Part shown: positions 1 to 36,116 of the stretch, one piece after another
Layout: every line of letters begins with the position of its first letter
Position numbering within the stretch: the first letter of the stretch is position 1
NCBI GenBank assembly: GCA_937864815.1
Contig: CALMJY010000080.1
Coordinates: forward strand, 1 to 36,116
DNA from: an uncultured Bacteroidota bacterium
Lineage (GTDB): Bacteria > Bacteroidota > Bacteroidia > Bacteroidales > VadinHA17
Length of the DNA: 36,116 bases
Reading direction: 5' to 3'
The notes under the pieces: generated by a model
Seen by the model: the letters and a program-made list of their open reading frames with translations, nothing else
The model's database searches: none
What the model was told of the DNA's origin: nothing
Position numbers and translations under genes: made by a program

Positions 1-184
1 GTGATTTATAGTCATTGTTGCGTTCGCTTGCAAGTTCACAGGCCTGTTTCAGCTCGTCTGTTATCCCCTGGAAAGCTGAAACTACTACCAGACAATCAGA
101 TGGCTGAGATCCGATTATCCTGAAGACTCCTCTTATCCTATCAGGTGATCCTACAGATGTGCCGCCAAATTTCAGGACTTTCAT
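1..184 (-). CDS. Aspartokinase, N-terminal part (cut by window edge)
   Basis: Only the first 61 codons are inside the window; the gene continues beyond position 1. The start is MKVLKFGGTSVGSPDRI, whose KFGGTSVG motif is the nucleotide/aspartate-binding signature at the very N terminus of aspartate kinases, followed by the VVVSA strand (residues 31-35). The enzyme phosphorylates aspartate, the first step toward lysine, threonine, methionine and diaminopimelate. It could be a stand-alone LysC or the bifunctional ThrA (aspartokinase-homoserine dehydrogenase); the visible part does not decide this. A TACTTTTG box (233-240) and a T-tailed hairpin (196-224) lie in its short leader. Confidence 0.85.
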   Translation of the reverse strand, partial: MKVLKFGGTSVGSPDRIRGVFRIIGSQPSDCLVVVSAFQGITDELKQACELASERNNDYKS

Positions 185-195
185 ATTGATATATT

Positions 196-224
196 AAAAA
201 TAAAAATGCATCCGAAACGATGCA
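196..224 (-). promoter_or_regulatory. T-tailed hairpin in the aspartokinase leader (candidate attenuator)
   Basis: On the minus strand TGCATC (219-224) pairs with GATGCA (207-212) across a 6-nt loop. It is followed at once by T5-A-T5, the shape of an intrinsic terminator, and sits about 12 bp before the start codon region. There is no room for a leader peptide between the presumed promoter box (233-240) and the hairpin. The stem is only 6 bp, so termination may be weak, or the structure may act on translation or RNA stability. Confidence 0.35.
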
Positions 225-232
225 CAAAGAGA

Positions 233-240
233 CAAAAGTA
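233..240 (-). promoter_or_regulatory. -7 box TACTTTTG before aspartokinase
   Basis: The octamer matches the Bacteroidota -7 consensus TAnnTTTG and lies about 50 bp upstream of the aspartokinase start. No TTG is found at the usual 19-bp spacing, so this is a half-supported promoter. Confidence 0.35.
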
Positions 241-344
241 GCAAAAAAAGAGTTCTTATTCTAAATAAATTGAAAATATTAAACCAATTTGATGTATTGC
301 TGATAAGCTACAAGTAAAACGTCATTAACGATTAACGGAATATA

Positions 345-411
345 ACAAATTAAAACCACAAAGGTAATGGCGGTATTACGAAACAAGTACCTCAACATTA
401 CCCTTGTGGTT
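345..411 (-). terminator. Rho-independent-type terminator of the POT transporter gene
   Basis: A 16-bp inverted repeat, 354-369 against 396-411, has a single G-U-type mismatch and a 26-nt loop. Read on the minus strand it comes about 40 bp after the transporter stop codon and is followed by TTTTAATTTG, a U-rich tail. It separates the transporter from the aspartokinase gene that follows on the same strand. Confidence 0.6.
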
Positions 412-451
412 ATACTTTAAATGTGTGAATAATAAAAATTAATATTCCAGA

Positions 452-2281
452 CTAATTCTTTCCTACCTTTTCGAGTCTCCGGAGAATAGAAAAGATGAAT
501 GCAGCTGAAATAAGGCAACATATAATAAACACCAGCCATAAGGTGCTCAAAGCAACTTTGTCCCACAGAATGGTACCCACAACAAGCAGTTTATTACCAA
601 CCGCTGTTGCAAGAAGCCATCCACCCTGCATCAGTCCCTGGAATCTTGACGGAGCAACTTTCGAAACAAACGATAATCCCATCGGACTTAAAAACAGTTC
701 TGCAATAGTCAGAATCAGGTAGCTGCTTATAAGCCAGTAGGGTGAAACCCTGTCAGCTTCATTTACCGGAGCTCCGTGCAGATCGGCTGGTGACTGCAAT
801 CCTATTGAAGAAATGAGAACAATTACAAATCCAATTGCAGCTATTATCATTCCTATTCCTATTTTCTTTGGTGTTGAAGGTTCGATCCCTTTTTTCGATA
901 GCCATGCAAATGCTCCCATAACAGGGAATGTAAGAGCTACGATGAAAAGAGGATTAAACGATTGGAACACCTCCGGGGAGATTGAATTTTTCTCACTGAA
1001 TGGTGTAAGGAATCTGCCAAGAAGAGTAAGAGGATCAAATCCTGTAAGGAAGAATGAAGAGAACAGGAGCGATATTAATAGTATAACACTTCCCCATATC
1101 CTGGAATTTTTTTCAGCATTAGCTTTCAGGAGAATTACAAGTCCTGCAATAGATCCTACAACAGCAAGCATTGATGGAAGGGTAAAGAACAGGTTTGTAA
1201 AGGCACCAACCTGTTTTACAGTATAATCCCTTGCATAAAGTGTCAGTGTAAGACCATTCTGGTGGAAAGACATCCAGAAGAATATAACCACAATAAATAC
1301 CAGTACAAGAGCAACAATCCTGGCCATTTCCTCAGGTTTGGCAGAAAGAATAATCCATGTTATGAAGCCAGCAAAAAGTCCGAATGCAAATCCCGATGTC
1401 CATCCGACAGCCTCAATAAAATGAAGCAGGAATGCAGTGACTCCAATAGCTGCTATTGCGGCAACCAGAACCCATGGTTTAAAGGTAACCTTCTCAACTG
1501 CCTCACTCTTCTTAGTCTCTTTATTGGGAAGAAGCTTACTGAAAAAGAGGTAAACAAGAAGTGAAATAACCATTGCTCCTGCAGCTATTCCAAATGCGTA
1601 GTTATAGCCTCTTGAAAAAACATCAAGGTAATTGTTTGCGAAAGCAGAAAGGTCTGTGACAGGTCCGTTAAGGCTTACATTATTGGCAAGTTGCTGAAGC
1701 GTTGTTGTGTCGGTAAGGGTTCCGTTTATATATTGATGGCATAATGACGGAATACTTCCATCATGTGCAAATCCATTTACCTTAAGCCACCAGTTTCTCA
1801 TTGCAGTTGCTGCAAAAGGGGCGAAAAATGCACCAACATTTATCCCCATGTAGAATATCATGAATGCAGAATCCCTGAGTTTGGAATATTGCGGATCATC
1901 ATACATCTGGCCAACGACTGCCTGAAGGTTGCCCTTGAACAGACCATTCCCGAGTGCTATTGTAAATAACCCTATCACTGTTACTGTCAGTGTCATACCC
2001 GGAACAGCCATTATGATGTAACCTGCAAACATAATTAAGATACCGGTAAGGATAACAAGCTTGTATTTTTTTGTAGCATCAGCAAGAATACCTCCAACCA
2101 GGGCCAGTGCATATATACTGAAGTAGAACCAGCTGTAAATGGTACCTGCTTTTTCAGCTGAGAGACCGAATTTTGCCTGAAGGAATAATACTAATATTGC
2201 CATCATGGTATAAAACCCAAACCTTTCTCCCATATTTGAGAAAAAAGCTACAAGCAGTCCTTTTGGATGATTCTTAAGCAT
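452..2281 (-). CDS. POT/PTR2-family peptide MFS transporter
   Basis: A 609-residue inner-membrane protein with more than twelve hydrophobic segments, the size and layout of proton-coupled oligopeptide transporters (DtpT/PTR2). The N-terminal NMGERFGFYTMMAILVLFL (residues 16-34) is the family's ExxERFxYY segment in TM1, and GNGLFKGNLQAVVGQMYDD (about 111-129) is the typical TM4-5 signature. A polar loop around residues 170-225 and C-terminal helices extend it past the 500-residue core. Oddity: the first Glu of ExxER is Asn16 (Glu19 and Arg20 are kept), a position tied to proton coupling in studied POTs, so coupling or substrate may differ. Likely role: uptake of di/tripeptides. The gene is monocistronic, with a candidate TATATTTG box at 2391-2398 and a terminator at 345-411. 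Confidence 0.88.
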   Translation of the reverse strand: MLKNHPKGLLVAFFSNMGERFGFYTMMAILVLFLQAKFGLSAEKAGTIYSWFYFSIYALALVGGILADATKKYKLVILTGILIMFAGYIIMAVPGMTLTVTVIGLFTIALGNGLFKGNLQAVVGQMYDDPQYSKLRDSAFMIFYMGINVGAFFAPFAATAMRNWWLKVNGFAHDGSIPSLCHQYINGTLTDTTTLQQLANNVSLNGPVTDLSAFANNYLDVFSRGYNYAFGIAAGAMVISLLVYLFFSKLLPNKETKKSEAVEKVTFKPWVLVAAIAAIGVTAFLLHFIEAVGWTSGFAFGLFAGFITWIILSAKPEEMARIVALVLVFIVVIFFWMSFHQNGLTLTLYARDYTVKQVGAFTNLFFTLPSMLAVVGSIAGLVILLKANAEKNSRIWGSVILLISLLFSSFFLTGFDPLTLLGRFLTPFSEKNSISPEVFQSFNPLFIVALTFPVMGAFAWLSKKGIEPSTPKKIGIGMIIAAIGFVIVLISSIGLQSPADLHGAPVNEADRVSPYWLISSYLILTIAELFLSPMGLSFVSKVAPSRFQGLMQGGWLLATAVGNKLLVVGTILWDKVALSTLWLVFIICCLISAAFIFSILRRLEKVGKN

Positions 2282-2588
2282 ATTGTTGTATTTTTAGTTG
2301 TTAATTACTTGTTTTTCAAATCACTAAGGCCAGTATAATTGTCTGTCTAATTAAAGTTTTATTATCAATCAGCTTGTTTTTGAAGGAAAACAAATATATC
2401 AATCTTTTTAAACTAAAAAAATCAGTTATGTCCTGTCTGTATACTTCATTCTTCACCTTATAATTTTTTATTAAGCAGTTAAGAGTGTAAATTTGTAATG
2501 GTTGTTTGGAATTCTTCGTTTTCTGGCGACAAAATGGTTTATTATGAAGTTCAGCGATTAATCAGAAAATGTTAGTGATATAATTAAT
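2282..2588. promoter_or_regulatory. Divergent control region between the POT gene and nnr
   Basis: This 307-bp AT-rich spacer holds no credible ORF. On the minus strand TATATTTG (2391-2398) fits TAnnTTTG and would give the transporter a leader of about 100 nt. On the plus strand TAAATTTG (2488-2495) fits it for nnr. Neither has a TTG at 19-bp spacing, so both are tentative. No riboswitch-like fold or operator was recognised. Confidence 0.35.
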
Positions 2589-4109
2589 ATGAAAATATTC
2601 AGGTCAGATCAGATTAAGGTTATAGACAATTATACAATTCTGCATGAGCCGGTTGCTTCAATTGAGCTGATGGAAAGGGCTGCCGGAACGTTATTCAGCT
2701 GGTATGTTAACAGGTTTGAAAGGAACCGGAAAGTATTGGTCTTTGCAGGGCCCGGTAACAACGGAGGCGACGGACTGGCACTTGCCAGGATGCTTGCACA
2801 GGAAAGATATGATGTTGTGCTTCAATATGTTAAATTTACTGACAGAAACTCATCAGACTGGGATTTAAACTTCCAGAGGTTAAAAAGAGATTCAAGGATT
2901 GATATTAACATCATTACTTCCCCGGTCCAGTTTCCGATTATATCCTCTGAGGATGTAATAGTCGATGCAATTTTCGGATCAGGACTGACACGCCCGGTTG
3001 AAGGTTTGCCAAAGGAGATAATCGGCATGATCAACAAAACAGAAGCGCTTACGATTTCTGTTGATATTCCTTCCGGTCTGTTTGGAGAAGACAACTCAGG
3101 TAATGATCCTGATGCAATTGTAAAAGCTGACCACACTCTGAGCTTTCAGTTTCCTAAACTTGCTTTTCTGTTTGCTGAAAATGCTCGATATGTCGGTGAA
3201 TGGCAGGTTTTGCCAATAGGTCTGAGTGAAGATGCTATCAGTAATACTTCTTCACCTTACAATTATATTAGACCCGGTGACATTGCACCATTATTAAAGA
3301 TCAGAAGGAAGTTTGACCATAAAGGGACTTTCGGACACGGGCTTTTTGTTGCCGGATCAAGTGGAAAAATGGGAGCTGCTTTATTGGGAGCAGGAGCCGC
3401 TCTAAGATCCGGAATAGGGCTTTTAACATGTCATCTGCCAGCTTCCGGAAGAATAATTATGCAGACTGCAGTTCCTGAAGCAATGGTTCAGACCGATTCC
3501 TCAGAATACATTATCAGCACAATAGATGTGTCAGCTTCATTTGATGCAGCTGCCATAGGTCCGGGATTAGGTACGGACACAATAACAGGAAAAGCATTTC
3601 ATCTATTTCTTAAGGGTTATAAGAAGCCTCTTGTAATTGATGCCGATGCTTTAAATTTACTTGCCATGAATAAAAAATGGTATTCACTTCTGAAACCGGA
3701 AGTGATACTGACTCCGCATCCCAAAGAATTTGAACGTCTGGCTGAAAAATGCAATAATGGTTTCGAAAGAATGCAGAAACAGATTGAGTTTTCAACTAAA
3801 CATAAATGCATTGTTGTACTCAAGGGTGCATATACTTCAGTCAGCACACCCGGAGGAGATGTGTATTTCAACAGCACCGGTAACCCGGGTATGGCTACTG
3901 CAGGCAGCGGGGATGTACTTACAGGAATAATACTATCTTTGCTGGCACAGGGTTATTCTGCTGAAAATAGCGCTCTGACAGGAGTATATCTTCACGGTCT
4001 TGCCGGAGATATTGCAGCAGGTAAAACAGGATTTGAATCTTTAATTGCATCAGACATAATAAATAATATTGGTGATGCGTATAAAAGAATCAGAGCATTG
4101 TCAGTCTGA
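2589..4109 (+). CDS. nnr: Bifunctional NAD(P)HX epimerase / ADP-dependent NAD(P)HX dehydratase
   Basis: A 506-residue fusion of two repair enzymes that restore hydrated NADH/NADPH. Residues 1-215 are the YjeF_N epimerase domain with GPGNNGGDG at 54-62 and a VDIPSGL segment near 160. Residues 225-500 are the ribokinase-like ADP-dependent dehydratase with GHGLFVAGSSGKMGAALL, VIDADALNLL, LTPHPKEFERL and the GNPGMATAGSGDVLTG anion-hole/catalytic loop near 430-445. All hallmark motifs are present and the length is normal for the fused form. It is followed 38 bp later, on the same strand, by a DUF4831 lipoprotein gene, probably in one transcript. The ATG at 2589 matches the usual N terminus (MKIFRSDQIKVID). 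Confidence 0.95.
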   Translation: MKIFRSDQIKVIDNYTILHEPVASIELMERAAGTLFSWYVNRFERNRKVLVFAGPGNNGGDGLALARMLAQERYDVVLQYVKFTDRNSSDWDLNFQRLKRDSRIDINIITSPVQFPIISSEDVIVDAIFGSGLTRPVEGLPKEIIGMINKTEALTISVDIPSGLFGEDNSGNDPDAIVKADHTLSFQFPKLAFLFAENARYVGEWQVLPIGLSEDAISNTSSPYNYIRPGDIAPLLKIRRKFDHKGTFGHGLFVAGSSGKMGAALLGAGAALRSGIGLLTCHLPASGRIIMQTAVPEAMVQTDSSEYIISTIDVSASFDAAAIGPGLGTDTITGKAFHLFLKGYKKPLVIDADALNLLAMNKKWYSLLKPEVILTPHPKEFERLAEKCNNGFERMQKQIEFSTKHKCIVVLKGAYTSVSTPGGDVYFNSTGNPGMATAGSGDVLTGIILSLLAQGYSAENSALTGVYLHGLAGDIAAGKTGFESLIASDIINNIGDAYKRIRALSV

Positions 4110-4147
4110 ATTGAATATGAAAACATTAAAAATAACATCGATACAAA

Positions 4148-5278
4148 ATGATAAAAACTAAGAATTCTCCCGGTATATTATTTATATTCTTAATAGCTGT
4201 AATTATTGCATCCTGTTCAACCGGAAAGAAAGTTGTTGATTCCCGGCCCGTTGTTGTCCCCTTGTCTGATACTGTTTCCATGACTGAGGGGACGATCATA
4301 TATGGGTTGCCACGGACTGTGTTCACAGTTAGGGTTGATATGGAGCGGACACTTGAAATTCCGGGACCATATTCAAGATATGCTTCTGATTTTCTTGGTA
4401 TTACTGACGCTATTGATAAGGAAAGTGAATACTGGGTCATAACAGGAATTACAGTTAATACTCATGAGGAACTTGATCCTTCTGAATACTATGTTATTAA
4501 AAGCAGTTCATTTCTTAGGAGTAATGCACTGTCATTGAGAAATGAAGGCCTGATTCTTGATATTAACCCGAGGCAGTTCTATGTAACAGAAAAGCAATCG
4601 GCAGGCGATGGACAGGATTTTGATCAGCTCAGGTTCGCTGACCTCGGATCAGATGAATATTACAACCTTCAAAGTGATACTGCTTATAAAAGGGTTAGCA
4701 TCGATTCCACATTCATAAGGATACCATATATAGTGGAGAAGAAAAAGAGGCTTTCAACTGAACAGATGGCAGAGAAGGCCGCAAAAAGAATAATGGAACT
4801 GCGTGACGGCAAACACCTGATACTTACAGGCGAAGCAAATGTTTTTCCCCAGAGTGATGCAGCAATAAATGAAATGAACAGGATTGAAAGAGAATACACT
4901 GAACTATTTGCCGGAAAGGTTATAAGGGAAAACAGAAGTTTCTCAATAAATCTGATACCGGAACCCGGAATGGAGAAAAAATCATTAACGCTTTTTCAGT
5001 TTTCAGAACTTACAGGTCCTGTAACAGGTTCTGCAAAGGGAGGTACTCCGATTACTGCCGAACTTTTACCTGAGCAGAAAACCAAAGCCCTCACAGTTAT
5101 AAACAAGAACCAGTCAGATGCATCAGGGGCAACATTCGATAAGTTGTTTTACAGGGTGCCGGATGTGGTAAATATTAAAATATCAATGGGTAATGAAGTA
5201 TTGTTTAAATCACGTAAGCTTATTTACCAGTTTGGTGAGACCATTCAGTTGCCTGCGAATTTCATTATAGGAAAGTAG
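4148..5278 (+). CDS. DUF4831-family lipoprotein
   Basis: A 376-residue exported protein with a lipoprotein signal: hydrophobic residues 10-21 and a lipobox-like IIASC ending at Cys23. The stretch after it (YGLPRTVFTVRVDMERT, then PGPYSRYASDFLGI) matches my memory of DUF4831, a Bacteroidota family of unknown function often seen as a cell-envelope lipoprotein. The body alternates short strands and a KKK-rich helix near 200-225 (RLSTEQMAEKAAKRIMELRDGK) and has no catalytic motif I can name. It lies 38 bp downstream of nnr. The 3' end is followed by a self-complementary 7-bp repeat array. Confidence 0.8.
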   Translation: MIKTKNSPGILFIFLIAVIIASCSTGKKVVDSRPVVVPLSDTVSMTEGTIIYGLPRTVFTVRVDMERTLEIPGPYSRYASDFLGITDAIDKESEYWVITGITVNTHEELDPSEYYVIKSSSFLRSNALSLRNEGLILDINPRQFYVTEKQSAGDGQDFDQLRFADLGSDEYYNLQSDTAYKRVSIDSTFIRIPYIVEKKKRLSTEQMAEKAAKRIMELRDGKHLILTGEANVFPQSDAAINEMNRIEREYTELFAGKVIRENRSFSINLIPEPGMEKKSLTLFQFSELTGPVTGSAKGGTPITAELLPEQKTKALTVINKNQSDASGATFDKLFYRVPDVVNIKISMGNEVLFKSRKLIYQFGETIQLPANFIIGK

Positions 5279-5281
5279 AAA

Positions 5282-5355
5282 GGTAATCTGTAATCGGTGA
5301 TCGGTAATCAGTATTCACTTTAACCGATTGCTGTTCACTGATTACTGATTACTGG
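5282..5355. repeat. Two-armed degenerate heptamer array between convergent genes
   Basis: The left arm (5282-5316) is five 7-bp units of the type GGTAATC (GGTAATC, TGTAATC, GGTGATC, GGTAATC, AGTATTC). The right arm (5326-5353) is four units of the complementary type GATTACT (GATTGCT, GTTCACT, GATTACT, GATTACT). The two arms can fold on each other into a long imperfect hairpin in either strand. The array fills the gap between the DUF4831 stop and the stop of the convergent thioredoxin-like gene, and overlaps the latter's TAA (5349-5351). It could work as a bidirectional terminator. The unit matches the array at 30605-30639. Confidence 0.75.
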
Positions 5356-5897
5356 ATTTTCCCCTTAAACGTCTTCTGAAAATCCTCCCACTTCCGGGTT
5401 TCGTAGTTTTTATCGGCAAAAAAACTGAGAAGTACTTCCATTTCTTTTGGTGCTTTATAACCTGGGACTGGTGCTCTGCCAAGATTTCCATCACTTTGTG
5501 GGATAAGAAAAACGACAGTTGGGTAGGAGAGCTGTCCCTGAAGCAGGGCAACTGCCAGCTGATGAGCATTTCCTGATTTACCGTCATTAATAAAGGTTTG
5601 TCCCAGAAAATCAACTTTCTCCTTGCCTTCAGCATTGAATTTGACTGCATAGAATTTATTATTTAGCAGGTCGGCTATTACTGTATTTGTGAATGTATCC
5701 TTGTCCATTTTTTTACACCATCCGCACCAGTCGGTATATGTATCAATGAATAATGGTCTGGGGGAGTCCTTCATCATCTTTTCAGCTTCCTGTATTGTAT
5801 ACCATTTAACCTGTGAGTTCTGAGCTGAAATCCGGTAGGAGGTAACTGTAACAGTAAGTACTATAATTAATAATGCCTGCAGTGCTATTTTCTTCAT
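5349..5897 (-). CDS. Secreted thioredoxin-fold protein (CGWC)
   Basis: 182 residues: an N-terminal signal (hydrophobic 5-20, probable cleavage near SAQ26) followed by a thioredoxin_7/DUF255-like domain. The redox motif is C58-G-W-C61 inside YTDWCGWCKKMDKDTF, and the cis-proline loop is SYPTVVFL near 140. It should act in the periplasm as a disulfide reductase or isomerase-type protein, similar to the C-terminal domain of DsbD. The partner is unknown. Its stop codon lies inside a heptamer repeat array shared with the convergent DUF4831 gene. Confidence is high for the fold and low for the substrate. Confidence 0.85.
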   Translation of the reverse strand: MKKIALQALLIIVLTVTVTSYRISAQNSQVKWYTIQEAEKMMKDSPRPLFIDTYTDWCGWCKKMDKDTFTNTVIADLLNNKFYAVKFNAEGKEKVDFLGQTFINDGKSGNAHQLAVALLQGQLSYPTVVFLIPQSDGNLGRAPVPGYKAPKEMEVLLSFFADKNYETRKWEDFQKTFKGKIQ

Positions 5898-6095
5898 TGT
5901 TGTGAATTATCTGTTAAATAAAATCCCTGCAAAATAAATGAAAAATTATTTTTTATAGAGAACAAACTCTTATTTATCACTCTATCTATCAACAATCAGG
6001 CCACTTTTATGTTCGCAGAACTGTATAAAGATGTATTCCATTCAATTAATTTTCTACATTTACCATTCAAAAAAGTATTAATTGATACCCATTTT

Positions 6096-7478
6096 ATGGA
6101 AACTGTAACAAATACTTTGCGTGACTCAAAGGTAGCTCGCTGGACGGCACTTGCTGTTGTTTCATTTACAATGTTATGCGGCTACTACCTTACTGATGTG
6201 ATGGCTCCCCTGAAACCGATGCTTGAGAAAGAACTTTTGTGGAACAGTGCTGAATATGGATTCTTTACAAGTGCATATGGGTGGTTCAATGTATTTCTTG
6301 GCATGCTGATATTCGGAGGGATTATACTCGATAAAATGGGTGTAAGATTTACAGGTAAGATGGCCACAATTATTATGGTGATTGGTACTGCTATAAAGTA
6401 CTGGGCAATCTCAACTCATATGCTTGATGGAAAGGAATTACTCGGGATGAAAGCTCAGGTTGTTGTTGCCGGTCTTGGTTTTGCAACATTCGGAGTTGGC
6501 GTGGAAGTCGCCGGGATAACAGTTTCAAAAATTATTGTAAAATGGTTTAAGGGTAAAGAGATGGCACTGGCAATGGGACTTGAAATGGCTACTGCCCGTA
6601 TTGGGACGACGCTGGCTATGGCAACCTCTGTACCACTTGCAATTGCCCTGAACGGAGTATCAAAACCCATTCTTGTATGCCTGATTATGTTGTGTATCGG
6701 AATGATAGCCTTTTTCCTTTACGCAACCATGGACAAGAAGCTTGATAAATCATTGGCTGATGAAGCCCTTCGTTCAGGTTCTGTGGATGAAGAGGAATCA
6801 TTCAGAGTCAAGGACATATTTTTAATTGTGACAAATAAAGGCTGGTGGTATATAGCAATATTATGTGTGCTTTTTTATTCAGCGGTATTCCCTTTCATAA
6901 AATACGCCACTGATCTTATGGTAAATAAGTTTCATGTGAAGGAAGAACTTGCGGGTAATATACCGGCTTTGCTTCCAATAGGCGCCATTATACTAACACC
7001 ATTCTTCGGAAGTCTTTATGACAGAAAAGGCAAAGGAGCCACAATTATGATTATTGGCGCCCTGCTTCTGATTCTTGTTCATACCGTCTATTCAATACCC
7101 TTTCTGACTGCCACACCTCTGGCTATTGTGATGATTATGATCCTTGGTGTTGGATTTTCCCTGGTTCCTTCAGCAATGTGGCCATCTGTTCCCAAGATTA
7201 TTCCTGAAAAACAGCTGGGAACTGCATATGGAATGATTTTCCTGGTCCAGAATATCGGATTGTCGCTTGTTCCCCTACTGATTGGATGGGTACTTAACAA
7301 ATACTGTATTACAGGCACCCGTATGGTTGACGGGGTTGCAGTGTCAAACTATGATTACACATTGCCTATGATTATTTTTACCGGATTCGGTGTGCTTGCT
7401 CTGGTTTTTGGGATTCTTCTCAAGATGGAGGATAAGAAAAAAGGTTACGGTCTTGAATTACCCAATATAAAAAAATAA
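6096..7478 (+). CDS. MFS transporter (substrate unknown)
   Basis: About 12 transmembrane helices. The cytoplasmic loop GGIILDKMGVRFTGKM after TM2 and LYDRKGKGATIM after TM8 are the MFS loop motifs, and the two halves are split near residues 205-240 by a charged linker. The frame is open from an ATG at 6009, but those extra 29 residues precede the usual MFS N terminus, whereas METVTNTLRDSKVARW (from 6096) starts about 15 residues before TM1. I prefer 6096 (460 aa), though 6009 (489 aa) cannot be excluded. The gene stands alone with no substrate-linked neighbour. An organic anion or nitrate/nitrite-like porter is possible but not shown. Confidence 0.8.
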   Translation: METVTNTLRDSKVARWTALAVVSFTMLCGYYLTDVMAPLKPMLEKELLWNSAEYGFFTSAYGWFNVFLGMLIFGGIILDKMGVRFTGKMATIIMVIGTAIKYWAISTHMLDGKELLGMKAQVVVAGLGFATFGVGVEVAGITVSKIIVKWFKGKEMALAMGLEMATARIGTTLAMATSVPLAIALNGVSKPILVCLIMLCIGMIAFFLYATMDKKLDKSLADEALRSGSVDEEESFRVKDIFLIVTNKGWWYIAILCVLFYSAVFPFIKYATDLMVNKFHVKEELAGNIPALLPIGAIILTPFFGSLYDRKGKGATIMIIGALLLILVHTVYSIPFLTATPLAIVMIMILGVGFSLVPSAMWPSVPKIIPEKQLGTAYGMIFLVQNIGLSLVPLLIGWVLNKYCITGTRMVDGVAVSNYDYTLPMIIFTGFGVLALVFGILLKMEDKKKGYGLELPNIKK

Positions 7479-7485
7479 GACTTTG

Positions 7486-7515
7486 TTGTCTGAATTTAAA
7501 ATTTTATTATATTTG
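7486..7515 (+). promoter_or_regulatory. Canonical Bacteroidota promoter of the Cys-rich mini-protein gene
   Basis: TTG at 7486-7488, a 19-bp spacer and TATATTTG at 7508-7515 match the -33/-7 consensus exactly. Transcription should start near 7522, about 25 nt before the ATG at 7547. A T-tailed terminator follows the gene, so this is a self-contained, probably strongly expressed unit. Confidence 0.65.
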
Positions 7516-7546
7516 CTTTTGTCAAACTAAAAAATTATGGTTTAAT

Positions 7547-7831
7547 ATGAAAAAGGTAATTATCGGTTTATCAGGAATAGTACTAGTGGCATTTATTGTT
7601 GTATTGGTAGCAAATGCTTCAACAGGTGATCCAAAAGATACAAAGAAGGCGACTACTGAAGTAAAGAAAGATTGTGGCAAATGCCCTTCATCTGAAGCTT
7701 GCGCTGACAAGGCTGAAGCAAAAACTGCTGAAGCAAAACCCTGCTGTGATGCTGCAAAAAAAGCTGCATGTGCTGGTACAGCTGAGGCAAAAAAATGTGA
7801 TGAGGCAAAACCTTGCGCTGCCAAAAAATAA
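7547..7831 (+). CDS. Small exported Cys/Ala/Lys-rich protein
   Basis: 94 residues: a membrane-spanning signal (residues 5-22, likely cut after ANA24), then a low-complexity mature part with eight cysteines (43, 46, 52, 66, 67, 75, 84, 90) spaced among AEAK, KPC and AAKK repeats. No known domain is recognised. The cysteines include CGKC and KPCC, which suggests metal binding or disulfide cross-linking at the envelope; this is inference. A consensus promoter (7486-7515) and terminator (7867-7910) flank it closely, which supports a real, separately expressed gene. The other overlapping frames here are shadows caused by the repetitive composition. Confidence 0.75.
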   Translation: MKKVIIGLSGIVLVAFIVVLVANASTGDPKDTKKATTEVKKDCGKCPSSEACADKAEAKTAEAKPCCDAAKKAACAGTAEAKKCDEAKPCAAKK

Positions 7832-7866
7832 TTTGATCATAATGGCCGGAATGGCCTGAAATGTTT

Positions 7867-7910
7867 TGAGTCATAATGCTCCTTTTACGGATTTTATGAC
7901 TCATTTTTTT
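7867..7910 (+). terminator. Intrinsic terminator after the Cys-rich mini-protein gene
   Basis: TGAGTCATAA (7867-7876) pairs perfectly with TTATGACTCA (7894-7903) and is followed by seven T (7904-7910). The stem is 10 bp and the loop 17 nt. Confidence 0.8.
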
Positions 7911-7937
7911 ACTTAGATACTCAAAGTATAGTACTTC

Positions 7938-7988
7938 CAAACCAGCGAACCGTCGAACCATCGAACCGTCAAACCATCAAACCGTCAA
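7938..7988. repeat. Degenerate octamer tandem array just before the cupin gene
   Basis: About five units of CGAACCGT/CGAACCAT/CAAACCAT follow each other with an exact 8-bp period from 7946, preceded by a related partial unit. Variation falls at fixed positions (GT or AT at the unit end, CG or CA at its start). The array ends two bases before the cupin start codon, so it would form the whole 5' leader if a promoter lies upstream. Confidence 0.8.
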
Positions 7989-7990
7989 TT

Positions 7991-8320
7991 ATGTCAAACG
8001 AATTTGAAAAAGCAAAGGTATTCAGCTTCAGTGACTCAGTTGACTACTCTGCAGGTGGTATTGTGAGCAAAACAGTACTTAAAAAGCAGACAGGAAATAT
8101 TTCACTCTTCTCATTCGACAAGGGTGAAGCGCTCAGTGAACATACGGCTCCCTTCGATGCAATGATCCAGGTTGTCGACGGCAAAGGTGAAATCACAATA
8201 GGAGGGAAGCCTTATATAGTCAAAGCCGGAGAAACGATTATAATGCCCGCAAATATCAGTCATTCGGTTAAGGCAGTTGAAAAGTTCAAGATGGTGCTGA
8301 CAATGATCAGGAGCAGCTAG
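7991..8320 (+). CDS. Small cupin-domain protein
   Basis: 109 residues forming a single cupin barrel. Motif 1 is around GEALSEHTAPFDAMIQVVDGKGEITIGGK (55-80) and motif 2 around KAGETIIMPANISHSVKAVEKFK (81-103). The second metal-binding histidine region is present (SHSVKA), but motif 1 keeps only one clear His (H59), so metal binding may be incomplete. Such mini-cupins are often stress-related or sugar-binding; the role here is unknown. There is no obvious ribosome-binding site: the upstream sequence is an octamer repeat array. It converges on the phosphoesterase gene, with two bases between them. Confidence 0.88.
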   Translation: MSNEFEKAKVFSFSDSVDYSAGGIVSKTVLKKQTGNISLFSFDKGEALSEHTAPFDAMIQVVDGKGEITIGGKPYIVKAGETIIMPANISHSVKAVEKFKMVLTMIRSS

Positions 8321-8322
8321 TA

Positions 8323-9090
8323 TCAGGCTGATAGAGAGTTTAACTCAGGGATTCGGGATTGTGTTTTCCAGTGTTTTTCTTTAACAGAGGCTTTGTTTTC
8401 CTTTATCATTTCATATTTAAGTGTTTCTGTATCAAGTATTATACCCTGGAATCGTCCCATTGAGCAGGAACCACAATTCAGGTATCTTTTCTTTTTGTTC
8501 AGATAGTAGGTATGATGTGATTCAAGTTTATGTGTGTGACCTAGAATTACTACATCATATTCCTTAAGCAATTTTAAAGCATAAGAGAGATATTTTATCC
8601 TGTTGTACTTTTTAGGAATGTGATTAATCTGGTCATCAAGTGCCACTATCTTAAGATATAAATCCATTGTCCATTTGCTATTCTTAAGTTTCTTAAGCAG
8701 GTTAAAGCCTGTTTTACTGATTATGTATCCGATCTTTGATCCGTTAAACCAGTCTGCAAGGTGACCATGTTCTATATGGATTACCTGACCACTGGAATTG
8801 GTTATCTGATAATGATTCAGACCAGTTGGATTGAATATATCATGGTTTCCTTTGATGAATATAAAGTCCTTACGGCCAAAAAATTTGAAAAGTTTTGGAT
8901 TTGCTTTTTTAATATCACCCATGCGGTATTTAAGCAATTCAAAAATATCTCCGTTTAATATCACATTATCAATTGAATATTTATTTATTATAAACTCTAT
9001 CTCAGATATCAGTTCAGATCCCTTCCACTGGAATGTACCGAATGAATCACCGTTATCAATATGAAGATCAGATATTATAAGTATATTCAT
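8323..9090 (-). CDS. Calcineurin-type metallophosphoesterase (LpxH/PlcP-like)
   Basis: 255 residues with a full set of dinuclear-metal motifs: DLHID (D8, H10), NGDIFE (D48), KGNHD (N82, H83), EHGH (H108, H110) and GHTH (184-187). This is the UDP-2,3-diacylglucosamine pyrophosphatase-like (COG2908-type) branch. That branch contains both LpxH (lipid A synthesis) and PlcP, the Mn-dependent phospholipase C that frees diacylglycerol from phospholipids in phosphate-starved bacteria. The start overlaps the end of an MGDG-synthase-like glycosyltransferase gene by 23 bp, which implies coupled translation and a shared pathway; that favours a PlcP-like role. A lipid A role cannot be excluded from sequence alone. 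Confidence 0.85.
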   Translation of the reverse strand: MNILIISDLHIDNGDSFGTFQWKGSELISEIEFIINKYSIDNVILNGDIFELLKYRMGDIKKANPKLFKFFGRKDFIFIKGNHDIFNPTGLNHYQITNSSGQVIHIEHGHLADWFNGSKIGYIISKTGFNLLKKLKNSKWTMDLYLKIVALDDQINHIPKKYNRIKYLSYALKLLKEYDVVILGHTHKLESHHTYYLNKKKRYLNCGSCSMGRFQGIILDTETLKYEMIKENKASVKEKHWKTQSRIPELNSLSA

Positions 9091-10225
9091 GTTGTGTGTT
9101 GAAATTAATCAGGTACTCTGAAACCGGGCCTACTCCGTTGCAGATAGAAGCCTTCCTGATATTAGCCACATGTGATTTATAAAAGTCTTCATCGTTTAGA
9201 AGTCTTGATACAATAGCAGGTATCTTTTTTGTGTTTTTTTCGAATATGCCCATATCTTTTTTGCAAATGAAATCTTTGTTTCCTTTCTCCTGCTCCCATA
9301 TATAGTTATTGATTATCTGGACTTTTCCCAGAAGAAGTATCTCCATGAATGTTGATGCACCGCATTTTGTAATAACTATATCAGAGATGCTTATCAGTTC
9401 ATGAACATTGTCAATGAAACCATATATTTTAAGATTCTCAGATGAATATTTTCTTTTTATTTTACATATATGATCATACATTTTTCTGTTCCTTCCACAA
9501 ACAACAGCTACCTCTGCATTTATATTATTGATAATTATTGATTTCAGTATTTTTTTCCCTCTGGGCATGCCATCTCCGCCTCCCATAATCAGTATTACTT
9601 TGGAATCATCACTGAAACCCAGCTTTTTTCTGATTACATTTTGTTTCACTCTGCCAGGTTGCCTGGAATATCTCTGATCAAGGACAAATGGAAATACTTT
9701 CATTCTTTTATTATCCAAACCTTTACTGATGCATTTTTCCTTCAGCATATCGCTGAAAAGAATGTAGTTCTGATCTTTTCTGATAAACCATATCGGATGA
9801 GCTGTAAATGGATCTGTAACGACAGTAATAACAGGTATATACAGTTTATTTCGTTCAATTACATTATACACAGGAGTTATGAGGAAAAAATGAAAGATTA
9901 CTATTTTTTCAGGTTTGCTAACCATAATTTCTTTTTCAATCAGCCCCTCAATAAACCATGAAACTATGTATGAAGAGAGTACAGAAATCAGCCTGATCTT
10001 GTGTAGTGCATACAGGAATTCGAAAACCCAGACAGCTTTATTTACTGAATTTCTATAGCCGTCTTCTATTATATACCGTATTATGGGATTGGCTTTTGCA
10101 AGACCGTCGGCGAGAATAATCTCTACTTCATTTTTCTTTTTGTTTTTTATTTTTTCTGCAACTGCTTTTGCAGGAGCAAGATGCCCTCCACCGGTTTTAA
10201 GATAAAAAAACAAATACTTTTTCAA
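9068..10225 (-). CDS. MGDG-synthase-like glycosyltransferase (GT28 type)
   Basis: 385 residues in a GT-B fold. N-terminal half: TGGGH (11-15), the family's glycine-rich acceptor loop, and VVTDPFTAHPIW (135-146), matching the MGDG_synth domain. C-terminal half: IMGGGDG (213-219) and DIVITKCGASTFMEILLLGK (282-301), the nucleotide-sugar site. The likely reaction is transfer of a hexose from a UDP-sugar to diacylglycerol or a related lipid at the inner membrane. It is translationally linked with the downstream phosphoesterase gene (23-bp overlap), which could supply the diacylglycerol. A TAGTTTTG box (10249-10256) and an upstream GTT-N8-GTTACA site (10267-10283) suggest its own regulated promoter. 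Murein MurG is a distant relative but lacks these motifs. Confidence 0.88.
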   Translation of the reverse strand: MKKYLFFYLKTGGGHLAPAKAVAEKIKNKKKNEVEIILADGLAKANPIIRYIIEDGYRNSVNKAVWVFEFLYALHKIRLISVLSSYIVSWFIEGLIEKEIMVSKPEKIVIFHFFLITPVYNVIERNKLYIPVITVVTDPFTAHPIWFIRKDQNYILFSDMLKEKCISKGLDNKRMKVFPFVLDQRYSRQPGRVKQNVIRKKLGFSDDSKVILIMGGGDGMPRGKKILKSIIINNINAEVAVVCGRNRKMYDHICKIKRKYSSENLKIYGFIDNVHELISISDIVITKCGASTFMEILLLGKVQIINNYIWEQEKGNKDFICKKDMGIFEKNTKKIPAIVSRLLNDEDFYKSHVANIRKASICNGVGPVSEYLINFNTQHEYTYNI

Positions 10226-10248
10226 AACAGGGAGTATTGTTTATATGG

Positions 10249-10283
10249 CAAAACTATAACACATTTGTTTTTAAAGTGTTACA
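10249..10283 (-). promoter_or_regulatory. Candidate regulated promoter of the glycosyltransferase-phosphoesterase pair
   Basis: TAGTTTTG on the minus strand (10249-10256) fits the -7 consensus, with no TTG at 19 bp. Instead, ten bases upstream, GTTTTT-AAAGT-GTTACA (10267-10283, plus strand) forms an 11-bp-phased direct repeat like those before other genes of this block. The segment 10257-10281 is also an imperfect palindrome (TAACAC...GTGTTA). Confidence 0.35.
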
Positions 10284-10314
10284 AATAAGTAAAGATGTTG
10301 TTAATTAAATATTA

Positions 10315-11637
10315 CTATCTCTGGAGAGGATCATTGCTTATTTTATAGGCGCCTGTCTGAAGCAAATCAATTATATTATATGTGCCATATTTCCTCCCCT
10401 TCAGGAATCCAAGCCAGGCTGCCTCAGCAAGTTTACCTTTCCTATGAAGATCGCCAAGCCACTGATTAGTATACCTGATATTCAGTTGTTTAAATCCTGA
10501 TCCTGTTTCTCGCAGCCATCGTCTGTTGCATTTTTCCTGTGGACCGATTGGAGGAGTTAATATTAAAGGTATGCCAAGTGCACTGTAAAATGACATTTCA
10601 CTAGGCTTCGTCCATAAAACATCTGTTTCAGGAAGTATCTGATTGAATTTATTGAAGTATTCTTCTGTTTCATTATCCCAGATCACTTTTATATTGTTGC
10701 TTCCTCCGGAATGCTTCTCCCTTATATTGTCATAGTATTCGAATATCTCTTTTCTTGTACCGGCCACAAGATTCAGTTTTATTTTCCCTCTTGCTATTTC
10801 ATCGGAAAGACTCTCGGCAATTTGCCTGCCAATCTCTTTCTGTGCACCTGCTCCACCAACAGCGAAAGTTATAGTCAGATAATTACATTCATTTAATGGA
10901 TTGTTTATCAGGGCTTTGTCATAGTCAAGATAAGCGTTAATACTGTGTTTGTATAAATTGTAAAATCTACCTTCATGATCCAGATTCATGAGCCTCCTTA
11001 TAAGATTCTTCTTTAGAATGTTTAATGATCTGTCACCCAGAAGTTCAAGAGGCAGTGGAAATCCGGTCAGGTGTATGTTTTTACTTGGAACACCATACGA
11101 AAGGAGTCTTTGTTCAGAAATTGATCCGGAGGCAAAATATTCAATGTTACTTTCGTATGGTTTTTCAGAAACCCATACTCTGCTGATATCTGTATCACAG
11201 ATTATACAGAATATTTTTTTGTGTCCAGCCATATCAGCAGCGATTGCAATTGAATAAAATGATGTTACAAGTGGAAGCTCAGGATCAGTTATACGGCTAA
11301 TGACACCAGCCCCAAGACCATTTCTGATTCTTCCTTTTAACAACTTTACCTGAAAGGTTTTTCCGGATCTGTCTCCGGACGGATAATAATTTGGAATATA
11401 AAGTAATTTGTCAATAAACTTAGTGAATAAAATACCTATCACCGGCAATTTTGATGCCCTTGAAACATATTCGTATCCAGCTCTGATAAGTGCCCACATT
11501 TTTAATTCTCTGCGTGTTGCACCTTCCATATTGTTGGCATTCAGGATAACTCCGTTATAAGCCAGCTGCTTTAGCGGATATATTCCTCTATGATGTCCAT
11601 ATCCCATATCTGTCGACACTAACCAGAATCGCTGCAT
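10315..11637 (-). CDS. GT-B-like protein of unknown acceptor (MGDG/MurG-like architecture)
   Basis: The frame is open from 11697, but the ATG at 11637 has an AGAAGG ribosome-binding site 7 bp upstream and gives MQRFWLVSTDMGYGHHRG, so I use it (440 aa). DMGYGHHR (10-17) takes the place of the TGGGH loop of the neighbouring glycosyltransferase, CDTDISRVWV (147-156) corresponds to its TDP..HP.W segment, TFAVGGAGAQ (257-266) is a Rossmann glycine loop, and TKPSEMSFYSALGIPLILTPPIGPQEK (343-369) corresponds to the C-terminal sugar-nucleotide site. I infer a divergent GT-B enzyme acting on a lipid. The family is not one I can name. It is divergent from the SDR gene and lies 89 bp before the MGDG-like gene on the same strand. 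Confidence 0.7.
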   Translation of the reverse strand: MQRFWLVSTDMGYGHHRGIYPLKQLAYNGVILNANNMEGATRRELKMWALIRAGYEYVSRASKLPVIGILFTKFIDKLLYIPNYYPSGDRSGKTFQVKLLKGRIRNGLGAGVISRITDPELPLVTSFYSIAIAADMAGHKKIFCIICDTDISRVWVSEKPYESNIEYFASGSISEQRLLSYGVPSKNIHLTGFPLPLELLGDRSLNILKKNLIRRLMNLDHEGRFYNLYKHSINAYLDYDKALINNPLNECNYLTITFAVGGAGAQKEIGRQIAESLSDEIARGKIKLNLVAGTRKEIFEYYDNIREKHSGGSNNIKVIWDNETEEYFNKFNQILPETDVLWTKPSEMSFYSALGIPLILTPPIGPQEKCNRRWLRETGSGFKQLNIRYTNQWLGDLHRKGKLAEAAWLGFLKGRKYGTYNIIDLLQTGAYKISNDPLQR

Positions 11638-11833
11638 AAATTTACCTTCTATGATTATCAGTAAATATGAAGCAGAATTATTACATATAAATTTCATTCT
11701 GTTAACAAAAAAGTTAATGAAAAAACAGAAAATTACATAATAGTTAATTAATTGTTAATAAATCAGATATGGAATATGTGATATGCTATTTGTTCCATAT
11801 CTTTCATAATTATTAGTAAAAAGTCATCTGAAA
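11638..11833. promoter_or_regulatory. Divergent control region with perfect palindrome and phased GTTAAT repeat
   Basis: This 196-bp AT-rich spacer separates the GT-B-like gene (minus) from the SDR gene (plus). AGATATGGAA (11765-11774) and TTCCATATCT (11793-11802) are a perfect 10-bp inverted repeat around an 18-bp centre, an operator-like layout about 30 bp before the SDR start. GTTAAT-TAATT-GTTAAT (11743-11759) is a direct repeat with 11-bp phase. No consensus -33/-7 pair was found. Confidence 0.45.
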
Positions 11834-12763
11834 ATGCGACACACGATTCTTGGTATCGACAGTTCATTGAGCAAATCCCTTGCAACTGAACTTTTAACTG
11901 ATTCACACAATCTTGTCAGGATTGTAAACCATCATGAATACTGGATACCTGGAACCGAAACTTTACCTCTTGATCTTACATCAGTTGAAGAAATCAGGAA
12001 AGCGATAACCGGTTCAGATATAGTATACCTTTTTGCTTCTCACATCCCCATGGACAGGCATATGCAGGAAAACTGGATTAGGATTGTAAAGGCTTCAATT
12101 AAGGCATGCAAATGGACAAATTCTAAATTTATATATGTTGATAATGCAGATATATACGGACGTTTCAATGGCAGAATAACAGAAAATACTCCCTGCAGAC
12201 CATGCACTGATTCAGGTAAGGTTCTTCTGGATGCAGCATTACTTGTTGAACATGAACTTCCTGGTCAAACTTTCAAGTGCATAATTTGCAGAACAGCAGA
12301 TATATACGGTCCTTATACAAATAGCGCTAACTACTTGAGATATAATGTTATAGAACGTATCCTCAGGAATAAAGTTCCTCGCTGGTTCATAAATGATGAA
12401 ATGCAGCATTCCTTTACCTTCACAACTGATATTGCCCGGGCAATAAGAATGTTGGTAATGAATGAAGACTCTAATAATCAGATATGGCATCTGCCAACTG
12501 AAAATTCCCTTTCAGGGCAGACTTTAATTCATATTGTTTCAAACATTGTAGGGTCCGATCCATACTATACAGTTTTATCAGGAGCTTCTTTATGGATGGA
12601 AGCCTTGTTAAATAAAGAAGTGTCAGTAAATTATAACAGAGCTTACAGATTTGAGAACGGAATTATTTTCGATTCATCAAAGTTTAATAGTGCATTCAGC
12701 TATAAACCTGTTTCATATTATGACGGGATGAAGCTGACAATCGATTATTTGATTGAAGCTTAG
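11834..12763 (+). CDS. NAD-dependent epimerase/dehydratase-like SDR with degenerate active site
   Basis: 309 residues with the extended-SDR plan: an N-terminal Rossmann strand, YLFAS near 65-69, FIYVDNADIYG (99-109), a second RTADIYGPYTNSANYLRY (153-170) and a C-terminal substrate part. The hallmark residues are altered: the glycine-rich loop reads GIDSSLSK (7-14) instead of GxxGxxG, and at the YxxxK site TDSGK (125-129) keeps Lys129 but has Thr125 in place of Tyr. It may still bind a nucleotide or be a non-catalytic or atypical enzyme. It is the only plus-strand gene of the lipid block, and its last 68 bp overlap the 3' end of the convergent OlsF-like gene. Confidence 0.72.
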   Translation: MRHTILGIDSSLSKSLATELLTDSHNLVRIVNHHEYWIPGTETLPLDLTSVEEIRKAITGSDIVYLFASHIPMDRHMQENWIRIVKASIKACKWTNSKFIYVDNADIYGRFNGRITENTPCRPCTDSGKVLLDAALLVEHELPGQTFKCIICRTADIYGPYTNSANYLRYNVIERILRNKVPRWFINDEMQHSFTFTTDIARAIRMLVMNEDSNNQIWHLPTENSLSGQTLIHIVSNIVGSDPYYTVLSGASLWMEALLNKEVSVNYNRAYRFENGIIFDSSKFNSAFSYKPVSYYDGMKLTIDYLIEA

Positions 12764-14516
12764 TGTCTTTCGATAATTGAATCCTCATTTCAAATGGTAA
12801 ATCTTCAACAGCTGCTATCATAAGAGCATCAAGACAATTATTGAAGCTGGCATCAATATTGAAACAGATTACATTTCCATTCATCGCCAGGTATTTTTTA
12901 AGCAAAACCGGGATTTCAAAGCCTGGCTGAATAATTGATAGTTTTTTTTCAAAGGCCCTTATATCACTATCCATATCTTCAAGAATCAAAGCATTTTCTA
13001 TCTGCAGATAATAGGGTATGATGAATGGCTTTGTTGGTTTGACGAACTTAGCAAGATTTGAGTTAAAATAAAATCTGTTTATATAATTAACAATCAGGCT
13101 TTTATTTTTTGCAGAATAATCGTTACTGATACTTACCGGTCCGATAATATATTTAAGTTCCTGATTTAATTTCATGAATTGAAATATTCCCTTCCATAAA
13201 AGCAGTAGAGGGAAATGCTGCCTCTGATATTCCTTCAGGATAAAAGATCTGCCCAATTCGGCCGATTTACTGATTATATCCGCAAAACCAGCTTTTAACC
13301 GGAAAAGTGAACTGATATAAAACCCTGTAATACCAAATTCCGACATAATTTCACTTCCATGTCCGATACGGTAGGCTCCTGCTATCTGTTGAGTATTCCT
13401 GTCCCAGAGGAAAAGGTGGTAATAATGACTGTCAAATTTGTCCAGATCAAGAGCTTTATTTGATCCTTCACCTACTGAACGGAATGTAATCTCCCGTAAT
13501 CGGCCGATCTCCGTCAAAATGTTTGATATTCCGGATGCTTTACTGCAATATACTGCAAGATTGTTCTTTTCAAGGAGAAGACACTTCTCAGGAAGCTTAT
13601 CAATTTCCGACTGCATAACAAGAGAATTTACGGGGTCGGCAATAATACAGTTTTGCATTTTAAGACTACGGGGACGGGAGAGAAAGAAGTAACTGTTAGC
13701 GGCAGTTTTATTTAATGAATAGGTCAGATTCCTCAGATAATCAGACAGGTCATTTATTGTATTGAAGCTGTTTATCGTTTCAGGGTTTACAGGTTCACCA
13801 AAATATAAGTTGATTCTCCTGTGACTGCTCTTCATGATTTCTGAAGGCAACATAGCAGTCCTGAAAAGAGGATTTATCATGCCAGCAAGATAAAATCTCA
13901 TACTGTTCCTTGCTCCGAATAAAACTGGTATTATCCTCACTCCGGACGAACGGATCATTTTAACAGATGATGGTTGCCATTTTCTGTCAGTTATGCTCAT
14001 TGTATGACTCTGAAATGAAGAAACTTCGCCGGCAGGAAACAGCCCCAGAGGTTTACCGGCAGCTAAATGCTCCAGGGCACCCTTAATGCCACTGTACGAA
14101 GACCTTTGTGATTTCAGTTCTTCAAAAGGATTTACCGGAAATATGTAATCTCTAAGGGGTTCAATATTCGTCAGAATGAAGTTGCCCTGTATCTTAAAAT
14201 CGGGCCTTATTCTGCATATTAACTTAAGCAATATCAATCCGTCAATTCCTCCCAATGGGTGATTTGAGATGATAATGAATGGTCCATGTTTGGGAATTAT
14301 ATTAGTGTAATCACTATATACATTATACCTGATATCCAGTTTTTCAATTGCTTTGTCAATAAATTCCAATCCGTTGTATATACTTATCTCATCATATAAA
14401 AGATTTAGCCTCTTAATTGATAATATATTCATGATCTGCTCAACTTTCTTCTTTGATGCGACAGATTCCAGCTTAAGTATCTGACAGATTTCTTTTTCTG
14501 TAATAAAATAATTCAT
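12696..14516 (-). CDS. olsF: OlsF-like bifunctional acyltransferase (aminolipid synthesis)
   Basis: 606 residues with two acyltransferase domains. Residues 60-260 are a PlsC-type lyso-lipid O-acyltransferase with NHPLGGID (85-92) and FPAGE (160-164). Residues about 300-510 are a hemolysin-like GNAT (OlsB type) with REITFRSVGEG, HYYHLFLWDRNTQQIAGAYRIG and the long PVSISNDY...INRFYF segment. This order and length fit OlsF of Serratia and Flavobacterium, which makes ornithine lipids by N- then O-acylation. In Bacteroides the split homologues GlsB/GlsA make glycine lipids, so the amino acid head group is open. The product would be a phosphorus-free membrane lipid. The gene is 7 bp downstream of the DedA-like gene and overlaps the convergent SDR gene by 68 bp. 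Confidence 0.82.
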   Translation of the reverse strand: MNYFITEKEICQILKLESVASKKKVEQIMNILSIKRLNLLYDEISIYNGLEFIDKAIEKLDIRYNVYSDYTNIIPKHGPFIIISNHPLGGIDGLILLKLICRIRPDFKIQGNFILTNIEPLRDYIFPVNPFEELKSQRSSYSGIKGALEHLAAGKPLGLFPAGEVSSFQSHTMSITDRKWQPSSVKMIRSSGVRIIPVLFGARNSMRFYLAGMINPLFRTAMLPSEIMKSSHRRINLYFGEPVNPETINSFNTINDLSDYLRNLTYSLNKTAANSYFFLSRPRSLKMQNCIIADPVNSLVMQSEIDKLPEKCLLLEKNNLAVYCSKASGISNILTEIGRLREITFRSVGEGSNKALDLDKFDSHYYHLFLWDRNTQQIAGAYRIGHGSEIMSEFGITGFYISSLFRLKAGFADIISKSAELGRSFILKEYQRQHFPLLLLWKGIFQFMKLNQELKYIIGPVSISNDYSAKNKSLIVNYINRFYFNSNLAKFVKPTKPFIIPYYLQIENALILEDMDSDIRAFEKKLSIIQPGFEIPVLLKKYLAMNGNVICFNIDASFNNCLDALMIAAVEDLPFEMRIQLSKDTKLQSNNRLSASSRHNMKQVYS

Positions 14517-14523
14517 GTATTAA

Positions 14524-15105
14524 TTATTTTTTAATAGGAATAGATCTGATTCTTATGTTTCTGGTAAGGATAAGTAGCTTAAGAGGTTTCTTAATAAGCA
14601 GGGACAGGAGCATAAACTTAAGTAAATGGCTGATAATAACAATGATGATGAAAATAAGCAGGCTCTTTTGCAAGGCTCCTGAAGCCAGTGCAAAGATTAG
14701 ATATGGAATAGGCAGGAATGAAGCAAAAAAGAGTATCCAGTGATTCCATACCGAATACATATTGATTGCTAAATTAAATTTTTCCTGAGTTAAGGCAGGA
14801 ACAATTTTTATAAGGAAATCCGGCAAATGCAGTGAATTTCCTTCTGTGAAATCTGCCAGCTGCAATCCCAGATAATAGGAAATAATTGACCCGGATACTA
14901 TACCTGAGATGCTCCATACTGTAAATACAATTGTCTTCCTTGGAAACTGGGATATAAGAAGTACAAAAAGTGTTGCCACAGGAGCAGGAAATAATGTGGC
15001 ATCGATAAGTCCAAAAATAAACAGAATAAATGAAGCGTATCTGATCCTGTTATATCTGATTATCCATTCCTTAGTCTTTTTTATGGAAGACTTCAGCATA
15101 CTCAT
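14524..15105 (-). CDS. DedA/VTT (SNARE-associated) family membrane protein, YqaA-like
   Basis: 193 residues with about five hydrophobic segments and the small-VTT layout: FIFGLIDATLFPAPVATLFVLL (35-56), a GSIISYYLGLQL re-entrant region (about 84-95), and FLPIPYLIFALASGAL (143-158), where the conserved proline-rich turn sits. VTT proteins are linked to lipid scrambling or undecaprenyl/phospholipid flipping. ATG 15099 (third residue) has AAGGAA at a better spacing than 15105, so the true start may be two codons in. It lies 38 bp after the DUF2934 gene and 7 bp before the OlsF-like gene, probably co-transcribed. Confidence 0.8.
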   Translation of the reverse strand: MSMLKSSIKKTKEWIIRYNRIRYASFILFIFGLIDATLFPAPVATLFVLLISQFPRKTIVFTVWSISGIVSGSIISYYLGLQLADFTEGNSLHLPDFLIKIVPALTQEKFNLAINMYSVWNHWILFFASFLPIPYLIFALASGALQKSLLIFIIIVIISHLLKFMLLSLLIKKPLKLLILTRNIRIRSIPIKK

Positions 15106-15143
15106 TTCCTTATGTGATCGGAATCAAGCTGAAAAGAAAGATG

Positions 15144-15353
15144 CTAACCTCTTAAATACTTTTCGGCCTGATACCAGTCATCATCAGGCGTTCCGTTGAT
15201 ACCTGCTTCGGTCCTTAGATTATATAATTCATTTGCTTTTAACCTGATTGATACCTCATCAGGTGCATTTTCCTGTTTATTACGTTTTAATGATTTTCTG
15301 GCAGTTAATTTTCCTTTGCTACTACTGACAGTATTCTCGTTTTCTGTTTTCAT
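15144..15353 (-). CDS. DUF2934-type mini-protein
   Basis: 69 residues: a basic, low-complexity N terminus (1-32, many Lys/Arg/Ser/Asn) and a C-terminal helix pair SIRLKANELYNLRTEAGINGTPDDDWYQAEKYL split around residues 35-68. The pattern 'A.ELY..R...GxxxxxxDDWxxAE' matches DUF2934, usually found in small soluble proteins of unknown role. It is the first gene of the DedA-OlsF unit. A -7-like TATTTTTG box (15382-15389) lies about 30 bp upstream. Confidence 0.75.
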   Translation of the reverse strand: MKTENENTVSSSKGKLTARKSLKRNKQENAPDEVSIRLKANELYNLRTEAGINGTPDDDWYQAEKYLRG

Positions 15354-15381
15354 ATTTTCAATCTTTGAATGAATTATGGAT

Positions 15382-15415
15382 CAAAAATATAGCAGCGATG
15401 TAACAAAATGAGAAC
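15382..15415 (-). promoter_or_regulatory. Candidate activator-dependent promoter of the DUF2934-DedA-OlsF unit
   Basis: TATTTTTG (15382-15389) fits TAnnTTTG, but no TTG is 19 bp upstream. In its place, nine bases upstream of the box, GTTCTC-ATTTT-GTTACA (minus strand, 15399-15415) forms an 11-bp-phased direct repeat. Replacement of the -33 element by such repeats is how Pho boxes work in other phyla. This is read by eye only. Confidence 0.35.
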
Positions 15416-15584
15416 AATTTTAATTCATTTTAATTACGCTTTGGTTAAGAATATAACGGAGCAAATACAATTCTTCAGACTGTTCTCCTGATAACAATGA
15501 TTAGAGGCATTAATACATAATTAATAATCTGAAATACTTCAGATCAGTATATTAATAACAGGATAGATAAAAAGTCGATGAATG

Positions 15585-15607
15585 ACAGGTAAAATATAAC
15601 TACCTGT
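15585..15607. other. Small hairpin downstream of the second DUF47 gene
   Basis: ACAGGTA (15585-15591) pairs with TACCTGT (15601-15607) over a 9-nt loop. A short T-run follows only on the plus strand, whereas the adjacent DUF47 gene (ending at 15624) is on the minus strand. It may stabilise the 3' end, but it is not a good terminator for that gene. Confidence 0.35.
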
Positions 15608-15623
15608 TTTATAACTTATTAAT

Positions 15624-16274
15624 TTAAGCCATTTTAATTAAAATAGTCTTCAGAGTATCAGTTACATCCTCCTCCTCATCGACACATCTCTCAAGAATTT
15701 CGAGGATTTTATTGTTTTTAAGTAATTCTTTTGGATCGGTTTCATTTTCAAATAATTGAGAAACACCTTCGAAGTATAATTCGTCAGCTCTGTGTTCAAT
15801 TTCCTTAACTCTATCGCATGCTGATGAGATTTTGTTCTTATTTGCAGCAGGTTCGTTAAGGCAATCCACAGCATTTTTTATTTCTATGGCAGCCTTATGT
15901 ATAAGTTTTGTCATTTCAATATATACAGGCATAATTTTTTTTGGCTTATAAAGACAAATCCTTCTGCTTATGCCGTTTATAGAGTCAACAACATCGTCGA
16001 TGTTTGCAGTAAGCTCATGTATATCTTCCCTGTCGAATGGGGTAATAAATGATTTATTAAGTTGTTCGTATGTCTTATTTGTAATCTCATCACCAATATG
16101 CTCAATATCTTTAATTTCCTTATTGAGTCTATCGTGTTCATTAGGATCTTCGCTTAACATAAGTTCTTTTAACTTAACAGATGCTTTTACAAGGTTTTCT
16201 GCATCACTCTCAAATAAAGGGAAAAAAGAACGGTCTTTCGGAACAAAGATCTTAAGAATGCTGTCAATATTCAT
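15624..16274 (-). CDS. DUF47/PhoU-like phosphate-transport partner protein (copy 2)
   Basis: 216 residues, an all-helical PhoU-like bundle. Signature segments are FVPKDRSFFPLFESDAENL (10-28), IKDIEHIGDEITNKTYEQLNKSFITPFDREDIHELTANIDDVVD (about 54-97) and VKEIEHRADELYF (155-167). The E/D-rich motifs bind metal clusters in PhoU relatives. It aligns end to end without gaps with the 216-residue copy at 16669-17319. DUF47 proteins pair with PiT transporters and are thought to gate them. This copy has lost its partner: only a collapsed PiT remnant (16303-16501) precedes it. Confidence 0.9.
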   Translation of the reverse strand: MNIDSILKIFVPKDRSFFPLFESDAENLVKASVKLKELMLSEDPNEHDRLNKEIKDIEHIGDEITNKTYEQLNKSFITPFDREDIHELTANIDDVVDSINGISRRICLYKPKKIMPVYIEMTKLIHKAAIEIKNAVDCLNEPAANKNKISSACDRVKEIEHRADELYFEGVSQLFENETDPKELLKNNKILEILERCVDEEEDVTDTLKTILIKMA

Positions 16275-16302
16275 GATTTCCAGATTTTTTTAAAATAATT
16301 TG

Positions 16303-16501
16303 TTAACAAAGTATATGATTAAGAATAAAATACGCTGTTCCACCGATAATTCCCGAAACCGAATTTGTTAGTATCTATGTTATGTGAGCAGCTTGAAGAG
16401 AGCCCCCACCGCCAGGTTAAGAGATTCGCTGAATCATGAAATCTATTTATAGAATCAAAAACCAGAACCAGTGCAATTATTATAATAATGAAAAATGACA
16501 T
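16303..16501 (-). pseudogene. Collapsed PiT phosphate transporter remnant
   Basis: Reading the minus strand from the ATG at 16501 gives MSFFIIIIIALVLVFDS then INRFHDSAN, matching residues 1-25 of the intact PiT (17338-18330). It jumps at Asn to NLLTWRWGLSSSCSH, matching PiT residues 90-104. After this point the PiT C terminus continues in the +1 frame: ILTNSVSGIIGGTAYFILNH (about 16315-16375) against the PiT segment starting ILTIPVSALISF, ending at TAA 16303-16305. At least two internal deletions and a frame change reduced a gene of about 990 bp to 199 bp. It keeps the spot directly upstream of a DUF47 gene, mirroring the intact pair. Confidence 0.88.
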
Positions 16502-16668
16502 ATTATACATTTATTTTTATAAATACACCGGATCAAATATATAAGTTAATGTACATATATAAAAAACTTTACAATTCCATCAGGAATTTAAATTCGCGGT
16601 AAAGTAAATAAAATACAACGACTTCGGAAAGGATTTTCAGGATAGATTTATCCAAGTTATCAACCAGG

Positions 16669-17319
16669 CTATACTATTTTTATTACGATTGTCTTAATAG
16701 TATTTGCCACTTTTTCTTCCTCATTTATACAACTTTCGAGGTTTTCCAGTATTTTGTTGATCTTAATAAGTTCTATGGTATCTGATTCCAGGGAAAATAA
16801 CTCATTTGCCCCGGTGAAGTATATATCATCTGCTTTATGTTCCCAGGATTTAATTCTACCGCATGCTTCGATTATATTTAGTTTATTACGTTCGGGGTCC
16901 TTTAACAATAAAATTCCAGTATGGATTTCCTTTGCTGCTTCCAGAATAAGACCTGTAATTTCAACAAAAGCCGGTATAAATCTATTTGGCCTGTACAATA
17001 AAATTCTTTTACTGATACTATGAATAAGATCTACAACATCATCAATATTTGCAGTAAGCTGATGAATATCTTCCCTGTCGAATGATGTGATAAATGATTT
17101 ATTGAGCTGTTCATATGTGTTTTTGGTAATCCTGTCACCCTCATGTTCCAGGTCCCTGATCTGATTATATATAAGTTCAAATTCCCCATGTGATGAATTC
17201 ATCATCATTTCCCTTAACAATCTGGCAGCATTTAGTAAATTACCGGCACTGGCTTCGAAAAGGTCAACGAATTTATGTTCTTTTGGAACAAATAGTTTAA
17301 GGAGTCTGTCTGCATTCAT
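16669..17319 (-). CDS. DUF47/PhoU-like phosphate-transport partner protein (copy 1)
   Basis: 216 residues, same helical PhoU-like family as 15624-16274: FVPKEHKFVDLFEASAGNL (10-28), IRDLEHEGDRITKNTYEQL then NKSFITSFDREDIHQLTANIDDVVD (54-97), SWEHKADDIYF (157-167). Acidic E-x-x-x-D motifs expected to bind metals are kept. It follows the intact PiT gene by 18 bp on the same strand, the standard PiT-DUF47 operon. The expected role is cytoplasmic control of phosphate flux through PiT. Confidence 0.92.
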   Translation of the reverse strand: MNADRLLKLFVPKEHKFVDLFEASAGNLLNAARLLREMMMNSSHGEFELIYNQIRDLEHEGDRITKNTYEQLNKSFITSFDREDIHQLTANIDDVVDLIHSISKRILLYRPNRFIPAFVEITGLILEAAKEIHTGILLLKDPERNKLNIIEACGRIKSWEHKADDIYFTGANELFSLESDTIELIKINKILENLESCINEEEKVANTIKTIVIKIV

Positions 17320-17337
17320 GAGCTGGTAAAATTTACT

Positions 17338-18330
17338 TTATGCCGGAAGAAATTGTTTTAGAATACTATATGAAACAAATGAAATGAGTGCTGAAACCGG
17401 GATTGTCAGAATCCATGCCCAGAAAATCTTGGTGGTGACACCCCATTTAACAGCAGATACACCTTTTCTTGCACCGGCTCCCATAATAGAACCTGTAATA
17501 GTGTGTGTTGTACTTACGGGAATTCCGAAATGTGTGGCTCCAAACAGGGTAAGGGCTCCGGCAGTTTCTGCACAGAAACCTTCAAAGGGTTTCAGCTTGG
17601 TTATTTTCTGTCCCATTGTTTTTACTATTCTCCATCCTCCGAATAGAGTTCCCAGGGCGATTGCAAAGTGACATGATAACACTATCCACAGATCTATAGG
17701 GTCATTTTTTGTAACCAGTCCCTGTGCTATCAGGGCTACCCAGATTATTCCCATTGATTTTTGGGCATCATTACCACCATGTCCAAGGCTGAATCCGGCA
17801 GCTGAAAGTAATTGCAATCTTCTGAAATGCTTGTCAACAGTAAATGGGGAGTAATTCCTTACAAGCCATAATACAAGTGCCATTATAAGAAAGGAGACAA
17901 ACATACCAAGCAAAGGAGCCACAACAATAAAAATAGCTATCTTGGCAACACCTCCGAGAATAACTGAATCCCAACCGGCTCTTGCAACTGCGGCTCCTAC
18001 CAGACCTCCGACAAGGGTGTGGGAAGAACTTGATGGTAAACCGTAATACCAGGTTATTAGATTCCATGAAATTGCGGCTATAAGTGCAGCAGTAATTACT
18101 GTAAGTGTAACTATATCAGGATTTATAACTCCTTTACCTATTGTGCCTGCAACCTTAAGCGGGAAAATAAGGAACGCAACAAAATTGAAAAACGCCGCCA
18201 TTGACACAGCAGCAATGGGAGACATAACTTTGGTTGAAACTATAGTAGCAATAGAATTTGCGGAATCATGGAATCCGTTTACAAAATCAAAAATCAGGAC
18301 AAGGGTAATAACAATTATCAGAAAAGTCAT
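17338..18330 (-). CDS. PiT-family inorganic phosphate transporter
   Basis: 330 residues, about ten hydrophobic helices, the compact PiT form normally paired with DUF47. Both inverted signature repeats are present: GFHDSANSIATIVSTK (19-34) and GFSLGHGGNDAQKSMGI near 197-213. The PSSSSHTLVGGLVGAA (99-114) and PVSTTHTITGSIMGAG (about 272-287) substrate-site loops are also intact. It imports phosphate as a metal-phosphate or with cations at the inner membrane. DUF47 copy 1 follows 18 bp downstream. The upstream spacer holds two GTTACA hexamers with 11-bp phase (18467-18483). The low-affinity role typical of PiT does not by itself imply starvation control. Confidence 0.95.
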   Translation of the reverse strand: MTFLIIVITLVLIFDFVNGFHDSANSIATIVSTKVMSPIAAVSMAAFFNFVAFLIFPLKVAGTIGKGVINPDIVTLTVITAALIAAISWNLITWYYGLPSSSSHTLVGGLVGAAVARAGWDSVILGGVAKIAIFIVVAPLLGMFVSFLIMALVLWLVRNYSPFTVDKHFRRLQLLSAAGFSLGHGGNDAQKSMGIIWVALIAQGLVTKNDPIDLWIVLSCHFAIALGTLFGGWRIVKTMGQKITKLKPFEGFCAETAGALTLFGATHFGIPVSTTHTITGSIMGAGARKGVSAVKWGVTTKIFWAWILTIPVSALISFVSYSILKQFLPA

Positions 18331-18611
18331 ATATGGTTTTTATTTTTTAGTATTTCAATAAAATAAAGTGATATTTTGCTTATTAAAAGATAGATAAATA
18401 TTGTAATGTATCTCTATTTTCCAACTTCAAATTAACGAATGAATAATGTAATATTTAACAGTTAAAGTTACATTATTGTTACATTTTTCACAATATTTAT
18501 CTGATAAATAACATCTCTGCCATAATAACAATAAAAACAGACGCTTTGCAATTAAAGACAATTTGTATTAATTTTAACAAAAAAATTAAATGAAAACTAA
18601 AACATCTGAAA
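18331..18611. promoter_or_regulatory. Divergent control region between pit and pepD with phased GTTACA repeats
   Basis: This 281-bp spacer is very AT-rich and has no gene. GTTACA-TTATT-GTTACA occupies 18467-18483 (plus strand), with TTAACA at 18455 and TTCACA at 18487 nearby, so four TTnACA-type hexamers sit within 38 bp. AATGTAA/TTACATT (about 18445-18474) also form an inverted repeat. No consensus -33/-7 pair was found for either gene. Confidence 0.4.
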
Positions 18612-20069
18612 ATGAGTAATATACAAAATCTGGAACCAAAACAGGTATGGAGCTATTTCAGTGAGATATGCAAAATTCCTCATCCCTCAAAAAATGAAAT
18701 GAGGATTGTTGAATATATGAAGGAGTTTGGAAAGAAGAACAATCTTGAAACAATTGTTGACAAAACGGGCAATGTGATTTTCCGTAAACCTGCTACCAAA
18801 GGAATGGAAAACAGAAAGGGTGTAATCTTCCAGGCTCATCTCGATATGGTACCTCAGAAAAACAGCGATAAGAAACACGACTTTGAAAAAGACCCGATAG
18901 AAACAATTATTGACGGTGAATGGGTGAGAGCAAATGGTACAACGCTTGGCTCCGATAATGGAATAGGAGTTTCTGCCGCCATGTCGGTGCTGGCATCAAA
19001 GACTATCAAGCATGGTCCGCTTGAGGCTCTTTTTACAGTGGATGAAGAAACCGGAATGACTGGTGTTTTTGGTTTAAAGAGAGGGATTCTGAAAGGTGAT
19101 ATCCTTATGAATCTTGATTCGGAAGATGAAGGAGAACTGTATGTCGGTTGTGCAGGTGGAACAGATGTCAGCGCAGAAAAGAAATATGCAGAAGAGCCGG
19201 CTACCAGAGGAATGACAGCTTATAAAGTGATTTTAAAAGGTCTGAAAGGCGGGCATTCCGGTGTTGATATTGCACTCGGCCGTGCCAATGCAAACAAGCT
19301 CATGTTCAGGTTTCTGATGCAGGCAGAATCGGATTATGGAATCAGGATTGCTGAAACCTCAGGCGGCGATCTCAGAAATGCAATACCAAGGGAATCCAAT
19401 GTGCTTCTTCTTATTGCTTCAAAAAAGTCCGCTGACTTTGAGAAATTCATTAAGAATTATGAAAAAATGTACAAGGCTGAGTTCGCTGAGACTGAACCGG
19501 ATCTGACATTTAAGGCAGCCAAATCTGATGTGCCGGCAAAAGTAATGAACAAGAGTGAACAGTTCAGGATTATAAGGGCTGTTTATGCTTGTCCGAACGG
19601 AGTCCAGAGAATGAGCCAGGCTATGCCGGGACTGGTTGAGACATCAAATAACCTGGCAATTGTCAGAATTGGTAAGGGAAAGTTTGAAACGCATAATCTG
19701 ACAAGAAGTTCGGTCGATTCTGCCAAGGAGGCCACTGCATGGAAAATTGCCGGTGTATTTCATCTCATTGATGCAAAGGTGAATGTTAAGGGTGGTTATC
19801 CCGGCTGGAAACCCAATATGCAATCACCTATCCTTAATACCATGAGGAAGGTTTATAAGGACATGTATGGAAAGACACCTGAAATTAAAGCCATACATGC
19901 CGGTCTTGAATGCGGTATCCTGGGAGGAACTTATCCGAATCTTGATATGATATCATTCGGTCCCACAATCAGGTATCCTCATTCTCCGGATGAAAAGGTA
20001 AAAATTGAATCGGTAAAGAAGTTCTGGGATTTTATGGTTGAGACTCTAAAGCATATTCCTGTTAAATGA
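18612..20069 (+). CDS. pepD: Xaa-His dipeptidase / cytosol non-specific dipeptidase
   Basis: 485 residues, M20-family metallopeptidase of the PepD type. Zinc-site motifs: QAHLDMVPQK with H76 and D78, bridging D115 in GSDNGIG, catalytic E145 and ligand E146 in VDEETGMTG, D173-region MNLDSEDEGELYVGCAGG, and a C-terminal HAGLECGIL His. The insert between 190 and 390 is the lid/dimerisation domain with the GGHSGVDI segment. It hydrolyses dipeptides, including X-His, in the cytoplasm and would work well with peptide uptake by the POT carrier in the same window. A small membrane-protein gene follows 11 bp later. Confidence 0.95.
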   Translation: MSNIQNLEPKQVWSYFSEICKIPHPSKNEMRIVEYMKEFGKKNNLETIVDKTGNVIFRKPATKGMENRKGVIFQAHLDMVPQKNSDKKHDFEKDPIETIIDGEWVRANGTTLGSDNGIGVSAAMSVLASKTIKHGPLEALFTVDEETGMTGVFGLKRGILKGDILMNLDSEDEGELYVGCAGGTDVSAEKKYAEEPATRGMTAYKVILKGLKGGHSGVDIALGRANANKLMFRFLMQAESDYGIRIAETSGGDLRNAIPRESNVLLLIASKKSADFEKFIKNYEKMYKAEFAETEPDLTFKAAKSDVPAKVMNKSEQFRIIRAVYACPNGVQRMSQAMPGLVETSNNLAIVRIGKGKFETHNLTRSSVDSAKEATAWKIAGVFHLIDAKVNVKGGYPGWKPNMQSPILNTMRKVYKDMYGKTPEIKAIHAGLECGILGGTYPNLDMISFGPTIRYPHSPDEKVKIESVKKFWDFMVETLKHIPVK

Positions 20070-20080
20070 AATTTAACTGA

Positions 20081-20644
20081 ATGGGACATAATGAATACTA
20101 TACTATAACAGTAGTTTCCCTCACTTACCTGGTTCCTGTGTTATATGGTATAGTATTCTCCATTGTCTCTTCAAAAGATGGAAAAAAACTCGATAATCTT
20201 TTCGGATTTTCTTTTAAAGGAAGGCAGATTTCTGCAGGAGTTTTTAGAATGTTCTACCTCTTTATCCTCAGTTTTGCAACGCTGCTTCTTGTAATACGTC
20301 TGGCCAATCCAGTCCCTGATGAAGGTTGGCTCAGGACTTTGTTCATAATAATCCTTCTTTCAGCTGAATCTGCATTTGTATATTCTCTTATAAGGCTTTC
20401 GTTTTCAAAGCTTTCATGCATTATACTCCTGGTATATTTATTTCTACTCTTTGCTGTCTTGCCCTTCGGATTCATGCTTCACAGACCATGGAACATTTTT
20501 ATGTTCGTTTCTCCATTCTACTGGTTAGGTTGGGCATGGATAGTTCCATCACCGGGAGAGAGCCTGACTTATGCATCAATAGGAATCGCTCTGTCACTGA
20601 TTTATCTTGTGGCAGCAGGTATATTATTAAGGAAAAATCAGTGA
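20081..20644 (+). CDS. Small integral membrane protein, unknown function
   Basis: 187 residues with five to six predicted helices: about 8-28, 50-70, 85-105, 113-133, 140-160 and 163-182. Charged loops separate them, including SSKDGKKLDNLFGFSFKGRQ after helix 1. No family signature is recognised. It starts 11 bp after pepD on the same strand, so it is probably co-transcribed, and its 3' end converges on the LytTR regulator gene (15 bp gap). An accessory role in peptide use or a CPBP/DUF-type membrane protein would be guesses. Confidence 0.7.
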   Translation: MGHNEYYTITVVSLTYLVPVLYGIVFSIVSSKDGKKLDNLFGFSFKGRQISAGVFRMFYLFILSFATLLLVIRLANPVPDEGWLRTLFIIILLSAESAFVYSLIRLSFSKLSCIILLVYLFLLFAVLPFGFMLHRPWNIFMFVSPFYWLGWAWIVPSPGESLTYASIGIALSLIYLVAAGILLRKNQ

Positions 20645-20659
20645 TTTTGATTTAAGGAT

Positions 20660-21424
20660 TTACCCGGTATATCTCGACATATGTGCGAGGAAGATATCTT
20701 TTCTGTTCCTGGCGATTGGAATTTTTGAACCGTCTGTCATTTCAATATATCCTCCGTCGTGCCTTATGTATTTTTTTACAAAATCGAGATTTATAAGGTG
20801 TGAGTTATGAGGTCTGAAGAAATTTCTGTCGCTGAGGATCTCCTGAAACTCCTTTAAATGTTTTGAAACCAGTATTTTGCGTCTGTCATTTATGAAGAAC
20901 CAGGAATAACTGCGATCTGCTTCAATACGGATTATCTCTTTCGGGTTCAGGTATTCCCGCCCGTCTGCAGTGGGAATTACAAGCCTTGTTGGTTGTGAAG
21001 TGCGGATATTCTCGAGAAGGACTTCCAGGTTCTCATGACCTGAAAGGGGATTGGTGGTACGTTTATGTATAACTTTATTTACAGATTCGATGAACTCATT
21101 AATGTTGATCGGCTTAAGGATATAATCAACAGCACTGAATTTTATAGCTTTAATAGCATAATGGTTGAATGCGGTGATGAATATGACATCAAAATCTTTT
21201 TCAGGGAAATTAGTCAGAAGATCAAATCCTGTACCGTTAGGCATCTCAACATCCAGAAAGACCAGTTCCGGTTTAATTTCCTTAATCAGGTGAACGCCAT
21301 CCCTCACATTATGAGCTTTACCTGTAACATCCAGTCCAGGACAGTATTCCTTGATTATTGATGTAATAAAATCAACAGCATCCGGTTCATCGTCAATAAC
21401 AACTGTAATCAGTCTGTGCTTCAT
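20660..21424 (-). CDS. LytTR-type response regulator
   Basis: 254 residues. Residues 1-120 are the receiver domain: acidic pair D11-D12, phosphoacceptor D58 in VFLDVEMPNG, T/A of FITAFNHYAIKAIKF and Lys of DYILKPI. Residues about 150-250 are a LytTR DNA-binding domain (RLVIPTADGREYL, IIRIEADRSYSWFF, FFRPHNSHLINLDFVKKY, IPIARNRKDIF). It starts within the last codons of the sensor kinase gene (ATGA overlap at 21421-21424), so it is its cognate partner. Targets are unknown; nearby candidates are the membrane-protein and carboxylase genes. Confidence 0.93.
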   Translation of the reverse strand: MKHRLITVVIDDEPDAVDFITSIIKEYCPGLDVTGKAHNVRDGVHLIKEIKPELVFLDVEMPNGTGFDLLTNFPEKDFDVIFITAFNHYAIKAIKFSAVDYILKPININEFIESVNKVIHKRTTNPLSGHENLEVLLENIRTSQPTRLVIPTADGREYLNPKEIIRIEADRSYSWFFINDRRKILVSKHLKEFQEILSDRNFFRPHNSHLINLDFVKKYIRHDGGYIEMTDGSKIPIARNRKDIFLAHMSRYTG

Positions 21425-23373
21425 GAGAGTATCGGAATTTGGATCTCAACCCTTGTTCCTTCTGGTTCTCCTTCTTTGTTCTTAAGATCAGTATATATAG
21501 TTTTAAGGGTTGTTCCGTATAATGCATTTACCAGATCAAGCCTTGATGCAACAATTTGTGTTCCAAGTGAATTGTGATTGTTCTCACTCTTATTCTTCTT
21601 TATCATTGCAGCTTCACGTCCAATGCCGTTATCTTCAATTGTGCATGAAATATAATCATCTTTCAGTTTTAAATCAATTTTTATGTATCCTTTATTTTCG
21701 GATGGCACAAGACCGTGGCATATTGAGTTCTCAACATAGGGCTGAATCAGCATGGTTGGTACCTTATATAAAAGTGTATCAATCTCCTCATCAATTGTGA
21801 TTTCATATGTAAATTTCTCCTTGAACCTTATTATCTCAAGATCAAGGTATAATTTCAGTGCATCAAGTTCATCATTCAATGGTACTGAAGTATGCCTGGA
21901 GTTTTCAAGCACTTTTCTCATCAGGCTTGAGAATTTTGTAAGGTAATTATTTGTTGCCAGTTTATCGTGCTGGTACATGTAGTATTGAATTGAATTCAGC
22001 GTGTTGAAGATAAAGTGAGGGTTCATTTGCTGCCGCAGGTTTGCCTGAGTTACCTCGGCAATCTTGTGATTCATTTCGCTGATCCGCCTCTTATTGTTTA
22101 TGCTGGCCCTGCTTAGAATGAGTATGAAAATAGCCAGGCTTAAGAGGAAGAGTCCTATTGAACCGTATATAACAATTTTGTGATTTCTTAACCGTAATGA
22201 AAGTAGTTCAAGCTCTTTGTTCCTTGTATCTGCTTCATATCTTATCCTTGCATCAGTAAGTCCCTGGGTGCTGCTTTTTTTGATCTGTTCATCACTGAAT
22301 TTCTTGAACATTACAAAAGTTTTAAAGGCATTGGAAGTGTCTCTCTTTCTGAGGAAGAGTTCGCTCATATCGCTGTAAACCCATTGAAGATTATAAAGGT
22401 CATTGATCTCCTTTGCATGATCTATTGATTTCTGATAGTTCATAAGTGCTTTTTCAGTCTCACCCATATCCCTGAAGATTGTACCCAGGTTTCCGTAAGA
22501 ATTTGCCGCATTACGATGAGAATTAGCTGGCAGACTGTATTTTAGCGAATTTTTGTAGTACTCTATGCCATCATTATATCTCTTTTCGAGATAATTGTTC
22601 CATCCAAGATTGTTCAATGACAAGGCTGTATAGTTTGAATCACTTCTGATCTGAGCCAGATCAAAGCATATCTTTAACAATGAATCCGCCTTTTTATAAT
22701 CACGGTTTCTTTCTGTATAAGATGTGCCAAGCTGGAAATATCCGATTAACATAAAAACAGTATCCTTATCTATTGTGGCTGACTCTATCAACTTATACAG
22801 AGAGTTCTGCATCTCCTTGATATCGCCAATTTTTGAATAAAGGCCGGAGAGGCTATAATAGCTCCAGGGGACAAGAATTTTTATTTTATTCTTTTTTGCC
22901 AGATCAATGCAGCTATGGAAGTGATCGATACTCTCAAAATAGAAGCCTGTCATGATACTATACCTCCCAAAGAAATTCAAGGTATTTGCAATCATCTCCT
23001 TGTCATTACTGGCTTTTGCCTTATTCATTGCCAGAGTACCTTCCTGTAAAGCATTTCTTGAATCACTGGTCAGTATAAAATATTCAGCCCTGGCCAGATG
23101 AAGCTTTGTAGGAAATTCAATATTTCTTTCCATGCATATTGATTCGGCGGTATCAATATGGGCTTTAACAAGATCTATCTTTTTTGAATGATATGCATAT
23201 TCCAAAGCCTTGGTAATATGTGCATTGACTGCCGATGTGTCCGTGAGTCCCTTATTAGATTTTTTCCAGAGCTTTATGGAGAGAATGTTGGTGGAGAAAA
23301 GTGATAATGATGATACAAAAATAAACAGAAACAAACTTATCCCGATTTTCTTATATGACATGCTTTTTTCCAT
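21421..23373 (-). CDS. TPR-containing LytS-type sensor histidine kinase
   Basis: 650 residues: signal/anchor near 8-25, a periplasmic array of about seven TPR-like repeats (60-380), a transmembrane helix near 400-425, then a His_kinase domain. The phosphoacceptor is H453 in QQMNPHFIFNTLNSIQ. The N box is QPYVENSICHGL (about 544-555) and the G1 box DNGIGRE (581-587). The TPR sensor with a LytS kinase is typical of Bacteroidota. The ATG at 23361 (fifth residue) has a better GGAAAAAA ribosome-binding site than 23373, so the protein may be four residues shorter. It overlaps the response regulator gene by 4 bp and lies 104 bp after the biotin-carrier gene on the same strand. Confidence 0.92.
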   Translation of the reverse strand: MEKSMSYKKIGISLFLFIFVSSLSLFSTNILSIKLWKKSNKGLTDTSAVNAHITKALEYAYHSKKIDLVKAHIDTAESICMERNIEFPTKLHLARAEYFILTSDSRNALQEGTLAMNKAKASNDKEMIANTLNFFGRYSIMTGFYFESIDHFHSCIDLAKKNKIKILVPWSYYSLSGLYSKIGDIKEMQNSLYKLIESATIDKDTVFMLIGYFQLGTSYTERNRDYKKADSLLKICFDLAQIRSDSNYTALSLNNLGWNNYLEKRYNDGIEYYKNSLKYSLPANSHRNAANSYGNLGTIFRDMGETEKALMNYQKSIDHAKEINDLYNLQWVYSDMSELFLRKRDTSNAFKTFVMFKKFSDEQIKKSSTQGLTDARIRYEADTRNKELELLSLRLRNHKIVIYGSIGLFLLSLAIFILILSRASINNKRRISEMNHKIAEVTQANLRQQMNPHFIFNTLNSIQYYMYQHDKLATNNYLTKFSSLMRKVLENSRHTSVPLNDELDALKLYLDLEIIRFKEKFTYEITIDEEIDTLLYKVPTMLIQPYVENSICHGLVPSENKGYIKIDLKLKDDYISCTIEDNGIGREAAMIKKNKSENNHNSLGTQIVASRLDLVNALYGTTLKTIYTDLKNKEGEPEGTRVEIQIPILS

Positions 23374-23477
23374 GACTCAGACATGCTTCTTTGGATGCAA
23401 GTTAGCTCCAAATATCGTAAAATGACAATATAAGTTTACGGATTGCAGGTTTGAGTCAACGGTTGGTAGCTAAAATG

Positions 23478-24005
23478 TCATGGTTTGATCTCCACAAGGA
23501 GATCATCTTTCATGACATTAGTATTCGGTTTTGCAGAAATCTTTACAACAGTTCCACTAACCGGTGATAGTATTTCATTCTGCATCTTCATTGCCTCAAG
23601 GATCACAACGGGTTCTCCTCTTTGAACAACGGCACCTTCCCTTACGAGGACATCGATTATTTTACCCGGCATAGGTGCTTTTATATACTCAGAGGTAGCT
23701 TTTCCCTTCTGTGAATTCAGAACTTTCTTTCTTTGCAGTGAGAAGGGCGTTTCAACTGTAAATGTGTAACTTATGTCATTGAAAAGGAGCTCGTATTTAT
23801 TCTGTCTTGATCTGATAATTTCAACCGGGTACTTCCTGTTCTTCCAGAGGATATAAGTACCGAGTTTTTCATCGGCTTTAAGCTTGACTTCATAATCACG
23901 CTTCCCGATTCTGATTTTATGTTTAAACGGGAGTGTAAAACTGAACTGCCTGTTTTCAGATGAGATAGCATAGAGCTTCTTTTTCTGGAGTTTGTCATTT
24001 GCCAT
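23478..24005 (-). CDS. Biotin carboxyl carrier protein of an acyl-CoA carboxylase
   Basis: 175 residues. The C-terminal domain (105-175) is a biotinyl/lipoyl barrel with the biotinylation motif EAMKMQNEI, target Lys140, and the APMPGKI loop before it. Residues 1-95 form a beta-rich BC-CT-bridging-like region rather than the Ala/Pro linker of AccB. The order carboxyltransferase, biotin carboxylase, carrier on one strand, with 13 bp to the biotin carboxylase gene, marks one operon. The carrier holds CO2 on biotin between the two half-reactions. Confidence 0.92.
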   Translation of the reverse strand: MANDKLQKKKLYAISSENRQFSFTLPFKHKIRIGKRDYEVKLKADEKLGTYILWKNRKYPVEIIRSRQNKYELLFNDISYTFTVETPFSLQRKKVLNSQKGKATSEYIKAPMPGKIIDVLVREGAVVQRGEPVVILEAMKMQNEILSPVSGTVVKISAKPNTNVMKDDLLVEIKP

Positions 24006-24018
24006 ATTCAGAACAGGA

Positions 24019-25524
24019 TTAAAATTGACTGATTCGTTTATTCAGAAGCCATGGATTCATTTCTTTTCCATGCTTGTAATCTATGCTGATACTGTCATCA
24101 TTGAGGTTTTCCTCCACAAAGAGCTTGACAGCTAGCCATGCTGCCAGCATCTCCTCATATTCAGCATTGAAATAATATTTCTCAAGATCTTTCTCTATAA
24201 AAGCTGTTGTGAAGCTGCCATTCTGAAACTTGGGATGCCTTACAAGCATTCTGAAGAAGGGGAGGGTGGTTTTTGTTCCCTTTATCCAGACTTTATCAAG
24301 AGCCATTTTTGTGTTTTTAAGACAATCCTTTCTGTCCTTCCCTTTCACAATCAGCTTCGCAATCATTGAATCATAACTGGCTACAATGGATGAACCTCTC
24401 TGTACACCTGTGTCAACCCTTACACATGGGTCTGTTGGCATGCTGAGACTTTCAATTTTTCCGGGGTCGGGGGCAAAACCTGATTGAACATCCTCTGCAT
24501 TTATCCTGCATTCTATTGCCCAGCCTGTAAGCCTGATATCTTCCTGTTTGTATTTAAGTGCTTCACCGTTTGCAATGCGAATCTGCTGTTCAATAAGATC
24601 TATTCCCGTAATTACTTCTGTTACCGGATGCTCAACCTGTATTCTTGTGTTCATTTCCATGAAATAGAAATTCTTGTCGGAATCCAGAAGAAATTCTACA
24701 GTTCCTGCAGAATAATAGTTTACAGCTTTTGCGATCTGTATGGCCATACTGCCCATCTTCTTCCTAAGCTTAGCATCGAGAGCACCTGATGGAGCTTCCT
24801 CAAGGAGTTTCTGATGTTTTCTCTGAATTGAACACTCTCTTTCTCCAAGGTGAATAACATTCCCTTTTGTGTCGCCCAGGATCTGAAATTCAATATGTTT
24901 CGGATTTTCTATATACTTTTCAATGAATACAGAAGGGTCATTAAAGGATTTTTCTGCTTCCTTGCTTGCGATGGTGAACATCTTCTCCATTTCATCCTTC
25001 TTCCTGACTATCCTCATACCTCTGCCACCTCCACCTGATGCAGCCTTTATTATCACCGGATATCCGATCTTTTCAGCAATTGCCACAGCTTCTTCATCAT
25101 TGGCTATATTGCCCTGGCTTCCCATTGCCATTGGAATTCCGTTTTGCAGGGCAAGGTTACGGGCAATTGTTTTGTTACCCATTTTGTAAATAGCATCGGG
25201 AGAGGGACCTATGAAGATAATATTGTTATCAATGCATTTCTGGGCAAAATATGCATTCTCCGCAAGGAACCCGTATCCCGGATGTACCGCATTGGCACCT
25301 GTTTTCAAAGCAATAGCTATAAGTTTTTCAATGTCAAGAAAGACAGGTATTTCCGAGGTGTCTTCAGTATTATCAAAGATAATATCAGCTGATGACAGAT
25401 ACATTGCATTGGGCTCTACCGCTGTCTTCACGGCAACAGTCTCAATCTTCATCAGGCGTGCAGTTTTCATAATCCTGATGGCAATTTCACCACGGTTCGC
25501 TATTAAGATCCTTTTTATTTTCAT
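24019..25524 (-). CDS. Biotin carboxylase subunit of an acyl-CoA carboxylase
   Basis: 501 residues, ATP-grasp family. It starts with KRILIANRGEIAIRIMKTA. The biotin carboxylase N domain is followed by the ATP-binding loop KAASGGGGRGMRIV (about 160-173), the KHIEFQILGD segment, ERECSIQRKHQKLLEEAPS, and the catalytic MEMNTRIQVEHPVTE (about 290-304); the C domain runs to about 450. A tail of about 50 residues is longer than E. coli AccC (449 aa), as in acyl-CoA carboxylase alpha chains. It carboxylates biotin on the carrier encoded 13 bp downstream. The 116-bp spacer to the carboxyltransferase gene carries a palindrome and a CCTTCCG array. Confidence 0.94.
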   Translation of the reverse strand: MKIKRILIANRGEIAIRIMKTARLMKIETVAVKTAVEPNAMYLSSADIIFDNTEDTSEIPVFLDIEKLIAIALKTGANAVHPGYGFLAENAYFAQKCIDNNIIFIGPSPDAIYKMGNKTIARNLALQNGIPMAMGSQGNIANDEEAVAIAEKIGYPVIIKAASGGGGRGMRIVRKKDEMEKMFTIASKEAEKSFNDPSVFIEKYIENPKHIEFQILGDTKGNVIHLGERECSIQRKHQKLLEEAPSGALDAKLRKKMGSMAIQIAKAVNYYSAGTVEFLLDSDKNFYFMEMNTRIQVEHPVTEVITGIDLIEQQIRIANGEALKYKQEDIRLTGWAIECRINAEDVQSGFAPDPGKIESLSMPTDPCVRVDTGVQRGSSIVASYDSMIAKLIVKGKDRKDCLKNTKMALDKVWIKGTKTTLPFFRMLVRHPKFQNGSFTTAFIEKDLEKYYFNAEYEEMLAAWLAVKLFVEENLNDDSISIDYKHGKEMNPWLLNKRISQF

Positions 25525-25562
25525 GTTATTATATTTTCTACCTTGATTAACCCAACCCTGAC

Positions 25563-25576
25563 CCCTCCCAGGAGGG
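25563..25576. repeat. GGAGGG palindrome in the carboxylase operon spacer
   Basis: CCCTCC (25563-25568) and GGAGGG (25571-25576) form a tight inverted repeat with a 2-nt centre. Similar CCCTCC...GGAGGG palindromes are common repeats in Bacteroidota spacers. It lies between the carboxyltransferase stop and the biotin carboxylase start, and could process or stabilise the mRNA. Confidence 0.5.
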
Positions 25577-25610
25577 TAACAATCTAATTGCCTTATTTAT
25601 TGGTCTTACT

Positions 25611-25643
25611 CCTTCCGCCTTCCACCTTCCGCCTTCCGCCTTA
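25611..25643. repeat. CCTTCCG heptamer tandem array
   Basis: Four units plus a partial one: CCTTCCG, CCTTCCA, CCTTCCG, CCTTCCG, CCTTA. The last unit contains the stop codon of the carboxyltransferase gene (25641-25643). The 7-bp period with one variable base matches the other arrays in the window, though the unit sequence differs. Confidence 0.8.
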
Positions 25644-27197
25644 CAATGGCATATTACCATGCTTTCGGGCAGGCACTTTCACCCATTTATTGCTGAGTGC
25701 ATCAAGAGCTGAGATGATCTTCTGCCTGGTAAGTGCAGGATCAATTACCTCATCAATATAGCCGCTTTCATCTGCTATGAATGGATTTGCGATCCTGTCC
25801 CTGTATTTTTTAACAAGTTCTTTTTTAAGTTCGACAGGATTTTTGGATTCTGCAAGCTCTTTCCTGTAAAGAATAGCAACTGCACCATCAGGACCCATAA
25901 CCGCAATCTCAGCTGATGGCCATGCATAGTTAAAGTCTCCGCCAAGGAATTTGCTGTTCATCACTATAAATGCACCTCCATATGCTTTACGAAGGATTAT
26001 TGTTATTTTAGGAACAGTAGCCTCGCTGTATGCAAAGAGAAGTTTGGCTCCATGCCTGATTATACCGGCATGTTCCTGATCAACTCCGGGAAGAAATCCT
26101 GGTACATCCTCAAATGTTATAATAGGAATATTGAATGCATCACAGAACCTGATGAACCTTGCACCCTTGACTGATGAGTCTATGTCAAGCACACCGGCAA
26201 GAACCTTCGGCTGATTTGCAACAATTCCGATAGACCTTCCCCGTAAGCGGGCAAAACCTGTGACCAGACTTGCTCCGAATAGTTCTGCAGTTTCAAAGAA
26301 TGTATTCCTGTCAACTACCTGGTTGATTATGTCCCTTACATCATATGCCTTATTGGGATCATCAGGAACTATATCCCTCAGTCTTTCGTTAAAATTTGGA
26401 ATTGCTCCGTCATCACTGACTGATGGAGGATTTTCAACATTGTTTGAAGGAAGATATGAAAGGAATTTCTTCAGAGCAAGAATTGTATTTTCCTCATCAT
26501 CATAAATCATCTGTGCAACTCCGCTTTTTCGGGCATGAACTTCAGCACCTCCGAGACCCTCTGAAGTGACGTCTTCATTAAGTACCTCCTTAACCACATT
26601 GGGGCCGGTTACGAACATATAGCTGGTATGGCTTACCATGAATACAAAGTCAGTCAATGCAGGTGAATATACAGCTCCGCCGGCACATGGACCCATGATA
26701 ACTGAAATCTGTGGTATTATTCCTGATGACTGAATGATATTATGAAAAATTGAAGCATAACCACTAAGGCTGGCAACCCCCTCCTGGATTCTGGCACCAC
26801 CAGAGTCGAGCATACCTATTATCGGGGCACCCATCTTGAGAGCCATCTCCTGAACCTTTGTGATTTTTCTTGAATGCACAAGCCCGAGTGAACCACCCAT
26901 AATTGTAAAATCCTGGGCATATGCGAATACAAGCCTGCCATTTACCTTGCCATGTCCCACAATAACACCATCTCCGTACTTTCTGTCAATTTTCCCGAAT
27001 TCAACCGGAGTACTGGCCGGAGTAACAAATGCATCTATTTCTTCAAATGTACCCTTGTCGAACAACAGACCGATTCTTTCCCATGCAGTCAGTTTGCCTT
27101 TTACATGCTGTTTCGATGCCTGTTCTGGACTATACTGTTTTTTAAGGGCTTCCTGTCTTTCGACAAACGATTTATAACTCTTACCGGATAGATCCAT
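25641..27197 (-). CDS. pccB: Acyl-CoA carboxylase carboxyltransferase subunit (propionyl-CoA carboxylase beta type)
   Basis: 518 residues from the ATG at 27197 (MDLSGKSYKSFVERQ). The frame continues to a TTG at 27221, but that codon is inside the -7 promoter box, so it cannot be the start. Crotonase-fold N domain: KITKVQEMALKMGAPIIG, DSGGARIQEGVASL and GPCAGGAVYSPALTDF. C domain: DVPGFLPGVDQEHAGIIRHGAKLLFAYSEAT and KAYGGAFIVMNSK. It transfers CO2 from carboxybiotin to an acyl-CoA, probably propionyl-CoA to methylmalonyl-CoA. Acetyl-CoA, or reverse flow as a methylmalonyl-CoA decarboxylase alpha subunit, is possible, though a biotin carboxylase next door argues for ATP-driven carboxylation. 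First gene of the operon. Confidence 0.92.
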   Translation of the reverse strand: MDLSGKSYKSFVERQEALKKQYSPEQASKQHVKGKLTAWERIGLLFDKGTFEEIDAFVTPASTPVEFGKIDRKYGDGVIVGHGKVNGRLVFAYAQDFTIMGGSLGLVHSRKITKVQEMALKMGAPIIGMLDSGGARIQEGVASLSGYASIFHNIIQSSGIIPQISVIMGPCAGGAVYSPALTDFVFMVSHTSYMFVTGPNVVKEVLNEDVTSEGLGGAEVHARKSGVAQMIYDDEENTILALKKFLSYLPSNNVENPPSVSDDGAIPNFNERLRDIVPDDPNKAYDVRDIINQVVDRNTFFETAELFGASLVTGFARLRGRSIGIVANQPKVLAGVLDIDSSVKGARFIRFCDAFNIPIITFEDVPGFLPGVDQEHAGIIRHGAKLLFAYSEATVPKITIILRKAYGGAFIVMNSKFLGGDFNYAWPSAEIAVMGPDGAVAILYRKELAESKNPVELKKELVKKYRDRIANPFIADESGYIDEVIDPALTRQKIISALDALSNKWVKVPARKHGNMPL

Positions 27198-27218
27198 AAA
27201 TTGATTATTTAGAGCGGT

Positions 27219-27249
27219 CAAAAATAGTCAATATCACCGTAATTCCAAA
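27219..27249 (-). promoter_or_regulatory. Canonical promoter of the carboxylase operon
   Basis: On the minus strand TTTG (27246-27249), 19 bp, and TATTTTTG (27219-27226) match the Bacteroidota consensus in full. Transcription should begin near 27212, giving a leader of about 15 nt before the ATG at 27197. Confidence 0.7.
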
Positions 27250-27364
27250 ACCGGTAATCGACCATGTTTTGACTGGTTGATTTAAAGTAAAGATAAACAG
27301 ATAATTGGAAGTAATATTAATTCGACCGGCGATTTTGGGTATCACCATTAGTGCATAATCTGAT

Positions 27365-27982
27365 CTACTTTCCAGGCTTGAACAGACCGGCTTCATTCGA
27401 TCCCAGCATTCCGGCCTTAAGGCTAATATCGCTTGCCTTGTATAATCCTTTTATCATAGTGTCGTTGACAACAGGGTAATGGCGCAGGGAATCCAGCTTG
27501 TCACCGATAAACTCAAGGTCTTCATCAGTTGTAGTCCAGTTCCTGGATCTGAAAATTGACAGGTCAAGGGGTCTCGAGTAGGAGCGGAGTGATTTTTCAC
27601 CATTGAGGTTGAAATAAAAATCGAAGTATGACATAACAAGTTCCCTTATTGATCTGTAAACCGGTTCCCTGTACCTGAGAGTAGTAAAGTTTGATTTTGC
27701 AACTGATCCCCAATGACCATTTTTCTGAAATACAGCAATAACGTGATCGTCATCATTCCATGCCCTCATATCTACAAGCATTGGTTTATAACCAATGAAT
27801 TCGAGACAGGCTGCTGAAAAGAGAGCGCCTTCAAAGCAGTGGGCGGATAGTTTCCTGATTACCCATCTGGGAGAACGGCATTCAGGATTTGGATTATAGT
27901 CTATTGAATCAAGAAAACCCTGAATCCTGTCAGGGTCAGATAGTGTTTTAAGAAATTTGATCTCGTCTTTTGTCCAATTCAT
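27365..27982 (-). CDS. Transglutaminase-like (papain-fold) protein, unknown substrate
   Basis: 205 residues, no signal peptide. The segment HCFEGALFSAACLEFIGYKP (48-67) supplies a candidate nucleophile Cys49 at the start of a helix, and DDDHVIAVFQKNGHWGSVAKSNF (77-99) supplies His80 on a strand followed by a tryptophan and Lys; this is the Cys-His order of transglutaminase/NlpC-like folds. A third acidic or Asn residue is not certain. Substrate and role are unknown; it may hydrolyse an amide in the cytoplasm. It follows the sugar kinase gene by 82 bp on the same strand, across a heptamer repeat region. A 143-bp spacer with the carboxylase promoter follows. Confidence 0.7.
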   Translation of the reverse strand: MNWTKDEIKFLKTLSDPDRIQGFLDSIDYNPNPECRSPRWVIRKLSAHCFEGALFSAACLEFIGYKPMLVDMRAWNDDDHVIAVFQKNGHWGSVAKSNFTTLRYREPVYRSIRELVMSYFDFYFNLNGEKSLRSYSRPLDLSIFRSRNWTTTDEDLEFIGDKLDSLRHYPVVNDTMIKGLYKASDISLKAGMLGSNEAGLFKPGK

Positions 27983-27983
27983 T

Positions 27984-28057
27984 AGCCTTGTTGCTTGTTG
28001 CTTGTTGCTGGTTACTGGTTACTGGCTGAACCCAGTACCCAGCACCCAGAACCCAGA
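27984..28057. repeat. Double heptamer array (TTGCTTG/TTACTGG and ACCCAGN)
   Basis: 27984-28025 is six 7-bp units grading from AGCCTTG and TTGCTTG (twice) through TTGCTGG to TTACTGG (twice). 28030-28057 is four units ACCCAGT, ACCCAGC, ACCCAGA, ACCCAGA. The TTACTGG units and the CCCAGTA phase of the second array are near-complementary, so the two halves can pair as in the array at 5282-5355. It lies between the sugar kinase stop and the transglutaminase-like start. Confidence 0.8.
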
Positions 28058-28064
28058 ATCTTCT

Positions 28065-29159
28065 TTACACCAGCTTTCTAATTATCCGCTTCATATCCTC
28101 ATATTGCCTCTCCATACTCATTACGAGCTTAAGCTGTGCCCTGGTTCTTTGCAGATTATGGAATTTATGATGGATTTTGAAGTAATTATCACCATCGATA
28201 TAGTCGGTAAGAAAGCGAACGCCAATAGTGTAGGTAATAAGTTTTGGTGCGAAGGCAAGGTATTCCTTCTCTGTTTCGTTAAGTGTTTCTCCGGTCTCGG
28301 AAAGATAACCTCTTGCATAAGCCTCGAAGAGGTCTATGTTCATTTCTATTTTCGACAGGTTTTTTTCATCTTCTGCTGCCGTATTTGTCACAGTTCTGAT
28401 TGCATCGCCGAAATCATAATGTACATATCCGGGCATCACGGTATCGAGATCAATGACACAGAGAGCCTTGTCATTTTCATCAAGCAGAATATTGTTGAAT
28501 TTGGTATCATTATGTGTTATCCTGGAGGGTATTTTGCCTGCCCTTCCAAGTTTAAGTATCGTTTTCATCTCTTCGCCTCTGCTGAGATATTCTTTTATTT
28601 CATCAGTCAGCTCAGCAACCCGTCCTGCAGGATTTTCAGCTATTTTTTGATTCAGTATGGCAAGACGGTTTTCAATGTCATGGAATTTTGGAATAGTTTC
28701 ATGAAGCGGCCCTCCCGGCATGTCAGCCAGCATAGCCTGAAATCGTCCTATTGCCTTGCCTCCTTCGAAGGCTTTGTCTGTATTGTCGACTATGTTATAC
28801 GAACGGTGATTTGAAATGAAAATATACATCCTCCAGTAATTGCCATGCTTATCCTGGATCCAGCTTTTACCTTCCTTTGCGGGAATAAGGGTAAGACATT
28901 CCCTTTTGATATTGGACCCGGGTATACGGGAAAGTTTCTGGTTCAGATGAATAGTTACCCTTTCAATATTGTTCTGTAATTCAGGTATATTCTTGAATAT
29001 CTTATTGTTAAGGCGCTGAAGGATATAATCATCCTTGTCAGCTTCACTCGTCTGTACACGGAATGTATCGTGAATATGACCGCTTCCGTAAGGTTCGCCG
29101 CTTAAGAAAGTACCTTCAGGAGTAAATAGTCCGAATATTTCTTTCAGGTCATGGTTCAT
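28065..29159 (-). CDS. Aminoglycoside-phosphotransferase-fold sugar kinase (N-acetylhexosamine 1-kinase-like)
   Basis: 364 residues, APH/choline-kinase fold. The catalytic loop is ITHNDTKFNNILLDE with H216, D218 and N223 (Brenner motif), and the metal-binding Asp is D237 in CVIDLDTVMPG. An N-terminal GSGHIHDTFRV (26-36) is the nucleotide loop. The overall layout, with YVHYDFGDAIRT after the DLDTV motif, matches NahK-type N-acetylhexosamine 1-kinases, which make GlcNAc/GalNAc-1-phosphate. The start overlaps the stop of a sugar MFS permease by 4 bp, so uptake and phosphorylation are coupled. Other sugar or small-alcohol kinases of this fold cannot be excluded. Confidence 0.82.
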   Translation of the reverse strand: MNHDLKEIFGLFTPEGTFLSGEPYGSGHIHDTFRVQTSEADKDDYILQRLNNKIFKNIPELQNNIERVTIHLNQKLSRIPGSNIKRECLTLIPAKEGKSWIQDKHGNYWRMYIFISNHRSYNIVDNTDKAFEGGKAIGRFQAMLADMPGGPLHETIPKFHDIENRLAILNQKIAENPAGRVAELTDEIKEYLSRGEEMKTILKLGRAGKIPSRITHNDTKFNNILLDENDKALCVIDLDTVMPGYVHYDFGDAIRTVTNTAAEDEKNLSKIEMNIDLFEAYARGYLSETGETLNETEKEYLAFAPKLITYTIGVRFLTDYIDGDNYFKIHHKFHNLQRTRAQLKLVMSMERQYEDMKRIIRKLV

Positions 29160-30499
29160 TTTCTGCCCGCATTATGACCAATAAAGGCGTAATAAGCAAT
29201 TATCAGATATGATGGAACGCAAATCCAATATGCTGTCTGAGTTGAAAAATTATCGGCAAGTTTGCCATAAACAAGCGGTAGCAGCGCTCCTCCTGCTATT
29301 GCCATAATCAGAAGGGCAGATGCTGTTTTTGTGAATCTGCCAAGACCTTCCAGTGTCAGCGGCCACATTGCCGGCCACACAAGCGCATTTGCCAGTCCCA
29401 GCAGAGCAATAAACAATACTGTCAGGGGAAGTTCCATGGATATTGGACGTAAGGTCATTATGTCTATAAATGGCATTGAAAATTTCAATCCGGCAGGAGT
29501 GAATATTGCACCCAGTGAAAATATTACCCCCAGAATAGCAGATGATTTTAAAGCAGTAACCTGGGAAAATACTCTTGGTATGAAAGCTATACCGCAGATG
29601 TACCCAAGAATCATTCCAAACAACGTCAGGGATGTAAAGTATTTTGCTGATTCCATAGAGATACCTATTGACTGGCCATACCTGATTATGCTGTCCCCCG
29701 CTATTACCTCAACTCCAACATAGAAGAAGAGAGCTATCATTCCGAGAATCAGGTGAGGAAACTGCCATACGCTTGTTTTCTGTGAATTGGCATCCCCGAC
29801 ATGCGGTTCTTCCTTATCTGTATCTACTTCAGGAAGATGTGCCAGCCTGAGAAGCAATCCCAGGAGAACAAGTACTATGGTCATAACTATATAAGGCATT
29901 ATAACCCTGCTTGCCAGTTCATCAAGGATTCCTGCTCTTGCAACTGAATCAGTAACCTCGGAAAGTTTTGCCTCCAGTTCTGCTGAATCCCTGAGAATAA
30001 AATGGGAAAGAATGATAGGTGCTATAGCTCCTGCAAACTTATTGGCAATACCCATTATGCTTATACGTTTTGCTGCACTTTCAGGAGGTCCCAGGATGGT
30101 AATATAAGGATTGGATGCTGTCTGGAGAAGGGCCATACCAGTTCCTTCAACAAAAAGGCCGAGCAGAAACAGGCTGAAGGTTCTTGACATTGCAGCAGGG
30201 ATAAAAATAAGTGCTCCTGCAGCCATGATCCACAGACCTATAGACATACCATTCTTAAAACCACTTTTCTTCAGCAGGTAAGCAGAGGGAAGAGCCATTA
30301 CCAGGTATGAGATATAGAATGCAAATGTTACAAAATATGCTTCAAAATCTGATAATTCACAGGCGGTTCTCAGGAATGGGATAAGAATTCCGTTCAGCCA
30401 TGTGACAAATCCGAAAAGGAAGAAGAAAACACCAATTACGGTAATGGCAAAAATATAGTCCTTTTTGCTAATTGCACCTGAAGTACTTGTGGTAGTCAT
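29156..30499 (-). CDS. Sugar MFS permease of the FucP/NagP type
   Basis: 447 residues, 12 helices, in the fucose/glucose/galactose:proton symporter group. TM1 FFFLFGFVTWLNGILIPFLRTACEL (about 20-44) is the family hallmark, followed by FYISYLVMALPSAYLLKKSGFKNGM and GTGMALLQTASNPYITILGPPESAAKRISIMGIANKFAGAIAP. A charged central loop (about 225-245) separates the halves. Pairing with a NahK-like kinase in one operon suggests N-acetylhexosamine uptake. It has the clearest promoter of the region (30540-30570) about 40 bp upstream. Confidence 0.9.
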   Translation of the reverse strand: MTTTSTSGAISKKDYIFAITVIGVFFFLFGFVTWLNGILIPFLRTACELSDFEAYFVTFAFYISYLVMALPSAYLLKKSGFKNGMSIGLWIMAAGALIFIPAAMSRTFSLFLLGLFVEGTGMALLQTASNPYITILGPPESAAKRISIMGIANKFAGAIAPIILSHFILRDSAELEAKLSEVTDSVARAGILDELASRVIMPYIVMTIVLVLLGLLLRLAHLPEVDTDKEEPHVGDANSQKTSVWQFPHLILGMIALFFYVGVEVIAGDSIIRYGQSIGISMESAKYFTSLTLFGMILGYICGIAFIPRVFSQVTALKSSAILGVIFSLGAIFTPAGLKFSMPFIDIMTLRPISMELPLTVLFIALLGLANALVWPAMWPLTLEGLGRFTKTASALLIMAIAGGALLPLVYGKLADNFSTQTAYWICVPSYLIIAYYAFIGHNAGRK

Positions 30500-30539
30500 A
30501 TTATATGTGTTAATATAGGTTAGGTAAATTTGAAGATTC

Positions 30540-30570
30540 CAAAACTAATCTTTTTCTGCGACCGGACAAA
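30540..30570 (-). promoter_or_regulatory. Canonical promoter of the sugar permease-kinase operon
   Basis: On the minus strand TTTG (30567-30570), a 19-bp spacer and TAGTTTTG (30540-30547) match the Bacteroidota -33/-7 consensus. The start of transcription is expected near 30533, about 34 nt before the ATG at 30499. Confidence 0.7.
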
Positions 30571-30604
30571 GGATTCTGTAAAATTGTTGCATATATGCCG
30601 GGTG

Positions 30605-30639
30605 GGTAATAGGTAATCAGTAATCGGTAATCAGTAAGG
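30605..30639. repeat. GGTAATC heptamer array
   Basis: Five units, GGTAATA, GGTAATC, AGTAATC, GGTAATC, AGTAAGG, in exact 7-bp phase. They use the same unit as the left arm of the array at 5282-5316, 25 kb away. It sits between the isomerase 3' end and the promoter of the sugar permease. No complementary second arm is present here. Confidence 0.8.
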
Positions 30640-30684
30640 TTACAACAACGAGCAAGCAGGAACTCAAGGCTAATAACTCACACC

Positions 30685-31302
30685 TCATTTATTTTCTCCG
30701 GAAATCTCCCTCGATTTTGTGCCAAGATAACCACCATGATGACGTTTAGCATAATCAGCCGCAGTGAATCCGATCTTTTCCATCAGAAGAACTACCAGGG
30801 CATCTCCGATAACAGTCATAACGGTTGTGGAGGTTGTGGGTGTAAGTCCGAGAGGGCAGACTTCTTTTGGATTACCTGTATGTATTTGACATGCTGCTTT
30901 TTCCGAAAGGGGAGTTGATTCATTTCCGGTAATGAGTATAACCGGAATGTCAGGGTATAGATTATCTTTCAGGTTTAATAATTCGATTATTTCCCTGGTT
31001 TTTCCTGAGTTGGAGATAACAAGTAAAACATCATTCTGCTGAAGGATTCCAAGATCACCATGCTGTGCTTCGCTTGGATGCAGATATGTCGCAGGAGTGC
31101 CAGTAGAGCTGAATGTTGTCGCGATGTCATGTGCAATCTGGCCGGCTTTACCCATACCACTTGTTACAACTTTGCCGTTTCTTTTGTGAACATGTTCGAA
31201 TATTATACCAACAGCCTTTTCAAAACTATCCGAAACAGGAATATTATTTATTGCAGCAGCTTCATTATTAAATATTTCTTTGATTCTCTCTTTCATAATC
31301 AT
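30685..31302 (-). CDS. SIS-domain sugar-phosphate isomerase, KdsD/KpsF-like without CBS domains
   Basis: The frame opens at 31422, but the first 40 residues are not family-like, and a TACCTTTG box at 31321-31328 would lie inside them. I use the ATG at 31302 (205 aa); 31296 is also possible. Motifs: VTSGMGKAGQIAHDIATTFSSTGTPATYLHPSEAQHGDLGIL and VISNSGKTREIIELL, the KpsF/GutQ/KdsD signatures with the active-site His. The C terminus FTAADYAKRHHGG is also KdsD-like. Arabinose-5-phosphate isomerases of Proteobacteria carry two CBS domains (about 320 aa); this one has none, a short form known in Bacteroides. The likely product is D-arabinose 5-phosphate for Kdo synthesis. Confidence 0.85.
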   Translation of the reverse strand: MIMKERIKEIFNNEAAAINNIPVSDSFEKAVGIIFEHVHKRNGKVVTSGMGKAGQIAHDIATTFSSTGTPATYLHPSEAQHGDLGILQQNDVLLVISNSGKTREIIELLNLKDNLYPDIPVILITGNESTPLSEKAACQIHTGNPKEVCPLGLTPTTSTTVMTVIGDALVVLLMEKIGFTAADYAKRHHGGYLGTKSREISGENK

Positions 31303-31320
31303 CTCATAAATAAACTTTTC

Positions 31321-31328
31321 CAAAGGTA
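31321..31328 (-). promoter_or_regulatory. -7 box TACCTTTG before the isomerase gene
   Basis: Fits TAnnTTTG. The implied transcript start near 31314 precedes the ATGs at 31302 and 31296 and excludes the longer start at 31422. A TTG at 19 bp is missing. Confidence 0.4.
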
Positions 31329-31395
31329 TCAAAAAAAACTTTCCGAAAAGTTGCACTTTTATTTTTAAGGAGACACCTTGATATCTTTTTAAAGT

Positions 31396-31403
31396 TAAAT
31401 TTG
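31396..31403 (+). promoter_or_regulatory. -7 box TAAATTTG before the MFS gene
   Basis: Fits TAnnTTTG, with the nearest TTG (31378-31380) only 15 bp upstream. The implied start near 31410 supports translation from the ATG at 31431 rather than from the TTG at 31401, which lies in the box. Confidence 0.4.
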
Positions 31404-31430
31404 TTACTTTCAATTCAACCAAATTTTAAA

Positions 31431-32654
31431 ATGTCATTCTTCTACGAAACCGATCCGGTGACCCTCCAAAAGAAAAGCACACAGCCATATATTGTCGCTA
31501 CAGCTTTCCTGTCTCTGTTTGGTATTGTTGGTTTTGCCTACTACGGCTTACCATTTTTTTATGACTTCATGGTTAAGGAATATGGCTGGTCAAGGACTGT
31601 TGTAACATCAGGAAATGCCATAGGGAAGCTTATTGTGGGACCACTCTTCGGATTTGTAGCCGGCTGGATGATTGACAAATACGGTCCGCGTCGGCTTATG
31701 CTTTCAGGGATACTTATGATGGGAGTGGCTCTTATCGGACTAAGTTTCTCCGACAACCTGGCAATGTTCTATCTCTTTTATGTTTTTAATGCACTTGGAT
31801 ACGTTTGCGGCGGTCCGCTTCCATGCCAGGTCATTATTTCAAGATGGTTTGATAAAAACAGGGGAAAGGCAATGGGGATAGCATATCTTGGTATTGGTAC
31901 CGGGGGTGCACTAGTTCCGCAAATAGCGGCTGGTCTGGAAAAAAATGTTGGCTGGCATTATGCACTCGCATCACTTGGAGTTCTTATAATGCTTTTCGCC
32001 TTGCCTATGGTGTATTTTATTAAAGGTGCTTCGGTAAAAGCTGTTGCCACAGGACATAAAGAAGACACAGTACCAATTAAAAGCATACTCCGCAATAAGA
32101 ACTTTTATCTTCTTGCCTTTGGAAGTATGTGTTCCATTGGTGCCGTTGGTGGTGTGGGGCAGCATCTTAAACTATATCTCCGCGATATTAATTTTGCACA
32201 GGCTGATGCTGCCAACGTAATGTCATTTGTGTTGCTTTCAAGTCTTGCAGGTCGTCTGCTGATGGGATGGCTTGCAGATATTTTCCGCCGGAAATATGTA
32301 ATGTTACTCATATATCTCATTGTGGCATCTGCTATCCCATTGCTTCTCATGCCTGATTTTCCGGGCAGGATTTACATTTTTGCAGTAATATTCGGTATCG
32401 GACTGGGAGGCGACTATATGATAATCCCTCTGATGGCAGGTGATCTGTTTGGCATAAGGGCTCTCGGTCGTACTATGGGAATTATCCTCGTTGCTGACGG
32501 TGTCGCAGAATCGATGTTCCCAATGCTGGTTGGACGGCTGTATGACTCAGCAAGCAGTTATACACCCGGATTCATTGTCCTTATCTGTATTGCTCTGACC
32601 GGAGCTGTGATCATCTCATTCCTGCCTAAACAGCAGTTAGCTAATAGCCGGTAG
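31431..32654 (+). CDS. MFS transporter of the oxalate/formate (OFA) or monocarboxylate type
   Basis: 407 residues from ATG 31431 (MSFFYETDPVTLQKK). Twelve helices; TM1-2 YYGLPFFYDFMVKEYGWSRTVVTSG and the loop DKYGPRRLMLSG are typical of the OFA/MCT branch, as are YVCGGPLPCQVIISRWFDKNRGKAMGIAYLGIGTGGALVP and the second-half loop LADIFRRKYVM. A monocarboxylate or similar organic acid is the likely substrate, but that is only family-level inference. It is divergent from the isomerase gene and convergent with the UroD-like gene (18 bp gap). Its TAG stop forms the loop of a perfect hairpin (32644-32662). Confidence 0.85.
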   Translation: MSFFYETDPVTLQKKSTQPYIVATAFLSLFGIVGFAYYGLPFFYDFMVKEYGWSRTVVTSGNAIGKLIVGPLFGFVAGWMIDKYGPRRLMLSGILMMGVALIGLSFSDNLAMFYLFYVFNALGYVCGGPLPCQVIISRWFDKNRGKAMGIAYLGIGTGGALVPQIAAGLEKNVGWHYALASLGVLIMLFALPMVYFIKGASVKAVATGHKEDTVPIKSILRNKNFYLLAFGSMCSIGAVGGVGQHLKLYLRDINFAQADAANVMSFVLLSSLAGRLLMGWLADIFRRKYVMLLIYLIVASAIPLLLMPDFPGRIYIFAVIFGIGLGGDYMIIPLMAGDLFGIRALGRTMGIILVADGVAESMFPMLVGRLYDSASSYTPGFIVLICIALTGAVIISFLPKQQLANSR

Positions 32655-32662
32655 CCGGCTAT
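32644..32662. terminator. Palindrome around the MFS stop codon
   Basis: ATAGCCGG (32644-32651) and CCGGCTAT (32655-32662) are perfectly complementary, and the 3-nt loop is the TAG stop codon itself. It lies between convergent genes and works on both strands, but no T-run follows. It may be a weak bidirectional terminator or an mRNA 3'-end stabiliser. Confidence 0.4.
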
Positions 32663-32672
32663 GGTATATATT

Positions 32673-33689
32673 CTATGAGTTAGGTGCTAATCCATGAGCA
32701 GCTTTCAAATAACTCAGCATATTTTCAACTGATGTATCAGGAGGTATTTCGCAGCCGGCTGATACAATTCCCCTGCCCCGCGTATCGGAGTAACATTGCT
32801 TCACACTCTCCTCAATGGATTTACTGTTTCCGTTCATAATTACAGTTACCGGATCGCTGTTACCAGACGGAACCTGCCCGGAAGGAAAAAGATCAATGTA
32901 GTTACCCATTGACCCAACCAGGTGATCTATATCCACAATATCTGCCCCTGTTTTTATCATATCAGGAAGGATACCGGATGTATTTCCGCATATATGTAGC
33001 TTGACTTTCGCCCCAAGTGAATGGACATGATCCACAATTGTTTTTTCAAGAGGAAATACGAATTCCTGGTAAAGATCTGGTGATATAAGTGAACAGACAG
33101 CATCTCCCATTCCAATGCAATGTGCACCTGCCTTCACCTGGGCTTCTGCAAATATCATGGCATTTTCTGCTATTATTGTCAATGCCTTTCTGATTTTTTC
33201 AGGATTTTCATATAGATCCATACATGCTGGTGAAACATCCCTGAGATCGCAATATTCTGCCAGCGGTCCTTCAACCCAGCCACAAATAAACTGTGTGTTT
33301 CCGACCTGTCTGCTAAACTCCCTTACCTCATCAACTCTCGATTTTAGTCTCGGTTGATCATCAACTTTAAATAACCTGATTCTGTCGATATCATCTATCT
33401 CATTTATAAGCCAGCCGGTGACCTGTGGCAGGTTGTTTTCAGGATAAGTCAGTCCTGTACCGTAGGCAGATGCTTCAGCATATGGATCAGACATCACATT
33501 GACCCAGTCATAACTAAAATCGGTAGCACATTTAATATTAGCTTCCACCTTTTTTCTGTAATCAAGGCAGAAATCCCTGTACCTGATGCCTGCATATTTC
33601 GCGGCAAGTCTCATCAGGATCGGATGGAAAGGTGGTCTGTCAACTTTCTTTCCTTCAATGAAATCCTGTGTTCTCTGTAGTGAATTCAT
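32673..33689 (-). CDS. Uroporphyrinogen decarboxylase-family protein, MtaA-like methyltransferase type
   Basis: 338 residues, UroD TIM-barrel superfamily. The zinc-thiol motif of methylcobamide:CoM methyltransferases is present: H232-x-C234 in KLHICGNTSG and C313 in SAGCEIPPDT, with VENMLSYLKAA after it. The Arg-rich start and FAGRYMPEY-type motifs of true HemE are absent, so heme synthesis is unlikely. It may move methyl groups from a corrinoid protein or act in demethylation of a methylated compound, but no corrinoid protein is encoded nearby. Its start is 6 bp after the stop of a Gfo/Idh oxidoreductase gene, so they share an operon. Confidence 0.8.
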   Translation of the reverse strand: MNSLQRTQDFIEGKKVDRPPFHPILMRLAAKYAGIRYRDFCLDYRKKVEANIKCATDFSYDWVNVMSDPYAEASAYGTGLTYPENNLPQVTGWLINEIDDIDRIRLFKVDDQPRLKSRVDEVREFSRQVGNTQFICGWVEGPLAEYCDLRDVSPACMDLYENPEKIRKALTIIAENAMIFAEAQVKAGAHCIGMGDAVCSLISPDLYQEFVFPLEKTIVDHVHSLGAKVKLHICGNTSGILPDMIKTGADIVDIDHLVGSMGNYIDLFPSGQVPSGNSDPVTVIMNGNSKSIEESVKQCYSDTRGRGIVSAGCEIPPDTSVENMLSYLKAAHGLAPNS

Positions 33690-33695
33690 ATGTGG

Positions 33696-34967
33696 TTACT
33701 TATTATCAAATTGTGAAAGATTTAACATTGGATCAAGTCTCATATTGGAGTTCCATAGTTCATCCCAGCCAATTTTTTCGCCTGCAATTGCAGCCTCCCT
33801 GCCCAGTATCGCAGTCAGTGCCGATTCAGCCCCTGATCTGGCTTCATTCAGATAGTTACCTGATTCAATACTTTTTATAAAAGCTATTTCCTTGTTTTTA
33901 TCTGCATCCTGAAGAGCTGACTGAAAAGCACCCGCACTTCTTTGTTCAGCAGTGAGCGGGGGAGCACCTGCTTTTGGAATACCTGAATCCCATGGTTTGT
34001 CTCCGGTTATAAAGACACCACCAGAATAATGAGCCTCGGCTGTTCCCTTTGTTCCGATGAATTTTGCACAAACATCGCCAAAACTTGTTCCGAACTGAAC
34101 AGCATGAACACTTACATTAATTCCTGGGTACTGGTATACGACCTGAAAATGCTTCCAGGTATCACCAAAAGTCTGGGTTGCATCTTTTCCACCTATTCCT
34201 GAGGCATTGACCGGTACTTTTTGAACGGCCCAGTTGCATACATCTATCATATGAATTGCCTGGTCAAGCATAGTTCCACCTGAAAGCGCATGAAAATGGT
34301 ATTGATTCCTTATCCTGATCTCATCCCATGTCATTCCTGCTGTATCTTTCGGATCGATTCGTGTTGCCAGGTAGCATAAGTGAACATTCAGCACCTCTCC
34401 GATATCCCCCTTCCTGATTCTTTCAACCATCTGTACATATGGTGTTGCATGTCTGATCTGAAATCCGATAACCATACTAAGTTTTCCGTTATAAAGGTTA
34501 CCAGTATGTTCTATTTTGCGGCAACCGGCAACATCAGGTGCTGCAGGTTTTTCACAATAGATATGCTTTCCTGCCTGGGCTGCTGCCTCAAAATAATCAG
34601 CATGGGTGTAGGCAGGAGATGAGATGAGTACAGCGTCAATATCCTTGAGAGCCAGCAGTTGCTGGTAGCATTTTGAACCTGTAAATGTATTTTGTTTGGG
34701 AATTGCCGCGAATCCTTTTTTTATGTTCTGTTCATCAAGTAATTTTTTTGATGCTTCAAGCTTGTCACTGAATAAATCAGCCATTGCAATAATGTTGATA
34801 TTGGTATGTTCCGACATAGACCTTATAACTGTTGTACCCCGTCCTCCGCATCCTATTATTCCCATTCTTATTGCAGAATTAGTCTGGCTTCCAAAAACTG
34901 TTTTTGGACGAAGAATAGTTACTGCTGAAAGGGCAGCAGTATTCTGTAAAAAAGCTCTTCTTTTCAT
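33696..34967 (-). CDS. Gfo/Idh/MocA-family oxidoreductase with Tat-like signal
   Basis: 423 residues. MKRRAFLQNTAALSAVTIL is a twin-arginine-type signal (RRxFLQ, hydrophobic 10-19), so export of a folded, cofactor-loaded enzyme is expected. Then comes the Rossmann motif MGIIGCGGRGTTVIRS (about 35-50), CEKPAAPDVAGCRKIE (the EKP motif) and HFHALSGGTMLDQAIHMIDVCNWA with the catalytic-site His/Asp. The C-terminal Gfo/Idh domain runs to about 410. NAD(P)-linked oxidation or isomerisation of a sugar or inositol-like compound is typical. Adjacent genes: a cytoplasmic Gfo/Idh paralogue upstream (64 bp) and the UroD-like gene downstream (6 bp). Confidence 0.88.
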   Translation of the reverse strand: MKRRAFLQNTAALSAVTILRPKTVFGSQTNSAIRMGIIGCGGRGTTVIRSMSEHTNINIIAMADLFSDKLEASKKLLDEQNIKKGFAAIPKQNTFTGSKCYQQLLALKDIDAVLISSPAYTHADYFEAAAQAGKHIYCEKPAAPDVAGCRKIEHTGNLYNGKLSMVIGFQIRHATPYVQMVERIRKGDIGEVLNVHLCYLATRIDPKDTAGMTWDEIRIRNQYHFHALSGGTMLDQAIHMIDVCNWAVQKVPVNASGIGGKDATQTFGDTWKHFQVVYQYPGINVSVHAVQFGTSFGDVCAKFIGTKGTAEAHYSGGVFITGDKPWDSGIPKAGAPPLTAEQRSAGAFQSALQDADKNKEIAFIKSIESGNYLNEARSGAESALTAILGREAAIAGEKIGWDELWNSNMRLDPMLNLSQFDNK

Positions 34968-35031
34968 ATCATATTGTTAATAGTTTCACAATTGAATACT
35001 CTTGTTAATGTAATGATGCCATGGCATTAAG

Positions 35032-36045
35032 TTAAAAATTAGAACCTGATTCCTTGTCGGCTTTGAATATAACTTCATGTGTGTGAAGTGCCTCAGTAAG
35101 ACTGGTAAGTGGCATTTCCTTTCCCTGGTCAAGCGCCTGAAAGAATGCTTCGAACTGTGTCTGATAAGGATGGTCGGATACATCACCAGAGTCAAGCATT
35201 TTCATTGATAACTCACTCCATTTTCCTTTATTCAGTCCACCCATTTTTGTTGAATAGAACTTGTTATCAAGCAGGCTGCCTTCACTGCCAACAAGGTGAA
35301 CATGAAAATAATAAGGCTGAAAACAATCTATTACCGAGGCTACCTTCCCGACCCTGCCATCTTTAAATTTAAGAAGGGTAACTGATGTTGTCGGATATTC
35401 ATATTTAGTGAAGTCCTTATTCTTCGAATATGTGGCAAAACTATTGACTTTTTCGACATCAGTACCCATGCATAATAGCAGTGCATCAAGCGCATGACAA
35501 CCGGCCGATAGAAGACTGCTGCCGGCTGAATCTTTCTTTACATTCCACCTGTATTGTCCATACCAGGGACCTATACCATGGTAATAATCTATCTCACCAT
35601 AGTGAATCTCACCAAGTATTCCGCTGTCAATAAGTGCTTTTGTGGTAAGGAACTGGCTTGAATAGCGGCATTCGAAACAAACACATGTTCTGACTCCTGC
35701 TTTGTCAACTGCCTTTTTCACTGATAAACAATCTTCCCAGGTAAGGGCAACAGGTTTTTCAATAATAAGATGCTTCCCTGCTTCAGCTGCCATAACAGCC
35801 TGTTTTGCGTGTTCGGCAGGATAGCTTGTTATTGAAACAACATGGATTGAAGTGTCTGAAAGCATCTTTGAAAGATTAGTGTAGCACTTTATGTTGCCAC
35901 CATGTTTTGCACTTAATTCTGATGAATCAAGATCGCGCGATGAACAGACAGCTGTTACCTGTGCCCATGGCGTCTTGTTTATGGCATCTATATGAGCACC
36001 TGCCGCCCAGCTGTAGCCTATTATTCCAACATTGTATTTTTTCAT
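35032..36045 (-). CDS. Gfo/Idh/MocA-family oxidoreductase (cytoplasmic)
   Basis: 337 residues, no signal peptide. NAD-binding start KYNVGIIGYSWAAGAHIDAI (3-22), where the usual GxGxxG is GYSWAAG. The EKP motif is in HLIIEKPVALTWEDC (about 92-106). SLLSAGCHALDALLLCMG is the GG/AHxxD active-site segment, and the C-terminal sheet domain covers about 125-330. It presumably oxidises or epimerises a polyol or sugar with NAD(P). First gene of an operon running to 32673. The upstream bases to the window end are AT-rich, then C-rich at 36100-36116; no full promoter was found. Confidence 0.9.
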   Translation of the reverse strand: MKKYNVGIIGYSWAAGAHIDAINKTPWAQVTAVCSSRDLDSSELSAKHGGNIKCYTNLSKMLSDTSIHVVSITSYPAEHAKQAVMAAEAGKHLIIEKPVALTWEDCLSVKKAVDKAGVRTCVCFECRYSSQFLTTKALIDSGILGEIHYGEIDYYHGIGPWYGQYRWNVKKDSAGSSLLSAGCHALDALLLCMGTDVEKVNSFATYSKNKDFTKYEYPTTSVTLLKFKDGRVGKVASVIDCFQPYYFHVHLVGSEGSLLDNKFYSTKMGGLNKGKWSELSMKMLDSGDVSDHPYQTQFEAFFQALDQGKEMPLTSLTEALHTHEVIFKADKESGSNF

Positions 36046-36116
36046 ATTATTTAAGATTATAAATTAATTCTGGCCGAAGTCATATTAAATGTATATTTTA
36101 ACCCCCAAACCCCCCA

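Follow-up and report, generated by a model that had tools for sequence, protein, structure and literature searches.

The genes at positions 8323-18330 of the window (the whole analysed stretch of 36,116 nucleotides) contain a conserved unit of three, GTB-GT28-MPE, consisting of two putative lipid glycosyltransferase genes and a metallophosphoesterase gene. We judge it fairly likely that this core is a phosphate-starvation glycolipid cassette, in which PhoB would drive both the cleavage of phospholipids to diacylglycerol and the glycosylation of the latter; the cassette probably replaces phospholipids with sugar lipids under phosphate scarcity. The initial annotation had proposed a single 10-kb module joining lipid-remodelling enzymes to phosphate import. 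Its idea of phosphate-coupled lipid remodelling is partly supported, by the recurrence of the lipid set beside uptake genes and by predicted Pho-box-type promoters at PiT and GT28, but the 10-kb set as a whole is not conserved: in relatives only GTB-GT28-MPE recurs. The gene calls are based on the list of open reading frames and on Pfam and NCBIfam profile searches:

8323-9090, minus strand: MPE, calcineurin-like metallophosphoesterase, PlcP-like candidate (Pfam Metallophos_2, 42.9 bits)
9068-10225, minus strand: GT28, MGDG-synthase/UgtP-type lipid glycosyltransferase (MGDG_synth 63.2 bits and Glyco_tran_28_C 37.5 bits, both above cut-off)
10315-11697, minus strand: GTB, GT-B protein of the DUF6938 family, usually found as a partner upstream of GT28 (DUF6938, 47.2 bits)
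11834-12763, plus strand: SDR/epimerase-family protein with the GxxGxxG motif lost (Epimerase, 36.5 bits; alignment)
12696-14516, minus strand: OlsF-like fused acyltransferase, a predicted aminolipid synthase (OlsF equivalog model over 11-573, 415 bits, cut-off 620)
14524-15105, minus strand: VTT/DedA-type membrane protein, immediately upstream of OlsF (35.5 bits, cut-off 33.9)
15144-15353, minus strand: 69-aa ORF, possible DUF2934 (sub-threshold, 12.8 bits, cut-off 22)
15624-16274, minus strand: DUF47 (PhoU_div), second copy (Pfam)
about 16319-16510, minus strand: relic of a second PiT, internally deleted (recognized by eye from N-terminal residues)
16669-17319, minus strand: DUF47 (PhoU_div), first copy (Pfam)
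17338-18330, minus strand: PiT phosphate transporter (PHO4, 326 bits)

Every gene named earlier corresponds to an open reading frame in its place, except that the DUF2934 label falls away with the sub-threshold score of the 69-aa ORF. The PiT relic gives no Pfam match, and scanning the window for tRNAs and Rfam families yielded no hits. The SDR gene lies between the other genes on the opposite strand, and VTT-OlsF and GTB-GT28-MPE are each co-directional; the region thus comprises at least two blocks plus the SDR, rather than one operon. In the SDR protein, GIDSSLS replaces the GAGGSIG of two aligned relatives, so that the NAD motif is gone.

A GT28 alignment search found 79 loci. Of 61 loci (the window and 60 from Bacteroidota, Ignavibacteriota, Cloacimonadota, and one unassigned record), 43 have both GTB and GT28. 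Outside the window GTB lies upstream of GT28 on the same strand in 41 of the 42 pairs, at spacings of -204 to +427 bp, and it is present in 39 of the 52 loci having at least 1500 bp upstream. The GT-B protein, earlier regarded as an extra, possibly lipid-tailoring enzyme, is instead a regular partner of GT28 and therefore belongs to the core. All loci that carry MPE (24/24, window included) have it directly after GT28, and the 23 outside the window share its strand, with spacings of -43 to +257 bp; the distances for GTB, GT28, and MPE co-vary (r 0.71-0.88, 16 loci). Among the genomes behind MPE-less loci, MPE was absent from 23 of the 24 searched, the sole exception being G302 (genome of L028), where it lies apart from GT28. 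MPE without GT28 was found in G006 and G059, and an MPE fragment in G034. In the stretches searched, no other GT28 locus showed OlsF, one showed VTT (L024), and three showed the SDR (L022, L023, and L025).

The cassette is rare, GT28 being present in 5 of 36 genomes of the genus and in 6 of 247 genomes of the order. Plasmid searches by tblastn gave no match with MPE and 11 records with GT28 (at most 27.6% identity among the best 10 of the 11), and a viral scan for GT28 found no relative. Weak matches of about 50 bits were rejected as cassette homologs. The five examined (L190-L193 and L198) are MurG, since the surrounding clusters read by eye as mur/fts genes; this reading was checked with Pfam on two L191 proteins, which showed GT28 N- and C-terminal domains without MGDG_synth, and FtsZ, respectively.

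GT28 exceeds the cut-offs of both PF06925 and PF04101, and in profile searches it hits MGD1 of Arabidopsis (1e-39) as well as a processive diacylglycerol glucosyltransferase (1e-34); against the diglucosyl diacylglycerol synthase equivalog PRK13609 it scores 150 bits, below the cut-off of 500. It belongs to the same family as MGD1 and UgtP and shares their conserved stretches, but differs in having GTB and MPE as gene partners. Foldseek matches of GTB (model pLDDT about 72) include GT-B folds, MGD1 among them. We tentatively propose, at somewhat less than even confidence, that DUF6938 is a new family of lipid glycosyltransferases whose members, together with an MGDG-synthase-type GT28, make up a glycolipid synthase of two enzymes in Bacteroidota, Ignavibacteria, and related groups. 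On the same proposal, the pair was joined in Bacteroidales by a phosphoesterase of a separate kind that is not LpxH, and gained a PhoB promoter in the window clade, giving a phosphate-starvation remodelling system of an origin independent of PlcP-Agt. This gives DUF6938 a first functional hypothesis.

By Pfam and alignment, MPE is a calcineurin-like metallophosphoesterase with full metal motifs; D8/H10, GD48, GNHD81-84, H108, and H185/H187 are invariant in all nine sequences aligned. LpxH is its best Foldseek match (E 2e-8, TM 0.45, model pLDDT 72.7), and its profile gives only weak SbcD matches among PDB sequences. Assignment as LpxH was rejected because MPE does not match TIGR01854; the only match to this model in the genome is C305:4195-4887 (79 bits, below the cut-off of 190.35). 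With this separate LpxH-like protein, MPE is not necessarily required for lipid A, and the earlier concern that the phosphoesterase might be the only LpxH of the genome does not apply. We regard MPE as a PlcP-like candidate.

Genes for phosphate uptake (Pst, PhoU, PiT, or DUF47) are found in 8 of the 24 loci with MPE versus 1 of 58 others, within the stretches examined (Fisher p 1.5e-4, kinship ignored). By chance, a PhoU or PHO4 neighbor would be expected at about 0.5 of 24 loci, again ignoring kinship; this figure was added up by hand from 158 matches to PhoU and PHO4, including fragments, over about 153 Mb. Polyphosphate kinase adjoins L025, yet also two MPE-less loci (L067 and L070). As shown by synteny, the cassette sits between a cupin gene and an older PiT-DUF47-PiT locus: the cupin-side and pepD-side flanks are both syntenic with L127 and L128, where the gap between them is filled by an intact PiT-DUF47-PiT alone, and for this reason the island is beyond chance.

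The following promoter elements were predicted, with p-values from shuffles that are uncorrected for the 42 promoters tested:

18466-18483, minus strand: Pho box upstream of PiT, TGTAACA ATAA TGTAACT (score 17.3, p 0.002)
10249-10283, minus strand: predicted Pho-box-type GT28 promoter, TGTAACA-N4-AAAAACA followed after 9 bp by TAGTTTTG (score 12.0, p 0.010)
11742-11759, minus strand: weak Pho-box-like repeat upstream of GTB (score 9.9, p 0.052)

The Pho-box model is our own inference from the promoters of relatives; it was trained on 23 pst, phoU, and porin promoters, with no cassette promoter among them, from the seed TGTAACA, which was picked after viewing upstream regions that included cassette genes. 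Four alternative seeds gave lower-scoring motifs, and no published Bacteroidales Pho box was found for comparison in the literature searched. The PiT box is the best site of the window, and its score was reached in none of 60 whole-window shuffles; its p-value is the floor of 400 shuffles (about 0.0025). GT28 promoters of the window and L022-L027 have p-values of 0.005-0.022. In other families the model mostly fails before the cassette, with only L032 of the promoters tested below 0.05 (p 0.037), L034, L044, L045, and L046 at 0.19-0.77, and L030 at 0.53. No signal was seen at the PiT promoter of L024 (p 0.83), the second DUF47 of the window (p 0.90), the MPE promoter of L124 (p 0.68), or the porin promoter of L022 (p 0.21). 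A score of at least 12 was also reached by 10 of the 103 "control" regions; this set is not clean, because most of the ten are shared intergenic regions of PiT, PhoU, and polyphosphate kinase.

Within the genome, TGTAACA-N4-WGTAACW is matched without any mismatch at two places, ahead of PiT and ahead of phoB. Its final W was written after the PiT site was seen; with the stricter ending WGTAACA, the phoB site alone is left. There are 10 sites with at most one mismatch (4 for the reversed control), and by our reading 6 of the 10 have no evident phosphate gene adjoining. At GT28, the box is followed after 9 bp by TAnnTTTG, which we take to be the Bacteroidota -7 element, and this layout is the same in the window and in 5 of 5 aligned relatives. 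The composite occurs 8 times in 95.6 kb from five relatives, once in the window, and in none of 60 shuffles, and its strict form is matched exactly four times across 41 genomes, each time ahead of GT28; as the threshold, gap, and TAnnTTTG were fixed after viewing the alignment of GT28 promoters, only its rarity elsewhere is informative. It has no match in 277.7 kb from other families and is absent from L027 and its genome G017.

These data suggest the following scheme. At low phosphate, PhoB, whose action is suggested by a phoB/phoR-type pair on contig C123 of the same genome, would bind the 11-bp-spaced TGTAACA repeats observed before PiT and GT28. MPE, if PlcP-like, would remove the phosphate head group of membrane phospholipids to leave diacylglycerol, onto which GT28, judging by its MGDG-synthase/UgtP family, could transfer a sugar from a nucleotide sugar. 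GTB, given its regular pairing with GT28, may complete a diglycosyl lipid by adding its other sugar, or may make a partner lipid. The phosphate freed would be retained while PiT imports more, and the OlsF-like aminolipid synthase and VTT, added at the same site in the window genome, could provide a second phosphorus-free lipid.

An unlikely but serious competitor is that the core serves the constitutive synthesis of an ordinary glycolipid of the envelope, which may also be the role of its MPE-less form in Ignavibacteria, and that its phosphate neighbors reflect a few insertions at hot spots. No phosphate-uptake gene lies near 27 loci with GTB but without MPE, nor in the stretches examined at 16 of the 24 loci with MPE (L029, L030, L032, L033, L049, L084, and ten others), and the cupin-PiT gap is indeed a variable site, holding other genes in L024 and L124. 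Against this, the uptake linkage is spread over three distinct regions of the GT28 tree and, inside the window clade alone, involves two different phosphate loci, and predicted Pho-box-type promoters precede both GT28 and PiT.

It is less probable still that MPE is no phospholipase C but hydrolyzes a different phosphate ester, for example phosphatidate, an intermediate of lipid A or polyprenyl metabolism, or a glycosyl phosphate, and that the glycosyltransferases do not draw on diacylglycerol from phospholipids. For MPE, support extends to the general calcineurin-like fold, no NCBIfam cut-off being exceeded; the tight pairing with an MGDG-synthase-type GT28 and the separate LpxH-like protein speak against this alternative. 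A chance accumulation of unrelated genes at a decaying PiT locus might account for the PiT relic, the motif-less SDR, and the GC content, which is lower across 8323-17319 than in most flanking genes; we consider it very improbable, as the order, spacing, and co-variation of GTB-GT28-MPE recur in other genomes and the promoter layout is common to the window clade. For the three core genes this reading is already contradicted; the SDR and the 69-aa ORF stand outside that verdict.

Phosphorus-sparing lipid remodelling is best described in Proteobacteria. If our interpretation is true, it extends to environmental Bacteroidales, fen genomes included, with a different enzyme set: the principle of remodelling is already known, from PlcP-Agt and from Flavobacterium, the enzyme set being a novel variation on it. 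In the PlcP-Agt system, as described in the part of Sebastian et al. (PMC4796936) used here, a phosphoesterase gene lies beside a lipid glycosyltransferase gene with putative Pho boxes, and gene-order types 2, 3, and 5 pair plcP with glycosyltransferases. The cassette likewise pairs a phosphoesterase, a candidate counterpart of PlcP, with a putative lipid glycosyltransferase near putative Pho-box-type sites; it differs in having GT28 of the MGDG-synthase family and a DUF6938 GT-B protein, a Bacteroidales host, and PiT/Pst neighbors. In Flavobacterium johnsoniae, of the same phylum, the pf04101 glycosyltransferase Fjoh_0541 of the PhoBR operon (whose members include OprP) and the PlcP Fjoh_4577 are raised on phosphate depletion and listed under lipid remodelling, according to the passages of PMC8115612 used here. 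The pf04101 glycosyltransferase is a possible counterpart of GT28, but in that species PlcP is an orphan apart from the glycosyltransferase, and those passages name no GTB partner. The full cassette of two strains with DSM numbers, Natronoflexus pectinivorans DSM 24179 (L030) and Alkalitalea saponilacus DSM 24412 (L032), makes it accessible in culture, and the Bacteroidales Pho-box model can be tried on other genomes.

Finally, OlsF and VTT are a separate pair, which one relative (L130) carries at a different site. The fused acyltransferase has the two-domain architecture of OlsF over most of the model, but differs in adjoining VTT and in scoring 415 bits against the cut-off of 620, and is therefore termed OlsF-like only. 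Its nearest full-length relative in the genus, from G017, is 47% identical, and VTT lies directly beside OlsF also in L130 and L102.

The 36,116-bp contig C80 belongs to a 4.66-Mb genome in 348 contigs (97% complete). The initial annotation took positions 8323-18330 for a possible phosphorus-sparing lipid-remodelling island coupled to phosphate uptake. The gene set is real, but the surviving claim is narrower and better supported, and concerns, rather than the whole set, a cassette encoding a DUF6938 GT-B protein (GTB), an MGDG-synthase/UgtP-type lipid glycosyltransferase (GT28), and a calcineurin-like metallophosphoesterase (MPE). Judging from sequence comparison, it is fairly likely that this cassette landed at phosphate loci, with probable PhoB control in the clade of the window. 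Open reading frames and Pfam/NCBIfam matches confirm the annotated gene list except in details:

18330-17338, minus strand, phosphate transporter PiT
17319-16669, minus strand, first DUF47 gene
about 16510-16319, minus strand, internally deleted PiT relic between the two DUF47 genes
16274-15624, minus strand, second DUF47 gene
between the second DUF47 gene and VTT, minus strand, 69-aa ORF
15105-14524, minus strand, VTT
14516-12696, minus strand, OlsF-like
11834-12763, plus strand, SDR
11697-10315, minus strand, GTB
10225-9068, minus strand, GT28
9090-8323, minus strand, MPE

The annotated DUF2934 protein is at most suggested (12.8 bits against a cut-off of 22). The OlsF model is matched over most of its length, yet with 415 bits against a cut-off of 620, and the NAD motif of the SDR, GAGGSIG in the related loci L023 and L025, is GIDSSLS in the window.

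A GT28-alignment scan of named genomes gave 79 loci, from the best 80 of 83 candidates; with L020 and L021 added, these form the HMM-searched set of 81 loci. Of these, 42 have GTB and 23 have MPE; 15 have both, as does the window. GTB always shares the strand of GT28 (42/42) and lies upstream of it in all loci but one (41/42), the exception being L056, where it is downstream of MPE; among the 52 non-Spirochaete loci whose upstream sequence reaches 1500 bp or more, 39 have it. The MPE gene directly follows GT28 in all 23 MPE-containing loci besides the window, and was not found in 23 of the 24 genomes searched behind MPE-less loci. The other 21 loci, of which 20 are titled Spirochaetes or Treponema and one Patescibacteria, contain neither GTB nor MPE. 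In the GT28 tree, the MPE-containing loci together with L028 form one group (93/80), excepting the long-branched pair L020/L021; L097 is not included. Across 345 genomes of the phylum, there were seven strong matches besides the own genome, and the GTB-GT28 pair occurs in all three regions inspected from these (L194-L196). On the simplest account, GTB and GT28 were paired first, and Bacteroidales-type genomes gained MPE later. Exceptions are two genomes with MPE and no GT28 (G006, G059), G034, with an MPE fragment, and G302, in which MPE and GT28 lie apart. Few genomes carry the cassette: GT28 was found in 5 of 36 genomes of the genus, 0 of 24 others, and 6 of 247 genomes of the order. Two Spirochaete-type loci (L098, L100) carry tandem GT28 genes, perhaps a GTB-free two-step version.

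Profile searches align most of GT28 with Arabidopsis MGD1 (1e-39) and also match it to a processive diacylglycerol glucosyltransferase (1e-34); GGGH and QE-x-GN stretches are common to GT28 and MGD1. GTB has a predicted GT-B fold, with matches including UDP-GlcNAc epimerases, WaaG, and MGD1, and its alignment retains MGYGH-like and G.QE-like stretches, which may be functional motifs. The MPE protein has calcineurin-type metal motifs, and its predicted structure best matches LpxH, with modest TM-scores; yet it gave no TIGR01854 match, and contig C305 of the same genome encodes an LpxH-like protein distinct from it. Three of the OlsF homologs retrieved from other genomes of the order adjoin LysE-type translocators by Pfam (L104:782-1411, L106:2241-2870, L107:3201-3839), a position held by the VTT protein in the window and in L130; such neighbors suggest a lipid- or substrate-export partner.

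Published work describes related systems. In marine bacteria, plcP adjoins glycosyltransferase genes and putative Pho boxes, and Agt makes glycolipids (PMC4796936). The pf04101 glycosyltransferase Fjoh_0541 of Flavobacterium johnsoniae lies in the PhoBR operon, and together with the PlcP protein Fjoh_4577 is listed among lipid-remodelling genes up-regulated on phosphate depletion (PMC8115612). In Bacteroides fragilis, pst expression is PhoB-dependent (PMC3547664). A Bacteroidota strain with olsF kept its ornithine lipids constant across the phosphate levels tested (PMC12927429), which calls for caution about the OlsF part of the island. In the open-licence literature we found no paper on DUF6938 (PF22053), nor was the cassette described in titles and abstract openings on Bacteroidota or Bacteroidales lipid remodelling, MGDG synthase, or PlcP. 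The strategy itself is already known, and the GTB-GT28-MPE version appears to be new.

In L127 and L128, which lack the cassette at this position, the same flanks, from a cupin gene to pepD, enclose PiT-DUF47-PiT alone; L126 has PiT-DUF47 at this site, with no recognizable cupin gene. In the window the gap holds the MPE-GT28-GTB-SDR-OlsF-VTT block and the 69-aa ORF, with one PiT reduced to a relic. In L124 the gap is filled by MPE, PAP2 phosphatase, and two further glycosyltransferases of GT2 and PMT type, and in L024 by GT28-MPE, PAP2, and VTT. These differing contents mark the gap as a variable site adjoining a phosphate transporter locus; the synteny of both flanks argues against a chimeric contig.

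Uptake genes (PstS, PstC/A, PhoU, PiT, DUF47; tblastn, E 1e-8, within the stretches examined around each locus) accompany 8 of 24 MPE-containing loci (the window, L022, L024, L027, L034, L044, L045, L046) versus one (L048) of the 58 others (Fisher p 1.5e-4, with no correction for kinship). The linked loci occupy three places on the GT28 tree, namely the clade of the window, a clade made up of L034, L044, L045, and L046, and L048. Within the clade of the window, two different phosphate loci are used: PiT-DUF47 in the window, L024, and L027, and, in L022, the position immediately before porin-PstSCAB. The OlsF-VTT genes of genome G017 (L130) adjoin a PALP-AIRS-type pair, whose counterpart in L122 (82.8% and 73.4% identity) immediately precedes PiT-porin-PstSCAB; an AIRS-type gene is also found in L123. 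Polyphosphate kinase adjoins L025 and also occurs within the stretches of MPE-less L067 and L070. In L048, a different metallophosphoesterase (8951-9874) precedes GT28, and pst genes and phoU follow it; this phosphoesterase was possibly recruited independently.

A Pho-box model (TGTAACA repeat, 11-bp spacing), learnt from 23 pst, phoU, and porin promoters of relatives, scored 17.3 at the PiT promoter of the window (p 0.002), 12.0 at GT28 (p 0.010), and a marginal 9.9 at GTB (p 0.052). The whole window contains six sites scoring at least 11 (shuffled mean 2.0, maximum 6) and one of at least 17 (shuffled 0), so that score alone singles out just the PiT site. By the same scoring, no clear Pho box precedes the cassette in most other families.

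In the window and in the five relatives aligned with it (L022-L026), the promoter ahead of GT28 keeps a box exactly 9 bp before TAnnTTTG. This composite occurs once in the window, eight times in the five relatives, at GT28 and further upstream ahead of GTB or its place, once in L124, and never in shuffles. It was absent from 215.7 kb of cassette-free loci of the genus, 104.3 kb of the own genome, 277.7 kb of MPE-containing loci of other families, 429.2 kb of MPE-less loci, and from L027 and its genome G017; one occurred in 257.9 kb of Spirochaete loci. Across 41 genomes, the strict pattern had four exact matches, all before GT28 (own genome, G005, G009, G018). One mismatch gave six matches versus three for the reversed control, including one flanked by a PHO4 transporter gene and a PhoB-type regulator gene (G043) and one immediately before a DUF2490 gene on a contig carrying a PHO4 gene (G038).

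In the own genome, which has three PHO4 places and no PhoU match, TGTAACA-N4-WGTAACW has two zero-mismatch sites, at 18466-18483 before PiT and on contig C123; the final W was set with the PiT site already in view, and a stricter ending fits the C123 site only, a circularity that slightly lowers confidence in the main reading. The C123 site precedes a response-regulator/kinase pair whose members share 68-76% and 59-66% identity with their counterparts at the pst loci. Ten sites have at most one mismatch versus four for the reversed pattern, and a phosphate gene is not evident at six of the ten. The set includes a CHAD-domain gene on contig C5 (L155:3859-4737), with histidine-phosphatase-family and polyphosphate kinase genes nearby, and a TonB receptor gene on C123. 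There (L154:3965-11103), the phoB/phoR-type pair adjoins the Pho-box-bearing TonB receptor/Ig-domain pair, yet the genome has no PhoU match. By eye, the TonB promoter shows roughly five TGTAACA-like repeats spaced at 11 bp. Relatives of the receptor/Ig-domain pair occur in L028, L029, L037, L044, L045, and L046, and of the receptor only in L041.
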